DNA from: Salinarchaeum sp. Harcht-Bsk1
GTDB lineage: Archaea; Halobacteriota; Halobacteria; Halobacteriales; Salinarchaeaceae
Length of the DNA: 64,000 bases
Direction of reading: 5' to 3'
Assembly: GCF_000403645.1 (NCBI RefSeq)
Contig: NC_021313.1
Span: 744,001 to 808,000, forward strand
In this document: piece after piece, positions 1 to 64,000 of the stretch
How positions within the stretch are numbered: the first letter of the stretch is position 1
Layout of the letters: each line of letters starts with the position of its first letter
Notes under the pieces: model-generated
Databases searched by the model: none
What the model was told of the DNA's origin: nothing
The model's input: the letters and a program-made list of their open reading frames with translations, nothing else
Translations under genes and position numbers: made by a program

Positions 1-1
1 G

Positions 2-1339
2 TTCGTGCTCGCGGCCGTCGCTGGCGCCGTCCACCTCGGTCTCGGCGCGGGGTTCGAGGGTGCCCTGCTGATCGCCCTCTCCGTCCTGGTCGTCTCCTGT
101 CCCTGCGCACTGGGACTCGCGACGCCGCTCGCGGTCGCCCGCGGCGTCCGGGAATCCCTGGCGGACGGGGTCGTCGTGACGGACGTCTCCACGTTCGAGG
201 CCGCCCACGAGGCCGACGTGGTCGCCTTCGACAAGACCGGGACGCTCACGACCGCCGAGATGCAGGTCCACGAGGTCGCGAGCAGCGACGACGTCGAGGA
301 GGCGACCCTCCTCTCGCGCGCCGCAGCCCTCGAACAGTACGCCGATCACCCGGTCGCCGCGGCGATCGTCGAGGCCGCTGACGGCCCCGTGGACACCGTC
401 GATCAGTTCGAACGCGTCCCCGGAAGCGGCGTCGGCGGCATGATCGTCGCCACACCCGACGGCGGTGCGCGAGCGGCGACCGGGGAACCGGGGACGACCG
501 ACGAGGCGACAGTAGGAATCGAGGTCCTCGTCGGTCGACTCGGTCTCTTCGAGGAGCGCGGCTGGTCGATTCCGGACGCGTTCGCCGATCGCGCCGAGTC
601 GGCCCGCGCCGCCGGGAACGTCCCCGTGCTCGTCGGCTGGAACGGGCGCGTCGAAGGGGTGATCGTCGCCGGGGACGAGCCCAGGACGGAGTGGGAGCGC
701 GTCGTCGAGGACCTCGCCGCGGAGCGCCGGGTCGTCGTGCTCACCGGCGACGACGCCTCGACAGAGCGCTTCGACGAGCACGCCGGCGTCGACGAGGTGT
801 ACGCCGGCCTCCCGCCGGAGGGCAAGACGGAGGTCGTCCGTCGGCTGCAGGCCCAGGAGACCGTCGCGATGGTCGGCGACGGGGTCAACGACGCACCGGC
901 GCTCGCTGCAGCGGACGTGGCAATCGCGCTCGACCACACTGCACTCGCCGCGGACGCCGCCGGAGCGGTCGTTACGACCGACGACCTGCGCGCCGTCCCG
1001 CGGATCTTCGAGCGCACCCGGGCGACGAACGGCCGGATCAAGCAGAACCTCGGCTGGGCGTTCCTGTACAACGCCATCGCCCTCCCGCTCGCGGTCGCAG
1101 GGCTGCTGAACCCGCTGTTCGCCGCCGTCGCCATGGCGTCGAGCAGTCTGCTCGTGGTCGCGAACTCCTCGCGTGCGCTGGTCGAGACCTCCTCGAGAAC
1201 GCTGCCCGAGAACGATCGCGACGGCGAGCATGCAGGGCACGACGTCGAATGGGACGGCAAGCACGGGGAGCGGGACGACTCATCCGGGGAGCTGATGGAG
1301 CCGGATCGCGAACCCGAGCCAGAGGTGCAATCCGAATGA
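2..1339 (+). CDS. copA: Copper-translocating P1B-type ATPase, C-terminal part (cut by window edge)
   Basis: This is the C-terminal 445 residues of a heavy-metal P-type ATPase. The frame is open to the window edge, so the N-terminal metal-binding and first membrane segments lie outside. Visible in order are the intramembrane Cu(I) motif SCPCALG, the phosphorylation motif DKTGT, the HP motif in YADHPVAAA, the ATP-hinge motif GDGVNDAP and a final membrane pair with a Ser-rich MASSS segment. CPC plus the Asn/Ser-rich last helices fit the Cu(I)-exporting subclass P1B-1. It ends in a His/Asp/Glu-rich tail of about 45 residues, which could bind metal or simply be a halophilic acidic tail. The stop overlaps the next start as ATGA, so the two genes are probably translationally coupled. 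The family is certain, Cu specificity likely. Confidence 0.92.
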   Translation, partial: FVLAAVAGAVHLGLGAGFEGALLIALSVLVVSCPCALGLATPLAVARGVRESLADGVVVTDVSTFEAAHEADVVAFDKTGTLTTAEMQVHEVASSDDVEEATLLSRAAALEQYADHPVAAAIVEAADGPVDTVDQFERVPGSGVGGMIVATPDGGARAATGEPGTTDEATVGIEVLVGRLGLFEERGWSIPDAFADRAESARAAGNVPVLVGWNGRVEGVIVAGDEPRTEWERVVEDLAAERRVVVLTGDDASTERFDEHAGVDEVYAGLPPEGKTEVVRRLQAQETVAMVGDGVNDAPALAAADVAIALDHTALAADAAGAVVTTDDLRAVPRIFERTRATNGRIKQNLGWAFLYNAIALPLAVAGLLNPLFAAVAMASSSLLVVANSSRALVETSSRTLPENDRDGEHAGHDVEWDGKHGERDDSSGELMEPDREPEPEVQSE

Positions 1340-2034
1340 ACGTGGAGCGGTTGCGGCGCTACGAACCGGAGCCACGAGAGGTGACGGCGCTCGCCGCACT
1401 CCTCTTCGCGGAGGCCGCCCTGCTCGTCGGCTACCTCCAGACGACGCAGGCCACGGTCACCGCGCCGCGCTACCTCGTCTATCCGTTCGCCTGGATCAAC
1501 GCCGGCGTGCTCGCGATCTGGATCGTTCGACGGCGCCGGGTGTCCCGGCCGTCCAACGACGCACAGCCGCCGGGGGCCTCCCGCCGCCGTATCGCCGGCG
1601 TCGGCGTCGCAGTCGGGTACTTCCTCGCGCTCACCTGGATCGGGGGCGCGATCGCGTTCGGCGACGTCAGCGGCGTGACCGTCCACTGGGATCTGCCGCC
1701 GGGATGGGGGCCGATGGTGATCGCCGGCCTCGGCCCGATTCGCATCGCGCCGATTCCCTACCGCATCTTCGGGTACGGCGTCCTCGCGTACCTGATCTAC
1801 GTCGCCGCGCTGGACGCCGAGGCCACGCCCCTGAGCGCGATCGTCGGCGTGTTCTCCTGCGTGAGCTGTACGCTGCCCGTGCTCGCCCTGATCCTCTCGA
1901 GCACCGTCGGCGGCGCCGCGGGTGCCGCCGCCTCGACGGCCTACTCCTACGACCTCGCGGTGCTGGTCTACCTCGCGGCGCTCGGACTCCTGACCTGGCG
2001 TCCCGACGTGACGCTGCTACGCTGGCTGCGATGA
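1336..2034 (+). CDS. Uncharacterised multi-pass membrane protein coupled to the copper ATPase
   Basis: A 232-residue protein starting at the ATG inside the ATPase stop (ATGA overlap). It has about six hydrophobic segments: near residues 15-35, 45-60, 88-110, 130-150, 158-175 and 178-222. A Cys pair in SCVSCTLP lies at the edge of a late membrane segment. It looks like a family of haloarchaeal membrane proteins encoded beside heavy-metal ATPases (I associate it with DUF7546, from memory). The coupling and the membrane CxxC suggest a role in copper handling or disulfide chemistry, but this is inference. No homolog of known function is recognised. Confidence 0.8.
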   Translation: MNVERLRRYEPEPREVTALAALLFAEAALLVGYLQTTQATVTAPRYLVYPFAWINAGVLAIWIVRRRRVSRPSNDAQPPGASRRRIAGVGVAVGYFLALTWIGGAIAFGDVSGVTVHWDLPPGWGPMVIAGLGPIRIAPIPYRIFGYGVLAYLIYVAALDAEATPLSAIVGVFSCVSCTLPVLALILSSTVGGAAGAAASTAYSYDLAVLVYLAALGLLTWRPDVTLLRWLR

Positions 2035-2125
2035 GCAGTCCCATCGACCGAGCGGCGGACCAGTAGCGCCGACGATCGCCTCGGCGACCCGTAGCTGTAA
2101 GGCGATAGCGACTCGCAGCATACGC

Positions 2126-3940
2126 ATGACCGATCCGGCCGACCTCGTACTCACCAACGGCCGCGTCCACCGACTCGCCGTCCCCGACCCCGGCGATCCG
2201 CGGACGTGGCGAGGCGCGCTGGCTCCCGACGCACCGAACGACGAACCGCCCGAGCCCGACGGGTCGGCGATTGCGATCCGCGACGGCGAAATCGTCGCGA
2301 TCGGGAGCGACCGTGCCGTGCAGTGGCTCGTGGGCATCGAGACCGCCGAAATCGATCTCGAGGGCGCGACGATACTCCCGGGCTTTATCGACGCGCACAC
2401 TCACCTCGTCCAGGCCGGCCTCGCGCTCGTCCACGCCGACCTGAGCGTCGCGGAGGATCGCGAGGCCGCGCTCGAACTGCTCGCCGAGCAGGCAGGCGGC
2501 GACGCCGACGGAGCGGCGGATTGGTCCGACGTCGACGAAGCGGCGGAATCGTCCGACATCGACCAAGCGGCGGAATCGTCTCCCACCCACGAACCGGGGG
2601 ATTCATCCGACGTCGACGAAGCGGCGGAATCTTCTCCCACCCACGAACCGGAGGATTCGTCTGACGACTGGATCGTCGGCGTCCGTTACGACGAGAGCGA
2701 CTGGCCCTCCGGCGACCACCCGACTCGCGCCGACCTCGACCGGATCGCCGACGATCGACCGGTCGCAGCCGTTCGCGTCGACCTCCACACTGCCGTCCTG
2801 AACTCGGCCGCGCTGGACCTGCTCGACGACCCCGATCCCGACGACGTCGAGACCGACGACGCGGGCGAACCGACCGGCCTCGTGCGCGAGGACGCCGTCG
2901 GCGTCGTCGAACCGGTGTACGATCCCGGCCGCGAGGCGACCGATCGAGCCGTCAGGGCTGCGATCGACGAAGCGACGCGGCGCGGGATCACGGGCGTCCA
3001 CGACAAGGTGCGCAACTCCCACGCCCCCCGCGTCTATCGCGACCTCGACCGAGCCGACGACCTCGACTGCCGGATCCGGATCGACTACTGGGCGGACCAC
3101 CGCGAGGCGCTCGCGGAACTGGGGCTCCGAACCGGCGACGGGACGGAACTGGTACAGGTCGGCTCGCTGAAGACGTTCACCGACGGGTCGATCGGGGGTC
3201 GGAGCGCGAAGCTCCGAGCGCCCTACGCCGACGCTGCGGGGGATACTGGCGCGGCTGCCGGGACGGAGAGCGACGGTGAGGCCGAGGACGAACGCGGGAC
3301 CTGGGTCGTGCCACCCGCGGAACTCCGGGAGATCGTCGACGACGCGACCGACGCCAGACTCCAGGTGCAGGCCCACGCGATCGGGGACGAGGCGATCGGC
3401 GAGACGATCGACGCACTCGAAGCCAGCGGCACGCCCGCGGAACTCGCCGACGCCCGCCACCGGATCGAGCACGCCGAACTCGCGACCGACGCCCAGATCG
3501 AGCGCATGGCGGCGAGCGGAATCGTCGCCTCGATGCAGCCGAACTTCCACCGCTGGGCGCGCGCCGGGGGACTCTACGAGACGGCGCTCGGACCGGAGCG
3601 GACGGCCCGGAGCAACCGCCTGCAGACCGTCACAGACGCCGGCGTGCCGCTGGCCTTCGGGAGCGACGGGATGCCGATGGATCCGCTGTTCGGCGTCGAG
3701 CAGGCCGTGACCGCACCGACCGATGCACAGTCGCTGTCGGTCGGCGCCGCGCTCGTGGCCTACACCGGCGGCGCCGCGTTCGCGGGATTCGACGAGGACC
3801 GGATCGGCTCGATCGAGGTCGGCAAGCAGGCAGCCCTCGTGGCACTGGCAGATTCCCCGTGGGAAGAGCCGGAATCGATCGCCGATACGCACGTCGCGCT
3901 GACCGTCGTCGAGGGCCGGGTGGTCTACGACGGACGGTAG
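2126..3940 (+). CDS. Amidohydrolase family protein (YtcJ-like) with internal repeat insert
   Basis: A 604-residue metal-dependent hydrolase of the amidohydrolase superfamily, close to the YtcJ/amidohydrolase-3 group. Signatures are GFIDAHTH (residues 87-93), KTFTDGSIGG around 350, QAHAIGD around 415, HRIEHAEL around 447 and GSDGMP near 515, which supply the metal and catalytic His, Lys and Asp positions. Family members are usually 520-550 residues. The extra length comes from residues about 124-180, a low-complexity Ser/Asp/Glu insert encoded by five 27-bp units. The insert sits just after the first beta-strand region, probably as a surface loop. The substrate is unknown. The flanking genes give no pathway context. 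Confidence 0.9.
   Translation: MTDPADLVLTNGRVHRLAVPDPGDPRTWRGALAPDAPNDEPPEPDGSAIAIRDGEIVAIGSDRAVQWLVGIETAEIDLEGATILPGFIDAHTHLVQAGLALVHADLSVAEDREAALELLAEQAGGDADGAADWSDVDEAAESSDIDQAAESSPTHEPGDSSDVDEAAESSPTHEPEDSSDDWIVGVRYDESDWPSGDHPTRADLDRIADDRPVAAVRVDLHTAVLNSAALDLLDDPDPDDVETDDAGEPTGLVREDAVGVVEPVYDPGREATDRAVRAAIDEATRRGITGVHDKVRNSHAPRVYRDLDRADDLDCRIRIDYWADHREALAELGLRTGDGTELVQVGSLKTFTDGSIGGRSAKLRAPYADAAGDTGAAAGTESDGEAEDERGTWVVPPAELREIVDDATDARLQVQAHAIGDEAIGETIDALEASGTPAELADARHRIEHAELATDAQIERMAASGIVASMQPNFHRWARAGGLYETALGPERTARSNRLQTVTDAGVPLAFGSDGMPMDPLFGVEQAVTAPTDAQSLSVGAALVAYTGGAAFAGFDEDRIGSIEVGKQAALVALADSPWEEPESIADTHVALTVVEGRVVYDGR
2525..2659 (+). repeat. Five 27-bp coding repeat units in the amidohydrolase gene
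   Basis: Units lie at 2525-2551, 2552-2578, 2579-2605, 2606-2632 and 2633-2659. They encode SDVDEAAES, SDIDQAAES, SPTHEPGDS, SDVDEAAES and SPTHEPEDS. The order A-A-B-A-B shows that a 54-bp A-B block was duplicated. All units keep the reading frame, so the expansion is tolerated at protein level. Confidence 0.9.
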
Positions 3941-3969
3941 GTGGCGTCCGAGCGGTCTACGACGGACGG
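3922..3969 (+). repeat. 16-bp direct repeat at the amidohydrolase / DUF7504-like junction
   Basis: The 16-mer GGTCTACGACGGACGG occurs at 3922-3937 and again at 3954-3969, 32 bp apart. The first copy encodes the last residues of the amidohydrolase (VYDGR). The second sits in the N-terminal coding part of the following frame. Confidence 0.9.
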
Positions 3970-4465
3970 CAACCTCGGCATCGACGAGTTCGAACGCCAC
4001 GTCGAGGACCTCGACCGCGACCGGGTCGAGATTCTCGATTGCTCCGGCAACGACGGGTTGGGCGCCGCACGCGGCGCGAACCAGCACGTGTCGACGCCCG
4101 CGGACCTCACGGGGATCAGCATCGGGATGGCGAAGCAGTTCAAAGCGCTACCGACCCACCGACTGGACGGGCTCCGGTACGGGCTCGACTCCGTCTCGAC
4201 GCTCCTGCAGTTCCTCGACGTCCAGACGGTGTTCAAGTTTCTGCACGTCTACACCGCTCGCGTCGAGGACACCGACGGGCTCGGGGTCGTCACCTTCACC
4301 GGCGAGGCCCACGACGCCCAGGCGCGAAACACCATCCTCGGCCAGTTCGACGCGGTCATCCGGCTCCGCGAGACCGACGCCGGCGATCGCGAGGTCCAGA
4401 TCAGGGGTGACGGCGTGGCGCCGACGGGCTGGATCCCGTTCCCCTACGGGAGCCCCACTGCGTAG
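3941..4465 (+). CDS. Short DUF7504-like (RecA-superfamily-like) protein, probably N-terminally truncated
   Basis: A 174-residue frame begins with GTG directly after the amidohydrolase TAG, in the same phase. The segments STPADLTGISIG, LDSVSTLLQFLDVQ and FKFLHVYTARVE, and the closing part with GQFDAVIRL, resemble the central and C-terminal region of haloarchaeal DUF7504 (HTR-like) proteins, which have a RecA-like fold. The usual N-terminal strand and loop of about 60 residues are missing. A 16-bp direct repeat spans the junction with the upstream gene, so the gene may be a remnant joined here by deletion or slippage. Whether it is still translated, by reinitiation after the stop, is open. Confidence 0.55.
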   Translation: MASERSTTDGNLGIDEFERHVEDLDRDRVEILDCSGNDGLGAARGANQHVSTPADLTGISIGMAKQFKALPTHRLDGLRYGLDSVSTLLQFLDVQTVFKFLHVYTARVEDTDGLGVVTFTGEAHDAQARNTILGQFDAVIRLRETDAGDREVQIRGDGVAPTGWIPFPYGSPTA

Positions 4466-4533
4466 CAGTACCCCGTTGGACCGTACGGTGCAACCTGACC
4501 GTTCAGTGACTGACGGGGTCGGGAACCGATGGT

Positions 4534-5124
4534 TCACTCGGGCTCCTCAGTCGCACCGACGTTGTACTTCAGGAAGAAGAAGACGAGACCGATGACCGAT
4601 CCCAGGGCCGCCATCAGCCCGATCGCGAGGGAGAGCGCGTCGTCAGTAACCTCCGGTGGGCCGGCTGCACCGCCGCCGTCGCCGCCACCACCGCCCGCCG
4701 CGACCGTGAGTGTCGCGACCATCCCGTTGGCCTCGTGTGGGATGCAGAAGTAGCCGTACTCGCCCTCGACGTCGAAGGTTCGCTCGTAGCTGTCGCCGCC
4801 CACGATCTCACCGTCGGGATACGACGAACGGGCATCCTGTTCGTTCTCGAAGCCGCCGCTGGCGAAGTACTCGGCCTCTTCGGGAATCTCGTCCTCGTAG
4901 GCGGTGACGCTGTGGGGGATCTGACCGACGTTCTCCCAGACCACGGTGGTGCCAGGTGCGACGGTGACGCTGTCCGGAGCGAACACGAGGTCGTCGGTCA
5001 TGTCGATGACCGTCTGCTCCTGGGCCTCGACGTCGTCGGTTGCGATCGCGCCCCCCGCGAGCGCGGTCGCAGCGGCCGTCAGTGCCTCCCGTCGTGACAC
5101 GGTCGACGAACGAGTCTCGTTCAC
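4534..5124 (-). CDS. Halocyanin-like blue copper protein, Tat-exported, C-terminally anchored
   Basis: A 196-residue protein (GTG start at 5124, chosen because it places a Tat signal at the N-terminus: SRREALTAAATALAGG, residues about 10-25). The plastocyanin/azurin-type domain spans residues about 35-140, with type 1 copper ligands in PHSVT, and Cys, His and Met in CIPHEANGM. A Gly-rich linker follows, then one membrane helix near 165-190 and a short charged tail. It should therefore be an extracytoplasmic, membrane-tethered electron carrier. There is no lipobox Cys. With nirK and the second halocyanin in this window it is a candidate donor in respiration. Upstream in-frame extensions exist but lack signal-peptide character. 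Confidence 0.88.
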   Translation of the reverse strand: MNETRSSTVSRREALTAAATALAGGAIATDDVEAQEQTVIDMTDDLVFAPDSVTVAPGTTVVWENVGQIPHSVTAYEDEIPEEAEYFASGGFENEQDARSSYPDGEIVGGDSYERTFDVEGEYGYFCIPHEANGMVATLTVAAGGGGGDGGGAAGPPEVTDDALSLAIGLMAALGSVIGLVFFFLKYNVGATEEPE

Positions 5125-5707
5125 ACAGCCAGCATGATCGCGTATCGAGAAAGGAAGGCGCCGGATTCGACGGGACCCGTCGGTGGTAAGCGGATCGTAC
5201 CACCCGCAGGTTGCCAGGACTCGAGCTATTGACGGGACCGGACGTGAGCAGGCAGCGAAACGGCGCCACGATTTCGGCGGACCGCCATGCTTTGTGCGAG
5301 CACGCCACGGTACCCGGGGGCACGCCGCGACCCCTCCCACGGTCGCGACGTGGAAAAGCCGCCCACACCGAAAGTTGGGACGTACTTCCAGAATTCGACG
5401 TCGAGCGGGCGTGCTGCGGCGGTCGAACGGTGGAAAGGCCCGGACGCCTCCCAGAAATTTTGTATCGCGGCATGTGATTTATGACTCCTATGGATGGTCA
5501 TATTGGAGACGCAGGATCGCCCGAGAGGACGGCGATTGCCGGATATTAGTTAGATATTCTATACTAATGGGGCAAGACAGCAATTTCGACGCGGCGGCCG
5601 GGGGCGACACAGACTCGAACAGCCGGACAGGCTGATTCAACCAGCCACTGGCAGGAGGAGCAACGAGAGAATCGAGGAGCGGGACGGCAGGACCGGTCAG
5701 AACGGCC
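5125..5707. other. 583-bp intergenic region with an AT-rich island
   Basis: No recognisable gene. Several overlapping open frames here have no family signature and arginine-rich shadow composition. The stretch about 5455-5570 is clearly richer in A and T than its surroundings and holds TATA-like sequences (GATATTAG, TATTCTATAC). A 22-codon frame starts with ATG at 5567 and stops at 5635, about 25 nt after the first TATA-like element. It could be a leaderless microprotein or a small RNA start, but I have no further support. Confidence 0.4.
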
Positions 5708-7486
5708 TCAGGCGATCGTTCGACCGATGCCGGTGTCGGCGTGCACGACGTCGGAGAATACGAACCGTGCTCCACCGGCGTCGCTCTCGGTGGCGGAAAT
5801 GCTCCAGCCGTGTGCCTCCGCGATGCTCTCGACGATCGCCAATCCGAAGCCAGTGCCGTCGCCGCTCGTGGTGAAGCCCCGTTCGAAGACGCGTTCGGCT
5901 TCGTCGGGCGAGATTCCGACGCCGTCGTCCTCGACGGCAAACTCGTGGTCGCCGCTGGTCACGGTGATCGTCAGGCCCTCCGTGGCGGTCCCGGGACGAC
6001 CGTGCTCGATCGCGTTCCGGAAGAGGTTCTCGAGCAATCGGCGCAGGCGCGCTCGATCGGCACTGAGCTGCAGGTCGCCGTCGAACTCGAGGGACGTTTC
6101 GCCTGTCTCGACGGTCGTCCACGCCTCGCGTGCCACAGCGCGGAGATCGACCGCCTCGGGCTCCTCGACGAGGCGGCCCTCCAGGACGAAGGCCCGTATC
6201 TCCTCGATCAGCGACTCCATCCGGGCGAGGGCGTTGGCCACTTCCTCGATCGCAGTCTGATCGTCGGTCGCTTCGAGGACGTCGAGGTAGCCGTTGGCGA
6301 CGTTCAGCGGGTTGCGCAGGTCGTGCGTGAGAACCTCCGCGAACTCGTTGAGCCGCTCGTTCTGGCGCTCGAGTTCCTCGCGCTGGGTCACCCGCTCGGT
6401 GACGTCGATGGTGACGCCGACGAGCCCGACGACGTCGCCGTCCGCGTCGTAGCGAGGCACCTTGGTCGTGGACGTGTAGAGAGGCTCACCGAGGTTCGTC
6501 GTGCCCGATTCGATGTGGTTGACGATTCGTTCCTCGTCCTCGATAACGCGCATGTCGTCTTCGTACGTCTGCTCGGCGAAGGACGGCGCGTAGAGGTCGA
6601 AGTCCGTCTTGCCGATGACGTCGTCCGAATGGGGGTGGACCTTCCCCTCGTCGTTCCTGATGTACTCGTCCGGATCGGTCTGCGTGATGTTGTCGCTGAC
6701 GCGCTCGTGGCGGCCGAGTTCGTCCTTGAAATAGATCGACATCGGGATGTTCTGGAGTAACGAGTCCAGCTGGGCTGCCGCTTCGGCCATGGCAGCGCGC
6801 TCGTGCTCGTCGTCGGTCACGTCGCGGGCGGTGCCGACGATCGCCCCGTCGATCGGCGAGCGACGAAGCCGGAGTTCGGTCGTCCGGTGGCGATCGCCGA
6901 GTGGGGTCACCCGCAGACTCGTCGCTTTGGCCCCGACGGACCGGAGAACGTCACCCAGCCCGTCGCGATCCGCGTCGGCGACGAGGGACGTGATCTCGAC
7001 GCCCACGAGTTCGTCGGCGACGAAACACGACTCGAGGTCGTCGGCCGCGACTGCGATCCGTCCTTTACGAAGGAGGAAACCCGGGTCCGGTGCATCGATC
7101 GGCACGCGGGCACGATCGAGCGACGCCTCGTACTCGGCGGCAGTCCGTTCGACGACCTCGACCACCGCAGAGGCGTCGGCGTCCGGATCGAACTGGACGT
7201 ACTCGTCGACGCCCGCTCCGACGACGTCGGCGGCGATGGCAGCGAGCGGCCGTTCGCCGGCGAGGACGCGGGGCGGCCGCGGGACGGCATCGGTGGCCGG
7301 AACGTCCAGATCGACGTCGCGATCGTCGTCGATCCAGCCGACGACGCAGTGAATCGGAGCGCCGTCGCGGAGCTCGTGGAGTCGATCGGTGGCCTCGTCG
7401 ATCGAGCCCACGGACTCCACGTCGATCCCAGCGTCGAGCAGATCGGCCCTCGTCCTGTCGGGGACGCCGATCAACAACGCTCGCAC
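5708..7486 (-). CDS. PAS-domain sensor histidine kinase
   Basis: A 592-residue cytoplasmic kinase. The GTG at 7486 (start RALLIGVPD) is preferred over an upstream TTG because it begins the first beta-strand. Domains in order: a receiver-like region to about residue 125 without a clear phosphoacceptor Asp, a PAS-like region about 140-225, a PAS domain about 240-365 ending TIDVTERV, HisKA with LTHDLRNPLN (phosphoacceptor His about 388), and HATPase with NLFRNAIEHG, DDGVGISP and GDGTGFGLAIV. No membrane segments are visible. The architecture is common among haloarchaeal kinases. The ligand is unknown, and no dedicated response regulator adjoins it, although a receiver-PAS-PAS protein lies 1.7 kb upstream on the same strand. 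Confidence 0.9.
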   Translation of the reverse strand: MRALLIGVPDRTRADLLDAGIDVESVGSIDEATDRLHELRDGAPIHCVVGWIDDDRDVDLDVPATDAVPRPPRVLAGERPLAAIAADVVGAGVDEYVQFDPDADASAVVEVVERTAAEYEASLDRARVPIDAPDPGFLLRKGRIAVAADDLESCFVADELVGVEITSLVADADRDGLGDVLRSVGAKATSLRVTPLGDRHRTTELRLRRSPIDGAIVGTARDVTDDEHERAAMAEAAAQLDSLLQNIPMSIYFKDELGRHERVSDNITQTDPDEYIRNDEGKVHPHSDDVIGKTDFDLYAPSFAEQTYEDDMRVIEDEERIVNHIESGTTNLGEPLYTSTTKVPRYDADGDVVGLVGVTIDVTERVTQREELERQNERLNEFAEVLTHDLRNPLNVANGYLDVLEATDDQTAIEEVANALARMESLIEEIRAFVLEGRLVEEPEAVDLRAVAREAWTTVETGETSLEFDGDLQLSADRARLRRLLENLFRNAIEHGRPGTATEGLTITVTSGDHEFAVEDDGVGISPDEAERVFERGFTTSGDGTGFGLAIVESIAEAHGWSISATESDAGGARFVFSDVVHADTGIGRTIA

Positions 7487-7570
7487 GGTCTGCACGATAG
7501 TCGTGGTACGCAAGCGCAACCCAAAGCGATTGTGGCCCTCCAGGTCGGGCAGCGAGCCGACCCCCGACGC

Positions 7571-9073
7571 TCAGGTCTGGAGCTGCGTCGCCAGGACGTC
7601 GTCCACGACTGAGACGAACTCGTCCGTCGAATCCGGCGGGATAGTCGCCCCCGCGGCGACCGTGTGACCGCCGCCGCTCCCGTCGACGGCGGACGCTGCC
7701 GTCGCCATGGCCTCGGAGAGGTCGACGCCGCGCCGGACGAGTCCGCCGGTCGCTCGGGCCGAGACCTTCACTTCGTCGCCGTCCTCGGCGAAGGCGACGA
7801 TCGGGATCGACGGATCGACGCCGTCGGCGCCGACGGCCATCCCGGCGACGATGCCGACGATCGTCGCCGGAATCTCGCTGCCGGCGTCGAACCACTGGCA
7901 GTGGGACTCGATCGTCACGCCGTGGTCCTCGACCCACCGCACGCCGCGGGAGAGGTTGCGCCGGTGCTCGGCCAGTAGATCGGTTGCCTCCTCGAGTGCA
8001 CCGTCGCGGTCGCCGAGCAGCACGGCGAGGCCGACCGCCGAGCGCTCGTAGCGAGCGGTCGCGTTGAGCAGGGTCGCGAACTCGCTGGCGTCCCGGAGCT
8101 GCGTCGCTGGTTCCTCGCCGGAGAGGGTGTAGGCGGTGCCGACCATCTCGTCGATGCGCTCGGCCGGGACGCCTCGCTGGATGGCACGCTGGCAGAGTCC
8201 GCTGGCCACGGTCTGGCGCTCCTCGCCGGTGAGTTCTGCCCACCGTCGCCACTCGCCGTCGGTGCGGAGTTTCAGGTCGAGTCCGTCCAGGAATCGTGCG
8301 GCGGCGTTCCGGTCGGTCGCGACGCCGGGAACCCTGATCTCGTCGGCGTGGGCGAGCAGCTCGGGGAGCGGTTTGGTCTGCGTGCCGTACGCCCCGAGGT
8401 CCGTCTCGGTTGTCAGGACCCCGGCCGCCTCGCCCTCGGCGGCGATCGCGACGTTCGCGCCGACGAGTTCGCCGTCCTCGCGCTGTCGGTCGCCGACCGC
8501 GCCGACGATAGCGAGCGCCGCGAGGTCGCGGTTCCGCGGATCGGGGTCGCTGCCGGGCTGGATCGCGTGCTCGGGGCCGAGTGCCGCTGGCGGGTCGCGC
8601 TCTGCGATGGCGCGGGCGACGGCGTACGTCGCCCCCGCCCCGGAGCACTCACGGGCGCCGTCCAGCCCGACCAGTAGCGGATTGACGTGGTAGGGCGCGT
8701 CGGCGTACTCCGCCGTCGCTGGCGCGCCCGCCGGGACCGCATCGGGCGACAGCGGCTGGTGATGATCCGCGACGATCGTGGCCTCGGGGTCGAGATGGGC
8801 GTACACGTCGTCGAGCTGGCCGCTCCCGAAGTCTGTCAGGAAGACGACGTCCTCGCGACCGGACGCGAGGCGCTGGATCGTCGCCTCGTCGAGCTGGTCG
8901 GCGAACTGCACGTCGTGGGGGATCCCGGCACGCTCGAGCGCCGCCGCACCGACCGCCGCGCTGGCCAGCCCGTCCGCGTCGGCGTGAGAGGCCAACAGGA
9001 CGTGATCGGCCGCGGCCAGCCGCTCGGCTGCGCGGTTCGCGCGGTCGGTCAGCGCCGGAATCGGCCCGGTCAT
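7571..9073 (-). CDS. RecJ-like DHH family exonuclease/phosphoesterase
   Basis: A 500-residue DHH-superfamily protein. It shows SHADADG (about residue 30, motif I), TDFGSGQ (about 80), the diagnostic VADHHQP (about 103) and the DHHA1 motif GGGH close to the C-terminus. These residues bind the two catalytic metals. Length and the DHH-DHHA1 layout match archaeal RecJ-like proteins, related to the replisome-associated GAN nuclease, which digest single-stranded DNA or RNA. No membrane or signal segment is present. It stands alone between two signalling genes. Nuclease polarity and substrate cannot be judged from sequence. Confidence 0.88.
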   Translation of the reverse strand: MTGPIPALTDRANRAAERLAAADHVLLASHADADGLASAAVGAAALERAGIPHDVQFADQLDEATIQRLASGREDVVFLTDFGSGQLDDVYAHLDPEATIVADHHQPLSPDAVPAGAPATAEYADAPYHVNPLLVGLDGARECSGAGATYAVARAIAERDPPAALGPEHAIQPGSDPDPRNRDLAALAIVGAVGDRQREDGELVGANVAIAAEGEAAGVLTTETDLGAYGTQTKPLPELLAHADEIRVPGVATDRNAAARFLDGLDLKLRTDGEWRRWAELTGEERQTVASGLCQRAIQRGVPAERIDEMVGTAYTLSGEEPATQLRDASEFATLLNATARYERSAVGLAVLLGDRDGALEEATDLLAEHRRNLSRGVRWVEDHGVTIESHCQWFDAGSEIPATIVGIVAGMAVGADGVDPSIPIVAFAEDGDEVKVSARATGGLVRRGVDLSEAMATAASAVDGSGGGHTVAAGATIPPDSTDEFVSVVDDVLATQLQT

Positions 9074-9194
9074 CGATCCAGGGTAGGATCGGTTTCGAGG
9101 TTAAAGGTGTGGTCCCGGCGGATCTGGTGCCGTCTGCCCGTGGCGCCCGACGGAGCCGCTGAGCGGTGAGGTCCTGAAGGACGATGCAGCCGTC

Positions 9195-10349
9195 TCACTC
9201 CGTTGGGGAGAGCACGAGGACCAGCCGGCGATGCTCGTCGAACGTGAGCGTGGAGCAACTCACGGTGAAGCGCCTGGGGGAGCCGTCGGCCCTGGCGATC
9301 GGCAGTTCCAGATCGGCTTCCCCGGCGCTCGTGAGATCGGCCAGCGCCGTTTCCGCGGCCGACAACAGCGCTTTGGGGTCGCTCCCCACGAGTTCGCCCT
9401 CCGGGTAGCCCGTGAGGTCGGCAGCGGCGGCGTTGGTCTCGAGGACCTCCCCGGCTTCGAGGTCGACGACGAACACGCCGTCGGTCACCTGCTGGAGCAC
9501 CGCCCGCTGCGTCGCTGAGACCGTTCGAAGCGCACGTTCGTTGCGTTCGCGAGCCGTGACGTCGGTGATGAACCCCTCGAGTACGGTGACGTCGGCGGAC
9601 TCGCCGTCGTCGATCGCCCGGCCCTGCTCCCAGACGATCCGTTCTTCGCCGTCCTTGCGAGTGATGCGGTAGGTCACCTCGAACGGCTCACCCTGCTCGA
9701 CGGCCGTCTCCACCGTCCGCCGAGCAGGGACCCGATCCTCGGGAATGATCACGTCCGTCTCCCAGTCGACCGTCCCGCTGGTCAATTGCGCCGCTTCGTA
9801 CCCTGTGACCGCCCGACAGCCCTCGCTGACGAACGACATCGGCCAGCCCGGCTCGGTCGTCGCGCGATACGCCATGCCCGGGAGGTTGGCGAGTAAGGTC
9901 TCGTGGCGTCTACGGGTCTCTGCGAGTTCGCTCTCGGCGCGGTATCGACGGACGGACTCCTCGATCCGGTTCGCGAGGACGGCGTACTGGTCAGTTCCGG
10001 TCTCCTTCTGGAGGTAGTCAGTGACACCACGAGAGATCGCCTCGCTCGCGATCTCCTCGCTCCCTTTGCCCGTAAAGAGGATAAACGGGAGATCCGGATA
10101 GTCCTCCCGGACGGCAGCGAGGAACTCGAGACCGTCGGTGCCGGGCATGTCGTAGTCGCTGACGACGGCGTCGATCGAATTGTCCTCGAGGCGATCGAGC
10201 CCGGTCTCCGCGTCGGTCGCGGTCGTGACCGCGAGCCCCTCGCGTTCGAGGAAGGTCGCAGCGAGGTCGACGAGCCCGTGCTCGTCGTCGACGTGGAGGA
10301 CGTGCGGGGCCTCCACGCCGCGCGCGTTTGCGGCCCCGACGGGTGTCAT
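9195..10349 (-). CDS. Response-regulator receiver protein with two PAS domains, no output domain
   Basis: A 384-residue protein. The receiver domain (about residues 15-130) has HVDDEHG, the phosphoacceptor Asp in SDYDMPG and the conserved Lys in DYLQKE. PAS 1 (about 150-265) ends GFITDVTARER. PAS 2 (about 285-384) begins ATQRAVLQQVTDGVFVVD. The protein stops there without a kinase or DNA-binding domain, so it probably works by protein-protein contact, perhaps as a phosphotransfer modulator of a separate kinase. The ATG at 10349 is followed by a normal receiver N-terminus. Confidence 0.88.
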   Translation of the reverse strand: MTPVGAANARGVEAPHVLHVDDEHGLVDLAATFLEREGLAVTTATDAETGLDRLEDNSIDAVVSDYDMPGTDGLEFLAAVREDYPDLPFILFTGKGSEEIASEAISRGVTDYLQKETGTDQYAVLANRIEESVRRYRAESELAETRRRHETLLANLPGMAYRATTEPGWPMSFVSEGCRAVTGYEAAQLTSGTVDWETDVIIPEDRVPARRTVETAVEQGEPFEVTYRITRKDGEERIVWEQGRAIDDGESADVTVLEGFITDVTARERNERALRTVSATQRAVLQQVTDGVFVVDLEAGEVLETNAAAADLTGYPEGELVGSDPKALLSAAETALADLTSAGEADLELPIARADGSPRRFTVSCSTLTFDEHRRLVLVLSPTE

Positions 10350-10508
10350 TCTCTGGTGTAAGGACAGGCGTGGTAAAAAGTATCATGGCCGTGGAGATCG
10401 CGCGATCGCAGCGACCCGACAGTCGCAACCGACCGATGCCGCCGCGACTGCAGTCAATTCCGAGGAACGTCGATCGAGTGCCACGGCCAGTCCCGATGCG
10501 GCCCGGCG

Positions 10509-11267
10509 TCAGTCGAGGCGTGCCTCGATCGCTGCCGCGACGTCGTCGACGAGCACGTCGACGTCGGCCGTCGCCGGGATCACGTCCACGGCGATCCCCC
10601 GTTCGCGAAGCGTCTCTGCCGTCGGTTCGCCGATGGCACCGACGACGGCTGTCTCGAGCCCCCCTCGCGCCGCCGCCTCGAGCCCGCGGTCGGCAGCCGC
10701 GGCGAGGAAGTGCTCGACGGTCAACGACGACGTGAAACAGGCGCCGTCCAGGGACCCCTCGGCCGCGAGTTCGGTCGACTCGCCGGCGTCCGCCGGTCGC
10801 CGGAGTTCGTAGAGCACCGTCTCCTGCACCGTGGCGCCGGCCGCCGCGAGCCCGTCGAGCAGCACGTCGCTCCCGTGGTCGGAGCGGGCGACCTCGATCG
10901 ACTCGACCTCGCCGCGCTCGATCGCCGACGTGAGCGCGTCGACGAGGCCGCGAGAGGAATACTCCTCGGGCACGAGATCCACTTCGTAGCCTGCGTCCCG
11001 GAGCGCTGTCTCAGTAGCGTCGCCGATGGCGGCGATCGTCGCGTCGGTCGGCGGCGACCAGCCGGCCTCGGCGACGAGTTCGACGCCAGTCTTGCTCGTG
11101 AAGATCACGACGTCGGCCGCCTCCACGCGTGGAATCGCACCGGTCGGCTCGATCGCGAGCATCGGATCGGCGACCGGGTCGAGCCCCGCCTCGGTGAGCG
11201 CTGTCACCGCCTCGTCGATGCGTTCGTCGTCGGGACGGAACACGGCGACCGTCGGCGTGGAAGTCAT
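10509..11267 (-). CDS. hemD: Uroporphyrinogen-III synthase
   Basis: A 252-residue two-lobed protein of the HemD family. It converts hydroxymethylbilane to uroporphyrinogen III with inversion of ring D. The weakly conserved family features are visible: the N-terminal VAVFRP strand, FTSKTGVE in lobe 1, and CFTSSLTVEHF with VVGAIGEPTAETLRERG in lobe 2. Its ATG overlaps the stop of cobA by four bases (ATGA), placing it last in the operon hemC-cobA-hemD. The assignment rests on both sequence and context. Confidence 0.93.
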   Translation of the reverse strand: MTSTPTVAVFRPDDERIDEAVTALTEAGLDPVADPMLAIEPTGAIPRVEAADVVIFTSKTGVELVAEAGWSPPTDATIAAIGDATETALRDAGYEVDLVPEEYSSRGLVDALTSAIERGEVESIEVARSDHGSDVLLDGLAAAGATVQETVLYELRRPADAGESTELAAEGSLDGACFTSSLTVEHFLAAAADRGLEAAARGGLETAVVGAIGEPTAETLRERGIAVDVIPATADVDVLVDDVAAAIEARLD

Positions 11268-12106
11268 TCCTCGGCCTCCGGGGATCGATCGGTGCCGTAG
11301 GGCGATCGGAGCGCGTCGAGCACCTGCTCCCGGGTCGCCGCGACCTCGCCGATCACCGTGACCGCGGGCGGTTCGATTCCCGCTTCGTCCCGCACTGTCT
11401 CGATGGTGTCGAGCGTCCCGGTCGCGACCTGCTGATCGGCCCAGGTCGCGCGCTCGACCAGTGCGACCGGCGTGTCGGCGTCCATTCCAGCCTCGCGGAG
11501 CGCCGCGACGTACTCGGGGAGCTTCCCGACGCCCATCAGTACGACCAGCGTTCCGCCGGTCGCGGCGAGGGCGTCCCAGTCGACCGCCGACTCCTCCTTC
11601 GTCGGATCCTCGTGGCCGGTGACGAGCGTCACCGAGGAGGCGTGGTCGCGGTGCGTCGCCGGGATCCCCGCGACGGCGGGCCCGCCGATCGGCGAGGTGA
11701 CGCCGGGGACGACCTCCACCGGGACACCGTGGTCGGCCAGGTACTGGAGTTCCTCGCCGCCGCGCCCGAACACGAACGGGTCGCCGCCCTTCAGCCGGAC
11801 GACGTCCCGGCCGGCCTGGGCGTGTTCGACGAGTCGTTCGTTGATCTCGGACTGGGGCGTGCGCTCGCCGCCGGCGCGCTTGCCCACGTCCTCGCGCTTC
11901 TCGGGTGGGATCGCCTCGATGATCTCCGGCCCTGGAAGCTTGTCGTGGAGGACGACGTCGGCCGACTCAAGGAGCCGCTTCGCGCGGACCGTGAGAAGTT
12001 CCGGATCGCCGGGGCCGCTCCCGACCAGATAGACGGTGCCGAGGGCGGCGTCGTCACGGTCGTTGGCTGGAACGTCCTCGGCCGATCCGCCGGCGTCGTC
12101 GCTCAT
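11264..12106 (-). CDS. cobA: Uroporphyrin-III C-methyltransferase (SUMT)
   Basis: A 280-residue SAM-dependent methylase. It adds methyl groups at C2 and C7 of uroporphyrinogen III to give precorrin-2, the branch point to siroheme, cobalamin and the archaeal alternative heme route. Motifs: VYLVGSGPGDPELLTVRA at about residue 26, the RLKGGDPFVFGRGGEE loop and PVEVVPGVTS. There is no fused CysG-type dehydrogenase/chelatase or HemD domain. ATGA overlaps on both sides with hemC and hemD indicate coupled translation. Confidence 0.96.
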   Translation of the reverse strand: MSDDAGGSAEDVPANDRDDAALGTVYLVGSGPGDPELLTVRAKRLLESADVVLHDKLPGPEIIEAIPPEKREDVGKRAGGERTPQSEINERLVEHAQAGRDVVRLKGGDPFVFGRGGEELQYLADHGVPVEVVPGVTSPIGGPAVAGIPATHRDHASSVTLVTGHEDPTKEESAVDWDALAATGGTLVVLMGVGKLPEYVAALREAGMDADTPVALVERATWADQQVATGTLDTIETVRDEAGIEPPAVTVIGEVAATREQVLDALRSPYGTDRSPEAEE

Positions 12107-13227
12107 TCCTCCTCACCCGTCGCGCTCGCGGCGGCGTCCTCGGCGGCCTCGACGCTGGCGTCTCGCTTCGCCTCCTCGATCAGTTCGGCAGCGCCGGCGT
12201 CGGCGACCTCGCGAGCGAAGGATCGGGCCGCCGAGGCGTAGGATTCGGCCGGCAGATCGCGGTTCATCTCGACGGACTCGCTGCCGTCACGACTGTAGGC
12301 TGCGACGGTTACGCGGACGTGGGCGCCCTGGAGAGTCGCGTGGACGCCGAGCGGTGCGACGCAGCCACCGCCGAGTTCGGCGAGGACGATGCGCTCGGCA
12401 GTCGTCGCGATCCGGGTCGGCCGGTGGTCCAGCGAGGTGCGGAGGAGGTCGACCACGTCGCTGCCCGCGGCCGCCGTGATCGCCAGCGCGCCCTGTCCAG
12501 GGGCGGGGACGAACGTATTCCGGGGAAGGTGCTGGACCTGCAGTTCGTCGAGGAGCCCGACGCGCTCGAGCCCGGCAGCCGCGAGGACGATCGCGTCGTA
12601 CTCCGTTTCGATCGGTCGGTCGAGCGCCCGGTCCTCCAGCGCGGAGCGGTTCGCGAGCCAGTCCTCGAAGGCGGCGCGTTCGGTCTCGCCGGCGTCCTCG
12701 GCCTGTGCGGCCTCCTTCCGCCGTTCGCGCTCGGCCTGGAGCGAGGGAGCGAGGAGCTTCTCGACGCGAGTGTCGACGTTCCCCCGGAGCGGTTCGATCT
12801 CGAGATCCGATCGCTCGGCCTGGAGCTGTGCGCCGCGTCGGAGGCTGGAGGTACCGACCGTCGCTCCCTCCGGCAGGTCCTCGAGCGTTCGGCCGTCGGG
12901 GGTCACCAGCACGTCGTTGGCCGACGCCCGCTCTGGCACTGCCGCGACGACGAGGTCGTCGGGTTGCTCCGTCGGCATATCCTTCATCGAGTGAACGGCG
13001 GCGTCGACCGATCCGTCGAGCACCTCCTCGTCGAGGGCGCGGACGAAGGCCCCGGTCTTGCCGAGGCGGTGGATCAGCTCGTCGCGGAGCCGGTCGCCCG
13101 TCGTCTCGACGGTGACCAGCTCCGCGTCGCGACGGCGCCGCTCGAGCGCGTCCTGCACCGAGCCGGCCTGGGTTCGCGCGAGGTCCGAGCCCCGCGTCGC
13201 GAGCCGGATCGGTGGCGTGGAAGTCAT
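12103..13227 (-). CDS. hemC: Hydroxymethylbilane synthase (porphobilinogen deaminase)
   Basis: A 374-residue enzyme that polymerises four porphobilinogens. It shows the N-terminal IRLATRGSDLARTQ, the loop HSMKDMPTEQP, GTSSLRRGAQL and the dipyrromethane cofactor Cys in GGGCVAPLG (about residue 270). It is longer than bacterial HemC (about 310) owing to an acidic, Arg/Ala-rich insert around residues 155-190 and an Ala/Glu-rich tail, both common in halophiles. It is the first gene of hemC-cobA-hemD. Confidence 0.96.
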   Translation of the reverse strand: MTSTPPIRLATRGSDLARTQAGSVQDALERRRRDAELVTVETTGDRLRDELIHRLGKTGAFVRALDEEVLDGSVDAAVHSMKDMPTEQPDDLVVAAVPERASANDVLVTPDGRTLEDLPEGATVGTSSLRRGAQLQAERSDLEIEPLRGNVDTRVEKLLAPSLQAERERRKEAAQAEDAGETERAAFEDWLANRSALEDRALDRPIETEYDAIVLAAAGLERVGLLDELQVQHLPRNTFVPAPGQGALAITAAAGSDVVDLLRTSLDHRPTRIATTAERIVLAELGGGCVAPLGVHATLQGAHVRVTVAAYSRDGSESVEMNRDLPAESYASAARSFAREVADAGAAELIEEAKRDASVEAAEDAAASATGEEE

Positions 13228-13318
13228 ACCTCCGGGTCTGGGTCCGACGGGGAAAAACGCCGCGTTCGGCCGCGACGTGCGGGGGATTCACCCACGGCGT
13301 GAGAGCGTCCGCGACCGG

Positions 13319-15163
13319 TTACCGTCCGCTGGCTGCCGACCCGTTCGCCAGTTCGGGGCATGATTCCGCTGGCTCGGCGGTCCGCTGGAGCACGAGGATC
13401 CGCGGGTTGCCGACGTTCTTCGCGGGCGGCTGGAGCCGGAGCGCGTTCTCGACCATCCCCGCGGCGTCGTTGTTCCGGTTGACGTCGGGCCCGAACGTCC
13501 GCACGATCTCGTAGTCCTCCTCGTTCAGCAGGGATCGGTAGGTCTCGGCGACCTCCGGGAGCACGGTCGGGTCCTGGAAGTGACGGGTGTACTGGAAGCT
13601 GGTGAGCACGAGGTATTCGTGCTGGTTGCACCGGACCCGGGCGAGGCCCTCCTGCCACGTCGCCGGATCGTTCTCCATCAGGATCTCGGTGCGAGAGACG
13701 TTCGTTTCCTCGGGGAAGGCGGGGAGGTAGATCCGCTGACCGATGACGGCGACGTCGGTGTCGGCGTCGAAGTTGGCGTGGGTCCACTCCGTCGCCTCGG
13801 CGCGGGACTGGTTGAAGGATGCGACGCCGATACCGGTGTAGACCAGCGAGAGCAGGAGGACGACCGCGAGCACCGGGGCAGCGATCCGGCGGACGGTGAG
13901 GCCTCGGACGCCAGACCGACCGAGGACTGGACGATCCAGCGACAGGAGCCACGCGCCGAAGACGCCGACGAAGACGGCGAGCAGCGGCGTGAGCAGTAGC
14001 GCCCGGTTGTACTGGACGTTCTGCCAGGAGGTGATGATCAGGAAGTAGGGGACGACGAAGGTGACGGGTGCGAGCGCGGTCCGGTCGATCCGGTCGGTGG
14101 CGGCGAGGGCGACGACGCCCACGAGCGAGACGACCGCCAGCAGGAAGAGCGGCACCCCCATCGCGCCGATCAGGTTCCCCGTGTGGGAAACGAGTCCGGA
14201 GTCGGGACTCGCGTAGAAGGTGGACTCACCCGACACCTTCCCGAAGTAGCGCCCCAGTTCGCCAAGCCAGGCTCCGGGATGGAGAAACAGCGAGGGCGTC
14301 GTGACGACGTACGTCGCGATCGCCGCCGCCGGGTACCGCCCGATCGCACGGCCGAAGGATCGGCGCCCGTCGCTGCTCCCGAGGTCGAAGGATCGCGGGT
14401 CGTGGCGGGCGAACGCGTAGGCGCCGATCGGGAGCGCAGTCAGGCCGTTCGTCGCCTTCGCGGAGATCGCGAGCCCCGCGACCGCGGAGGCGAGGAGGAG
14501 TTGCCGATCGGTTCGCAGGTCGGTGTAGCGGGCGACGAATACGAACGTCCACGCGAGGAGCGCGCCCGCCAGGACGTCCTCCGTCGCGTAGTGTGCGGTG
14601 AGGACGTACCCCATCGTCGTCGCGAGCGCTGCGCCGGCGAGCAGGCCGGCCCGGTCGTCGTCAGCCAGCCGGCGAGCGAGCAACGCGACGCCGAGGACGC
14701 CGAGCAGCCCCGCGAGCGCGGAGGCGAACCGGCCCGCCACGACGATCGCGAAGAACGGATCCTGGATCGACGCCGGCGCGGCCCAGAGGTCCTCGTAGGT
14801 CTGGAACGTCTGTGCGGTGTCGAGCACCGAGCCGAGCTTTCCCGTCGCGGCGTAGTAGGCGACGAAGGCGACGATGACGGGAATATAGAACAGGGCGAGA
14901 ATCCAGACGTGGAGGTTACCGCCCTTCTCGAAATCGGAGATACCGGGGCCGCCGTGGACGAGCAGGAGCGGGCGCATGATCGCGCCGCGCTCGTCGGGGA
15001 TCATCTGGTAGAGTTGAGCGCGCCAGATGCCGTAGAGGAAGAGCGGCGCGCCGAGCACGAGGAGGAGCGCGAGACGGGGGTTGGCGCGGATCGCGGCGCG
15101 GAGCCGATCGCGGAGATCCCCTGGCGAAGCGTTGTCGAGGAGCAGGTCGGGGACCAGTCGCAT
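13319..15163 (-). CDS. Glycosyltransferase family 39-like membrane protein
   Basis: A 614-residue polytopic membrane protein. The ATG at 15163 (MRLVPDLLLDN) is chosen because the longer frame upstream is Arg-rich and non-membrane. After an N-terminal helix near residues 35-55 comes a periplasmic-type loop, then roughly ten further membrane helices to about 460, and a soluble C-terminal domain of about 150 residues. The pattern, with an acidic loop YATEDVLAGALLAW, fits GT-C enzymes of the ArnT/PMT (GT39) type that take sugar from a lipid-phosphate donor. The acceptor is unknown. It is likely part of surface glycan or S-layer glycosylation. It is not in an operon with other glycosylation genes. 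Confidence 0.72.
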   Translation of the reverse strand: MRLVPDLLLDNASPGDLRDRLRAAIRANPRLALLLVLGAPLFLYGIWRAQLYQMIPDERGAIMRPLLLVHGGPGISDFEKGGNLHVWILALFYIPVIVAFVAYYAATGKLGSVLDTAQTFQTYEDLWAAPASIQDPFFAIVVAGRFASALAGLLGVLGVALLARRLADDDRAGLLAGAALATTMGYVLTAHYATEDVLAGALLAWTFVFVARYTDLRTDRQLLLASAVAGLAISAKATNGLTALPIGAYAFARHDPRSFDLGSSDGRRSFGRAIGRYPAAAIATYVVTTPSLFLHPGAWLGELGRYFGKVSGESTFYASPDSGLVSHTGNLIGAMGVPLFLLAVVSLVGVVALAATDRIDRTALAPVTFVVPYFLIITSWQNVQYNRALLLTPLLAVFVGVFGAWLLSLDRPVLGRSGVRGLTVRRIAAPVLAVVLLLSLVYTGIGVASFNQSRAEATEWTHANFDADTDVAVIGQRIYLPAFPEETNVSRTEILMENDPATWQEGLARVRCNQHEYLVLTSFQYTRHFQDPTVLPEVAETYRSLLNEEDYEIVRTFGPDVNRNNDAAGMVENALRLQPPAKNVGNPRILVLQRTAEPAESCPELANGSAASGR

Positions 15164-15270
15164 CGACGCTGGATTTGCCAACGCGCAGGAAAAGGACACC
15201 GGTCCCGACTCGCTGGATTGGATACGCTGGCCACAGCGGTTCGACTGCCGAGACACCCAGAGAGGCCGGA

Positions 15271-16140
15271 CTATCTTGCCGGTTTCTCCGCCTCGATCGT
15301 CGCCGACACGAGGAACTCCTCGAGATTCCGCTCGTCGTCCCACTCGCTGATGAACGCCTCGCTGTCGTCTTTCGGCGCAATCGCGATCGATTCGAACCCT
15401 GCCGCCGCGAGCATCGACTCCAGGTCGTCGACGGTCGCCGCGCCGGAGACGCAGCCAGACAGCGAGTCGGGGTCGAGCCGCACGTCCTCGGGGAACGGCG
15501 CGGTCTGGACGACGTCCGAGACCGCGAGTCGGCCGCCGGGACGCAGGGCACGGAACGCCTCGGCGAAGACCTGCTCCTTCGCCGGCGAGAGGTTGATCAC
15601 GCAGTTCGAGATGATCACGTCGGCAGTCCCGTCCGCGACTGGGAGGTGCTCGATCTCGCCGAGGCGAAACTCGACGTTCGACGCATCGTTCTTCGCGACG
15701 TTCTCGCGGGCCTTCGCGACCATCTCTGGGGTCATGTCCACGCCGATCACGTGCCCGGCGTCGCCGACCTCATCTGCGGCGAGGAAGCAGTCGAAGCCGG
15801 CGCCAGAGCCGAGGTCGAGGACGGTTTCGCCGACCGAGAGGTCGGCGAGCGCCTTCGGGTTGCCACAGCCCAGTCCGAGGTCTGCGCCGTCGGCGACCGA
15901 CGCGACGTCTTCGTCGTCGTAGCCGAGTTGCTCGCTGTCGGTGCCGCCGACGTCGTCGCTGCCGTCGGGCGCGCCGGTAGCGTCGTCGCCACAGGTGTCG
16001 GCGTCACCGGAGCCGTCGCCGCAGCCGTCGTCGGCACAGCAGCCCGAATCGCTGTCCTCGGCGATGCCGGCGTAGCGCTCGCGGACGATTCGGCGCTGCT
16101 CGTCTGGATCGCGGTCCGTCGGGGCGACCTCCTCACTCAT
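15271..16140 (-). CDS. arsM: Arsenite methyltransferase
   Basis: A 289-residue SAM-dependent As(III) methyltransferase. The start is ATG 16140, which overlaps the arsR stop by eight bases. A class I methyltransferase core begins with VLDLGSGAGFDCFLAA and GVDMTPEMV. Conserved As-binding cysteines are visible in ISNCVINLS and LSGCVSGA. Near the N-terminus (residues about 20-50) is a Cys/Asp/Gly-rich stretch with CC, CG and TCG that is longer and more Cys-rich than in typical ArsM and may bind As(III) or another thiophilic metal. It is co-transcribed with the upstream ArsR-type regulator. It would detoxify arsenite to methylated species. Confidence 0.94.
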   Translation of the reverse strand: MSEEVAPTDRDPDEQRRIVRERYAGIAEDSDSGCCADDGCGDGSGDADTCGDDATGAPDGSDDVGGTDSEQLGYDDEDVASVADGADLGLGCGNPKALADLSVGETVLDLGSGAGFDCFLAADEVGDAGHVIGVDMTPEMVAKARENVAKNDASNVEFRLGEIEHLPVADGTADVIISNCVINLSPAKEQVFAEAFRALRPGGRLAVSDVVQTAPFPEDVRLDPDSLSGCVSGAATVDDLESMLAAAGFESIAIAPKDDSEAFISEWDDERNLEEFLVSATIEAEKPAR

Positions 16141-16519
16141 CGGACGCCACCTCGTCCGGTTCCGTCGCTGCTCGCAGGTCGTCGAGCGTGTCAAGCAGCG
16201 CCTCGGCGACTGGCGTCGTGCCGTAGTAGCGCCAGGAACCCTCCTTCCGGCGCGTGACGAGCCCCGCCGCGGAGAGCCGGGACAGGGCCTGGCTCACCGC
16301 GCTCTGGCTCACGCCGACGGCGGCTTCGAGGTCGCAGACGCAGACGTCCGTCTCGGCGCCAGCGATCCGACGGAGCAGTTCGTAGCGCGTGTCGTTGCCG
16401 GCCGCAGAGAGCAACTGGACGTCCGCGAGGACGGCGTCCTCGTCGACCGACCCTGGCGGCGTACAGCACGGTTCGGACCGGGGATCGGCTCCGGTCGCAG
16501 TCGCGTCGTCGGATGCCAT
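16133..16519 (-). CDS. arsR: ArsR-family metalloregulator of arsM
   Basis: A 128-residue winged-helix repressor. It carries an N-terminal EPCCTPPG Cys pair (about residue 18), the As/Cd-type metal loop DVCVCDLEAA (about 57-66) and the recognition helix QSAVSQALSRL. The CVC pair in helix alpha-3 is the classic ArsR inducer site for As(III)/Sb(III). The ATG at 16519 is preferred because a TATA-like box lies about 30 nt upstream, giving a leaderless start. It is the first gene of arsR-arsM and probably autoregulates via a near-palindrome at 16530-16541. Confidence 0.93.
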   Translation of the reverse strand: MASDDATATGADPRSEPCCTPPGSVDEDAVLADVQLLSAAGNDTRYELLRRIAGAETDVCVCDLEAAVGVSQSAVSQALSRLSAAGLVTRRKEGSWRYYGTTPVAEALLDTLDDLRAATEPDEVASDE

Positions 16520-16529
16520 ATTAACAATA

Positions 16530-16554
16530 CCAAATATTAGGATCTGATGATATA
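16530..16554 (-). promoter_or_regulatory. arsR promoter: TATA-like box and near-palindromic operator
   Basis: Read on the minus strand, a TATA-like element (TATATCA, about 16547-16554) is followed by CCTAATATTTGG (16530-16541), which matches its own reverse complement at 10 of 12 positions. The palindrome lies between the TATA box and the ATG at 16519, the right place for a repressor that blocks transcription start. Confidence 0.6.
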
Positions 16555-16627
16555 GCTCTTTCCCTCGTGTACCGTTCGCGCACTCCCGGGAGAGGTTTAG
16601 GCAATCTCGCGGTCCAGCCGCAGACGA

Positions 16628-16891
16628 ATGGCAGCAACCGGTACTTGCGACGGAACCGACGCCCGTACAGCCCTCGCCGACCTTCCACCGAGTGCGAAAC
16701 TCGTAGCCACGGTGCTCGCCCACGAGGGCGAACTCACGCAGGCACAGCTGGCCGAAGAGACGCTGTTACCGCCGCGAACGGTTCGATCGGGACTCTCCGA
16801 ACTCGATTCGGCCGGACTCGTCGACTCGCGGATCTCCTTCGTGGACGCCCGACAGCGCATCTACGACCTCGACGGAACGCTCCATTGCTGA
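16628..16891 (+). CDS. Small MarR-like winged-helix regulator
   Basis: An 87-residue protein that is almost entirely one winged-helix domain: LPPSAKLVATVLAHEG, then the helix-turn-helix TQAQLAEETLLPPRTVRSGL and the wing VDSRISFVDARQRIYDL. Such minimal MarR/TrmB-type regulators are common in haloarchaea. The ATG at 16628 has a TATA-like GTTTAGGC about 27-32 nt upstream, so it is probably leaderless. It is divergent from arsR (108 bp apart) and lies upstream of the nos cluster in the same orientation. Its target is unknown; the array at 16960-17057 is one candidate. Confidence 0.82.
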   Translation: MAATGTCDGTDARTALADLPPSAKLVATVLAHEGELTQAQLAEETLLPPRTVRSGLSELDSAGLVDSRISFVDARQRIYDLDGTLHC

Positions 16892-16959
16892 GGACTGGGC
16901 GGCGCGCTACTGTCGCTCCAGCCGCCGACCGCACCGAAGATGACGTGACGATGGGACCG

Positions 16960-17057
16960 CTGTACAGCGGAGAGTGGCTGCAGCCGCCTGAGGCCGCTGC
17001 AGCCGCTAGGGGCCTGCAGCCGCGCGGGGCCACTGTAGCCACGTGGGGTCACTACAG
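16960..17057 (+). repeat. Six-step array of CTGCAG-like palindromes with about 18-bp period
   Basis: Six-base cores begin at 16960 (CTGTAC, within CTGTACAG), 16978, 16997 and 17014 (CTGCAG), 17033 (CTGTAG) and 17052 (CTACAG); spacings are 18, 19, 17, 19 and 19. Units 2-5 share CTGCAGCCGC followed by a G-run. It fills the space between the MarR-like gene and nosL. No gene overlaps it. It could be an operator array, a structured leader or a decaying minisatellite. Confidence 0.8.
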
Positions 17058-17171
17058 GTGTGGACGAAGAGCGAACGTCCAGTCCCAGGCGGCGAGAATT
17101 GGACCGTCACCACTTTACTGTGAACGGCCTAGTGACGACACAGCACGAAAATCGCTGGCGGAGAGACTTCC

Positions 17172-17834
17172 ATGCCAATGCCGAGACACACCCACTGCAC
17201 CGACCACGCGCACAGCACGGACGACGAGGGGCGGACCAGCGACGCGCCCGCGGGCAGCGAGGGCGACGGTATCACGCGACGGCGCGTCCTCCACGGTGCT
17301 GGGGCAGTCGCCGTCGCCGGCCTCGCGGGCTGCATCGGCGGCGACGGCGGTGGCGACGGCGACGACGCACCGGCGGCGATCACGGTTCCCGACGGCGCGA
17401 CCTGCGACGTCTGTGGCATGGTGATCGTCCAGCACCCCGGGCCGACGTCCCTGATCTTCTACGAGGACGAGCAGCCCGCGGGCCACGACAATCCTGCGCG
17501 GTTCGACAGCACCTGGGAAGCCTTCCAGTTCGACTTCGAGCGCTCGGGCTGGTCGCGCCAGGCCTTCTACGTCACCGACTACTCCGCGGTCGACTACGAG
17601 ATCCGGAGCGACGACGGCCAGCAACTCATCTCCCGGCACGCGGCGGCCGGCGACTTCGCCGACGCGAACGACGTCACGTTCGTCGTCGGTTCGGAGGTCC
17701 TGGGCACGATGGGCCGGGACCTGATCGCGTTCTCCGAGGAGAGCGACGCCGAGTCGTTCGCCGACGAGTACGGCGGCGACCTGGGGACGATCGACGACGT
17801 GACGCCGGAGCTGATCTCGTCGCTCGGGATGTGA
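17172..17834 (+). CDS. nosL: NosL-family copper lipoprotein
   Basis: A 220-residue protein starting at ATG 17172; a second ATG lies six bases on. It has a Tat signal with ITRRRVLHGAGAVAVAGLAGC, the Cys being a lipobox candidate at about residue 54. The mature domain starts with the NosL copper motif CDVCGM (about 77-82), which binds Cu(I) through Cys and Met, and ends with the family region FADEYGG. NosL delivers copper to nitrous-oxide reductase. It precedes nosD by seven bases and opens the apparent nosL-D-F-Y unit. A sequence resembling a ribosome-binding site (GGCGGAG) lies about 9 nt upstream. Confidence 0.93.
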   Translation: MPMPRHTHCTDHAHSTDDEGRTSDAPAGSEGDGITRRRVLHGAGAVAVAGLAGCIGGDGGGDGDDAPAAITVPDGATCDVCGMVIVQHPGPTSLIFYEDEQPAGHDNPARFDSTWEAFQFDFERSGWSRQAFYVTDYSAVDYEIRSDDGQQLISRHAAAGDFADANDVTFVVGSEVLGTMGRDLIAFSEESDAESFADEYGGDLGTIDDVTPELISSLGM

Positions 17835-17841
17835 CCGCTGG

Positions 17842-19767
17842 ATGATCGGCCGACTCCTCGCACTCGCGGTGGTCGGCGTCCTCGTCCTGTTGAGCTTCTC
17901 GCTCGTCGTCCCGATCGGCGGGAGCCAGCCGCCCGATGCCGCGGCCTTCGGGGACACCTTCGAACTCGGCCTCACCGACACGACGGTCCGGGAGGCCGAG
18001 GAGCGCGGGTACGCGATCCCGCGCGTCCAGGTCTACTACTCCGGCTACCAGTACGTGGTCGGGTTCAACGGGCTCGAGGCGTTCGTCGCCGAACAGGACC
18101 GAACCGGCCACAGCAGGCAGTTCGGCCGACCCGTCGAGATCTTCGTCACCGACTTCGGGAACGCCAATCCATCGCTCACCGACGACGGCTTCCTGCAGAC
18201 CGAGGACACGCCGAACTTCGTGTCGGCGACAGGCACACACGTCGTCGTCGATAGCGAGGCACGCCTGCCGAGTGGCCCCGTCGCCGTGCCCTTCGACGAT
18301 CGCGACGCGGCCGAGCAGTTCGCCGACCAGTACGGCGGGCGAGTGATCGACTGGGAGGACCTCCCTGACCACGTCAGTCCCCAGCAAGCGCTCACCCGCG
18401 AGCGCTTCCAGCGCGACGTTCGGGAACGATCTGCGTGGGCGAACGCGAGTTCCAGGGACGCCGAGCAGCTTCGCGATCGCCCGACGTCGATCGTCGTCGG
18501 TGAGGACGTTCCGACGCTCGAGGCCGCGGTCGGAGCGGCGCCGTCGAACACGACGATCGAACTGCCCGCTGGCACCTACGAGACCGACGGCCTCGTCGTG
18601 AACCGGTCGGTCACGATCGAGGGGCAGGGCGCGGCGACGCAGCTTCACGGCGACGGCAACGGCTCCGTCCTCGCCTTCACCGCGCCGCGAACAGGGCTCG
18701 TGAACCTGTCCATCGACGGCGTCGGCCCCGTCGGCAGCCGGGGCACGACCGTGAACGGCTCCGAACCCGAGGACATCGGCTGGTCGGAGCGGATCGAACT
18801 CGCCTACGGACGCGGGGACGCCGCCGTCAAACTGGTCGACGCCAACGGCTCGCTGGTCGCCGACGTCCGGATCGAGTCGCCGTCCTCGGGCGTGATCGTG
18901 ACCGACAGCGCCGGTGCGACGCTCCGCGGACTGAACGTCACCATCACGCGAGGCGTCGACGACGGGTTCATGGGCGTCGTCGGGATGTACGACCCGATCG
19001 TCGTCGAGGACAGCCGGTTCCGGGGTGGTCGCGACGGCGTCTACACCCACCGCGCCGACGGCATCGTCGTCCGCGACAGCGAGTTCCGGGACGGCCGCTT
19101 CGGCGTCCACGAGATGTACACCTCGAACGCACTGGTCACGAACAACACGGCCCGAAACGTGCAGATCGGCGTCATCGTCATGACGCACCCGGTCGGAAAC
19201 CTGATCGTGGGCAACGACGTGCGATCCTCCAGGGTCGGCATCTCGACGGCGGGGTCGAACGCCTACTACGCCGAGAACGTCCTCGTCGACAACGAGCGTG
19301 GCATCGACGTGCTCGGCTACCAGTCGCTGATCGAGCGGAACACGATCGTTCGGAACGGGGCCGGTTTCCGGACGAGCCTCGGTCCGCCGACGAACCTCGT
19401 CACCGCGAACGACGTGGTAGCTAACGAGCAGGCGAGCAGTTCGAGCCAGGGCGTCCTCCGCGTGTGGACGGTCCGCGGCGCGGGGAACTTCTGGGGACCG
19501 ATGCCGAGCGCCGACGACGACGGCGACGGCCACTACGACCGCACGTTCCGGCCGACGGGCAGCGTCGACGGACAGATCCACGACGCCAACGGCGCCTGGA
19601 CGCTCGCACGCTCGCCGGCGTTCCAGCTCGTCCGGAGCGTCCAGGACAACGTACCGGGGCTCCGCTCCGGCGGCGTCGTGGACACCGCGCCGCGCACCGC
19701 GCCGGCTCGCCCTGACGTCCTCGCCGCAGCGCTGAATCGGACGGCCACGACGGAGGGATCGACGTGA
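17842..19767 (+). CDS. nosD: NosD-like copper-assembly protein with N-terminal NosL-like domain
   Basis: A 641-residue exported protein with an N-terminal hydrophobic segment (residues 1-24). Residues about 30-190 resemble NosL: FGRPVEIFVTDFG and FADQYGG correspond to VTDY and FADEYGG of the preceding gene. This part contains no Cys, so the CxxCGM copper site is absent. Residues about 205-600 form the NosD/CASH right-handed beta-helix, with repeating motifs such as GVYTHRADGIVVRDSEF and NTARNVQIGVIV. NosD acts outside the cytoplasm with NosFY in making the copper site of NosZ. Its stop overlaps nosF by four bases. Confidence 0.92.
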   Translation: MIGRLLALAVVGVLVLLSFSLVVPIGGSQPPDAAAFGDTFELGLTDTTVREAEERGYAIPRVQVYYSGYQYVVGFNGLEAFVAEQDRTGHSRQFGRPVEIFVTDFGNANPSLTDDGFLQTEDTPNFVSATGTHVVVDSEARLPSGPVAVPFDDRDAAEQFADQYGGRVIDWEDLPDHVSPQQALTRERFQRDVRERSAWANASSRDAEQLRDRPTSIVVGEDVPTLEAAVGAAPSNTTIELPAGTYETDGLVVNRSVTIEGQGAATQLHGDGNGSVLAFTAPRTGLVNLSIDGVGPVGSRGTTVNGSEPEDIGWSERIELAYGRGDAAVKLVDANGSLVADVRIESPSSGVIVTDSAGATLRGLNVTITRGVDDGFMGVVGMYDPIVVEDSRFRGGRDGVYTHRADGIVVRDSEFRDGRFGVHEMYTSNALVTNNTARNVQIGVIVMTHPVGNLIVGNDVRSSRVGISTAGSNAYYAENVLVDNERGIDVLGYQSLIERNTIVRNGAGFRTSLGPPTNLVTANDVVANEQASSSSQGVLRVWTVRGAGNFWGPMPSADDDGDGHYDRTFRPTGSVDGQIHDANGAWTLARSPAFQLVRSVQDNVPGLRSGGVVDTAPRTAPARPDVLAAALNRTATTEGST

Positions 19768-20588
19768 GCGCCGACGACGATGGAACCACGATGAACCCCG
19801 AGACAGACGACGAGCGGAGTACCGAGCGATCGCCCAGCGACGCTGGCGACGACGACTCGACGCTGTCCCTTCGGGAGGTCTCCTTCGCGTTCGGGTCGGT
19901 GACCGTCCTCGAGGACGCGACGCTCGACCTCGACGCCGGGACGCTGACCGCGCTCGTGGGGCCGAACGGCAGCGGGAAGACGACCGTCCTCGAACTTCTG
20001 GCGGGCCTCCGGTCACCGAACTCGGGGTCGGTCTCGCGCCCCGGGGGCACGGCGCGGTCGGTCGCCTACCTGCCACAGACGCCCCAGTTCCGGAGCGGCT
20101 TCACCGCGAGGGAGACGCTCTCCTTCTACATGGACCTCGTCGACGACGAGCGGTCGCCGACGGACCTGCTCGAGCGGGTTGGTCTGGAGGGCGCCGCGGA
20201 TCGCCGGGTCGAGGCGCTCTCCGGCGGGATGACCAGATTGCTCGGGGTCGCGCAGGCGCTCGTCGGCGATCCGCCGGTCGTCGTCCTCGACGAGCCGACG
20301 AGCGGCCTCGATCCCGACGTCGCGGACCACATCTTCGCCACGGTCGAGGCGATCGCCAGGGACGGGCGAACCGTCGTCATCGCGAGCCACGACCTCGAAG
20401 CGATCGAGGAAACCGCGGATCGCGTCGTGACGCTGGTCGACGGCAGATTCGTTCAGGACGGGGCACCCGCAGACGTCGTCGAAGCGACCGGCGCATCGAC
20501 GCTTCGTGCCGCCTTCTCCGACGCGGTACAGGGCGCCGAGCGCAAAGCTGTGCAACTCGACGCGCCACCCACGGGAGGTGATTCGTGA
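19764..20588 (+). CDS. nosF: ABC transporter ATP-binding protein NosF
   Basis: A 274-residue ABC ATPase starting at the GTG that overlaps the nosD stop (GTGA). Walker A is GPNGSGKTT (about residue 71), the Q-loop is in YLPQTPQF, the signature is LSGGMTRL and Walker B is VVVLDEPTSGLDP, followed by the H-loop in IASHDLEA. The first 35 residues are an acidic tail specific to this protein. Position between nosD and nosY identifies it as NosF, the ATPase of the NosDFY complex that energises assembly of the NosZ copper centre. Confidence 0.93.
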   Translation: MSADDDGTTMNPETDDERSTERSPSDAGDDDSTLSLREVSFAFGSVTVLEDATLDLDAGTLTALVGPNGSGKTTVLELLAGLRSPNSGSVSRPGGTARSVAYLPQTPQFRSGFTARETLSFYMDLVDDERSPTDLLERVGLEGAADRRVEALSGGMTRLLGVAQALVGDPPVVVLDEPTSGLDPDVADHIFATVEAIARDGRTVVIASHDLEAIEETADRVVTLVDGRFVQDGAPADVVEATGASTLRAAFSDAVQGAERKAVQLDAPPTGGDS

Positions 20589-21415
20589 TGGGGCCCGTCG
20601 ACCGCGTCTTCGTCGTCGTCGATCGCGAACTCCGCACGCTGGTCCGGAACCGGGCGCTCGTCGCCGTGGCCGTCGCGTTCTTCGCGGTCGTCGTCGGGCT
20701 CGGCGCGCTCTCCCGGGACGCGGCGGGCGGCTACGTCTCCCTGACATACGACCTGCTGCTCGTAGTGGAGGTGCTCGTCCCCACGATCGCTTTCGCGTTC
20801 GTCTTTCGATCGATCCGCGGCGACGACGAACGGGGCGAACTCGACGTGATCCGGACCTACCCGATCACCCGACTGGAGTACGTCCTCGGCGTGTTCGTCG
20901 GGCGCGTGCTCGGCCTCCTCGTGGTCGTGCTCGCGGCCTTCGGCATCGCCGGCGCGCTCGCCAGCGGCAGCGGCGGCGCACCGCAGACGTTCCTCGCGAC
21001 CCACGACGCCGGGGACACGGTGCTCGTGTACGTGCGATTCGTCCTGCTTACCGCGATCTACACGCTCGTCGTGGCCGCGCTCGCTCTCGCCGTCTCCGCG
21101 GGGACGCGGACGACGCGAGGCGCACTCGCCGCGGCGATCGGCGGCGTGCTCGTGATCGCGATCGGACTGGACCTCGCGTTGCTGACGCTGGTGTCGAGCG
21201 GCGCGATCGGCGGCAACGCGATCGCGCTCTTCGAGGGGCTGAGCCCGGCGAGCGCGTTCCGCGGGCTCGTCTTCGAACTCGCGCTCGGGCCGGCGCTCGC
21301 CTCGGAGCCGGGCGACGGGATGGCCTCGCCGCTCGTCGCCAGCCTGTCGCTGCTCGTGTGGCTCGCACTCGGACTCGGGATGGCGACGGTCGCGGTCTGG
21401 CAGGAGTCGGCCTGA
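20588..21415 (+). CDS. nosY: ABC transporter permease NosY
   Basis: A 275-residue membrane protein with six hydrophobic segments (about 20-40, 55-75, 105-130, 150-175, 185-205, 240-265). The cytoplasmic loop RGDDERGELDVIRTYPITR is typical of ABC-2/NosY permeases. The ATG at 20588 overlaps the nosF TGA; an alternative GTG lies one codon upstream. It forms the membrane part of NosDFY. It is the last recognisable nos gene. No nosZ, nosR or nosX-like gene follows in the window. Confidence 0.92.
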   Translation: MGPVDRVFVVVDRELRTLVRNRALVAVAVAFFAVVVGLGALSRDAAGGYVSLTYDLLLVVEVLVPTIAFAFVFRSIRGDDERGELDVIRTYPITRLEYVLGVFVGRVLGLLVVVLAAFGIAGALASGSGGAPQTFLATHDAGDTVLVYVRFVLLTAIYTLVVAALALAVSAGTRTTRGALAAAIGGVLVIAIGLDLALLTLVSSGAIGGNAIALFEGLSPASAFRGLVFELALGPALASEPGDGMASPLVASLSLLVWLALGLGMATVAVWQESA

Positions 21416-21517
21416 GCGGAGACCGGTGCGAGCCGACGCGTCAGTTCCGGGGGTACCTGCCGGGCGCGAACGGCCGTCACGCTGGAGCTTTTCCCCGTCC
21501 GGCCCCAGGTCGCTGGC

Positions 21518-22150
21518 ATGAGCGACGATTCCGACCAGCTGCTCGTGTACGCCGACTACGTCTGCCCGTTCTGCTACCTCGGCCGCGAGTCGCTGGCACA
21601 GTACCAGGACGACCGCGTGGAACCTCTGTCCGTCGCGTGGCACCCCTTCGACCTCCGATCCCAGAAGCGGGGCCCCGACGGCGAAATCGACGACAGCGTC
21701 GACGACGGGAAGGACGACGCCTACTTCGACACGGTCCGCGACAACGTCGCCCGGCTCCGGGACCAGTACGATGCCGACCAGATGCTCGGCATCGACGAGG
21801 TGCCCGACGTCGACTCCCTCGACGCCCAGGTCGCGTCGCTGTTCGTCCAGCGCGAGTACCCCGAGGAGTGGCCGGCCTTCGACGACGCACTGTATCGGGC
21901 ACTCTGGGAGGGGGGCGAGCCGATCGACGACCCAGACGTGCTTGCAGACCTCGCCGAGGACGTCGGGGTCGATGGCGAGGAAGTTCGAGACGCTATCGAA
22001 GACGACGAACGCCGGGCCGAGGTGTTCGAGCAGTTCGAGGCCGCCACGCAGGAGGGCGTGACGGGGGTCCCGACGTTCGCGTACGAGGGGTATGCCGCAC
22101 GCGGTGCGGTCCCACCCGAGCAGCTCCGCCGACTCGTCGAAGGGGAGTAA
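21518..22150 (+). CDS. DsbA-family (FrnE-like) thiol oxidoreductase, cytoplasmic
   Basis: A 210-residue thioredoxin-fold protein with an active-site CPFC in YADYVCPFCYLGRE (residues 16-19), a helical insertion domain (about 65-160) and the cis-Pro loop GVTGVPTF near residue 183. There is no signal peptide, so it acts in the cytoplasm like FrnE/HCCA-isomerase relatives. It lies about 100 bp after nosY on the same strand. A role in copper-protein thiol chemistry is possible but only inferred from position. Confidence 0.9.
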   Translation: MSDDSDQLLVYADYVCPFCYLGRESLAQYQDDRVEPLSVAWHPFDLRSQKRGPDGEIDDSVDDGKDDAYFDTVRDNVARLRDQYDADQMLGIDEVPDVDSLDAQVASLFVQREYPEEWPAFDDALYRALWEGGEPIDDPDVLADLAEDVGVDGEEVRDAIEDDERRAEVFEQFEAATQEGVTGVPTFAYEGYAARGAVPPEQLRRLVEGE

Positions 22151-22198
22151 GGCTCAAGCGCTGGTCCGCGGAGCGGTAGCGAAGCGCTTGCGGTCGCG

Positions 22199-23182
22199 CT
22201 ATCGTCCGTAGAACGAATCCGGACCGTGGGCGTCCTGCCAGGCGAACGCGTAGAGATGGCGAGCGACGACGCGCTCGAGCTGTCGGCCGTCCTCGCTCTC
22301 CCCGGTGGCGGGATCCCAGGTAGTACCGTCGCCGCGGAGGCCACCGTCGCGGCGCTCGACGGAGAATCCGGGATCCAGAAAGGCGTGGAGGCGACCGTCC
22401 GCGGCGACCACGATGATCGACTCGCTGCCGACCGAATCGCGGAGTACACCGTCCGCGTCCTCGACGACCGGAAGCGGGTAGCCGACAGCTACGTCGCCGC
22501 GGTCGATACCAATGACGGGCGTCTTGGGCCCGAAATCGCTCCGATCCCACGACCGCTCGGTACCTTCGCCACGCATGGCCCGGAGTCCGAAGTCGTCGGC
22601 GAGGTGGTAGCCGCGGTAGCGTTTCGACTCGTACGTCGTTCGAAGCGCCTCCGCCGGATCGCCCTGGACCCTGTGGGGTTGCAGGACCTCCCCGTCGGGG
22701 TGCTCCTCGAGGAACTCGCCGACCGGCATCACCGCGACGGAGAGCGCGTCGAGCGTCGTCCCCTCGAGGTCGCCAGCGATCGCCTCGCCGGTCGTCTGGC
22801 GCCACTCGCTCTCCGTCTCGCGGTCGTACATGACGAGCGCGTCGTCGACGAGCACGCCGGAGACGCCGAACGTGAGGGTTCGATCGCCGACGCGACGGTC
22901 GTAGACGGCGCCGCTGGCACAGATCGGACACCAGGTGACCGCGATCGGAACGGCCGATCCACCGGTGCCGCTCCCGGCGTCGACGGCGTCGTGATCGGCC
23001 ACCCCGCTGTGCACGTCGTTGACGATTTCGTGCCCGTCGAGGATCCGGGTCGGATAGGCTCGCGGGGGATCGCCGTCGACGACGAACGCCTCGTCGGTGG
23101 GATCGCCGTGGTGGACGGACGCGAACGTCGGGTCGTCGATACTCCGGATCGCGTCGCGAGGAAGGACGTCGGTGCGGGTCAT
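22199..23182 (-). CDS. DUF3179 domain protein
   Basis: A 327-residue protein recognisable as DUF3179 by the N-terminal VLPRDAIRSIDDP, AYPTRILDGHEIVND, the Cys pair in TWCPICASG (about residues 84-87), FGVSGVLVDDALVMYDRETES and a second half with RYRGYHLADDFGL. There is no signal peptide or membrane helix. Function is unknown; the CPxC motif suggests metal binding or redox chemistry. It lies between the nos unit and the halocyanin fusion, on the same strand as the latter. Confidence 0.88.
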   Translation of the reverse strand: MTRTDVLPRDAIRSIDDPTFASVHHGDPTDEAFVVDGDPPRAYPTRILDGHEIVNDVHSGVADHDAVDAGSGTGGSAVPIAVTWCPICASGAVYDRRVGDRTLTFGVSGVLVDDALVMYDRETESEWRQTTGEAIAGDLEGTTLDALSVAVMPVGEFLEEHPDGEVLQPHRVQGDPAEALRTTYESKRYRGYHLADDFGLRAMRGEGTERSWDRSDFGPKTPVIGIDRGDVAVGYPLPVVEDADGVLRDSVGSESIIVVAADGRLHAFLDPGFSVERRDGGLRGDGTTWDPATGESEDGRQLERVVARHLYAFAWQDAHGPDSFYGR

Positions 23183-23372
23183 GGCTCAGCCATTGCGTCT
23201 CACTCGCCGTAGCAGTTCCGCCGGTGTGTAACCGGCTCGCCCGTCCGTGCTCGACCGATTGACGTCGAGGGCCCACCAGCTACCGACCAAGGATCGACCA
23301 AAGACCGGCCGAGGGCTGGTTACTGGCCGACCGGGACGTCCGATTGGCCAGAACCGGGCAAGGCGGGAGTTC

Positions 23373-25469
23373 CTACGGTGGCGAGTCGCTCTCCCCGGGG
23401 ACGCCCCGGCCCTGGTAGAAGTCGCCCGCCCAGTTCCCAACCCAGATGTCCTGGTTCGCGAGGTAGAGCGCCTCCTCCGTGTAGAACCTGTCGTCGGTGA
23501 CGGTCCACTCGTCGGCCGCGGGATCGTACTCGACCGCCCCGTTGTAGACCGCGGCCTGGCCGAACTCGCCACCCGCCGCCGGTGGGAGGGGCAGCGTGTG
23601 CTCGGCGCTCTCGTCGCGAGAGGGCGGCCGCTCGGCGCGCTGGAGTTCGCCGCGGTTGAACGTCTGGTCGAAGAAGCGCGCGAACGTCTCCTGGACGTCG
23701 GAGCGCTCGAGCAGGACGTCGGCAGCGTTGAGGCCGCCGGTGAGGTCCCCCGCGTCGCGAGCGGTGATCGTGTACGTCGCGTCGTCGGTGCCGGAGGCGA
23801 AGGTGCCGGCGTTCTCGTCCCACAGCTCCTCTATGAGGAAGTCGACGACGCGATCGGCCGTGTCGGCGTGGTCGACGCCGTCCAACTGGGACGCCCAGAG
23901 CAGTCCCTGGGCGACGATGCCCTGCGTGGCGGCCTGATTCGCTGCGCCATTCTCGACCCGACCGTCGTCGGTGAGAGTGTCCTCGATCACGGACGCGAGG
24001 TCGTTGGCGTACTGCGCAGCCGCGTTGCGCTGCGCCTCGCCACCAGCCTGCGGGCCGTAGTACCCGATCGCAGCGAGCATGAGTCCGACCGAACGCGTGG
24101 ACTCCTGCTCGACGATCTCCGCCGGCGTGAAGAGATCCATGGTGGTCGCGGCCACGCCGTCGGTGATCTCCTGGATGCCGACGGGTGGATCGAAGACGGC
24201 GTCGGCGCCCTCCGCTTTCGGCAGGAGCGGTCGCGGGTTCTCGTAGCCGAACCAGCCGTTCTGAGCGAGGCTGGTCATATCGGAGAGGAACCACACCATC
24301 GCGGCGTGGTGGTGGGGTCGCCGGGAATCGTCCACGATCTCACCCGCACTGGGGCGGTACTGCGAGAGGAACTCCCAGGAGTCGCCGTGGGTCAACGCGC
24401 CGTTCTCGCGGGAGCCACCCACCAGGATGGCGGCGTTGATCCCGACCTGTGCGAGCGTGCTCAGCAGCTGGGCCCGGAACTTCGGCGCCATCTCCGTCGG
24501 GAGGACGTCGAAGTGGGCCTGGAAGTTCTTCGCCCAGGTGACGCCCTTGAGGTGCGTCCATGCCACCGAGGAGGGGCTCACGACGCCGGAGGACTGGCTC
24601 TTGTCCCATCCCAGCGTGCTCGCGTCGGGCCGACCAGTGTCGTCCTCCAGGACCGGCTCCTGGGTGAAGTGGGGATCGCCCTCGGTGAAGGCGGCCAGGC
24701 TCAGGTTCGGGTTCGCGATCGGCGGCCGGTCGACGTCGGCCGCTTCGAGCATCGCAGGCATGCGCTGGTCCTGCAGTTCCTCCATCTGGTCGTTCAGCGG
24801 GAACGGGACGCCGTTGCCGCTCATCGCGATGTTCGTACTCATGTTGTACAGTGAGTACCAGTAGGCGTCCATCGACGCGGCCTGGAACCCGTACGCGCTG
24901 GCGCCGTTCTCGCCGGCACCCTCCTCGGGCTCCCCGACCACGACGGCACCCTTCATCCCCATGTCGCGGTGAGGGTTGCAGTAGTAGGTCACGATGCCCG
25001 TATCGTCGAACCTCTGGGAGAAGGTCGTTCCCGCGTCGCCCGTCGGATCGCCGCTCCGGAACTCGGCGCCGGACTCGGCGACGACGTTGTGGCTACCGCC
25101 GTCACCGGTCCACTCCCAGACGACGTCCGTACCTGGGTCGACCCAGACCGCGGGCGGCGCGAAGCCAAAGGCGCCGCCGTTGGCCTCGGCGCCGACCTGA
25201 ATCGTGACGCTGCTCGCCCCGCGCTCGTCGACGGTGGTCCCGTCGTAGTTGTCGGTGTCCGCGAGCCAGCCGCCGAAGTCGAACTCGGCACCGTCGCCGC
25301 TCCCGAACCCGCTATCGCCGTCGGTGGTGCCACCGCCAGCGGAGCCGTCGACGCTGTTCGTTCCGTTGCCGGAGTCGTCGCCGTCGTTCGAGTCGCCGGT
25401 GCAGCCGGCGATCGCCGCGACCGCAGCTGCGCCGCCGATCTGCAGGAATCGCCGTCGTTCGTGGTTCAT
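23373..25469 (-). CDS. Tat-exported lipoprotein: halocyanin domain fused to a large unknown domain
   Basis: A 698-residue protein with a Tat/lipoprotein signal (RRRFLQIGG and lipobox IAGC, about residues 5-23) and an Asp/Gly/Ser-rich linker to about 70. The halocyanin domain (about 75-180) has copper ligands in GSHNVV and in CNPHRDMGM. From about 190 to the end runs a roughly 500-residue, mainly helical, soluble region with aromatic-rich motifs (MDAYWYSLYNM, HHHAAMVWFLSDM, WVGNWAGDFY) and no membrane helix. I do not recognise this region. The fusion suggests a secreted, lipid-anchored protein that receives or passes electrons through its own copper domain. It may form an operon with the DUF3179 gene downstream (190-bp gap). 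Confidence 0.85.
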   Translation of the reverse strand: MNHERRRFLQIGGAAAVAAIAGCTGDSNDGDDSGNGTNSVDGSAGGGTTDGDSGFGSGDGAEFDFGGWLADTDNYDGTTVDERGASSVTIQVGAEANGGAFGFAPPAVWVDPGTDVVWEWTGDGGSHNVVAESGAEFRSGDPTGDAGTTFSQRFDDTGIVTYYCNPHRDMGMKGAVVVGEPEEGAGENGASAYGFQAASMDAYWYSLYNMSTNIAMSGNGVPFPLNDQMEELQDQRMPAMLEAADVDRPPIANPNLSLAAFTEGDPHFTQEPVLEDDTGRPDASTLGWDKSQSSGVVSPSSVAWTHLKGVTWAKNFQAHFDVLPTEMAPKFRAQLLSTLAQVGINAAILVGGSRENGALTHGDSWEFLSQYRPSAGEIVDDSRRPHHHAAMVWFLSDMTSLAQNGWFGYENPRPLLPKAEGADAVFDPPVGIQEITDGVAATTMDLFTPAEIVEQESTRSVGLMLAAIGYYGPQAGGEAQRNAAAQYANDLASVIEDTLTDDGRVENGAANQAATQGIVAQGLLWASQLDGVDHADTADRVVDFLIEELWDENAGTFASGTDDATYTITARDAGDLTGGLNAADVLLERSDVQETFARFFDQTFNRGELQRAERPPSRDESAEHTLPLPPAAGGEFGQAAVYNGAVEYDPAADEWTVTDDRFYTEEALYLANQDIWVGNWAGDFYQGRGVPGESDSPP

Positions 25470-25947
25470 GTGCGTACAGTTGTCACGCCGGCACGGGCAT
25501 GGGTGTAGCCCGGAAAATCACTGCCGCACACCACCGGGAAACCGTTATATCGGCTCGACGAAAGGTCGCTTCACGATTCGGGGGTCGTGTGGTCGTGTCG
25601 AACGGCCGCCCAACCGCAGTACTCCGTGAGAGTACTCGCCACTCAGCGATCCTGGTTTTCGATTCTATCGGAATTGATCTATAGATTATATAAAAGCGAA
25701 TTTCGTGGTCGTCCAGACGGCAGAACGTTCGGTGAGATCGCCCGTTCTCTACAGACCGTTCGATCGCTGCAATCGGTGAGACGATTCGGCTTCGACGGCG
25801 TGGCGACCGTCGCCAGCCTCCCGTCCGCGCGGGCCGCGCTCGTCCAGTAGCGGATCGCCGAACGGCCGACCCGCACCGGTTACGCCAGTGTAACCGCGCA
25901 CTTTTGGGTGACGAGTCGTAATCAGGTAGTGAGAGGTAACCCCTACA
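25470..25947. other. 478-bp intergenic region between divergent genes
   Basis: No convincing gene. It contains TATA-like elements near 25543-25552 (TTATATCGG) and in an AT-rich stretch 25672-25698 (ATTATATAAAAG), the latter without an obvious start codon 25-30 nt away on either strand. A perfect inverted repeat sits at 25877-25896. The halocyanin-fusion promoter must lie at the left end. Confidence 0.5.
25877..25896 (+). promoter_or_regulatory. Perfect inverted repeat upstream of the DUF7331-like / HxlR pair
   Basis: CGGTTAC (25877-25883) and GTAACCG (25890-25896) are perfect inverted arms around a 6-bp spacer. The half-site GTAACC recurs at 25936-25941, close to the ATG at 25948. The layout suits a dimeric winged-helix regulator; the HxlR protein encoded just downstream is the natural candidate for autoregulation. 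Confidence 0.55.
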
Positions 25948-26130
25948 ATGGCAGTCAGCTCCCGGAACGGCACCGACCGATCCTTCGAGACCAGCGGCGT
26001 CGACGCCGTCAGCTACGACCGGTACGACCAGATCCGCATCGACGACGGCCAGGTGCTGATCTACGACCGCGACGAGGAGGACGGTTGGCTCCAGTCGACG
26101 CTCGCCGTCGACCTCGAGGTCATGCGATGA
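25948..26130 (+). CDS. Small acidic haloarchaeal protein (DUF7331-like)
   Basis: A 60-residue protein with the core YDRYDQIRIDDGQVLIYDRD and a C-terminal WLQSTLAVDL. I associate this pattern with a widespread haloarchaeal small-protein family (DUF7331, from memory). There are no Cys, membrane or signal features. It precedes the HxlR regulator by 12 bp and probably shares its transcript. Function is unknown. Confidence 0.78.
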   Translation: MAVSSRNGTDRSFETSGVDAVSYDRYDQIRIDDGQVLIYDRDEEDGWLQSTLAVDLEVMR

Positions 26131-26142
26131 TCCCCGGAATCC

Positions 26143-26532
26143 ATGACTGACGGCAGCGGAGGCACCGTGGACGCCCCGGAGCGCCTCGAGGTCTGGTGCG
26201 CCGGTGAGCACTGGTGTCCGGTCACCACCACCGCGACCCTGATCGGGAAGAAGTGGCACCCGGTGATCGTCCACCGGCTGCTCGACGCCGGCCCCAGCGG
26301 CTTCAGCGAGCTCCAGAACCACGTCGACGGCATCTCGAGCAAGGTGCTCTCCGAGAGCCTCGAAGACCTCGAGGAGCGTTCCCTCGTCGATCGGACCGTC
26401 GTCAGCGAGAAGCCGTTCCGGGTGGAGTACGAACTGACCGAGCACGGCGCATCGCTCGAACCGGTGATCGAAGCGATGCGCGAGTGGGGAAACGAGCACC
26501 TCCGACCGCCGGCCGAGGACGAGCGCGTCTAA
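26143..26532 (+). CDS. HxlR-family winged-helix transcriptional regulator
   Basis: A 129-residue protein with the HxlR core: the N-terminal Cys/Trp region WCAGEHWCPVTTTATLIGKKWHP, the recognition helix in FSELQNHVDGISSKVLSESL and the wing with VEYELTEHG. Two cysteines about six residues apart (WCAGEHWC) could sense redox or electrophiles as in other HxlR/YodB proteins, which is inference. It is co-oriented with the small protein upstream. An inverted repeat 250 bp upstream is a candidate operator. Confidence 0.9.
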   Translation: MTDGSGGTVDAPERLEVWCAGEHWCPVTTTATLIGKKWHPVIVHRLLDAGPSGFSELQNHVDGISSKVLSESLEDLEERSLVDRTVVSEKPFRVEYELTEHGASLEPVIEAMREWGNEHLRPPAEDERV

Positions 26533-26599
26533 GCAAGTGGCGACGGGGGCGAGCGGTCACTCGGGGGCGAACGACGAACGACCCATCCTGCCCGCGGAT

Positions 26600-27379
26600 C
26601 TACGACCGGACCAGCCGCACGCGGAATCGACGATCGAATGGCGACTCGTACGGAATGTCGAGCGCTTCGTAGACCGCTGCCGGGAGCCCGATGTCCGCGA
26701 GCACCGGTGCGGGATCGGCGTCGAGGCCCGTTTTCGGCAGCGCGAGGGTGAGCACGGCGTCGGCGTCGACCACGGTGCCGGGCCGGTCGCCAGTCGTCGC
26801 GTCGAGTCCTGAGGGCACGTCCAGCGAGAGCGTCGGGGCGCTAGTCTCGTTGGCGAGTCCAGCGAGCGCAGCGCTGGTGCCACGCAGCGCCCCATCGACG
26901 CCGTAGCCGACCAGGGCATCGAGGATTACCGACGGAGCCACGGTTGCAGTGGCGTCGGGACCACGCTCGACGTCGATCTGCATCGACTCGAGAATCGACA
27001 GATGCGTCGCCGCAGGCCCGTCGAGCGCACCAGGATCGCGATCGAGCACGACCCGAACCGGGACGCCGCGGTTCGCGAGGTGGCGGGCCGCACAGAGGCC
27101 ACCGCCACCGTTCCCGCCCGCTCCAGCGAGGACGACGACCGGCTCGTCCGGGATCGGAGCCGCCGTGTGTCGGGGCGCCCTGGGGCCGGAGCCACCGACG
27201 GAATCGCCGTCAAGGAGCGACAGCGCCTCGAGGGCGAGCCCCCGGCCGGCGTGTTCCATCATCTGCAGGACGCCGACGCCGATTGTCTCGACGGCCACGT
27301 GGTCGACGTCGCGCATCTCTGCGGCCGTCACTGCTGGGACGGTGCGACCGTCGACCGTTCGGAACGCGTCAGGAATCAT
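26600..27379 (-). CDS. nnrE: NAD(P)H-hydrate epimerase (YjeF N-terminal domain)
   Basis: A 259-residue protein from ATG 27379 (VTAAEMRDVDHVAVE). It has the YjeF_N signatures MMEHAGRGLA, VVLAGAGGNGGGGLCAARHL, ILDALVGYGVDGALRG and LDVPSGLDATTG. The enzyme epimerises damaged NAD(P)HX so that a dehydratase can repair it. In many archaea the epimerase is fused to the ADP/ATP-dependent dehydratase; here only the epimerase half is present and the dehydratase must be elsewhere or absent. Longer upstream extensions of the frame are Arg-rich and unlikely. Confidence 0.9.
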   Translation of the reverse strand: MIPDAFRTVDGRTVPAVTAAEMRDVDHVAVETIGVGVLQMMEHAGRGLALEALSLLDGDSVGGSGPRAPRHTAAPIPDEPVVVLAGAGGNGGGGLCAARHLANRGVPVRVVLDRDPGALDGPAATHLSILESMQIDVERGPDATATVAPSVILDALVGYGVDGALRGTSAALAGLANETSAPTLSLDVPSGLDATTGDRPGTVVDADAVLTLALPKTGLDADPAPVLADIGLPAAVYEALDIPYESPFDRRFRVRLVRS

Positions 27380-27657
27380 AGTGGTGGAAAGAGGCTCCGT
27401 TCGTCGCCTACCGATTTGGGGAGAGCAGGACGAGTGGACGCTTCGGGAGTCGTATCGACGTCGGGCACCCGTTTCAACGTTGCTCCGAGGAGTAGGGCGT
27501 CCGTCCGGATCAGTTGGACCAGGCCCGCGAGGAGCGGGCGTACCGAGAGTCCCGGCTGCACCCCGGCGACGAAGGATCGAATCCACCGTAGCTGGCAGCC
27601 AATCCGCCTCCAGTCTTGGAATACCGATACACGCTTCCGCGTGCTACCAGGTGACGC

Positions 27658-27768
27658 ATGTCAGACCAACACAAGTGTGAGGCCTGTGGGGCGACGTTCG
27701 AGAGCATGGACGAACTAGAAGTCCACGCCCGCGAGGAACACGGCGCCGAGACAGACCAGAGCGCCTGA
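27658..27768 (+). CDS. 36-residue C2H2 zinc-finger microprotein
   Basis: ATG at 27658, TGA at 27766-27768. The protein is a single finger: CEAC, then 12 residues with the hydrophobic pattern TFESMDELEV, then HAREEH, giving C-x2-C-x12-H-x4-H. An acidic tail follows. Single-finger proteins of this size are frequent in haloarchaea. It is short enough to be missed by gene finders, but the exact ligand spacing, hydrophobic core positions and intact frame argue that it is real. Role unknown (nucleic-acid or protein binding). Confidence 0.85.
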   Translation: MSDQHKCEACGATFESMDELEVHAREEHGAETDQSA

Positions 27769-27895
27769 GAATCGACGGTCAGACCGACTGGGAACGGTCC
27801 TGCAGACTGCGGACCCGCCGGTCGGTCGCCGGAGACGCGCCCCTCAGCAGGGAGAACCGCAAGCACTCACACGCGCCGTTCCGCTGCCGACCGTC

Positions 27896-28915
27896 CTATC
27901 CGTACGTGTGGAAGTCGATCGCCTGCTCCAGGAGGGCATCCGGGATCCCCGGGACCTCGTCCTCGCGAACGGGGCCCTGTTCGGCCAGGAGTTCGGAGTC
28001 TCGGGGGAACTCGCGAAGCTGGAAGTGCAGGTCGATGCCCGCCTTCGCGCCCTGGCCCATCCCGACGGGAAGCTGGTTGTGGCCGGGCGTGCAGTCGCCG
28101 ACTGCGTAGACCCCGTCGACGCTCGTGCGGCCGTGGTCGTCGACGACGATCGTGCCGTCCTCGTTGATCTCGCAGCCGAGTTCCCGCGCCAGCCCGTTGT
28201 TGTACTCCGAGCCGTACATCGCGAAGCCGCCCTTGTACTCCCTGACCGTCCCGTCCTCGAACTCGAGGGACTCGAGCCAGCCGTTCTCGCCGTTGTTCAC
28301 GCCGGTGACGTCCTCGTCGATCACGTCGATCGGGTGGTTCGCGAGCATCTCGGCGGTCTCGTCGCTGTAGCTGGGTTCGTCACCGCGCAGGAGGAGGTCG
28401 ACCTCGTCGGTGAAGTTGAGCATGATACCGGCGACGTGGGCGGCGCTCTCGCCGTGGCCCATCACGTAGACGGACTCGCCGACGAACATGTGGGCGTCGC
28501 AGTGCAGGCAGTAGTGAAGTCCACGGCCGGTCCGGGGCAGTGGCGGCTCCGGGCGGACGTCGTTGAAGCCGGTCGCGAGCACGACGGCGTCGGCGACGTA
28601 CTCTCCCTCGTTGCCGGTGAGACGGAACCGACCGTCCTCGGTCCGGGCACAGGTTCCGACGAGGTCACGGTGGCGCTCGGTGCCGTAGGCGTCGAGTTGC
28701 TCGCGGCCCACGTTCAGGAACTCTGCGCCGCTGGTGTCTTCCGTGACGCCGAGCAGATTGTGCGTCTCCTGCATCATCGCCGCCCGACCGCCGCCGCGGT
28801 CGACGAGCGCCGTCGCGTGCCCGAGTCTGGTGGTGTAGAGCGCCGCAGTCATCCCCGCCGGGCCGCCGCCGACCACGACGACCTCGTACTCGTTCGCATC
28901 GGAGTCCTCGTCCAT
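27896..28915 (-). CDS. Thioredoxin-reductase-like FAD/NAD(P) oxidoreductase
   Basis: A 339-residue flavoprotein, ATG at 28915. The FAD motif is VVVVGGGPAGMTAALY, the redox CxxC is in HYCLHCDAHMF (about residues 145-148), and the closing FAD motif is DGVYAVGDCTPGHNQLPVGMGQGAKAG. The pyridine-nucleotide region YVMGHGESAAHVAG replaces the usual GxGxxA with GHGESA, as seen in archaeal TrxR-like proteins that do not use NADPH well. It probably reduces a thioredoxin-like partner. A TATA-like TAGTTTGA 29 nt upstream suggests a leaderless transcript. Confidence 0.88.
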   Translation of the reverse strand: MDEDSDANEYEVVVVGGGPAGMTAALYTTRLGHATALVDRGGGRAAMMQETHNLLGVTEDTSGAEFLNVGREQLDAYGTERHRDLVGTCARTEDGRFRLTGNEGEYVADAVVLATGFNDVRPEPPLPRTGRGLHYCLHCDAHMFVGESVYVMGHGESAAHVAGIMLNFTDEVDLLLRGDEPSYSDETAEMLANHPIDVIDEDVTGVNNGENGWLESLEFEDGTVREYKGGFAMYGSEYNNGLARELGCEINEDGTIVVDDHGRTSVDGVYAVGDCTPGHNQLPVGMGQGAKAGIDLHFQLREFPRDSELLAEQGPVREDEVPGIPDALLEQAIDFHTYG

Positions 28916-29385
28916 GGCCCGAACCACGGTCAGCACGGGCATCAAACTAGGTGCAGTCGTGCGTTCGGCGTGCCAGACCACGCGGCCACAAACTGGCAAA
29001 GACACGAGTGCGCGCTCGGCGAAGACGGAGACGACGCCCTGGGCGAGGACTGTTACTATCGATCCGCTGTCGGGGAAGCGTGGCCCCAGCGGCGGGCAGT
29101 ATATCGCGATCCCCGGTGCTGGCGCCGTTCCCGAACGTCGAGTTGCGATTCGCTCGCGAGCGCACTCGATCGACGCCGAAGTTCCACCCGTCCCGCCGAC
29201 GACGGCAATTGTCCCGGATTTCCGACGTAGACGGCCTGAACGTGTCGATCGTCCCGTTCCTGAGTACACGCGCCCGTGGGCCATCCCCCGATATTCTCTA
29301 TCGCGTTATTCGATATACTATTTAAGAACAGGGGCGTCAGCGGGCAACGCGAGGGGCTTTTCCCACCAGGACGCCACCCACGTCT
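28916..29385. other. 470-bp divergent intergenic region
   Basis: It separates the TrxR-like gene (minus) from RIO2 (plus). The right part 29290-29330 is AT-rich, with two CGATAT copies and a TATA-like ACTATTTAAGAA (about 29315-29326) that probably drives the RIO2 gene with a leader of about 35 nt. The middle 300 bp has no recognisable gene or repeat. Confidence 0.5.
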
Positions 29386-30291
29386 ATGGTCCAGAACGTC
29401 GCCGGGATCGTCGCCGAGCTCGAGCCCGAGGACGTCCACCTCCTCTCGGGCGTCGAGCACGGCATGCGATTCTCGGAGTGGGTGGCCCGGAGCAAGCTAC
29501 CGGAGTTCTCTGGACTCACGCCCGAGAACGTCGACTACCGTCTCGAGCGATGCGTGGACTTCGAACTGGTGGAGCGAAAGACCATCCAGTACGAGGGGTT
29601 CAAGCTAACCTACGAGGGCTACGACGCGCTGGCACTCTACACGTTCGCCGAGCGCGAGACGATCACCGGCGTCGGTGCGAGCCTCGGCGTCGGGAAGGAA
29701 AGCGACGTGTACGAGGTGGAGTCCTACAGGCCCCTCGCCCTGAAGTACCACCGCGAGGGCGTGACCAACTTCCGGAAGGTCGCCAAGGAACGCGACTACA
29801 CGTCCGACCACGAGCACGTCTCTTGGCTCTACACCGCGCGAAAGGCAGCCGAACGCGAGTACGAGGCCCTCGAAGCGCTCTACCCTGACGTCTCGGTTCC
29901 CCGGCCGATCGACCAGAACCGCCACGCCATCGTGATGGAGAAGATGGACGGGGTGGAGCTCTCGCGCACGCGTCTCGAAGACGAGCAGGTCCTGGGCGTG
30001 CTCGACCTCCTGCTCAGAGAGATCCAGACCGCCTACGCCGAGGGGTACGTTCACGGCGACATGAGCGAATACAACGTCTTCGTCGCCGAGGACGGCGTGA
30101 CGATCTTCGACTGGCCCCAGTCGATCCCGACGGACCACGAGAACGCGGAGGAGTATCTCGACCGTGACGTTGGGAACGTGCTCGGGTACTTCGAGCGTAA
30201 ATACCCCGGGTTCGTGGGCGACGTTTCGGCCTCCGCGATCGCCGACGCGATTCGCGAGGACGAGTTCCACGGGATCGCCGAACTGGCGTAG
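29386..30291 (+). CDS. rio2: RIO2-type serine/threonine kinase
   Basis: A 301-residue archaeal RIO2 kinase/ATPase, needed in other organisms for late 30S/40S ribosomal subunit maturation. The N-terminal winged helix (about 1-85) contains SGLTPENVDYRLERC. The kinase domain starts with the flexible P-loop GVGKESDVYEV, has the hinge IVMEKMDGVEL, the catalytic loop VHGDMSEYNVF and the metal motif IFDWPQS, matching the RIO2 DFP/DWP motif. Length equals that of typical archaeal RIO2. Confidence 0.95.
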   Translation: MVQNVAGIVAELEPEDVHLLSGVEHGMRFSEWVARSKLPEFSGLTPENVDYRLERCVDFELVERKTIQYEGFKLTYEGYDALALYTFAERETITGVGASLGVGKESDVYEVESYRPLALKYHREGVTNFRKVAKERDYTSDHEHVSWLYTARKAAEREYEALEALYPDVSVPRPIDQNRHAIVMEKMDGVELSRTRLEDEQVLGVLDLLLREIQTAYAEGYVHGDMSEYNVFVAEDGVTIFDWPQSIPTDHENAEEYLDRDVGNVLGYFERKYPGFVGDVSASAIADAIREDEFHGIAELA

Positions 30292-30683
30292 ATCGTCGGT
30301 CCAGCCACGGGCCGACTGCCACCACGCCTCCCGATCGTGACGTTCGTTCACCGAGTAGCAGCTTCTCGACCGACGACGATCGAATCGACCGTATCGGTCG
30401 CCGCGGCGCCTGGAATCGGGAGTGACCGACGTCGAACAGTAGCATAACTGACAGCAGCGGCGACGCGCAGGGAACGTATATACCATATATCGCGATAGCA
30501 AATCGGTCCGCGACGGAAAACGGGCCAAACGAGCCGATAGCCACCGAGAACGCCGCGGGTCCGGCGAAATCGCACGCCTGGAGCGAATCGAAATCGATCC
30601 TCGGCGCCAATCGAGACACGATCGCGCGAGATAGCGGCGAATCGGATCGCCGGATCGACGGATGGAACGAACGGGTGAATCGA
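30292..30683. other. 392-bp convergent intergenic region with an orphan AT-rich promoter-like island
   Basis: It lies between two convergent gene ends, so no promoter is expected here. Yet 30471-30496 contains overlapping TATA-like elements (GTATATAC, CATATATCG) in otherwise GC-rich DNA. No good reading frame starts 25-30 nt away on either strand. Possible readings: the promoter of a small RNA, an unrecognised short gene, or a terminator-adjacent AT tract. Confidence 0.45.
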
Positions 30684-31124
30684 TCAGTCGCCGCGTGATC
30701 GGCGGCCCTGATGCAGAGCCAGGCCGCCGATCACCGAATCCGGAAACTCGCGGCGGAGCAGGAGACCGTGGAGTGCCGCGAGTGCGACGTTGCTCGGCCA
30801 CCAGAATCCGAGTGGCGCGACCACGAGATTGAACGCGGCACCCGCGGCGAGTCCGAGTCGTGCTCGTCGTCCCGCGAGACAGATCGCCACCCCGACGGCG
30901 AGTTCGAACGCTGCGAGCAGCGGGAGCAAGACGCCGAGGTTCGGGAGGACCAGGTCGGTCCAGACGGTGCGGTACCAGTCGAACTGCACGTACTGGGTGA
31001 TGTCGGCGTAGACGCTCCGGTCGGTCGCCCAGAACAGCAGGTGGACCATCGCTCCACCGAGGTAGGTCAGGCCGAGGAGCAGTCGGGTCCCGTCTGCGAG
31101 ACGGTCCACGAATCGTGGTTGCAT
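30684..31124 (-). CDS. DoxX-like small membrane protein
   Basis: A 146-residue protein, ATG at 31124. It has four hydrophobic segments (about 12-32, 58-82, 85-102 and 104-125) with RLLLGLTYLGGAMVHLL at the first and AAFELAVGVAICL in the middle, a pattern seen in DoxX/DoxD-like four-helix membrane proteins. No catalytic residues are recognised. It lies 64 bp downstream of the Bat-like regulator gene on the same strand and may be co-transcribed with it. Confidence 0.75.
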   Translation of the reverse strand: MQPRFVDRLADGTRLLLGLTYLGGAMVHLLFWATDRSVYADITQYVQFDWYRTVWTDLVLPNLGVLLPLLAAFELAVGVAICLAGRRARLGLAAGAAFNLVVAPLGFWWPSNVALAALHGLLLRREFPDSVIGGLALHQGRRSRGD

Positions 31125-31188
31125 GTGAGTACAGACGCGGTCGGAGGACAAACGTCGGGGAGCCGATTCCCGCGCCGAGGGAAGAGTA

Positions 31189-33219
31189 TCAGTCGTCGGC
31201 GTGGAGGTCCCCGAAGAACGAGTCGAATACGGCCGCCTCGGCCTTGCGGAGGTGGGAGTGCAGCGTCGACGGCGCGACGTCGAGCGCGTCCGCGACCTCT
31301 TCGGCGGTGGAGTCGCGGGGCCAGCCGAAGTAGCCCGACCGGTAGGCGACCTCGAGGGCCTCGCGCTGTCGCTGGGTGAGGTCAGTTCGCTCCGGGACGA
31401 CGACGGACTCGGGAGAGGACGGCGGCCCGGAGCGCTCGGACTTCGAGACGAGGTGAACCTCCGGGAACCGACATCGGAGCCGATCCACCAGGGACCTGAC
31501 GTCGGCGTCGGACGCGACCTCGACCTGGTAGGTCGCACGACCGTTGGTTGCGCTGGCGTCGTCGAGGTGGCCACCGGATTCGACGAGCGCCGCGAGTGGC
31601 GAATCGCCGGTCATCGACCACTCGAGGAGCCAGTCTGCTCCGTCGCCCTCGCCCCGGACGCACCGCACGTCGCCCGCCGCCTCGGACTCGAACGACGACG
31701 CGACGGACGCAGGCCGCTCGCCCTCGATGGCGAGATACGCGACGTTTTGACCCTCGCCAGCGGGCACAAGGCCGTCTACGGCCATCGCCGCATCGCCGTC
31801 CGCGTTGGCTGTCGCGGCGACCAGCGGATCCGACGAGTCCTTGGAGTCAAGTTTGAGGGCGACGGTGGCGTCCGCGGAGAGCAACCGGCGCGTTTCGAGC
31901 GCGTTGATGGCGTGACCGATCGTCTCGCCGAGTTCGACGAGGACGTCGCGTTCGCGCTGTCCGACGGCCTCCCGATCGGTACAGAGGCCGAGTGCCCCGT
32001 AGACGGTCGTTCCGTAGACCAGCGGAACGACGGTCCAGGTGTCGGCAGGGTCGGGAGCGGCCGAGGATTCGCTATCGCCGGAAGCAACCCCCGAATCGGC
32101 AGGATCAGAGTCATCGGCGGCGCCGTCGGCGCTGGACTGGGTCGCACTCGCGTTCGCAGACGACGGGGCCGCACCGGACTCGACGGTCGGTTCGTACGCC
32201 CGTCGAACCGACGCACCGCCGTCGCTCCGCGCTGCTGGCGGGCGATCGAGTTCCGGGACGCGAAGCCCGGTGGGGTCTCGCGACCCGGCAACCGTCCATC
32301 GCTCGGCGTCGCCGGCCCAGGTCTGCACGTCGCCGACGACGGCAGCATCGTAGAGGTCGGGTGCTGCGAGGCGGTCACAGACCGTGCGATCGATCTCCTG
32401 ACGGGTCGTCGCGGCGACGAGCGCCTGGTTGACCCCGCGGAGGATGCTGTTGAGGTCCGCGAGCCGTTCGAGTTCGTCACGCTGTTCGGCGAGCTGCCGT
32501 GTACGCCGTTCGCGCTCGGTGACGTCCCGGGCGACCACCGTGTGCCCGACCGGTTCGTCGGCTTCCGCGAAGATCGGCGAACTCCGGAGCTCGTAGATGC
32601 GGCCATCGCGCTCGTACTCCGTCGGATCGGTCGAGGGAGCGATCTCGTAGTCCTCGAGTCCGAGCACGTCCTCGATCGACTCGCCCATTGCGTCCTCGCG
32701 CTCGACCCCGAGCAGTTCGAAGGCCGCGGCGTTGGCGTCGACGACGAGTTCGCGATCGTCGAGGACGATCACGCCGTCGCGCATCTGTTCGAGCACGGCC
32801 CCGCGACCCCGACGGACCGCTACCGGCATCATCTGGCGGGTGTCGAACGTCTGCCGGAGGTACGCGATCTTGCCGTCCTCGAGGCGGCCGTCGAAGATCG
32901 TCTCGATGGTCCGGGTGTCCTCCGGCGGCGGGATGCCGAGGATCCCCCGTCGTGATTTGGCCGTCGTCCGCGTCGAGGCGACGATTCGATCGCCGTCGGC
33001 CACGGTCCACTCGATCTCGAGGTCGTACTCGTCGTAGGCGGCCATCGATTCGGAGAGGACCTCCTTGATCACCTCGCGACCCTCGTACGCCACGCCGGTG
33101 ACCGCCTCGAACGTGACGTCGCCGGTCGTGACGTCGTCGAGCACCGCGACGCCCTCGTCGCCGAGCAACCCGGACAGTAACCGTTCGAGGGGTTCTGTCG
33201 AACCCTGGTCCCCCGCCAT
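31189..33219 (-). CDS. Bacterio-opsin-activator-like regulator with NTF2-like, PAS, GAF and HTH_10 domains
   Basis: A 676-residue protein, ATG at 33219 (MAGDQGSTEP). Residues about 1-125 resemble an NTF2/SnoaL-like fold (VTFEAVTGVAYEGREVIKEVL). PAS about 130-230 has RDGVIVLDD. A GAF domain about 250-430 is interrupted by an Ala/Ser/Asp-rich insert. The GAF-HTH-associated (Bat) domain follows, and the C-terminal helix-turn-helix has LTQRQREALEVAYRSGYFGW and STLHSHLRKAE. It binds DNA in response to an unknown input. It is a paralog of the next gene, with nearly the same C-terminal half. Confidence 0.9.
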   Translation of the reverse strand: MAGDQGSTEPLERLLSGLLGDEGVAVLDDVTTGDVTFEAVTGVAYEGREVIKEVLSESMAAYDEYDLEIEWTVADGDRIVASTRTTAKSRRGILGIPPPEDTRTIETIFDGRLEDGKIAYLRQTFDTRQMMPVAVRRGRGAVLEQMRDGVIVLDDRELVVDANAAAFELLGVEREDAMGESIEDVLGLEDYEIAPSTDPTEYERDGRIYELRSSPIFAEADEPVGHTVVARDVTERERRTRQLAEQRDELERLADLNSILRGVNQALVAATTRQEIDRTVCDRLAAPDLYDAAVVGDVQTWAGDAERWTVAGSRDPTGLRVPELDRPPAARSDGGASVRRAYEPTVESGAAPSSANASATQSSADGAADDSDPADSGVASGDSESSAAPDPADTWTVVPLVYGTTVYGALGLCTDREAVGQRERDVLVELGETIGHAINALETRRLLSADATVALKLDSKDSSDPLVAATANADGDAAMAVDGLVPAGEGQNVAYLAIEGERPASVASSFESEAAGDVRCVRGEGDGADWLLEWSMTGDSPLAALVESGGHLDDASATNGRATYQVEVASDADVRSLVDRLRCRFPEVHLVSKSERSGPPSSPESVVVPERTDLTQRQREALEVAYRSGYFGWPRDSTAEEVADALDVAPSTLHSHLRKAEAAVFDSFFGDLHADD

Positions 33220-33384
33220 ACGGGATCGCACGGTGGGACGTGGCAAAAAACTCGGGGCTCGACCGCTGGAGCAGTCAGTTTGCGAGAATCAATATTCGAA
33301 AGTGAGTGTAGCCGGTGACGGACGAATCGGGAGCCGGTCGCCTGAGACGCCAGCGTCCTAGAGATCGCTGTGCGACCGAGCGAC

Positions 33385-35649
33385 TCACTGATCGTCCGGT
33401 CCGGACTCGAACAACGACGCGAGCAACGTCCCTTCCGCTTTCCGGAGGTGAGAGTGCAGCGTCGAGGGCGCGATCTCCATCGCCGAGGCGACCTCCTCGG
33501 CCGTCGACTCCCGCGGCCAGTCGAAGTAGCCAGCCCGGTAGGCTGCCTCGATCGCCTCCTGCTGTCTGTCCGTGAGATCGTCGATGCCATCTGCAGGCAA
33601 TGCGGCCGAATCCTCGATCGAGCTGGCCCGTTCGCGTTTGGCCAGGAGTCGGACGCCGCCAAACCGACCGTCCAGCGAGTCGAGCAACGAACGTACCGCG
33701 TCGTCGGAGGCGACTTCTGCCCGATAGTCGACCCGTCCGTCCGACGCCTCGAACGACCGGAGTTGCGCACCCTGGTCGACCACGGCCCCGAGGAGGTCCG
33801 CGCCGGAGACTCGCCACTCGAGCAACCCGCCGGAGTCGTCGCCGCGGATCGATCGGACCTCGCCCTCGGTCGCGTCGGCGAGGGCGTTCTCGGCGGCCGT
33901 AACGTCACCGTCGACCCGCACGTAGGCGAGCGTCGATCGATCGCCCGCCGGGACGACGCCTGCCAGCTCGAGCTCGCAGTCGGTCCCGGCGGTCGCTGCC
34001 ACGAGCGCGTCGGCGTCGGTCGTGCTCTCGAACTCGACCTCGACGACCGCCTCCGTCGAGAGGAGCTGTCGGGTGCTCACGGCGTTCATGGCGTGGCCGA
34101 CGGCTTCGCCGAGTTCACCGAGCACCGAGCGCTCCCGTGCGGAGACGGTGTCGCGATCCGTCGCGAGTCCGATGGCGCCGAACACGGTCCGGCCGTACAC
34201 GATCGGAACGACGACCCAGGTGTGGGCGTCCTCGGACACCGCGGGGAGGTGCGCACCTGCCGACCCGGCACCGTCGCTCACGGACGTGGTCCCCGCCCCG
34301 GACGCAGCCGGACGATCGACGTCGGCACCACCCTCGACCGTGGGGCCCTCTGTAACGTCGAGCTTCTCGGTGTCCACGGACGGGGCGTCGGCACCGCTGC
34401 TCGACCCCGCGACGGTCCAGCGTTCGGCCTCGCCGTTCCAGGTCTGCACGTCACCGACACAGGCCGTGTGGTAGAGGTCGCCCTCGACGATCCGATCGCA
34501 CACTGCCCGTTCGATCCCGTCGCGTTCGTTCTCGGAGACGAGTGCCTGGACGACGCCGCGGATGAGCACGTTGAGTGCCGATAGCGTCTCGAGTTCGTCG
34601 CGCTGAGCGGCGAGGGCTCGCTCCCGGCGTTTTCGAGCGGTCACGTCGTGCGCGACGAGCGTGTGGCCGATGGTGCGGTCGTGACGGTCGGTGATCGGCG
34701 ACGTTCGAACCTCGTAGACAGTTCCGTCGCGCTCGATTTCGGCGAGGCCGTCGGGGGCGTCGAAGTCGACCTCGTCGACGTCGACGAGCGAGCGTAACGG
34801 CTCGTCGAGGGCGTCCGCTGGCTCACGCCCGAGGACGGGTTCGGCGGCCGCGTTGCAGTAGACGACGCGGTGGGCCGTATCGACGATCACGATACCGGTC
34901 TCGAGTTGCCCGATCGCGGCGTTCCGGCCGAGGCGACGCGTCGCCGGCACGAGGTCGAACAGCCGGTGGCGGAACAGCGCGTAGCCGAAGGCGAGGCCGG
35001 AGACGGTGAACGCGACCGGCGTGAGGTCGACGACGGCGCCGGGTTCGAGGAGCGCGATGTCGGCGACGTTGAACCCGACTGGCGCGAGGATCCCGAAGAC
35101 GAGGAGCGCCGACTGGTCGGCGTAGAGGTAATCCGAGACGAAGACGAGGCGGAGCAACAGCGCGGAGGCCAGCAAGATGATCACGTAGCTATAGAGCGTG
35201 TGTGCGAGAAAGCCGGGGCCGTAGGAGAACTGGAGGATAGCGAGGCCGTGAATCTCCATCAGGGACGTCGACCACCAGAGGTCGTGCCACTGCTGCGTCC
35301 AGATGAGTCCGACGGAGGCGATCCAGGGCAGCGAGAGCAGGCCGAGGATTCGTCTCGTCGCGAACTCGTCGTGACCGGTGTACTCGAGGGCGAACAGTAG
35401 CAAGAAGAGGTAGACGCAGGTCCCGAACCACTTTACGTTCTCGAGGACCGTTCGCGCGGCGGGGTCGTGGACCAAGAGGGCGACGACGTACGTTCCCGAC
35501 CACACCGTCTCCGCGGCCATCATCCCGGCGAACCCGAGCGCACCGGGCTCCTGACGTCGCGCCATCGCGTAGCGGGCGAGGATAGCAGTGACGACGGCAG
35601 CAACTGTTAGCAAACCTATATACATCCAACCCGTCGCCGTCACTGCCAT
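33385..35649 (-). CDS. Membrane-bound Bat-like regulator: 7TM sensor, PAS, GAF, HTH_10
   Basis: A 754-residue protein, ATG at 35649 (MAVTATGWMYIG). The N-terminal 220 residues form seven membrane helices of the histidine-kinase 7TM sensor type (VLENVKWFGTCVYLFLLLFA, LWWSTSLMEIHG). A PAS domain lies at about 235-345, GAF at about 355-510 with a Gly/Asp/Ser-rich insert, then the Bat domain and the helix-turn-helix LTDRQQEAIEAAYRAGYFDW. A membrane sensor linked directly to a DNA-binding output is a one-component design. It is adjacent to and on the same strand as its soluble paralog (165-bp gap), so a tandem duplication followed by N-terminal domain exchange is likely. Confidence 0.9.
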   Translation of the reverse strand: MAVTATGWMYIGLLTVAAVVTAILARYAMARRQEPGALGFAGMMAAETVWSGTYVVALLVHDPAARTVLENVKWFGTCVYLFLLLFALEYTGHDEFATRRILGLLSLPWIASVGLIWTQQWHDLWWSTSLMEIHGLAILQFSYGPGFLAHTLYSYVIILLASALLLRLVFVSDYLYADQSALLVFGILAPVGFNVADIALLEPGAVVDLTPVAFTVSGLAFGYALFRHRLFDLVPATRRLGRNAAIGQLETGIVIVDTAHRVVYCNAAAEPVLGREPADALDEPLRSLVDVDEVDFDAPDGLAEIERDGTVYEVRTSPITDRHDRTIGHTLVAHDVTARKRRERALAAQRDELETLSALNVLIRGVVQALVSENERDGIERAVCDRIVEGDLYHTACVGDVQTWNGEAERWTVAGSSSGADAPSVDTEKLDVTEGPTVEGGADVDRPAASGAGTTSVSDGAGSAGAHLPAVSEDAHTWVVVPIVYGRTVFGAIGLATDRDTVSARERSVLGELGEAVGHAMNAVSTRQLLSTEAVVEVEFESTTDADALVAATAGTDCELELAGVVPAGDRSTLAYVRVDGDVTAAENALADATEGEVRSIRGDDSGGLLEWRVSGADLLGAVVDQGAQLRSFEASDGRVDYRAEVASDDAVRSLLDSLDGRFGGVRLLAKRERASSIEDSAALPADGIDDLTDRQQEAIEAAYRAGYFDWPRESTAEEVASAMEIAPSTLHSHLRKAEGTLLASLFESGPDDQ

Positions 35650-36136
35650 CGTGACCACCCCGGCGTTCGCTGCGCTCCGAGATGGTGGCGGGCGCCCCAG
35701 GCCCACCTGGCAGGTCCCCTCCCGTCCGGATGCACTGGTATCTGCATTAGGCAAGTGGGCTCACGGGGCAAACAAATTACGGCCGATTCAGCGATTGCGG
35801 AGTGAGACGACCGATCCCCGGCTGCGCGGTGTCGTGCGAACCAGTCGAGCGACTCGGCTCACTCGTCCCCGACGTGTGGAGCGAACGCAGTTCGCCCGGT
35901 GATCGGAGGCCGAACCGGTCGTCGACCGCCATTCGAAGCGTTTAACCACCGAACGGGCGGAGAATGGACAACTCGCTGGCAGTCGGGCTCCAGCGGGCAC
36001 CCGTCTCGCGACGGGCCGGGATGTGACCCTGGCCGACGGACGCCGACGCGTTCGTCGGGAGAGGCGACGCGCGTGCCGGCACGGCACCACCGCGACGCCG
36101 ATCGGGTTGAACCACCAAACGCCCGAGGAGAATACA
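35650..36136. other. 487-bp divergent intergenic region with duplicated rpl15e start-like segment
   Basis: No recognised gene. The segment 35941-35967 (TTTAACCACCGAACGGGCGG, then AGAATGG) is imperfectly repeated at 36107-36140, directly before and including the rpl15e ATG. The first copy contains a TATA-like TTTAAC and an ATG at 35964 opening a 20-codon frame (to 36026). Transcription from the first copy would give rpl15e a leader of about 165 nt. Confidence 0.5.
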
Positions 36137-36727
36137 ATGGCACGAAGCTTCTACTCGCACATCCGGGACGCCTGGCGCGATCCCGGCGACGGCAAGCTCG
36201 CAGAACTGCAGTGGCAACGAAAGCAGGAGTGGCGCGACCAGGGCGCGATCGTCCGCGTCGACCGCCCCACCCGCCTCGACCGCGCTCGCGAACTCGGCTA
36301 CAAGGCCAAGCAGGGCGTCGTCGTCGCCCGCGTCGCGGTTCGCAAGGGGACCGCTCGCAAGGAGCGGTTCACCGCTGGTCGGCGCTCGAAGCGCCAGGGC
36401 GTCAACCGCATCGGGCGTCGCAAGAACATCCAGCGCATCGCCGAGGAGCGCTCCTCGCGAGCGTTCCCGAACCTCCGCGTGCTCAACAGCTACTGGGTCG
36501 GTGAGGACGGCTCCCAGAAGTGGCACGAGGTCATCCTCCTGGACCCCGAGCACCCGGCGATCGAAAACGACGACGACCTCAACTGGATCTGCGAGGACTC
36601 CCAGTCCGGTCGCGCGTTCCGCGGCAAGACGTCCGCTGGGCAGTCCAACCGTGGCCTGAACAACCGCGGCAAGGGCGCCGAGTCCAACCGACCGAGCGCT
36701 TCCGAGGGCTCGGACCGCGGTCACTGA
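36137..36727 (+). CDS. rpl15e: Ribosomal protein L15e (eL15)
   Basis: A 196-residue large-subunit protein of the archaeal/eukaryotic eL15 family, starting MARSFYSHIRDAWRDP. Recognisable segments are RVDRPTRLDRARELGYKAKQG, the basic KRQGVNRIGRRKNIQRIAEER and LRVLNSYWVGEDG. The ATG at 36137 has a purine-rich GAGGAG about 8 nt upstream, so it may be translated from a leadered transcript. The C-terminal tail is basic/Ser-rich as in other haloarchaea. Confidence 0.98.
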   Translation: MARSFYSHIRDAWRDPGDGKLAELQWQRKQEWRDQGAIVRVDRPTRLDRARELGYKAKQGVVVARVAVRKGTARKERFTAGRRSKRQGVNRIGRRKNIQRIAEERSSRAFPNLRVLNSYWVGEDGSQKWHEVILLDPEHPAIENDDDLNWICEDSQSGRAFRGKTSAGQSNRGLNNRGKGAESNRPSASEGSDRGH

Positions 36728-36859
36728 TCGCGGGCCGATCCGCCGTTTTTCGTCGACGAACGCCCCAGTACCGGCAGGTCTCCGCGACGAGCGATCGTTG
36801 CTGGAGCGGCATCGCGTGCAGCACCGAGCAGTCGTCCCAGCCGTTCTCGGCCACCGAAA

Positions 36860-38035
36860 TCAGGCGTAACCGTCCGGCGGCGTCGCGTCGGGCGTCTCCG
36901 TCTCGGGCAGCGGCCCGATCCCCTGGACCAGATCGATGTAGGCGACGATCGCCTCGTTGTCCAGGGTGCCGACGAGGCGGTCGTCCTCGAGGACGACGAC
37001 GCGATCGCTTCCGGTCTCCGCCAGGCGTTCCAGGACATCGAAGGCGGGCGTCTCGATCGAGACCGTCGGTGGGTCCCGGGACATGACGTCGGCGACGGTG
37101 ACCGTCGATCGATCGGCCGGCGGCACCGACCGGAGCGCCCCCAGCGACACGAGTCCCGCGAGCCGGCCGTTGGCGTCGAGCACAGGATAGCCCGTTCGAC
37201 GGTCCTCGAACATCCGCTGGAGGAGGTCCTGAACGGTCGTGTCGGTGCCGACCGTCGACGAGTCGGTCTGCAAGAGGTCGTCGGCCCGCACGTCGCGGAG
37301 GAGGTCGCGGAGCGTCACGACGCGTGACTCTGCCCCGGCGGCGACGTAGACGAAGAAGCCGACGAGCGCGAGGAGTGGCGCGAAGTTCAACACGCCGACC
37401 AACACCATCGCGACGCCGAAGAACCGTCCCGTCTTCGCAGCGATGGCGGTCGCCTCGACGTAGGGACGGTTCCGTGCGAGCAGGGCGCGGAAGATTCGCC
37501 CGCCGTCCATGGGGAACGCCGGCAGCATGTTGAAGATTGCCAGCGTGAGATTGATCACCGCCAGCCACGCCACGACGAAGATCAGGACCGCGGGTGCCGA
37601 CGACGGGATGGCGAACAGTGCGAGATAGCAGATTCCCGCGAGCGCGACGCTGGTCACCGGACCAGCCAGGGCGACCCAGAACTCGATCGACCAGTCCTCG
37701 GGGAGGTCCTCCATCCGGGCCAGTCCGCCGAAGATCCAGAGCGTGATCGAGGCGATGCCGATGCCGTAGCGCATCGCGGTCACGGAGTGGCCCAGTTCGT
37801 GGAGCAACACGCCGACGAAGAGTCCGACGGCGGCCACGACCCCGATGATCCAGGGCGTCTCCCCCTCGGTGAGCACCTCCGCGTCCACCGTCGTCGGGGA
37901 GACGGCGTTGACGACGTCGGCGTAGAGTTCGATCTGTCCCGCGATCAGCCAGACGAGGATCGGGAGAAACAGGAGCAACGAGACGTTGATCCGGATCGGG
38001 ATGTCCAGCACGCGGCCGATCGTGAGACTGCGCAT
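36860..38035 (-). CDS. Site-2-protease family (M50) metalloprotease with two CBS domains
   Basis: A 391-residue membrane protein. The zinc site HELGHS lies in a membrane helix (about residues 80-85), with the third ligand in NMLPAFPMDGGR. About six membrane helices are followed by a C-terminal pair of CBS domains (about 240-375; VADVMSRDPPTVS) that bind adenine nucleotides in other proteins. The layout matches archaeal S2P/SpoIVFB-type intramembrane proteases. The substrate is unknown. A TATA-like CCTTATGG 32-39 nt upstream of the ATG suggests a short or absent leader. Confidence 0.93.
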   Translation of the reverse strand: MRSLTIGRVLDIPIRINVSLLLFLPILVWLIAGQIELYADVVNAVSPTTVDAEVLTEGETPWIIGVVAAVGLFVGVLLHELGHSVTAMRYGIGIASITLWIFGGLARMEDLPEDWSIEFWVALAGPVTSVALAGICYLALFAIPSSAPAVLIFVVAWLAVINLTLAIFNMLPAFPMDGGRIFRALLARNRPYVEATAIAAKTGRFFGVAMVLVGVLNFAPLLALVGFFVYVAAGAESRVVTLRDLLRDVRADDLLQTDSSTVGTDTTVQDLLQRMFEDRRTGYPVLDANGRLAGLVSLGALRSVPPADRSTVTVADVMSRDPPTVSIETPAFDVLERLAETGSDRVVVLEDDRLVGTLDNEAIVAYIDLVQGIGPLPETETPDATPPDGYA

Positions 38036-38178
38036 GTGGCGTATCCTATGCCTGATAGCTCCATAAGGATTGGTCCGGCGGTGAAACTACGCGCCGGGCC
38101 GGTACGGGCCGACGCCGTCGAAACACGCAGCCCGACCGGAACACCACGGATTAGTACGACCCGGTAGTAGCACACGCC

Positions 38179-39006
38179 ATGCAAGCGCCCTCACCGACCG
38201 AGCCGCCGGTCGCACTGTCGATCGCCGGCAGCGACTCGGGCGGCGGTGCCGGGATCCAAGCCGACCTCCAGACGATGGCGGCCCACGGCGTCTACGGCAC
38301 GACGGCGATCACGGCCGTGACCGCACAGAACACCCGCGGCGTCGAGGACAGCCACGTGCTCCCCGTCGAGGTCGTCGAGGCCCAGTACGACGCCGTCCTC
38401 TCGGACTTCGACGTAAAGGCGATCAAGACCGGGATGCTCGCGACGACGCCCATCGTCGAGGCCGTCGCGGATCGGGTCGCCGACGCGGGGCTCCCCGCCG
38501 TCGTCGATCCAGTCATGGTCGCGACGAGCGGCGACCGGTTGCTCACCGAGGACGCCGAGGCCGCGTACGAGGACCTGATCGCGGAGGCGACGCTCGTCAC
38601 GCCCAACGCCGACGAGGCCTCCGTCCTGACGGGGACCGAAGTGACCGGCCGTGAGAGCGCCGAGCGGGCCGGCGATGCCCTCCTGGAGATGGGTGCGGAC
38701 GCGGCGCTGATCAAGGGCGGCCACGTCGCCGGCGACCCGATCCGAGACGTCCTCGTCACGCCGGAGCGGACCCAGGTTTTCGAGCACGGCCGCGTCGACA
38801 CCGAGGCCACCCACGGTTCGGGATGTGCGCTCTCCTCCGCGATCGCAGCCCTGCTCGCCCGCGGCGAACCGCTCGACGCGGCCGTCGGCGAGGGCACGGA
38901 CTTTCTCGAACGAGCCGTGCGTCACCACTACGACGTCGGGCAGGGGCCCGGCGCCGTGAACCACCTCGTCGACCTCCGGGTTCGCACCGACGGCGACGAC
39001 GGGTAG
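38179..39006 (+). CDS. thiD: HMP/HMP-phosphate kinase
   Basis: A 275-residue ribokinase-fold enzyme that phosphorylates hydroxymethylpyrimidine twice in thiamine synthesis. It shows ALSIAGSDSGGGAGIQADLQ, GVYGTTAITAVTAQNT, VDPVMVATSGDRLL, TPNADEASVLTG and the catalytic THGSGCALSSAI. Many archaeal ThiD proteins carry a C-terminal ThiN domain (thiamine-phosphate synthase); this one ends at the ThiD boundary. A TATA-like ATTAGTAC about 25 nt upstream fits a leaderless start. Confidence 0.94.
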   Translation: MQAPSPTEPPVALSIAGSDSGGGAGIQADLQTMAAHGVYGTTAITAVTAQNTRGVEDSHVLPVEVVEAQYDAVLSDFDVKAIKTGMLATTPIVEAVADRVADAGLPAVVDPVMVATSGDRLLTEDAEAAYEDLIAEATLVTPNADEASVLTGTEVTGRESAERAGDALLEMGADAALIKGGHVAGDPIRDVLVTPERTQVFEHGRVDTEATHGSGCALSSAIAALLARGEPLDAAVGEGTDFLERAVRHHYDVGQGPGAVNHLVDLRVRTDGDDG

Positions 39007-39062
39007 CCGATAGCCGTCGAGTCACGCAATCCGGGCATGAAAGGACCACCGCCCTGGCGTGA

Positions 39063-39149
39063 ACCGGTCACCGATCGGCACTGAACCGGCCCCCGATCGG
39101 CGCTGAACGTCCACCGATCGACGCTGATCCGTCTCCCCATCGCCGCTGA
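39063..39149. repeat. Four-copy 22-bp imperfect tandem repeat between thiD and udg
   Basis: Units at 39063-39084, 39085-39106, 39107-39127 and 39128-39149 (22, 22, 21, 22 bp). The consensus is ACCGGYCACCGATCGGCGCTGA, written here in two parts: ACCGGYCACCG and ATCGGCGCTGA. The core CCGATCGG is a perfect palindrome in units 1 and 2 and decays in 3 and 4. It lies between the convergent 3' ends of thiD and udg. Confidence 0.88.
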
Positions 39150-39171
39150 GCCAGTGGCCGACGAAGCCGAC

Positions 39172-39795
39172 TCAGTAGTCGCCCAGCCGCGACTGGTCGC
39201 CGACCGCCTCGCCCGCGAGTTCGGCGGCACGCTCGATGGTCTCCTCGAAGGGCTCGCGCTGACTGCGATCGTACAGCGTCGCTGCGGGGTGGACCGACAG
39301 CAGGAGTCGTTGCGGCCGGTCCCCGATCCGCGTCTCGACGAGGTCGCCTGCCTCGGCCGTGATCGCGACGTCTCGATCCAGCAGGTGTTCGGCCGGCACT
39401 TTGCCGAGAGTCACGAGGATCTCGGGATCGACGATCGACAGTTCGCGCTCGAGGTAGCCCCGGCAGTTCGCGAGTTCCCCCTGCTTCGGATCGCGGTTGT
39501 CGGGCGGCCGACAGCGCACGCAGTTCGTGATCCGGACGTCCGCTCGCGAGAGGCCGACGTCGCGCAGCACCTCGTCGAGCACGTCGCCGCTCCGACCGAC
39601 GAACGGTTCGCCCTCGGCGTCCTCCTGTGCGCCGGGCGCCTCGCCGACGAAACAGAGCGCGGCGTCCTCGGGCCCGACGCCGTTGACGATTCGGCTCCGC
39701 GAGTCGACGAGTTCCGGGCAGCGCTCACAGCGCTGTACGGCGACGCCGTCCATACAGCCGTCGCCGTCGCCCGTCCCTCCCTCGACGTCCTCCAT
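39172..39795 (-). CDS. udg: Type-4 (Fe-S) uracil-DNA glycosylase
   Basis: A 207-residue repair enzyme that removes uracil from DNA. Family-4 features: the water-activating motif GEAPGAQED, the second motif HPAATLY, and four Cys for a 4Fe-4S cluster in RCERCPEL, NCVRCRPP and ANCRGYL. The N-terminus has a short acidic/Cys extension. It converges with thiD. A second, divergent UDG-fold gene lies at 56578. Confidence 0.94.
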   Translation of the reverse strand: MEDVEGGTGDGDGCMDGVAVQRCERCPELVDSRSRIVNGVGPEDAALCFVGEAPGAQEDAEGEPFVGRSGDVLDEVLRDVGLSRADVRITNCVRCRPPDNRDPKQGELANCRGYLERELSIVDPEILVTLGKVPAEHLLDRDVAITAEAGDLVETRIGDRPQRLLLSVHPAATLYDRSQREPFEETIERAAELAGEAVGDQSRLGDY

Positions 39796-39877
39796 TGCCA
39801 GGGAGTAGGCCGGTCCGGGGTTTCAATGATAGGGTCCCGAGCGACGCCTCGCCTCACGAGGACGAGGGCTCCCGGCA

Positions 39878-40438
39878 TCACTCGCGCCGGAGGTCGTCCC
39901 CCGCTCGCGCGACGAACCGCGCGACCCGAAGGGGCTCGGGCCGGCCACCCTCGGCCGTGAAGTGCTCGAGGACCCGGGCGGCCTCGGTCGGGTCGATGCC
40001 AGCCACCCGGTAGTAGCGGTCGTGCCCGTCGACGGTCGTCGCGCGTCGGTCGGGCAGCGCTCGGTACCGTTCGAGTCGCTCGGACAGCGCTTGCCCGTCG
40101 AACGCGTCCCGCAGCGACGACTCGAGTCCGCTGCTGTCCTCGAAGGTGACCGCGATCACCGGGCGGTCGACGCGCTCGGCGACCGATTCGAGTTCCAGAA
40201 TGTTGTACCACGCGAGCGCGACGCCGGCGACGAGGACGTAGCTCACGTCTTCGCGATCGAGACGATCGTAGACGGTGGCGATGCCGTCGGTGAGGTCGGT
40301 GCCACCGACGGTACAGGTGGCGAATGCACAGCCGTCCACCGTCCGGTCGGCGCGACAGACGACGCCAGCCAGCGTGCTTCGATCGGCACCACGGGCGTAG
40401 GACTCCGCGACCCCGACTGCCCGGGCGCCGGACTTCAT
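39878..40438 (-). CDS. DUF99 / UPF0215 family protein
   Basis: A 186-residue archaeal protein with the DUF99 pattern: MKSGARAVGVAESY at the start, DGCAFATCTVGGTDLTD, VLVAGVALAWYNILEL and PVIAVTFEDS, and an Arg-rich C-terminus. The family is endonuclease V-like in fold, but its function is not established. The ATG at 40438 overlaps the TGA of the small upstream gene (TGATG), showing coupled translation; a GTG start at 40441 is the alternative. Confidence 0.9.
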   Translation of the reverse strand: MKSGARAVGVAESYARGADRSTLAGVVCRADRTVDGCAFATCTVGGTDLTDGIATVYDRLDREDVSYVLVAGVALAWYNILELESVAERVDRPVIAVTFEDSSGLESSLRDAFDGQALSERLERYRALPDRRATTVDGHDRYYRVAGIDPTEAARVLEHFTAEGGRPEPLRVARFVARAGDDLRRE

Positions 40439-40620
40439 CACTCCGCCTGCTGGTCTTTGATGTCGGAGAGCCGATCGAGTAGTTCGTCGTTCGACGCGCC
40501 GATCTCGAACTCCACGTCCCCGTCGTGGTCGGTCTCCCCGCTCGCTACGTTCTCCTCGTCGAGATCAGTATCGATCTCCTGGTTCGATTGTTCGGATTCG
40601 TCGTAGCTACCGAATCCCAT
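40438..40620 (-). CDS. Small acidic haloarchaeal protein (DUF5786-like)
   Basis: A 60-residue protein starting MGFGSYDESEQSNQE and ending in a short helix, DELLDRLSDIKDQQ. The start pattern is one I associate with the haloarchaeal DUF5786 family (from memory). It is highly acidic, without Cys or membrane segments. Its stop overlaps the DUF99 start, so the two form a coupled pair. Function unknown. Confidence 0.85.
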   Translation of the reverse strand: MGFGSYDESEQSNQEIDTDLDEENVASGETDHDGDVEFEIGASNDELLDRLSDIKDQQAE

Positions 40621-40754
40621 GTTCGTTCGTAACTATCCGTTTGACGGGCATAAATTCCACGGCAGCCCCGCAGCATGGAGGGAAATCGAACGAGCGTCGC
40701 CGGGTGAGTAGCCAGTGCCGGAGCGAGAAAGTGCCAGAACCGGAGGCGGATCGG

Positions 40755-41708
40755 CTACCGCGAGACGTCTTCGGCGCCGCTCTCGATGAGTTCCTCGACC
40801 TCCTCTTTCGTGACCGCGGCCACGTCGCCAGCGATCGTCCGCTTGTAGGAGGCCGTCGCCGCGGCGTACTCGAGTGCACGGCCGACGTCGTCGCCAGAGA
40901 GCCGTCGGGCGAGGAACGCGCCGACGAACGCGTCGCCGGTGCCGATCGGGTCGTACGTGTCGGCCTCGTAGACGTCGTGCTCGTGGACGACCCCGTCGTG
41001 GATCGCGAGCGCGCCATGTTCGCCACGGGTCACCACGACCGTCTGGAGGTCGTACTCGGCGATGAGGTGGTTCGCGAACTCCGTCGCGTTCCCGTCGTAC
41101 CCGAGCACCGTCCGGGCGTCGCGGTTGGCCACGAAGAGGACGTCGAGCGCCGGGAAGAGCTTCGTCAGCGTCGCCTTGGCCTCTTCTGGAGTCCAGAGCT
41201 TCGAGCGGTAGTTGAGGTCCATCGCGGTCCGGAGCCCCGCCTCGCGGGCTCCCTGGAGCAGGTGGTAGGTGGTATCCCGGGCCTGCTCGGAAAGGGCGGG
41301 CGTGATCCCGCTCGTGTAGAAGAGCCGCGCATCGTCGAAGACCGCCGGGTCGAACTGGTCGGCACCGACGCTCGCGATCGGTGCGTCTGCCCGATCGTAG
41401 ATCACGTTCGTGCCGCGGGGCTCCCCACCGTGTTCGACGAAGTAGAGTCCCTGGCGGCCGTCGTCCGACCAGACGATTTCGGTGTCGATGCCGTGGCTGT
41501 GTAGCTCTGCGGCGACCCGTCGGCCCAGTGGCGAGTCCGGCAGGGCCGAGAGCCACGTCGAGACCGCGCCGAGACGCTCTGCGGCGATCGCGGTGTTCGA
41601 TTCCGCGCCGCCGACGTAGACGTCCAGTTCCTCGGTCCGCTCGAGACGCTCGCCCTGGGGCGCGGACAGGCGAAGCATGGTCTCGCCGAAGGTCACGAGA
41701 TCGCTCAT
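40755..41708 (-). CDS. kdgK: 2-keto-3-deoxygluconate kinase (PfkB family)
   Basis: A 317-residue ribokinase-fold sugar kinase: LVTFGETMLRLS, the glycine pair YVGGAESNTAIAAERLG, the substrate loop with DLNYRSKLW and the catalytic GTGDAFVGAFLA. The closest recognisable group is haloarchaeal KDG kinase of the semiphosphorylative Entner-Doudoroff pathway, which makes 2-keto-3-deoxy-6-phosphogluconate. An 11-codon frame starting at the predicted transcription start ends on the kdgK ATG (see 41705-41740). Confidence 0.9.
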   Translation of the reverse strand: MSDLVTFGETMLRLSAPQGERLERTEELDVYVGGAESNTAIAAERLGAVSTWLSALPDSPLGRRVAAELHSHGIDTEIVWSDDGRQGLYFVEHGGEPRGTNVIYDRADAPIASVGADQFDPAVFDDARLFYTSGITPALSEQARDTTYHLLQGAREAGLRTAMDLNYRSKLWTPEEAKATLTKLFPALDVLFVANRDARTVLGYDGNATEFANHLIAEYDLQTVVVTRGEHGALAIHDGVVHEHDVYEADTYDPIGTGDAFVGAFLARRLSGDDVGRALEYAAATASYKRTIAGDVAAVTKEEVEELIESGAEDVSR

Positions 41709-41740
41709 GGCGATCGCACCCCGGCGGCGTGTGGTGTCAT
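41705..41740 (-). CDS. Leaderless 11-residue upstream ORF coupled to kdgK
   Basis: ATG at 41740, stop TGA at 41707-41705, sharing ATGA with the kdgK start. The peptide is MTPHAAGVRSP. A TATA-like CTTATTAG (about 41764-41771) is centred 27 nt upstream of this ATG, the normal distance to a haloarchaeal transcription start, so the transcript should begin at the uORF start codon. It may regulate or simply deliver ribosomes to kdgK. Confidence 0.5.
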   Translation of the reverse strand: MTPHAAGVRSP

Positions 41741-41911
41741 GGTCGGGTCGTGGGGAGGGCGGCTAATAAGTCCCTGCGGTTGGTGGCGGCAGTCGAGAAC
41801 GGCCCACAGGAGGCGGGGGACAGCTACCAGGCACCGCTGTCGTCGAGGGTGATCGAGCGACAGCTGGGAGGTCGTACCGACGCGAAGAACCAGTCGATCG
41901 CGAGGGAGGCC

Positions 41912-43420
41912 TCAGCCGACCAGCGCCTGCGCCGCGTCCGTCGCGACGTTCTCGACCGGGCCGACCGCGGCGAGCAACGCGACGGTGACGAGTGCGGCGA
42001 TCAGCACAGCGACGTACAGCGACGTCGGCTTCGAGCCGAGGTCGTGGCCGCCGTGTTCTGGCTCGTCGATCCAGAGCGCCCGGATCAGGCGCCAGTAGTA
42101 GAACAGGGAGAGCGCGCTCGCGGCGAGACCGATCGCCGCGAACCACCAGAACCCGTTCTCGATGGCGCCGCCGAAGAGCATGAACTTGCTCCAGAACCCG
42201 CCGCCGACCGGGAGGCCGGCCAGGCTGAAGAGCATGACCGTCACCGCGGCGGACGCGACGGGTGCCTCCTCGCCGAGACCAGCGTAGTCCTCGAACGTCC
42301 GTCCGACGTCCCACTGCTCCGCCAGCGCGACGAACAGGAACGCGCCGGTGTTCATGAAGCCGTAGACGAACAGGTGGAGCATGCCGCCCGCGAGCACCCA
42401 GTCGTTGTACGTGCCGCCGTCCTTGAGCGCCGCGAGGGCGATCAGGACGTAGCCTGCGTGGGCTACCGAGGAGTACGCTAGCATGCGCTTGACCTCGTCC
42501 TGAGTCGCCGCTGCGAGGTTGCCCAGGAGCATCGTGAGCACCGCGAGCACGCCGAAGACGAACACCCAGTCGATGCCCGCGTCCTGCATCGGGCCGATCG
42601 GGAACGCCGTCGTGAACACGCGGAAGGCGATCAGGAAGCCGGCGGCCTTCGACGCGGAGGAGACGAACCCGGAGATCGGGGCGGGGGCGCCCTCGTACGC
42701 GTCGGGTGCCCAGAAGTGGAAGGGCACGCTGGCGATCTTGAAGCCGAAGCCGGCGACCATCAGCAGGACGCCGAGCCCGAGCACGCCCGTTTGGTCGACG
42801 CCCTCGGAGACGGCAGTGCCGACCGCCGACAGCTGGAGGGAGCCGGTCGCCGCGTAGACGAGGCTGATGCCGTAGACGAAGATCGCCGAGGAGACGGCGC
42901 CGATGAGGAAGTACTTCAGGCCCCCTTCGACGCTGCCGCGGTTGTGCTTGAGGAAGGCGACCAGCGCGTAGGACGGCAGGCTCGCCAGTTCGAGGGCGAC
43001 GAACACCGTCGCCAGGGAGTTGGCGTGGGCCATCAGGACCATCCCGGTCGCCGCGAGCAGGGTGAGCGAGTAGAACTCGCCTTTGTCCGGCAGGTCGCGG
43101 ATGTAGTCGTAGCTGCCGAGCACGACGAGGCTCGTGACGCTCGTCACGATCACGGTGAACAGGAGGCTGCCCTCGTCGGCGACCAGCTGATCCGCGAACA
43201 GCGTCGTTCCCGTCTCGGGTCCGAAGCCGAGCAGCAGGGCGACCGCCGATCCGAGCGCGGCGAGCGTGCCGACGATCGTCACGCCGAAGACCGCCGGGTG
43301 GTTCGTGGACTCGGGATCGATCGCGTCCACGCCGAACAGCGCGATCGCAGTCGCAATCATCAGCAGTGCGGGCGCCATGTGGAGGAACCAGTCCTCGCCG
43401 CCGAGGGTGTCCAGTGCCAT
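41912..43420 (-). CDS. nuoN: Complex I subunit N (NuoN-like)
   Basis: A 502-residue antiporter-like membrane subunit of the proton-pumping complex, with about 14 helices. Family segments: LEATSLPSY-like ELASLPSYALVAF, KYFLIGAVSSAIFVYG with the conserved Lys, PFHFWAPDAYEGAPAPI, and RMLAYSSVAHAGYVLI. It directly follows nuoM with no gap and is the last gene of the cluster. Confidence 0.97.
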   Translation of the reverse strand: MALDTLGGEDWFLHMAPALLMIATAIALFGVDAIDPESTNHPAVFGVTIVGTLAALGSAVALLLGFGPETGTTLFADQLVADEGSLLFTVIVTSVTSLVVLGSYDYIRDLPDKGEFYSLTLLAATGMVLMAHANSLATVFVALELASLPSYALVAFLKHNRGSVEGGLKYFLIGAVSSAIFVYGISLVYAATGSLQLSAVGTAVSEGVDQTGVLGLGVLLMVAGFGFKIASVPFHFWAPDAYEGAPAPISGFVSSASKAAGFLIAFRVFTTAFPIGPMQDAGIDWVFVFGVLAVLTMLLGNLAAATQDEVKRMLAYSSVAHAGYVLIALAALKDGGTYNDWVLAGGMLHLFVYGFMNTGAFLFVALAEQWDVGRTFEDYAGLGEEAPVASAAVTVMLFSLAGLPVGGGFWSKFMLFGGAIENGFWWFAAIGLAASALSLFYYWRLIRALWIDEPEHGGHDLGSKPTSLYVAVLIAALVTVALLAAVGPVENVATDAAQALVG

Positions 43421-44968
43421 TCAGGCACCACCTCCGTTCGCCGCCTCGATGATCGGTTGCGTCGCGTCTTCGACCATGTTGAACACCACGTCCGGCGCGA
43501 CGCCGAGCACGACGATCAGGCCGAGCAGCACGAACAGCGGCGCGACGTCGTGGAACGGCGCGCGACCGATCTCGTAGTCGGTCGCGAGTTCGAACGGTCC
43601 GAACAGCGACTTCTGCATTGCGGCGAGCAGGTAGCCCGCTACGACGACGATACCGAACATCGCCGCCGCGGTGAAGACCGGCGAGTAGTCGAGGCCGGCG
43701 GCACCGAAGGCGCCGATGAACACGAACAGCTCCGCGGCGAACCCGGACATGAGCGGGAGGCCCATGTAGCCGAACGCGCCGGCGACGAACACCCAGGAGG
43801 CGATCGGCATCCGATCGGCCAGTCCCGACATGTCACCGACCATGCGCGTGTGCGTCGTGTTGTAGATCACGCCGACGGTCATGAACAGCAGGCCCGAGAT
43901 GAGGCCGTGGGAGAGCATCTGGAAGGTCGCGCCGCCGACCCCGTAGATGGTGTAGGCGACGAGTCCGAGGATGACGTACCCCATCGAGGAGACGGAGGAG
44001 TACGCGACGATGCGCTTGAGGTCGCGCTGGGCGAGCGCGAGCATCGCGCCGTAGAGGATCGAGATCACGGCGATCACGGCGATCAGTTCGGCGTTGGCCG
44101 CGGCGACCTCCGGGAGCATCGTGAAGTTGAACCGCAGCAGCGCGTACGTCCCCATCTTCAGCAGGACGCCGGCCAGCAGCACCGACACCGGGGTCGGTGC
44201 CTCGACGTGGGCGTCCGGTAGCCAGGTGTGGACCGGCACGATCGGGACCTTCACCGCGAAACCGGCGAACATGGCGAAGAAGCTGATCGTCGCCAGTTCC
44301 TCCGCGCTGAATGGTCCGACGCTCTGGAGCTGATCTGCGTGGATCGCCTGGGAGATCTCCGGCAGGGCGAAGGAGGTGATCGACCCTTCAAGCCCGGCGA
44401 GCAGGCCCAGGAAGCCCACGAACAGCACGGCACTCGCGACGTTCGTGTAGACGAGGAACTTGATCGCGGCGTACTTCCGGCGCGGGCCGCCCCACACGCC
44501 GATCAGCAGGACCATCGGCACGAGGACGCCCTCCCAGAAGACGAACCAGACGAAGAAGTCCAGTTGGGTAAACACGCCGATCAACGCCGCCTCCATGAAC
44601 AGGACGAGCGCGTAGAACTGGGACTGGCGCTCGTCGATCGGCGTCCACGCGGAGACGATCGCGAGCGTGGTGAGGATCGTCGAGAGCACGACCAGCGGCA
44701 GGCTGATGCCGTCGACGGCGGCCAGCCACTGGATGTCCCAGGGTCCCATCGAGAGGACGGTGGTGCCCGACAGCGAGGACTCGAAGCTTCGGGCCGCCGA
44801 GTCGAACATCAGGTTGCCGTCGCCGTCGAACTGCCAGAACATCCAGAGGCTGCCCAGCAGCGGGCCGAGGCTGATGCCGAACGCCAGCTTCCCGGCGAGC
44901 CGGTTCGGCGCGAGCAAGACCGCGAACCCGCCGACCAGCGCGACCGCGAGCAGCGCTTCGATAATCAC
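43421..44968 (-). CDS. nuoM: Complex I subunit M (NuoM-like)
   Basis: An antiporter-like subunit of 515 residues if it starts at GTG 44968 (IIEALLAVAL), which gives a GTGA overlap with the nuoL stop. A GTG three codons upstream (44977) is the alternative. Diagnostic segments are WEGVLVPMVLLIGVWGG with the key Glu, PVHTWLPDAHVEAPTPVSVLLAGVLLKMG and RIVAYSSVSSMGYVILG. Confidence 0.96.
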   Translation of the reverse strand: MIIEALLAVALVGGFAVLLAPNRLAGKLAFGISLGPLLGSLWMFWQFDGDGNLMFDSAARSFESSLSGTTVLSMGPWDIQWLAAVDGISLPLVVLSTILTTLAIVSAWTPIDERQSQFYALVLFMEAALIGVFTQLDFFVWFVFWEGVLVPMVLLIGVWGGPRRKYAAIKFLVYTNVASAVLFVGFLGLLAGLEGSITSFALPEISQAIHADQLQSVGPFSAEELATISFFAMFAGFAVKVPIVPVHTWLPDAHVEAPTPVSVLLAGVLLKMGTYALLRFNFTMLPEVAAANAELIAVIAVISILYGAMLALAQRDLKRIVAYSSVSSMGYVILGLVAYTIYGVGGATFQMLSHGLISGLLFMTVGVIYNTTHTRMVGDMSGLADRMPIASWVFVAGAFGYMGLPLMSGFAAELFVFIGAFGAAGLDYSPVFTAAAMFGIVVVAGYLLAAMQKSLFGPFELATDYEIGRAPFHDVAPLFVLLGLIVVLGVAPDVVFNMVEDATQPIIEAANGGGA

Positions 44969-47022
44969 AGGAACCACCCCCCGACGATCCCGACGGCGAG
45001 TACGAAGACGATGAGACTCATGACGATGACAGCGACGTAGTTGGTGACGAGACCGGACTGGACGCGACGGACGCGCTGGCCCGAGAACAGGCTCACGCTG
45101 CTGGTCGCGTTGACCGTGCCGTCGATGATCCCCTGGTCGAACGTGTTGCAGGCGCGAGCGACGGGTTCGGTGACACCGGTCGCGAGCCAGACCTGGAACT
45201 CGTCGAGGTAGTAGTTGCGCTGGAGCAGCGTGCCGGCCGAGCCGAGTCGCTCGGTCGCAGGCTCGGGGTCGGGCACGTCGTAGAGGCGCTTGGCGAGGAG
45301 CGCACCGCCGATCGCGAGGGCCAGCGAAACCGCTGCCGGCGCGTACGGTGCAAGCGACGCCTCGTGGAGGCCGGCGACCTCGTGGACGAGGTCACCGTAG
45401 TGGTGGTAGGTCAGATCGCCCATCCACGCGCCGCCGTCGGCGGCAGCGCCGTCGTCGAGCCAGTGCTCGAGGTAGAGGATGTCGTCCGAGCCCAGCACCT
45501 CCGCGATCGGTTTCATGTTGATGAGGCCGGTCACCGCGGCGAGGACGCCCAGCACCGCGAGCGGGCCCTTGGTGTTCCAGCGGAGCGGCTCGGGGTTCCG
45601 AGCGTGTTCGCTGCGTGGCTCGCCGTGGAACGTGAGGAACACCATCCGGAAGGTGTAGAAGCCGGTGAGGAACACGGCCGCGAGCCCCATCGCGTACGCG
45701 GCCATGAACAGCGGCTCTTCGAGGCCGACGAGGAGCGCGTCGTAGAGCACCTCGTCCTTGGACCAGAAGCCGGAGAACGGCACGATGCCGGCCAGCGCGA
45801 GCGACCCCGCGAGGAACGTGTAGTAGGTCACGGGCATCGACCGCTTCAGGCCGCCCAGCTTCCACATGTCCTGGTGGTGGTGCGTCGCGACGATGACCGC
45901 ACCCGCGCCCAGGAACAGCAGCGCCTTGAAGAAGGCGTGGTTGAGCAGGTGGAAGCTCGCGGCGACGTATCCGCCGACGCCGAGTGCGAGCATCATGTAG
46001 CCGTACTGTGATATCGTCGAGTACGCGAGCACCTGCTTGATGTCGTCCTTGACCACGCCCATCGACGCCGCGAACAGCGCGGTGAAGCCCCCGATGAACG
46101 CGATGATCGCGAGGACCGTCGGGAGCCCGGCGTAGAAGCCGAACATCCGCGCGACGAGGTAGACGCCTGCCGCGACCATCGTCGCCGCGTGGATGAGCGC
46201 GGAGACGGGCGTCGGACCTTCCATCGCGTCGGGGAGCCACGTGTGCAGCGGGAACTGCGCGGACTTGCCGATCACGCCGCCCAGCACGAGCAGGCCGAGG
46301 ATCGAGAACCACTGCTGGGTGCCGAGATCGCCCGGAACCCAGATGTGGTCGGCGCCCTCACCGGTCTCGAGGAAGTGCGCGGCGATCTGCGGGAAGCCCT
46401 CCTGTGCGAAGCCGGCGGTGCCGAACGTCGCGAGGACGCCGACGACGCCGACGAGGAAGAAGTAGTCACCGAAGCGGGTGACCAGGAACGCCTTCTTCGC
46501 CGCGCTCGGCGGTGCCTCCTCGCGGAACCAGAAGCCGATGAGGATCCACGAGCAGAGGCCGACCAGTTCGAAGAACATGAACGCCATCAGCAGGTTCGAG
46601 GCGAAGACGAAGGCGAGCATGCTCGCGGAGAACAGGCCGAGGCCTGCGTAGTACCGCGGGAAGCCGCCCTTCTCCCGGTGAAGCTCGTCGTCGTTCATGT
46701 AGCCCATCGAGAAGACGTGGACGAGGAAGGCCACGAGCGAGACGATGACGAGCATCATCGAGGAGAGCGGATCGACGAGCACGCCGAAGCTGAGTTCGAA
46801 CGCGCCCGCGTCGATCCAGGTGTACAGCTCGTTGTCGTAGTGGGCGCCGTCGGCCCGGACCGTCAGGAACGCCCAGATCGAGAGGGCGAGGGAGGCCGCC
46901 GTCGCGGCGACGCCGGGGAGTGCACCCTCCTTGGGCAGCCACCGACCGACGGTGACCGCGATCACGAACGACAGGAAGGGAAGCGCTGCGATCAGCGGCA
47001 CGAGATCGAATGCGTTCACCAT
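44965..47022 (-). CDS. nuoL: Complex I subunit L (NuoL-like)
   Basis: A 685-residue antiporter-like subunit, the largest membrane component, with about 16 helices and a C-terminal lateral extension. Motifs: VHVFSMGYMNDD, FELVGLCSWILIGFW, FPLHTWLPDAMEGPTPVSALIHAATMV and QVLAYSTISQYGYMMLALG. The start is MVNAFDLVPL at 47022, one base after the nuoK stop. As in other archaea it would pump protons coupled to quinone reduction. Confidence 0.97.
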   Translation of the reverse strand: MVNAFDLVPLIAALPFLSFVIAVTVGRWLPKEGALPGVAATAASLALSIWAFLTVRADGAHYDNELYTWIDAGAFELSFGVLVDPLSSMMLVIVSLVAFLVHVFSMGYMNDDELHREKGGFPRYYAGLGLFSASMLAFVFASNLLMAFMFFELVGLCSWILIGFWFREEAPPSAAKKAFLVTRFGDYFFLVGVVGVLATFGTAGFAQEGFPQIAAHFLETGEGADHIWVPGDLGTQQWFSILGLLVLGGVIGKSAQFPLHTWLPDAMEGPTPVSALIHAATMVAAGVYLVARMFGFYAGLPTVLAIIAFIGGFTALFAASMGVVKDDIKQVLAYSTISQYGYMMLALGVGGYVAASFHLLNHAFFKALLFLGAGAVIVATHHHQDMWKLGGLKRSMPVTYYTFLAGSLALAGIVPFSGFWSKDEVLYDALLVGLEEPLFMAAYAMGLAAVFLTGFYTFRMVFLTFHGEPRSEHARNPEPLRWNTKGPLAVLGVLAAVTGLINMKPIAEVLGSDDILYLEHWLDDGAAADGGAWMGDLTYHHYGDLVHEVAGLHEASLAPYAPAAVSLALAIGGALLAKRLYDVPDPEPATERLGSAGTLLQRNYYLDEFQVWLATGVTEPVARACNTFDQGIIDGTVNATSSVSLFSGQRVRRVQSGLVTNYVAVIVMSLIVFVLAVGIVGGWFL

Positions 47023-47023
47023 C

Positions 47024-47329
47024 TTACCACCTCATCTCCGTTGGCAACGTGACGTCTGCCTCGCCGAAGTTCCGGGAGAGCACCAGGATGATGCCGATCC
47101 CGATCGCGACCTCCGCCGCCGCGAGTCCGATCGTAAACAGGGCGAACACCTGCCCGGTCGCATTCCCGTAGAAGTGGGAGAACGCGATCAGGTTGATGTT
47201 CGCAGCGTTGAGCATCAACTCGACGGAGATCAGGAAGACCAGCGCGTTTCGCCGCGTCAGAACGCCGAACAGACCACAGCTGAAGACGGCGGCAGAGAGC
47301 ACGAGGTACGCCTCGATGGCCACCGTCAT
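47024..47329 (-). CDS. nuoK: Complex I subunit K
   Basis: A 101-residue three-helix subunit with the conserved Glu in FLISVELMLNAANINLIAF and a second Glu in GLAAAEVAIGIGI, both part of the proton path in other complex I enzymes. It overlaps nuoJ2 by four bases (ATGA) and is one base from nuoL. Confidence 0.97.
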   Translation of the reverse strand: MTVAIEAYLVLSAAVFSCGLFGVLTRRNALVFLISVELMLNAANINLIAFSHFYGNATGQVFALFTIGLAAAEVAIGIGIILVLSRNFGEADVTLPTEMRW

Positions 47330-47646
47330 TCGTCGTCACCTCCGAGGGCGGTGACGGTATCGCCCTCGTCGTCCCGGCGTGCAAGGTGGATCGCACCGTC
47401 GAGCGCGGCGTCGAGGACGAGCGCGATGATGATCAGCGCGGCCATGAACCCTTCCGTCGGGATGTCCGTTTGGTTGGCGTCCATGAGCGCGTAGCCGATC
47501 GTGTCGATCACGCTCGCGCCGCCCGGGAACCCGGCCGCCTCACCGAAGGAGGCGCCCAGGAAGACCCACGCCATCACGGCGAAGAGCGCGACGGCAACGA
47601 GGCCCGGCACCATGTGACGGCCGAGCGCGAGGCGCGGCCGGCTCAT
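47326..47646 (-). CDS. nuoJ2: Complex I subunit J, C-terminal half (J2)
   Basis: A 106-residue protein with two membrane helices (about 12-32 and 66-84) and an acidic tail. It corresponds to the C-terminal part of the single bacterial NuoJ; haloarchaea commonly carry nuoJ as two genes. Its ATG overlaps the stop of the 29-codon frame upstream (ATGA) and its own stop overlaps nuoK. Confidence 0.9.
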   Translation of the reverse strand: MSRPRLALGRHMVPGLVAVALFAVMAWVFLGASFGEAAGFPGGASVIDTIGYALMDANQTDIPTEGFMAALIIIALVLDAALDGAIHLARRDDEGDTVTALGGDDE

Positions 47647-47732
47647 CGCGATCCCCCCGGATCCGCACTCGCGTTCGTCGCGTTCGATCCCCCGGTCCCC
47701 CGGTCGGCGGTGGAGCGCGTCGGTGTACTCAT
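47643..47732 (-). CDS. 29-residue ORF coupled between nuoJ1 and nuoJ2
   Basis: ATG at 47732 inside the nuoJ1 stop (ATGA), TGA at 47645-47643 inside the nuoJ2 start (ATGA). The peptide is hydrophilic and low-complexity (Ser, Thr, Gly, Asn, Ala-rich; STPTRSTADRGTGGSNATN). The exact four-base overlaps on both sides keep ribosomes moving from J1 to J2. It may be only a translational bridge left when nuoJ split, or a small accessory peptide. Confidence 0.55.
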   Translation of the reverse strand: MSTPTRSTADRGTGGSNATNASADPGGSR

Positions 47733-47995
47733 GCCGACACCTCCTCGTCCTCGCCGGCCCGGCGAGTGAGCATCACGGCGAACGTGATCAGGATGAGCAC
47801 GCCACCCACGTACACGAGCACCTGGATGGCGGCGAGGAACTCCGCCGCGAGTGTCACGTACAGCGCTGCCACGGTCACGAGCGACACGCCGAGCAACAGG
47901 GCCGCGTGCCAGACGTCGCGCACCGTGACGGCGCCGAGGCTGCTCCCCACCAGGACGGCGGCGAGCAGCGCGAACGCGATCGTATCGAGTACCAT
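47729..47995 (-). CDS. nuoJ1: Complex I subunit J, N-terminal half (J1)
   Basis: An 88-residue three-helix protein containing VRDVWHAALLLGVSLVTVAALYVTLAAEF and the quinone-path region IQVLVYVGGVLILITFAVML, quoted here as separate short pieces DVWHAALLLG, ALYVTLAAEF and VYVGGVLILI. It matches the first half of NuoJ. It sits 350 bp after nuoI, the largest gap in the cluster. A weak TATA-like AAATCTTGAAAG about 30-40 nt upstream could start a second transcript for nuoJ-N. Confidence 0.93.
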   Translation of the reverse strand: MVLDTIAFALLAAVLVGSSLGAVTVRDVWHAALLLGVSLVTVAALYVTLAAEFLAAIQVLVYVGGVLILITFAVMLTRRAGEDEEVSA

Positions 47996-48345
47996 TGGTG
48001 CAACCTCGTTCTGGCGCCCCTTTCAAGATTTCGAGACGGCCCTGCGAACCCGGCCGAACCTGTCAGGGACGGCCGATTCGGAGAGCGCGGAACGCGCCCG
48101 TGGTACCAGCGGATTACTACCACGAGGGAGACAGCTTCGAGCGCCACGGCTCGTCGGTTCGCTCACACGGACGGCAGTGAGGGAAAACGACGCCCAGAAA
48201 CGCTACTGGTAGTCCACTTCGCCCTCGCCCTCCCACCTTTTTCTCGTCGGGATCGCTCGCTCCGCTCGCGATCCGCTCCTCGAAAAACGTGGGCGAAAAA
48301 CCGCCGGGCCTCGCTTCGCTCGGCCCAGACAGAAGGTGAAAACGA
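47996..48345. other. 350-bp gap in the nuo cluster with duplicated nuoI tail and two hairpins
   Basis: A perfect 30-bp copy of the nuoI 3' end (48203-48232) faces the real one (48346-48375) across 113 bp. That spacer holds two hairpins: GGATCGC/GCGATCC (48250-48256 with 48268-48274) and GGGCC/GGCCC (48306-48310 with 48322-48326). No complete gene is present. The rest to 47996 shows only a weak promoter-like sequence before nuoJ1. Confidence 0.8.
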
Positions 48346-48375
48346 CTACTGGTAGTCCACTTCGCCCTCGCCCTC
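48203..48375 (-). repeat. 30-bp perfect direct repeat: duplicated 3' end of nuoI
   Basis: Copies at 48203-48232 and 48346-48375 are identical over 30 bp and encode the same ending GEGEVDYQ plus stop. The 143-bp period brackets two hairpins. This could be a tandem duplication or the footprint of a small hairpin-bearing element. Confidence 0.92.
48296..48326 (-). terminator. Terminator-like hairpin and T-run after nuoI
   Basis: In the direction of nuo transcription a GC hairpin (48326-48306, loop GAGCGAAGCGA) is followed within a few bases by TTTTT (48300-48296). This resembles an intrinsic or U-tract archaeal terminator and would reduce transcription into nuoJ1-N. Confidence 0.5.
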
Positions 48376-48807
48376 GCCGATCCACGCGCCCCTGTCGGGC
48401 TCGCGCGATTCGAGCGGGTCGATGTCCTTGTACCACGGGACGGACATCAACTGCTCCTTGTTGTAGACGAGGTCGTCCTTCGTGTCACCGGTGAACTCGA
48501 AGTTCTGGGTGAGCAGGATTGCGTCGACGGGGCAGACCTCCTCACAGAGCCGGCAGTAGATGCACTGCCCGATGTGGAGGTTGTACTGCTCGCCGTTGCG
48601 TTGCTCGTCCGTCACGATCTGGATGGTGTCGTTCGGGCAGACGTTCTCGCACTGCCGGCACCAGATACACCGCTCCTGGCTGAACTTGTGGACCCCGCGG
48701 AACCGGGCGGAGACGTCCGGCGTCTCCTCGGGGTACTGGACGGTGAACGTGTTGTCGCCCACCGCGCGCTTCATCGTCGTCGCCATCGCCTTGAGGACGC
48801 CAATCAT
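48346..48807 (-). CDS. nuoI: Complex I subunit I (2x[4Fe-4S])
   Basis: A 153-residue ferredoxin-like subunit with two cluster motifs, CIWCRQCENVCP and CIYCRLCEEVCP, carrying clusters that pass electrons toward NuoB. Its ATG overlaps the nuoH stop by four bases. The last eight codons are duplicated downstream. Confidence 0.97.
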   Translation of the reverse strand: MIGVLKAMATTMKRAVGDNTFTVQYPEETPDVSARFRGVHKFSQERCIWCRQCENVCPNDTIQIVTDEQRNGEQYNLHIGQCIYCRLCEEVCPVDAILLTQNFEFTGDTKDDLVYNKEQLMSVPWYKDIDPLESREPDRGAWIGEGEGEVDYQ

Positions 48808-49967
48808 GCTGTGATCACCTGGAGTGCCGCCATCGAGAGCTCGAGGTCACCTTCGAGCACCCCGACCAGGACCGCAGTCAGGATGAGGTTCGCGAAGGTG
48901 AGCACGAGCAGCCCTTTCCAGCCGATCTCGATCAGCTGGTCGATCCGGACGCGCGGGAACGTCTGGCGAGCCCACTGCGTGAACAGGAAGAACGCCCACA
49001 TCTTGGCGACGAACCAGATCGGTCCCGGCAGGACCGGCCCGGCTCCCCCGCCGAGGAAGACGACCGCGGCGATGGCGCCGCCCAGGAAGATGTGGAGGAA
49101 CTCCCCGAGGTAGATGAGGACGAAGTACACCGAGGAGTACTCCGTCTGGTACCCCGCGACGATCTCCGTCGGTGCCTCCGGAATGTCGAAGGGGTTCCGG
49201 CCGACCTCCGCCAGGTTCGCTGTCAGGAACAGGACGAAGGCGAAGGGGTTGACGAGGATGTACCACGCCGGGATCGGGCCGACCAGCGTCTCCTGCTGGG
49301 CGGCGACGATCTCGCTCAGCTGCAGCGAGCCGGCGAAGATCACGACCGACCCGGCCGCGAGGATGAGCGGGATCTCGTAGGCGATGTTCTGGGCGACCGC
49401 GCGCAGCGAGCCCAGCATCGAGTACTTGTTCGAGGACGCGTAGCCGCCCATCACCAGCCCGACCGAGGTGACGGAGGCGATCGCGAACACGAGCACGAGG
49501 CCGATCTCGGGGTCGGCCAGCTGGATCTGGACGCCGCCGATCTCGCCGAAGGGGATGACCGCGAAGCCGACCATCGCCGACCCGGCGACCACGATCGGTG
49601 CGAGGTCCCAGGCGGGGCGGTCGGCGCCGTCGGGAACGATGAGTTCCTTCGAGAGCATCCGGACCGCGTCCGCGACGATGATCAGGCTCCCGCCCGGGCC
49701 CATCCGGTTCGGGCCGAGCTTGCCCCAGAACGCCGCCGCGATCTTGCGCTTGAGCCACGGGCCGGCGAGCGCCGCCTGGATCAGCATGACGTTCGCGATC
49801 GCGAAGGCGGCGATCAGCGCGGCGATCGCAGTGCCGACGCCGCCGAGCCCGTCGAGGCCGAGGGCGTCGGCGAGCCACTCCGGGAGGAGGACTGCCGAGT
49901 CCCCGGTACCGTCACCGGACTGCAGGAGCGTCGGCGCGGCCGCGAGGGTCGCGAGCGCACCGGACAT
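48804..49967 (-). CDS. nuoH: Complex I subunit H
   Basis: A 387-residue membrane subunit with about eight helices that forms the quinone pocket with NuoB and NuoD. Motifs: KLGPNRMGPGGSLIIVADAV, GGYASSNKYSMLGSLRAVAQ, NPFDIPEAPTEIVAGYQTEY and RVRIDQLIEIGWK. The start overlaps the nuoCD stop by one base (TAATG). The first 35 residues form an extra N-terminal segment compared with bacterial NuoH. Confidence 0.97.
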   Translation of the reverse strand: MSGALATLAAAPTLLQSGDGTGDSAVLLPEWLADALGLDGLGGVGTAIAALIAAFAIANVMLIQAALAGPWLKRKIAAAFWGKLGPNRMGPGGSLIIVADAVRMLSKELIVPDGADRPAWDLAPIVVAGSAMVGFAVIPFGEIGGVQIQLADPEIGLVLVFAIASVTSVGLVMGGYASSNKYSMLGSLRAVAQNIAYEIPLILAAGSVVIFAGSLQLSEIVAAQQETLVGPIPAWYILVNPFAFVLFLTANLAEVGRNPFDIPEAPTEIVAGYQTEYSSVYFVLIYLGEFLHIFLGGAIAAVVFLGGGAGPVLPGPIWFVAKMWAFFLFTQWARQTFPRVRIDQLIEIGWKGLLVLTFANLILTAVLVGVLEGDLELSMAALQVITA

Positions 49968-51658
49968 TATCGATCCACCTCCCCGAGTACGATGTCGAGG
50001 CTACCCAGGGCGGCGACGAGGTCGGGGATGTACTCCCCTTCGGCCATCGCGGGCAGGGACTGCAGGTTCGAGAAGCAGGGCGATCGGATCTTGAACCGGC
50101 CGGGCTTGTCCGTGCCGTCGGCGCGGATGTAGATCCCGAGTTCGCCTTTCGCGCCCTCGACCGCCCGGTAGATCTCCGTGTCGCGTTCGGGCTTGAGCGT
50201 GCGCGGGACGTTGGCCTGAATCTCGCGTTCCTCGTCGGGCCAGTCCTCGAGCAGGTCGACGCACTGGTCGATGATCTTCGCGGACTGCTCGACCTCGCGC
50301 ATCCGGACGAGGAGGCGCGCGTAGTTGTCGCAGCCGTCCTCGGTGATGACGTCCCACTCGAGTTCGTCGTAGTAGCCGTACGGGTCGTCGCGGCGGAGGT
50401 CGTAGTCGATCCCCGAACCCCGGGCGACCGGGCCCGTGGTACCGAAGTCCTTGGCAGTCTCGGGGTCGATGACGCCGGTGTCGATCGTCCGGAGCTGGAA
50501 GACCTCGTTGTTCGTCAAGAGGTCGTGGAACTCCTGGGTCGCTCCCGGCAGGCCGTCGAGGAAGTCCCGCGTCTTCTCGAAGAAGTCCTCCGTCGGCGAC
50601 GGGAGGTCCCACGCGACGCCGCCGAGCCGGAAGTAGTTGAACATCATCCGCTGGCCGGTCAGATCCTCGAGGATCGACTGGGCCTTCTCGCGCTCCCGGA
50701 TCGCCCACATGAAGGTCGCAGTGAAGTCGCCGTTGATGTCCAGCGCGAAGGTCGCCATCGCGAGCATGTGCGAGGCGATGCGGCACAGTTCGGCAGACAT
50801 CGTCCGGATGACCTGCGCGTACTCGGGGACCTCGATGTCCGCGAGGTCCTCGGCCGCGCGGGCATAGGCCCACTCGTTGAGCAGGCCGGCCGAGATGTAG
50901 TCCCACCGGTCGGGGTAGGGCATGATCTGGTGGCGGTAGGTGCCCTGCTGGCACATCTGCTCCTCGCAGCGGTGGAGGTAGCCGATGTCGGACTCGACGT
51001 CGACGACCTGCTCGCCGTCGAGCACCGTCTTCAGGTGGAGGACGCCGTGGGTGGCCGGGTGGTGCGGTCCGATGTTTAGGAACATCGTGTCGGACTCGCC
51101 CTCCTCGGCGTCACCACGGTGGTCGGGCTCCAGCGGGTTGGCGTTCTCCCGGAGCGTGACGATCTGGGGTCGGTCCTGATCGTAGTCGTCGCGAAGCGGA
51201 TGGCCCTGCCACGTCTCCGGCAGGAGGATCCGGCGCAGGTCCGGGTGATCCTCGTACTCGATGCCGACGAGGTCGTAGGCCTCGCGCTCGTGCCAGTCGG
51301 CGGTCGTGTAGACCGGCGCGGCGCTCTCGCTGACGGGGTCGTCTCGCGCCGTCGGGACGACGACGCTCACCTCGTCGGTCGGGTCGGCGTACTTCTTGAG
51401 GTGGTAGATCGACTCGTACCGGTCGTCGTACTGCTGTGCGGTGACGAGTGAGCAGTGGTCGTAGCCGGCCTCCTCTTTCAGCGTCGAGAGCACCGCCTGG
51501 ACGTCGTCGGGACGGATGACGATCCCGGGCGCGTTGAGGTGCTCTTCGGTGTCGAGGACGTGCTCGCCGAGCAGCGATCGGAGCTCGGTGAGCTTCGCTT
51601 CCGTCGGCTCGATGGCCTGCTCGCCCGGCTCCTCAGATTGCTCTTCGCCCGTGCTCAT
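49967..51658 (-). CDS. nuoCD: Fused complex I subunits C and D
   Basis: A 563-residue fusion. The NuoC part (about 1-165) includes the signature YTTADWHEREAYDLVGIEYEDHPDLRRILLP, quoted as its key pieces HEREAYDLVGI and DLRRILLP. The NuoD part (about 185-563) has NIGPHHPATHGVLHL with the quinone-site His, YLHRCEEQMCQQG and RADGTDKPGRFKIRSPCF. Fusion of C and D is usual in haloarchaea. It overlaps nuoB by four bases. Confidence 0.97.
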   Translation of the reverse strand: MSTGEEQSEEPGEQAIEPTEAKLTELRSLLGEHVLDTEEHLNAPGIVIRPDDVQAVLSTLKEEAGYDHCSLVTAQQYDDRYESIYHLKKYADPTDEVSVVVPTARDDPVSESAAPVYTTADWHEREAYDLVGIEYEDHPDLRRILLPETWQGHPLRDDYDQDRPQIVTLRENANPLEPDHRGDAEEGESDTMFLNIGPHHPATHGVLHLKTVLDGEQVVDVESDIGYLHRCEEQMCQQGTYRHQIMPYPDRWDYISAGLLNEWAYARAAEDLADIEVPEYAQVIRTMSAELCRIASHMLAMATFALDINGDFTATFMWAIREREKAQSILEDLTGQRMMFNYFRLGGVAWDLPSPTEDFFEKTRDFLDGLPGATQEFHDLLTNNEVFQLRTIDTGVIDPETAKDFGTTGPVARGSGIDYDLRRDDPYGYYDELEWDVITEDGCDNYARLLVRMREVEQSAKIIDQCVDLLEDWPDEEREIQANVPRTLKPERDTEIYRAVEGAKGELGIYIRADGTDKPGRFKIRSPCFSNLQSLPAMAEGEYIPDLVAALGSLDIVLGEVDR

Positions 51659-52362
51659 GGCGAATCAGCCCAGTTGTACCGCATCGCGAGGTCGTCCTCG
51701 TCGATTTCGTTCGCGAGGTGCTCGACGACCTCGTCCTGTTCCATCTCGGAGAACTGCTGGAGTTCGTAGGGCTTGACGACGACCGGCGAGGACTCGCCGT
51801 TCGCGACGCGCTCCTGCAGCTTCGCGATCCCGTAGAGCAGCGCCTCTGGGCGGGGCGGGCAGCCCGGGACGTGGATGTCGACCGGGATGACTTCCTCGGC
51901 GCCCTTGATGACATTGTACCCCTCCTGGAACGGGCCGCCGGAGATCGTACAGGAGCCCATGCCGATGACGAACTTCGGCTCGGGCATCTGGTCGTAGACC
52001 CGCTTCATCCGCGGGGCGAACTTGGAGACGATCGTCCCGGGGACGATGATGACGTCAGCCTGACGCGGCGACGCGCGGGGCACGCCGGCCCCGAAGCGAT
52101 CGCTGTCGTGCTTGACGGCGAACGTGTGCATCATCTCGATCGAACAGCACGCGATCCCGAACTGGAGCAGGAACATCGAGGAGCCCCGCGCCCAGTTCAT
52201 GAACTTGTCGAACTTCGTGAGGATGAACGGCGAGGAGCCGAAGGCCTCTCGCAGCTTCGAGTTGAACCGGTCGTCGACGCCCTCGCCCATGCGGGCTTCG
52301 CGCGTGTCGGTTACCGGCGCTGTACTCCCCGAAATCGCCGTACGTGGTTCGTCACTACTCAT
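51655..52362 (-). CDS. nuoB: Complex I subunit B (N2 cluster)
   Basis: A 235-residue subunit carrying the terminal [4Fe-4S] N2 cluster. Visible ligands: the tandem Cys in GIACCSIEMM, GSCTISGGPF and VPGCPPRPEALLYG. It overlaps nuoA by eight bases and nuoCD by four. The N-terminal 40 residues are a halophile-type extension. Confidence 0.97.
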   Translation of the reverse strand: MSSDEPRTAISGSTAPVTDTREARMGEGVDDRFNSKLREAFGSSPFILTKFDKFMNWARGSSMFLLQFGIACCSIEMMHTFAVKHDSDRFGAGVPRASPRQADVIIVPGTIVSKFAPRMKRVYDQMPEPKFVIGMGSCTISGGPFQEGYNVIKGAEEVIPVDIHVPGCPPRPEALLYGIAKLQERVANGESSPVVVKPYELQQFSEMEQDEVVEHLANEIDEDDLAMRYNWADSP

Positions 52363-52771
52363 ATTGGTCCTCCCTCCGTGCGCGGACCGTCGCCCGCGGC
52401 GAGCGGGCCCACTCGACGGCGCCGTTGCGCCACGCCCAGACGAGGGCGATCACCAGGATCGACAGGAAAAACAGCATCGGCACGAGGGCCCGCGCGAGCC
52501 CGACCTCGCCGATCGCCTCCCGGTAGATCGCCAGCCAGGGGAAGATGAACACCGTCTCCACGTCGAAGACGACGAACAGCAGGGCGACCATGTAGTACTG
52601 GATATTGAAACGGATCTTGGTCGTCCCCGTCGGCACCTCCCCGCTCTCGTAGGTGGCGGTCTTGTGTCGTTCCGGAACCCTCGGCCGTAGCAGGGCGGAC
52701 AGCCCCATCATCCCGAGTGGGATGCCGACCGCCACGAGCGCGAGCGCCCCGATTGCGATCCAATCACTCAT
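52355..52771 (-). CDS. nuoA: Complex I subunit A
   Basis: A 138-residue, three-helix subunit starting at ATG 52771. Family motifs are TYESGEVPTGTTKIRFNIQYY and FDVETVFIFPWL, abbreviated here as YESGEVPTG and FVVFDVETVFIFPW. It is the first gene of the nuo cluster. A TATA-like CCTTATATGGG (about 52804-52813) lies 33-42 nt upstream, giving a short leader of about 10 nt. No nuoE, F or G gene is present, so the electron donor is not NADH through the usual module; F420H2 or reduced ferredoxin is possible. Confidence 0.96.
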   Translation of the reverse strand: MSDWIAIGALALVAVGIPLGMMGLSALLRPRVPERHKTATYESGEVPTGTTKIRFNIQYYMVALLFVVFDVETVFIFPWLAIYREAIGEVGLARALVPMLFFLSILVIALVWAWRNGAVEWARSPRATVRARREDQYE

Positions 52772-53234
52772 TACTCGGTGTCGAGCGGAGCTTTGTGAGC
52801 CTCCCATATAAGGGTTCAGAACTACGTTTTCGGCGTTTCCTCTCGTGATTTCGCTGTCGAATTTCCCAGCTTGCTCTGGGTGAGTTCGGTTCGTGGCTGG
52901 ATGGCTCCGGTTCGACCACAGTTGCGGAGTTCCACCACGGCATCGTCCGGGAGCCACACCCCAACTGTGGTTGCAGGCCTCGAATCGAGGTGTGAATCTC
53001 GAACTGATGGGCGAGTTTCCGCCACCGTTGACCGATAGGGATCAACCGCTCTGACAGCGGAGCGGCCGATACACCGCTGCGAGGACAGGGCGAAAATCGG
53101 CCCTGGCGAGGGCTTCCAAGCGGGCTGGTGTCGCATCCGAGCAATTGCAGGAGGTCGCTACGCACCGAACGCGTCATCGGGTGGGGCTCGCCGGGAACGG
53201 AACGGCTAAACGGCACAGTCGGCGAGCCTCTCGC
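52772..53234. other. 463-bp divergent intergenic region of unknown content
   Basis: The left 45 bp hold the nuoA promoter. The remaining 400 bp are less GC-rich than coding DNA here and have open but unrecognisable frames on the minus strand. Short inverted pairs occur (CCACAGTTGCGGAGTTCC and AACTGTGGTTGCAGG share CAACTGTGG/CCACAGTTG). It could be a decayed gene or insertion-sequence remnant or a structured RNA locus; nothing is certain. Confidence 0.4.
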
Positions 53235-54152
53235 GTGTCGCTGCTGCTCTCGCTGCTCGCGATGCTGGTCCTGCTCGCGGCGGGCATCGCCGCTCGCCGC
53301 GTAGGGATCCTCGACCCCACCCGCCGCGAACGGCTCAACGCCTTCGCGTACTACGTCGCGCTCCCCGCACTGATCCTCTCCTCGACGTACGACCAGCCAC
53401 TGTCAGAGGTGCTCTCCGGTCGGCTGGTGGTCGGCGTCGCCGGCACGCTCCTCGTGATCGCCGGCATCGCGACGCTCGTCTACCGTCGGGAGGTAGATCC
53501 GGGCGTCCGGAGCGTCGCCACGGTCCAGTCCTACCACTCGAACCTGGGCTACCTCGGCGTCCCGGTCGTCGCGACGACGTTCGGCGGGCTGGCGACCGCG
53601 AAGGCTGCGCTCATCCTCGGCGTCGCCGCGCTCGTCCAGATCGGCCTGACGATCACGATCCTCACGACCGCGAACGACGCCGAGGCGTCGCTCACCTCCG
53701 AACTCGGCGGCGTCGTGACGAACCCGGCGATCGTCTCGGTGATCGTCGGGCTCGCCGCCTCCGTGGCCGGGATCGCCATTCCCGAACTCGCGGACGCCGG
53801 TCTGGGCTACCTGGGCGAACTCGCCCTGCCGATCGCGCTGCTCTGCGTCGGCGCGGCGCTCACGCTCGAGGCCGACGAGATTCCCTTCGGCACTGTCAGC
53901 ACCGTCGTGGTCCTCAAACTCGTCGCGATGCCGATCGTCGCGCTCGGGGCCTTCTGGCTCGTCGGCGCGAACGACTCGACGATCCGCGCGGGCGTGGTGA
54001 TGATGGCGATGCCCTCCGCGGTCTCGACGTACGTCTTCGCGAGCGAACTCGGCGGCGACCGGAAACTCGCCTCGCTCAACGTCTTTGCGACCACGGTGTT
54101 CTCCGTGGGATCGCTGTTGCTCGTGGTGCAGATCGTCCGCGCGATCGTCTGA
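53235..54152 (+). CDS. AEC-family (auxin efflux carrier-like) transporter
   Basis: A 305-residue membrane protein starting at GTG 53235 (SLLLSLLAMLV). The frame is open further upstream, but that part is Arg/His-rich and not membrane-like. About ten helices are arranged in two inverted five-helix halves. Typical sequence: the N-terminal half with GILDPTRRERLNAFAYYVALPALI and the second half with MMAMPSAVSTYVFA, quoted as pieces FAYYVALPALI and MPSAVSTYVFA. AEC carriers export organic anions such as dicarboxylates or auxin-like acids; the substrate cannot be predicted. Confidence 0.88.
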   Translation: MSLLLSLLAMLVLLAAGIAARRVGILDPTRRERLNAFAYYVALPALILSSTYDQPLSEVLSGRLVVGVAGTLLVIAGIATLVYRREVDPGVRSVATVQSYHSNLGYLGVPVVATTFGGLATAKAALILGVAALVQIGLTITILTTANDAEASLTSELGGVVTNPAIVSVIVGLAASVAGIAIPELADAGLGYLGELALPIALLCVGAALTLEADEIPFGTVSTVVVLKLVAMPIVALGAFWLVGANDSTIRAGVVMMAMPSAVSTYVFASELGGDRKLASLNVFATTVFSVGSLLLVVQIVRAIV

Positions 54153-54216
54153 GCGGTTCCCCGATGCAATCAAGGAGAGCGTCGACCTCGGTGGCGATTC
54201 AGCCGGTGGGACCGAT

Positions 54217-54858
54217 TCAGCTGTCCATCTGCTCGTGGTATGCCGGGGTCCCCAGTTCGTGCAGCCCGCGGGAGTCCTCGCCGACGCCCTGGCGGAGGTC
54301 GTCGTGGTACGCGACGAGGCGTTCCTCGAGTTCCTCGTGCTGGCGAGCGAGGATCTGGACCGCCGAGAGCGCGGCGTTGAACGACTTTCCGGCGTCGACG
54401 GCGGTCAGCGGCGCGCCCTGGGGCATTCCGATCACCGAATCCACGGACTTCTCCTGGACCGGCACGCCGATCGTCGGGAGCGGGTAGGCGATCGACGCGG
54501 TCATGTTGGGGAGGTCGGCGGACTTCCCGCCGGCGCCCGCAATCAGGACGTCGAGGCCGCGGTCCGCGGCGGTCTCGGCGTAGGCCGTCATCAGGTCCGG
54601 CGTTCGGTGGGCGGAGGTGACGTACGTCTCGAAAGTGAATCGGGCTTCGGGCGGTTCGTCGTAGTCGGTCTGCTCCTCGAAGCCGAGGTGGTCGACGAGG
54701 GCGTCGTAGGCGCCGGGGCGCCGCCCGCCCGTCATCATCGTCTCGAGGTCGGAATCGGAGCCCATCACGATCCCGATCTCGGGCGTCTCCTCGGTCGGTC
54801 GATCGCGTTCGGCCTCCGCGCGAAGGTCGTCGATCAGGTCGGCGACGGAATCGGTCAT
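54217..54858 (-). CDS. purE: N5-carboxyaminoimidazole ribonucleotide mutase
   Basis: A 213-residue class I PurE, ATG at 54858. Active-site motifs: IGIVMGSDSDLETM, the His in YVTSAHRTPD and IAGAGGKSADLPNMTAS. It is longer than bacterial PurE (about 165) because of an insert between GSDSD and SAHRTP (residues about 45-75) and a C-terminal helix, both seen in haloarchaea. It lies 79 bp downstream of purK, same strand. Confidence 0.96.
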   Translation of the reverse strand: MTDSVADLIDDLRAEAERDRPTEETPEIGIVMGSDSDLETMMTGGRRPGAYDALVDHLGFEEQTDYDEPPEARFTFETYVTSAHRTPDLMTAYAETAADRGLDVLIAGAGGKSADLPNMTASIAYPLPTIGVPVQEKSVDSVIGMPQGAPLTAVDAGKSFNAALSAVQILARQHEELEERLVAYHDDLRQGVGEDSRGLHELGTPAYHEQMDS

Positions 54859-54937
54859 GATCGGGGGTTGGCGACGGGGGGCAATCAAACGCGGTGGTCC
54901 GCAGCGAGCGACCGCGGACGGACGACGGGAAACCGAT

Positions 54938-56155
54938 TCAGGAGAAAGTCACATCGTCCCGCAGGTCGCGAACGAGGTCGAGCAGTTCGCCGCGGTCCTC
55001 GATCCCGGTGCCGTCGCCGGTCAGCGTCACGTGCCCGAGTTTGCGAAGGGGCCGGACCTCGCGCTTGCCGTACCAGTGGAGGTGCGCGCCGCCGGTGGCG
55101 AGCAGGTCGTCGACGCCGCGGACCGGTACGGCGTCCGGCGTGTCACCGACGGATTCCTGGGCGATCGGCCGCGCGCGGTCGGAGTCACCCAATAGATTCG
55201 CCATCACCGTCGGCGAGCGGACGTCGGTGTTCCCGAGTGGGAGCCCGAGCACCGCGCGGACGTGGTTCTCGAACTGCGAGGTGATCGCGCCCTCGATGGT
55301 CCAGTGCCCGGAGTTGTGCGGACGAGGGGCGATCTCGTTGACCGTGATTCGCGCGCCGTCCTCGCGCGGTTCGCTGTGCTCGAACAGTTCGATGCCGTAA
55401 ACGCCGCGGCCCTCGAGCAATTCGAGCACGTCCGCGGCGACGGACTGGGCCTCCTCGAGGACGGCGTCGTCGGCACGTGCGGGCGCGACGGTCTCGCGGA
55501 GGATCTCTTCGCGGTGGACGTTCTCGCCAGCGGGGAAGGCGTCGGTCGCCTCGGCGCCAGCGACGCCGATCACGGAGAGTTCGCGCTCGAAGTCGACGAA
55601 GCGCTCGGCCATCGCCGGGCCGCCGATTTCCTCCATCGCTCGCTCGGCGTCGGCGGCGGACTCGACGGGGAAGTTCCCTCGGCCGTCGTAACCGCCGGTG
55701 CGGGCCTTGAGCATCAGCGATGCGCCGAGGTCGTCGATTGCCGCGCGGAGGTCGTCGGCGTCATCGACCTCGCGGAACTCGGGTACTGGAATCCCGGCGT
55801 CTCGCAGGCTGCGCTTCTGGACGAGTTTGTCCTCGATCGTCCGGAGCGTATCGGGCTTCGGGTGGACCGGAACGCCAGCCTCCTCGGCGGCGCGCTCCAG
55901 GCCCTCGGGATCGGTTAGCTCGATCTCGAACGTGAGCGCGTCGGAACGCTCGGCGAGTTCGGCGATCGCGTCGGCGTCGTCGAAGTCCGCGACGAGCTGG
56001 TCGCGGGCGACCGACGACGCGGGACAGTCCGGCGTCGGATCGAGCACGATCACCTCGACGCCCAGCGGCGAGGCCGCCTCGGCGAGCATTCGGCCGAGTT
56101 GCCCGCCGCCGACGATCCCCAGGGTTCGACCGGGCGGCGTCAACGAGGTCGTCAT
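54938..56155 (-). CDS. purK: 5-(carboxyamino)imidazole ribonucleotide synthase
   Basis: A 405-residue ATP-grasp enzyme that carboxylates AIR with bicarbonate in purine synthesis. Motifs: LGIVGGGQLGRML, the ATP-grasp loop LKARTGGYDGRGN, and NEIAPRPHNSGHWTIEGA. With purE it forms purKE. The C-terminal region GAHLHWYGKREVRPLRKLGH is typical of PurK. Confidence 0.97.
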   Translation of the reverse strand: MTTSLTPPGRTLGIVGGGQLGRMLAEAASPLGVEVIVLDPTPDCPASSVARDQLVADFDDADAIAELAERSDALTFEIELTDPEGLERAAEEAGVPVHPKPDTLRTIEDKLVQKRSLRDAGIPVPEFREVDDADDLRAAIDDLGASLMLKARTGGYDGRGNFPVESAADAERAMEEIGGPAMAERFVDFERELSVIGVAGAEATDAFPAGENVHREEILRETVAPARADDAVLEEAQSVAADVLELLEGRGVYGIELFEHSEPREDGARITVNEIAPRPHNSGHWTIEGAITSQFENHVRAVLGLPLGNTDVRSPTVMANLLGDSDRARPIAQESVGDTPDAVPVRGVDDLLATGGAHLHWYGKREVRPLRKLGHVTLTGDGTGIEDRGELLDLVRDLRDDVTFS

Positions 56156-56309
56156 ATGGGCGAGCGTTCTCCGAGCGGGCCATTAAGGATTGAGATCCGG
56201 GATCGCGATCGATGCGGTCGCAGCCGGCCGAGGCGCCAGATCGTGCGAACAGGTGGCGTGGCCAGTCCGGAGCGACAAGGTTGATACGAACGCGGGCGAA
56301 GCGAGATCC

Positions 56310-56507
56310 ATGTCGACCGAGATCACCGTCGAAGGCATGACCTGTGAGGGCTGTGAGGAAGTCGTCGAAGAGGCACTCGAGATGGCCGACGGCGTCGAGT
56401 CCGCCGAGGCCGACCGCTACGAGGACACCGCGACCGTCGAAGGCGACGCCGACGTCGAGGTCCTCGTCGACAAGGTCGAGATGGCGGGCTACGAAGGCTC
56501 GGCCTGA
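56310..56507 (+). CDS. CopZ-like heavy-metal-associated (HMA) domain protein
   Basis: A 65-residue ferredoxin-like HMA domain with the metal site GMTCEGCEE (Cys about 12 and 15) and the closing MAGYEGSA. It is a cytosolic Cu(I) chaperone candidate that would hand copper to P-type ATPases such as the one at the window start. It is a monocistronic gene between purK (divergent) and a UDG-like gene. The acid-rich surface is normal for a halophile. Confidence 0.93.
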   Translation: MSTEITVEGMTCEGCEEVVEEALEMADGVESAEADRYEDTATVEGDADVEVLVDKVEMAGYEGSA

Positions 56508-56577
56508 ACGCCGGAACGACGCCCGGATTCGAGCGGAACCGATTCCGTTTTGACGCCTCCGTAGCCTATCGAACAGC

Positions 56578-57294
56578 GTGCAGAACGTCACGGACCGGAC
56601 GAGCAATCCCTTCGGAATGTCCCCGCCCTGCGAGCACCGCTGCTCGGCGGACGTCGAGGCCGTCTTCGGCTACGGCGACGCCAACGCGGACGTGCACGTC
56701 GTCGGTGACCACCCCGGCGTCCACGGCGGCGCCGAGACCGGCGTCCCATTCTCGGGCACGGACACGGGACTGGCCGTCCATGAGGTGCTGGAAGCCGTCG
56801 ACCTCCTGTCCGACCCCGGTAACGAGCCGAGGCCCGAAGGTACCTATCTGAGCTACCTCCACATGTGCTGCCCCGCGACCGGAGAGACGCCCTCGCCCGC
56901 GGACTACGCCGACCTCGAGCCGTTCTTCGACGCCGAACTCCGCGCGATCGCCGCGCACGTCCTCGTTCCCGTCGGGGAACGCGCGACGGCCCACGTCCTC
57001 AAACACTTCACCGCCGAGCCCTACGCCGACGTCGCCCTCGACGGGACCGCCGAACGCGCCGGCTTCGACGACGTCGCTGCGGGCGAGGCCCATCTCGACA
57101 TGGACGCCCTCCACGCGAGGGAGGTCAAGGGCAGTGGCTGGCTGGTCCTGCCACTCCAGGACCCCAGCGAGTGGGATGAAGAGGGTCGCGAGGCCGCGAT
57201 CGACGGGTTGGAGACGCTCCTCTCGCGTGACTACCGGCAGACGACCGATCTCGGACGGTTCCTGGCGACCGACGAGTCGTATCTGGTCCGATAG
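56578..57294 (+). CDS. Divergent uracil-DNA-glycosylase-fold protein
   Basis: A 238-residue protein, GTG start at 56578. It shows a UDG-superfamily layout: VHVVGDHPGVHGG in place of the GEAPG water-activating loop, then TGVPFSGTDTG and a Cys-rich TYLSYLHMCCPATGETPSPADY, quoted as VVGDHPG, GVPFSG and LHMCCPA. N-terminal Cys in PCEHRC and the CC pair could bind a 4Fe-4S cluster as in families 4 and 5. The canonical second His motif is not obvious, so activity is uncertain. Haloarchaeal homologs are usually called UDG family proteins. Confidence 0.75.
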   Translation: MQNVTDRTSNPFGMSPPCEHRCSADVEAVFGYGDANADVHVVGDHPGVHGGAETGVPFSGTDTGLAVHEVLEAVDLLSDPGNEPRPEGTYLSYLHMCCPATGETPSPADYADLEPFFDAELRAIAAHVLVPVGERATAHVLKHFTAEPYADVALDGTAERAGFDDVAAGEAHLDMDALHAREVKGSGWLVLPLQDPSEWDEEGREAAIDGLETLLSRDYRQTTDLGRFLATDESYLVR

Positions 57295-57406
57295 TCGCCG
57301 GTTCGTCGGGGAAGCCGGCGGGGTTCAGCGGCCGGACGTGGTTGCAGCCTTCGGTAGCTGGGTTGCAGCGGGGCTGACGACGCAACGGCGCGTCGCGGGA
57401 CCTGAT

Positions 57407-58579
57407 TCAGGAAAACAGCACAGCCTTCAACTTCGGCCGTACGAATGCGCTGAGCATCATTACGACCAGTGCGCCGAAGGGAAGCAGCCCGAACAGTGCG
57501 AGTTCGGCGGTCAGCGGCACGTCAATAGTGGCGCCAGCCGCGAGCCCCGCGGCCGGTCCCAGGACGGCCACCGGGTAGAGATAGGTCGGCTTCCAGCCCG
57601 GCGAGAGCCGGGTGAGATAGACGAGCAGGAAGACGACCGTCGGGAGTAGCACGGTGCCGAGCGCGACGAGCACGCCACCGGCGAGCACCGTCGTCTCTGG
57701 CGACGAGCTCGAGACGAGCGCACCGATCGTGGCGTCGTAGACGATCGGGACGGCCTCGCGTTCGAGTGCGGCCGAGAGCGCGGTGGCGTCGGTGCCAGCG
57801 GCACTGATCCGGTCCGCGAGGGAGCCGAAGGCATCGGCGTGCTTCAGGACTACCGCAGCCAGCCCCATCGCGTACACGAGCATGACGAAGTACAGCAACG
57901 GCCAGCCGACGGCCCGGCGCGCCCAGTCGTGGCGGGCGACGAAGTCGACGATCGGATCGTCGGCGTAAGCGACGCTCCGTCTGGAGGTAGTGGCACCCGC
58001 ACCGTCGGAGGCAGCACGCTGGGAGCGAGTCGAGGACGCGTTCGGCGCGCTCGTCCTCGCACTGCCGGTGCTCGACCCCGTCGAGGAGGATCGACCGGAG
58101 CCCGTGCTCGTGGCACTCGTACTCGACGTCGAGGTCGACGTGTTCGCACTGCTCGTCGACGTGCTCGAACTACCCGTCGACCTGCTCGCACTGCCCGCAG
58201 AGGTGCTCGTCGACGATCGGCTACTCCTGCTCGACGTGCTCCCCGTAGACGAGGAACCGCTCGTAGTGGACGTGGTTCCAGAACTGCTCCCCGACGAGCG
58301 ACTCGATCCGCTATCGGGCGCCCACTTCTCGGGGTCCGGCAGGCCCGAGAGCCGTTTCGCGACGTAGTCGATGTGGCCCATCCGGTCGTAGGCGTTGCGC
58401 TCGACCGGATCCCCGAGCGTGTCGTAGGCCTTCTTCACCGCCGTAAACTGGGCGTTGGCGCGGGGATCGTCGTTGTGGTCGGGGTGGTACTCCCGGACCT
58501 TCTCGCGGAACGCGGTCTTGATCTCGTCCTGTGACGCGTCCCTGGGCACCTCGAGCAGGGCGTAGAAGTCATCCGCCAT
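57407..58579 (-). CDS. J-domain membrane protein with long Ser/Thr-rich linker
   Basis: A 390-residue protein. The N-terminal J domain (about 1-70; FYALLEVPRDASQDEIKTAF, YHPDHND with the HPD motif) would stimulate Hsp70/DnaK. Residues about 85-200 are an almost pure Ser/Thr/Gly/Ala/Arg linker. Four membrane helices follow (about 218-245, 290-315, 325-348 and 355-378). There is no DnaJ Cys-rich domain. It may recruit DnaK to the membrane. Arg and Ala are the only frequent non-Ser/Thr residues in the linker, and acidic residues are nearly absent, unusual for a halophile. Confidence 0.88.
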   Translation of the reverse strand: MADDFYALLEVPRDASQDEIKTAFREKVREYHPDHNDDPRANAQFTAVKKAYDTLGDPVERNAYDRMGHIDYVAKRLSGLPDPEKWAPDSGSSRSSGSSSGTTSTTSGSSSTGSTSSRSSRSSTSTSAGSASRSTGSSSTSTSSANTSTSTSSTSATSTGSGRSSSTGSSTGSARTSAPNASSTRSQRAASDGAGATTSRRSVAYADDPIVDFVARHDWARRAVGWPLLYFVMLVYAMGLAAVVLKHADAFGSLADRISAAGTDATALSAALEREAVPIVYDATIGALVSSSSPETTVLAGGVLVALGTVLLPTVVFLLVYLTRLSPGWKPTYLYPVAVLGPAAGLAAGATIDVPLTAELALFGLLPFGALVVMMLSAFVRPKLKAVLFS

Positions 58580-58699
58580 ACGAGGTCCCCTCCATACCCT
58601 GCGGGAACGTGCCCAGGTTTATAATTATCATGGCACGGCGTCGGGGTCGTTCCTGAGAGGCGGGGGAGTCCGTAAAAAAGGATCGTCGTCCCAGACGAC

Positions 58700-60400
58700 T
58701 CACTCGAACTCCGAGAGCGTCGTCTGATCGGGTGGCTGGCCGATCGGTTCCGGATCGGCGCGTTCGGCGGGGCCGTCGGACCAGACCCGATCGAGGACCG
58801 ACTGACCTGGCTGCCCGTCGTCCGGCGATTCTGTGGATGATTCGTCCGGCGGTCCGGCGGAGGATGTGTTCGGCGATTCGGTGGGAGGTGTGTCCGGCGA
58901 TTCGGTGGACTGGGTCGTGAACGACGTTGTTGACGGCGCGCCTGGCGACTCCGTGTGCGATCCCGTCGAGGATGCTGCGGGCGATTCCGCCGACGAGTCC
59001 AGTGTCGATTCCGCCGACGAGTCCAGTGTCGATTCCGTCGGCGAGTCTCCTGGCGAACCCAGCGGCGATTCCGGCGGTGATTCCATAGGCGAGTCCGCTG
59101 GCGAATCCATCGAGGAGTCCGCGGACGCGTCCGTTCCCACTTCGGCTGGTTCGACCGCTTCCCGATCGTCGGGATCGGTCGCCGTCGAGTCGCCGTCCCA
59201 GCCGCCGAGCGTCGACTGGTCGGCGTCGGCGAAGGAGAGGTTCGAGACGCGAACGCCGACTTTCCGCGGCGTCGCGTCCTCGAACTCTTCGAGGAGGTCT
59301 ATCGCGACCGTCTCGACGAGGTCGGGGTCGTCGACAGGGCCCGGTAACGACTGGGCTCTCGTGTTCACGTCGAACGGCGGCGTGACGACCTTGATCCCGA
59401 TCGTCCGGTAGAGGGCCTCTTTCGACCGGGCGCGCTCTGCCACGGCCTCCGCGAGCGTGCGGATTCGCTGCTCGACGGCGTCGAAGTCGTCCTCGGCGCC
59501 GCCGAGGGAGGACTCACGGGAGAGGCTCTTCGGGCGGCCTCGCGGCTCGACGCTCCGTGGATCGATCCCGCGGGCCCGTTCGTAGAGTTCGAGCCCCCGA
59601 TCGCCCCACTGCTCGTGGACCCACTCCCGATCCGCGTCGGCGAGGTCGGCGACGGTCTCGATTCCGTGCTCGCGGAGGGTCGACGCAGTGACCGGCCCGA
59701 TCCCGTGGAGGTCGTCGATCGGCAACGGCGCGAGAAACGCCTCTACGTCGCCGGGTTCGACGACGACCAGGCCGTCGGGCTTGTCGTGGTCGGAGGCGAC
59801 CTTGGCAGCGTGCATCGTCGGTGCGACGCCGACGCTCGCGGTCAGGCCCACCTCTCGGTCGATCCGCTGCTTGACGTGGCGGGCGTAGCCCTCGACGACC
59901 GACCACTCGGTGCGATCTGTGACGTCGAGATACGCCTCGTCGATCGACACTTCGCGGACGGTCTCCGCGCAGTTGTGGAGGATTTCCTTGATCTCCGCCG
60001 CGATCTCCTGGTAGTATGCCATGTCGACGGGGCGGTAGTAGCCGACTGCGTCGGGACCGTCGCTCTCCGCCTCGATTCCATCCGGGTGATCGGCCGCCCG
60101 CGGGAGCCGCTCCAGCGCAGTCGAGATGGCTTGCGCGCTCTCGACGCCGTGCTCGCGAGCCTCGTAGCTCGCCGTGGCGACGGCGCCGTCGGGCTGTCCT
60201 CCCTCGTAGCCCATGCCAACGACGAGGGGCTTTCCCGCCAGCTTCGGCTCCCGGAGGCGCTCACAGGCCGCGTAGAAGCAGTCGAGATCGACGTGGAGAA
60301 CGATGCGGTCCTCGTCGTCGCCGGTCTCGACGCCCGGGAGCGTCGGCCCCTGCTGCACGGTCGAGTCTTCGTAGTACGCCCCGGTTACTCTGTCGGTCAC
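58700..60400 (-). CDS. dinB: DNA polymerase IV (Y-family) with repeat linker and PIP box
   Basis: A 566-residue translesion polymerase, GTG at 60400. Catalytic motifs: VLHVDLDCFYAACE and REVSIDEAYLDVT, which supply the metal-binding acids; HhH motif GIGPVTASTLREHGI; little-finger domain to about residue 400. Residues about 410-545 are a Ser/Pro/Glu/Thr-rich linker with repeated SPxESP-type units. The protein ends QTTLSEFE, a PCNA-interacting QxxLxxF motif. Typical DinB is about 350-420 residues, so the linker accounts for the excess. It is divergent from nirK. Confidence 0.95.
   Translation of the reverse strand: MTDRVTGAYYEDSTVQQGPTLPGVETGDDEDRIVLHVDLDCFYAACERLREPKLAGKPLVVGMGYEGGQPDGAVATASYEAREHGVESAQAISTALERLPRAADHPDGIEAESDGPDAVGYYRPVDMAYYQEIAAEIKEILHNCAETVREVSIDEAYLDVTDRTEWSVVEGYARHVKQRIDREVGLTASVGVAPTMHAAKVASDHDKPDGLVVVEPGDVEAFLAPLPIDDLHGIGPVTASTLREHGIETVADLADADREWVHEQWGDRGLELYERARGIDPRSVEPRGRPKSLSRESSLGGAEDDFDAVEQRIRTLAEAVAERARSKEALYRTIGIKVVTPPFDVNTRAQSLPGPVDDPDLVETVAIDLLEEFEDATPRKVGVRVSNLSFADADQSTLGGWDGDSTATDPDDREAVEPAEVGTDASADSSMDSPADSPMESPPESPLGSPGDSPTESTLDSSAESTLDSSAESPAASSTGSHTESPGAPSTTSFTTQSTESPDTPPTESPNTSSAGPPDESSTESPDDGQPGQSVLDRVWSDGPAERADPEPIGQPPDQTTLSEFE
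58983..59054 (-). repeat. 24-bp coding repeats in the dinB linker
   Basis: Two identical 24-bp units (58983-59006 and 59007-59030) are followed by a diverged third (59031-59054). They encode ESTLDSSA-type octapeptides. The surrounding linker shows older, more diverged units of the same kind. Confidence 0.85.
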
Positions 60401-60524
60401 CCGGAGAACCCGGAGCGAGCGCTCCCGGGGATCCGGGTATCACCACTACGTCTATCGATTCCCAATTTTTGGGTACACCTAGAACATCTTCGGGCCCCGG
60501 CCCGGGGTTCGAGAAACTGCATGA

Positions 60525-60540
60525 CCCGTATATCTACGGG
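60525..60540 (+). promoter_or_regulatory. nirK promoter palindrome overlapping the TATA-like box
   Basis: CCCGTATATCTACGGG has perfect 6-bp arms (CCCGTA / TACGGG) around TATC. Its centre contains the TATA-like TATATC, about 30 nt before the expected transcription start and 41 nt before the nirK ATG. A purine-rich GAGGTG lies about 8 nt before the ATG, so nirK is probably translated from a leader of about 12 nt. Confidence 0.55.
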
Positions 60541-60573
60541 AGCCTCCAGATTGACCTGTAGAGGTGACCACCC

Positions 60574-61668
60574 ATGGAATTCCCAGACAGCTCCCGACGG
60601 GGGATCATGACGGCACTCGGTGCTGGCGCAGCACTCGGACTGGCAGGGTGTATTTCCACGCCGGCTGACGGCGAAGTGAGCGCGAACGAGAGCGATCCCG
60701 TGACCCAGCAGGAGGAAGAGTCGCTCGACGCCGCGAAGGAGACCGACCTCGACCGCATCGCCGCGGACCCCGAGGACATCCCGGACCCGGTGGACTGGTC
60801 CACCCCGCGCAGGCACGAGATCAGCATGACGACCACCGAACGGACCGCAGAGATCGAACCCGGCGTCACGTTCGACTACATGACCTTCGACGATCGGGTG
60901 CCGGGGCCGATGGTCCGGGTCCGCCGCGGGGACACGGTGCACCTGACCCTCGAGAACGCCGAGGAGAACGCCATGCCGCACAACGTCGACTTCCACGCGG
61001 TCTACGGCCCCGGCGGCGGTGCGGACGACACCACCATCAGCCCGGGTGAGACCGCCGAGATCGAGTTCACGGCGATGTACCCCGGCGTCCACGTATACCA
61101 CTGCGCGGTCCCGAACATGGACCACCACATCAGCGCCGGGATGTACGGCGCGATCCTGGTCGAGCCGGAGGACGGCCTCCCCGAGGTCGACCGCGAGCTG
61201 TACTTCGGACAGAACGAGATCTACACGAACGGTGCGCCGGGCGAAGAGGGTCACCACAGCTTCGATTACGAGGCGATGAAGGCCGAGGAGCCGACCTACG
61301 TGACCCTCAACGGCGAAGCGTACGCATTCACCGGGGACGGGTACGGTCCCGTCACCGTGGACAAGGGCGAGCGCGTCCGGATCTTCCACGCCAGCGGCGG
61401 ACCCAACCTCACCAGCTCCTGGCACGCGATCGGGAACGTCTGGGAGACGTACTACCCCAACGGCGCGCTGGCGTCCGATCCCGACCACTACGTCGAGACG
61501 GGGCCCGTCGTGCCAGGCTCCGTCGGCGCGGCCGTGATCGACACGCCGGTGCCCGGTCCTATCAAGCTCGTCGACCACGCGCTCTCCCGCGTCGTCCACC
61601 GGGGGATGCTCGGAGTGATCCAGGTCGAAGGCGAACCCGAACCCGAGATCTTCAATCCCGATCCCTGA
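60574..61668 (+). CDS. nirK: Copper-containing nitrite reductase
   Basis: A 364-residue Tat-exported lipoprotein-like enzyme (RRGIMTALGAGAALGLAGC, lipobox Cys about residue 26) that reduces nitrite to NO. Two cupredoxin domains are present. Type 1 and type 2 copper ligands are visible in MPHNVDFHAVYG (type 1 His, catalytic Asp and type 2 His), YHCAVPNMDHHISAGMYG (type 2 His, type 1 Cys, His and Met) and VDHALSR (type 2 His). Electron donors could be the halocyanins in this window. It is divergent from dinB and stands alone, without norB or other denitrification enzymes beside it. Confidence 0.96.
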   Translation: MEFPDSSRRGIMTALGAGAALGLAGCISTPADGEVSANESDPVTQQEEESLDAAKETDLDRIAADPEDIPDPVDWSTPRRHEISMTTTERTAEIEPGVTFDYMTFDDRVPGPMVRVRRGDTVHLTLENAEENAMPHNVDFHAVYGPGGGADDTTISPGETAEIEFTAMYPGVHVYHCAVPNMDHHISAGMYGAILVEPEDGLPEVDRELYFGQNEIYTNGAPGEEGHHSFDYEAMKAEEPTYVTLNGEAYAFTGDGYGPVTVDKGERVRIFHASGGPNLTSSWHAIGNVWETYYPNGALASDPDHYVETGPVVPGSVGAAVIDTPVPGPIKLVDHALSRVVHRGMLGVIQVEGEPEPEIFNPDP

Positions 61669-61752
61669 GACAGGGGCCGGGCGGTCGCCGTCCGCGACCC
61701 GGACCAATCCAAGACGAAAACACGGATAACGGGGGCCCTCGAAGCTCCTCGC

Positions 61753-62400
61753 GTGTGGTCGTCGATCAAGCGAGACGCCGCTAGCGGGCTCATCGTCTTG
61801 ACGCCCCTGTTCGCGACCATCTACACCCTCTGGTGGGTGTTCAACTTCGTCGCTGGCGTCCCGCTGATGGGCACCATCGCGCAGCGGATCACCGTGCTCC
61901 ACGTCCTCGATCCCGCAGTCGCACGAGTGCTCCTCACGATCGGCGTGCTCCTCGGCTCGCTCCTGCTCGCCTCCTGGTTGATGCGCACGAAGCTCGGCCC
62001 CTTCCTCGACGATCGGATCGAGGCGAGCGTCAACACCCTCCCCGGCTTTCGCGTCGTCTACAACGCCTCGAAGATCGCGATCGAGACCGTCGTCGACGAG
62101 GACGTCGACCTCAACTCGCCCGCGAAGGTCGAACTGTGGAACGACGCCCGGATGACGGCGTTTCCGACCGGCCGGGAAGCCGACGACGGCCGAACGACCG
62201 TGTACGTTCCTGCCTCCCCGGTCATCTTCGTCGGCTGGGTCATCGAACTCGAGGAATCCCGCGTGATCCCCGCCGACGAGTCCGTCGAGGACGCGCTCAT
62301 TCGCGTTATCTCCGCGGGGTTCGCCGATCGCTCCGAGCCGCCCAGTGAGGCGAAGGCGCGGTCGCTGGAGGCCAGCGGGGAATCGCGTCACGGGAAGTGA
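61753..62400 (+). CDS. DUF502 membrane protein
   Basis: A 215-residue protein from GTG 61753 (WSSIKRDAASGLIVLTPLFATIY). Two membrane helices (about 10-38 and 55-75) are followed by a soluble domain with LPGFRVVYNASKIAIE, VPASPVIFVGWVIEL and VEDALIRVISAGF, the DUF502 signature. The family occurs widely in prokaryotes and plants (LCV-like) with no clear biochemical role. Confidence 0.88.
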   Translation: MWSSIKRDAASGLIVLTPLFATIYTLWWVFNFVAGVPLMGTIAQRITVLHVLDPAVARVLLTIGVLLGSLLLASWLMRTKLGPFLDDRIEASVNTLPGFRVVYNASKIAIETVVDEDVDLNSPAKVELWNDARMTAFPTGREADDGRTTVYVPASPVIFVGWVIELEESRVIPADESVEDALIRVISAGFADRSEPPSEAKARSLEASGESRHGK

Positions 62401-62436
62401 GCAGTACGGGGTCTCGGGCTGCCTGGACGGGACCGT

Positions 62437-63414
62437 TCAGGACTCGAGGAACACTTCGACGTTGCGCTTCGTCGGGAGCGCTTCCATCGCCCCTCGTTCG
62501 GTGGTCGACATGGCAGCCACCGCGTTCGCGAACGCGAGGGCGTCTCCGAGCGACGCCGTCGATGGATCGTCGCGACGGGTCACTCGATCGAGCGCGTCGA
62601 TCAGCCCGGCAGAGAACGCGTCGCCCGCGCCGGTGTCGTCGACGGCGTCGATCGCGTACCCCTCGTGGCGCTCCGTCGCTGGCCCCCAGGGGGCGTCCCC
62701 CGTGGCCAGCGCGAGCGCACCGACCTCGCCCATCGTCAGGACGACCGTATGCGGGCCGTCCTCCGCCGCCGCGCTGGCGAGCGTCTCCGGGTCGTCGCCC
62801 TCGTACCCGAGCGTCTCGAGCTCGTCGGGCGTCGCGATCAAGACGTCCGTCTCCTCGATCGCCCAGCCACAGATCGTCGCGAGTTCGGCGTCGTTGGCCC
62901 AGAGTTCGGGGCGGACGTTCGGATCGAACGAGACCGTACAGTCGGCGGCAGTGGCGCGGTCGAGGAGGTCGAGCGTCGCGCTCCGGGCCGGTTCGTCCGC
63001 GAGGGCGACGCCACCGGCGTGAACCAAGGGCGAGGAGTCGAGGGCCTCGTCGGGCACGGTACCGTCCTGGAGCCGAGTGTCGGCGGTGCCGTCGCGGTAG
63101 AAGGAGAATCGAGGGCCCTCGTCGGCGCCGCTGACGAAGGCAAGCGTGGTGGCAGCCTCGTCGTCGCGCTCGACGAACCGCTCGGGGATGCCTTCCTCGG
63201 CGAGACGGTCGGCGAGGAAGTCGCCGAAGGGGTCGGCGCCGACCCGCGTCCAGAACTGTGGCGTCCGGCCCAGGCGTGCGAGTCCGACCGCGACGTTGGC
63301 GGGCGCGCCGCCGGCGCGGCGATCGAAGCGCTCGACGGCCGCGAGTGGCTCGGCGGTCTCGGGCACGAAGTCGATCAGCGTCTCGCCCGCGACGAGCGGC
63401 GGCGTCTCGGTCAT
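62437..63414 (-). CDS. PfkB-family carbohydrate kinase (fructokinase-like)
   Basis: A 325-residue ribokinase-fold enzyme, ATG at 63414 (MTETPPLVAGETLIDFVP). Signatures: RRAGGAPANVAVGLARLG, SFDPNVRPELW and the catalytic DDTGAGDAFSAGLIDAL. The pattern DFDPNxRxxLW is typical of fructokinase/ketohexokinase-like members, but the sugar cannot be fixed. It is distinct from kdgK. No pathway genes adjoin it. Confidence 0.88.
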   Translation of the reverse strand: MTETPPLVAGETLIDFVPETAEPLAAVERFDRRAGGAPANVAVGLARLGRTPQFWTRVGADPFGDFLADRLAEEGIPERFVERDDEAATTLAFVSGADEGPRFSFYRDGTADTRLQDGTVPDEALDSSPLVHAGGVALADEPARSATLDLLDRATAADCTVSFDPNVRPELWANDAELATICGWAIEETDVLIATPDELETLGYEGDDPETLASAAAEDGPHTVVLTMGEVGALALATGDAPWGPATERHEGYAIDAVDDTGAGDAFSAGLIDALDRVTRRDDPSTASLGDALAFANAVAAMSTTERGAMEALPTKRNVEVFLES

Positions 63415-63559
63415 GGCGCGACCTGTGTCGCGCCCGGGTATGAATCGCACGCCACCGGTAGGCCAGGCGGACCCGCCGGCGCGGTCAGGTAACGACGTCT
63501 TTCCACGGACTGGAGCGGGGTGAGCGGGTGGCAGATGTTTGTAGAATTGTAAACTTATC

Positions 63560-63606
63560 TTCGAGTAGCACGAACTTCCCTTTCGAAGACGTGAATCTTT
63601 AAGTGG
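63560..63606 (+). promoter_or_regulatory. dpsA promoter region
   Basis: A TATA-like CTTTAAGTGG (63597-63606) is centred about 30 nt before the dpsA ATG, consistent with a leaderless or nearly leaderless start. Upstream lie an inverted TTCG-N7-CGAA (63560-63574) and a TTCGAA palindrome (63582-63587), possible sites for an iron- or oxidation-responsive regulator. Confidence 0.5.
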
Positions 63607-63630
63607 GATGCCGGCGTAGTTGGGAACGCA

Positions 63631-64000
63631 ATGAGCACCCAGAAGACCGTCCGTCAGGAAGCAGGCACCGTCGAGGGCAGCGACGCGCTCCGGATGCCCG
63701 CTGACAAGGCCGAGGAGATCGTCGAGGCCCTCCAGACCGACCTCGCCGACACGTACGTCCTCTACCACCAGCTGAAGAAGCACCACTGGATCGTCGAAGG
63801 CGCCGAGTTCCTCGACCTGCACCTGTTCCTCGGAGAGGCTGCGGAGGACGCAGAGGAGGCCGCCGACGTCCTCGCCGAGCGCGTCCAGGCGCTCGGCGGC
63901 GTCCCGCACTCCGGCGGCGCCACCTTCGAGGAACACGCCACGATCGAGCCCGAGGACGAGGACGCCTACGACATCCGCACCTCGCTCGAGCACGACATGG
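63631..64000 (+). CDS. dpsA: DpsA, DNA-protecting ferritin-like protein (cut by window edge)
   Basis: The first 123 residues of a Dps/ferritin family protein, starting MSTQKTVRQEAGTVEGSD. The ferroxidase-type segment LYHQLKKHHWIVEG, then FLDLHLFLGEAAEDAEEAAD and the Dps turn RVQALGGVPHSGG identify the haloarchaeal DpsA that stores iron and protects DNA under oxidative stress. The frame runs off the window. Confidence is high because the conserved His and acidic pairs are in register. Confidence 0.95.
   Translation, partial: MSTQKTVRQEAGTVEGSDALRMPADKAEEIVEALQTDLADTYVLYHQLKKHHWIVEGAEFLDLHLFLGEAAEDAEEAADVLAERVQALGGVPHSGGATFEEHATIEPEDEDAYDIRTSLEHDM

Follow-up and report, generated by a model that had tools for sequence, protein, structure and literature searches.

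A haloarchaeal lipoprotein joining a halocyanin domain to a predicted (alpha/alpha)6 barrel, with exchange of copper domains among its relatives

Introduction

The window examined in this study, a 64,000-nucleotide stretch of the Salinarchaeum sp. Harcht-Bsk1 genome, encodes a 698-residue protein in which a blue copper domain is followed by a long helical region, raising the question of what that region does with an electron carrier on its own chain. A first-pass annotation made from the letters had described the product as a halocyanin domain joined to an unrecognized helical domain in a Tat lipoprotein, and took the built-in carrier to imply that the helical domain is a redox enzyme or sensor. 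We asked how far each part of that description holds, using profile searches, structure prediction, domain phylogenies and comparison of the loci in which relatives of the gene are found.

Gene and protein anatomy

The reading frame begins with ATG and stays open for 698 codons (Table 1). Its twin-arginine motif is followed by an IAGC lipobox that is present in most homologs, with the Pfam TAT model scoring slightly below its cut-off (E 0.017). An NCBIfam search placed the copper domain in TIGR03102 at 150.1 bits (curated cut-off 93.8), a Pfam search matched PF00127 in the N-terminal part (E 2.6e-13), and the type 1 copper ligand set is complete, as the annotation had stated. The 513 residues that follow have no Pfam or NCBIfam match and no credible match among PDB sequences, where the best E values were 0.11 with a single sequence and 0.39 with a profile. 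The PII-like PDB entries behind the first value and PDB 23wo behind the second were dropped as chance, as were weak Pfam matches among family members (Kelch_4, silk, clathrin link). Taken together, the sequence supports an exported lipoprotein in which a halocyanin is joined to a family not yet described, much as the annotation had proposed. The only cysteines in the protein are Cys23 and Cys164.

The genome of this organism has 17 Copper-bind domain matches in all, and tandem double-halocyanin proteins were seen in two of the genomes sampled (G000:C1:740506-741180 and G023:C1:344927-345613).

Table 1. Positions of the barrel gene, its parts and its neighbours in the window.
Feature	Position	Strand	Evidence
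CopA-type P1B ATPase, CPCALG and HMA-type motif; extends upstream past the window	1-1339	+	
nosL-nosD-nosF-nosY cluster	17172..21415	+	NosL, NosF-type ABC ATPase and NosY-type permease matches
DsbA-like thiol oxidoreductase	21518..22150	+	PF01323
DUF3179 protein (WCPIC motif), directly downstream of the barrel gene on the same strand	22199..23182	-	PF11376, 187.9 bits
Whole gene: Tat lipoprotein, halocyanin domain and (alpha/alpha)6 barrel, 698 aa	23373..25469	-	ORF, full-length homologs
(alpha/alpha)6 barrel domain, residues 186-698, outside Pfam/NCBIfam families	23376..24914	-	Profile searches, AlphaFold, Foldseek
D572, D575, N581, Q610, R611: second invariant polar stretch (RDAGDxTGGxNA, LQRAxRP)	23637..23756	-	Alignment
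H306, H319, R384, H388: polar, inner helices, invariant in 31 haloarchaeal barrels	24306..24554	-	Alignment and predicted helix positions
Halocyanin domain, residues 66-178, type 1 copper ligands H127, C164, H167, M172	24936..25274	-	TIGR03102, PF00127
Tat signal RRRFL (residues 5-9) and lipobox AGC, predicted lipidation site Cys23	25401..25469	-	Sequence motif; lipobox recurs in homologs
HxlR-type regulator, divergent	26143..26532	+	PF01638
nirK, copper nitrite reductase, intact, 364 aa, Tat lipoprotein-like	60574-61668	+	TIGR02376 above cut-off

Predicted fold of the C-terminal domain

Two AlphaFold2 models of the domain, one from an alignment of 26 sequences (pLDDT 79.5, pTM 0.88) and one with a different family member as lead sequence (pLDDT 80.2, pTM 0.87), agree in their succession of helix pairs. 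Foldseek searches of the PDB with both models returned N-acylglucosamine, cellobiose and glucose 2-epimerases and GH8/GH76/GH88-type barrels at a probability of 1.00, with a TM score of at most 0.57 on the target among the sugar enzymes and about 9% identity; GH105-type barrels are also among the best structural neighbours, and complement C4/C5 fragments are found among the matches. With two models agreeing on these matches, we predict that the domain is a six-hairpin (alpha/alpha)6 toroid of the epimerase/glycosidase type. The label "unrecognized" therefore stands for sequence families but not for the fold. To our knowledge, proteins with this kind of barrel serve as sugar epimerases, as hydrolases or as scaffolds and not as redox enzymes, so the fold search that the annotation had suggested led to a fold not known for redox chemistry.

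Distribution of the barrel family

The barrel region is present in about 20 of the 292 haloarchaeal genomes sampled, 60-77% conserved over its whole length, and full-length homologs were found at 30 named haloarchaeal loci, so the frame did not arise by chance and belongs to a genuine family. Distant relatives that lack a copper domain are found in another class of Halobacteriota (genome G324) and in a Leisingera plasmid operon, and PHROGs and viral contigs held no relatives of the barrel. Search matches at loci L022 and L023 were discarded as spurious frames or an unrelated protein. Copies with frameshifts or stops, or with assembly errors, were seen at loci L038, L048, L055 and L057 and in genomes G096 and G290, and with several copies broken, loss of the gene seems common. 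A literature search found no paper on the cupredoxin-barrel architecture; the barrel family has not been described before, and the fold predicted for it is a known one.

Exchange of copper domains

Barrels of this family carry at least three types of cupredoxin, or none. The window's protein has a halocyanin (type A), most relatives have a plastocyanin-like domain (type B; about 50 bits, under the TIGR03102 cut-off), two Halorussus proteins have an amicyanin-like domain, and from several haloarchaeal barrels the copper domain is missing. The fused cupredoxins retain complete electron-transfer type 1 ligand sets. We considered that the copper-free barrels might have a cupredoxin gene next to them, and dropped the idea as none was found in the DNA examined.

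On the barrel tree a single clade is rejected for both type A (p-AU 2e-16) and type B (p-AU 7e-83), and sister barrels carry different types, as at L049 (B) and L014 (A) with support 100/100 and at L028 and L004 with support 91/89. On the cupredoxin tree the type B fused domains form one clade (99/97), parted from the type A fused domains by free-standing cupredoxins. This conflict between the trees indicates that copper domains have been swapped repeatedly between barrels. The most distant barrels lack the copper domain, suggesting that the barrel alone is probably ancestral. That blue-copper domains were recruited time and again speaks for electron transfer being important to the barrel. At L049 a barrel gene joined to the other cupredoxin type has a free-standing halocyanin (7981-8553, minus strand) two genes away, which may have supplied a domain for exchange at the locus.

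Conserved residues of the barrel

Across 31 haloarchaeal barrels some 40 positions hold an invariant polar or aromatic residue, and many of the polar ones (H306, K308, R384, H388, R459, N511, Q516, D572 and D575) lie in the N-terminal parts of predicted inner helices. These parts form the active-site region in such barrels, and the models would place the invariant residues there. The first-pass annotation had pointed to conserved-looking histidine and aromatic clusters and to a search for metal-binding residues in homologs. Of the "HHH" cluster only the third histidine, H388, is invariant in haloarchaea, and W676 and W680 of WVGNWAGDFY are conserved. H306, H319 and H388 are invariant in the 31 haloarchaeal barrels, but H306 and H388 are lost in G047, G324 and the Leisingera plasmid protein (33%, 27% and 24% identity, respectively). 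Because of these losses, the comparison does not support a metal site common to all barrels of the family. No cysteine occurs in residues 186-698 and homologs' barrels have 0-2, so a heme c or Fe-S enzyme can be ruled out. Copper-free haloarchaeal barrels retain the same pocket residues as the fused ones, and no residues separating the two groups were found in the haloarchaeal alignment.

Genomic context

As the annotation had listed, profile matches identify DUF3179, a DsbA-like protein and nosLDFY as neighbours, to which an HxlR-type regulator can be added. DUF3179 is a thiol/selenol redox family with a CxxC/UxxC motif that also occurs as a UxxC selenoprotein (PMC9312934, PMC13188914). It is present in 20 of 21 barrel carriers and in 137 of 271 other genomes (51%; p 4e-5), and lies less than 21 kb from the barrel gene in 11 carriers where 0.5 would be expected; these p values are inflated because genomes and islands share ancestry, yet the pattern spans several genera. 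The single other sampled genome of the window's genus (G260) has neither gene, and Halobacterium and Haloarcula relatives have both. DUF3179 is thus a conserved partner of the barrel gene.

Relatives of the HxlR regulator, 68-74% identical, lie near the barrel gene at 5 other loci, and YjeF_N, peroxiredoxin, TauE/SafE, DsrE and CoA-disulfide-reductase-like genes are recurrent neighbours as well. These genes recur together with HxlR, DUF3179 and Pyr_redox as an island at L028, L029, L033, L037, L038, L051 and other loci. A SoxB-like protein, below cut-off, sits in the island at L037 (7327-9129), and in G047, whose barrel is copper-free, a Tat-exported DUF7405/Dyp-type-peroxidase-like protein is encoded two genes away from it (L066:8770-10104, minus strand). 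The one bacterial example, on the Leisingera plasmid, runs MerR-type metal regulator, CcdA, barrel, P1B heavy-metal ATPase, CcdA. In the haloarchaeal and the Leisingera setting alike, thiol redox in the envelope goes together with traffic of metal or sulfur.

With its CopA-type ATPase, nosLDFY, nirK and several halocyanins, the window reads as a copper-themed region. Among about 30 loci this is the only one with nosLDFY beside the barrel gene. A search of the genome for nosZ gave only short cupredoxin-like matches (42 and 35 bits), which leaves nosLDFY as orphan maturation genes, perhaps for a different copper or sulfur client.

Function of the barrel protein

We favour a membrane-anchored, extracytoplasmic and modular redox protein of copper/thiol homeostasis, to which we give a probability of roughly 40%. 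The central pocket of the barrel would bind a substrate or partner, and the tethered, exchangeable type 1 copper domain would carry electrons between whatever is bound there and the respiratory chain, supplying or removing them as part of an envelope metal-sulfur pathway with DUF3179 and thiol-redox proteins, and not of denitrification as such. The fold found with both models, the three cupredoxin types, the tree conflict, the DUF3179 linkage, the thiol/redox neighbours and the Leisingera operon all point in this direction. Against it are a fold type that is not redox, a barrel free of cysteine whose invariant histidines are largely lost in distant relatives, copper-free barrels with the same pocket residues and nothing to separate them from the fused ones, and a bacterial operon known from one example. 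The redox setting that the annotation had read from the electron carrier is borne out by the cupredoxin types and the thiol/redox partners, but with the sugar-type fold, the missing cysteines and the lost histidines it does not follow that the helical domain must itself be a redox enzyme or sensor.

Two other explanations seem to us unlikely to a similar degree. The barrel could act on sugars, as an epimerase, a lyase or a hydrolase-like enzyme working on cell-surface or imported glycans, with the cupredoxin as a tether or a copper-binding accessory outside the reaction; its closest structures are sugar 2-epimerases and glycosidase-type barrels, and the invariant Trp, Tyr, Asp, Arg, Gln and His on the modelled inner helices resemble a sugar pocket, but the TM scores and identity are low, no Pfam match ties it to these families, its neighbours are redox and sulfur genes and not glycan genes, and the repeated recruitment of blue copper would be left unexplained. 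A copper-handling role, in which the cupredoxin stores copper or passes it to NirK, oxidases or NosL-dependent enzymes while the barrel is a docking scaffold, would suit the copper-rich window with its CopA-type ATPase at the left edge and the bacterial operon with its P1B ATPase and metal-type MerR regulator. However, the fused domains have complete electron-transfer ligands, unlike chaperone sites, copper-free barrels exist, and the nosLDFY linkage is not conserved.

We consider the remaining two explanations improbable. The nos neighbours imply an electron donor to NirK or NosZ, and nosLDFY does adjoin the gene with nirK in the same window, but the genome has no nosZ and nos genes are not neighbours at other loci. 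The co-occurrence with nirK and nosZ that the first-pass annotation had suggested looking for did not appear either: nosZ is not enriched in carriers (5/21 against 10/22; p 0.20), and nirK is slightly commoner in them (12/21 against 7/22) at a level that is not significant (p 0.13). On these grounds a link to denitrification is not supported. A non-catalytic, protein-binding toroid of the envelope, alpha/alpha like complement C3d/C4d and with the cupredoxin as an adhesion or positioning module, would agree with the C4/C5 fragments among the Foldseek matches and with pocket residues that are not conserved in distant relatives; the roughly 40 invariant polar and aromatic residues exceed what is expected of a scaffold, and the swapped domains are always redox-competent cupredoxins.

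Most of what is known of the six-hairpin barrel fold concerns sugar chemistry. A bolder and rather doubtful version of the copper/thiol redox reading would make this family a new class of envelope metalloenzyme, in which such a barrel has turned copper/sulfur oxidoreductase, linked to respiration by interchangeable blue-copper domains and with DUF3179 as its thiol/selenol partner. That relatives have the same barrel refitted with different copper domains, or with none, suggests that there is a redox or metal-handling component of the cell surface which has yet to be studied. One barrel with three cupredoxin types is also an unusually clear case of a plug-in electron carrier, making modular redox wiring testable, and the uncharacterized DUF3179 gains a strong genomic partner, pointing to a common envelope thiol/copper pathway in haloarchaea.

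Comparison with known systems

Compared to halocyanins (TIGR03102), the lipid-anchored blue copper proteins of haloarchaea, the protein has the full domain, all ligands and the lipobox, but adds a 513-residue barrel, and its relatives bear other cupredoxin types at the same place. In YyaL/DUF255 proteins (Thioredox_DsbH) a small N-terminal thioredoxin redox domain precedes a six-hairpin barrel, and PDB 7tkv, of this type, is a weak Foldseek match. The layout of a small redox domain in front of a six-hairpin barrel is shared, but here the redox domain is a cupredoxin and not a thioredoxin with CxxC, the protein is exported, and no sequence relation was detected. The N-acylglucosamine/cellobiose 2-epimerase superfamily (PDB 3gt5, 7d5g, 8h1l) resembles the barrel in predicted fold, toroid size and polar and aromatic residues on the inner helices, and differs from it in sequence (9% identity, no Pfam/NCBIfam membership above cut-off), in export and in the joined cupredoxins, with sugar activity not demonstrated for the barrel. 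Tethered NirK, the copper nitrite reductases linked to a redox partner (PMC9358711), likewise hold an electron carrier on one chain with its presumed partner, which in the protein described here is a helical barrel and not NirK.
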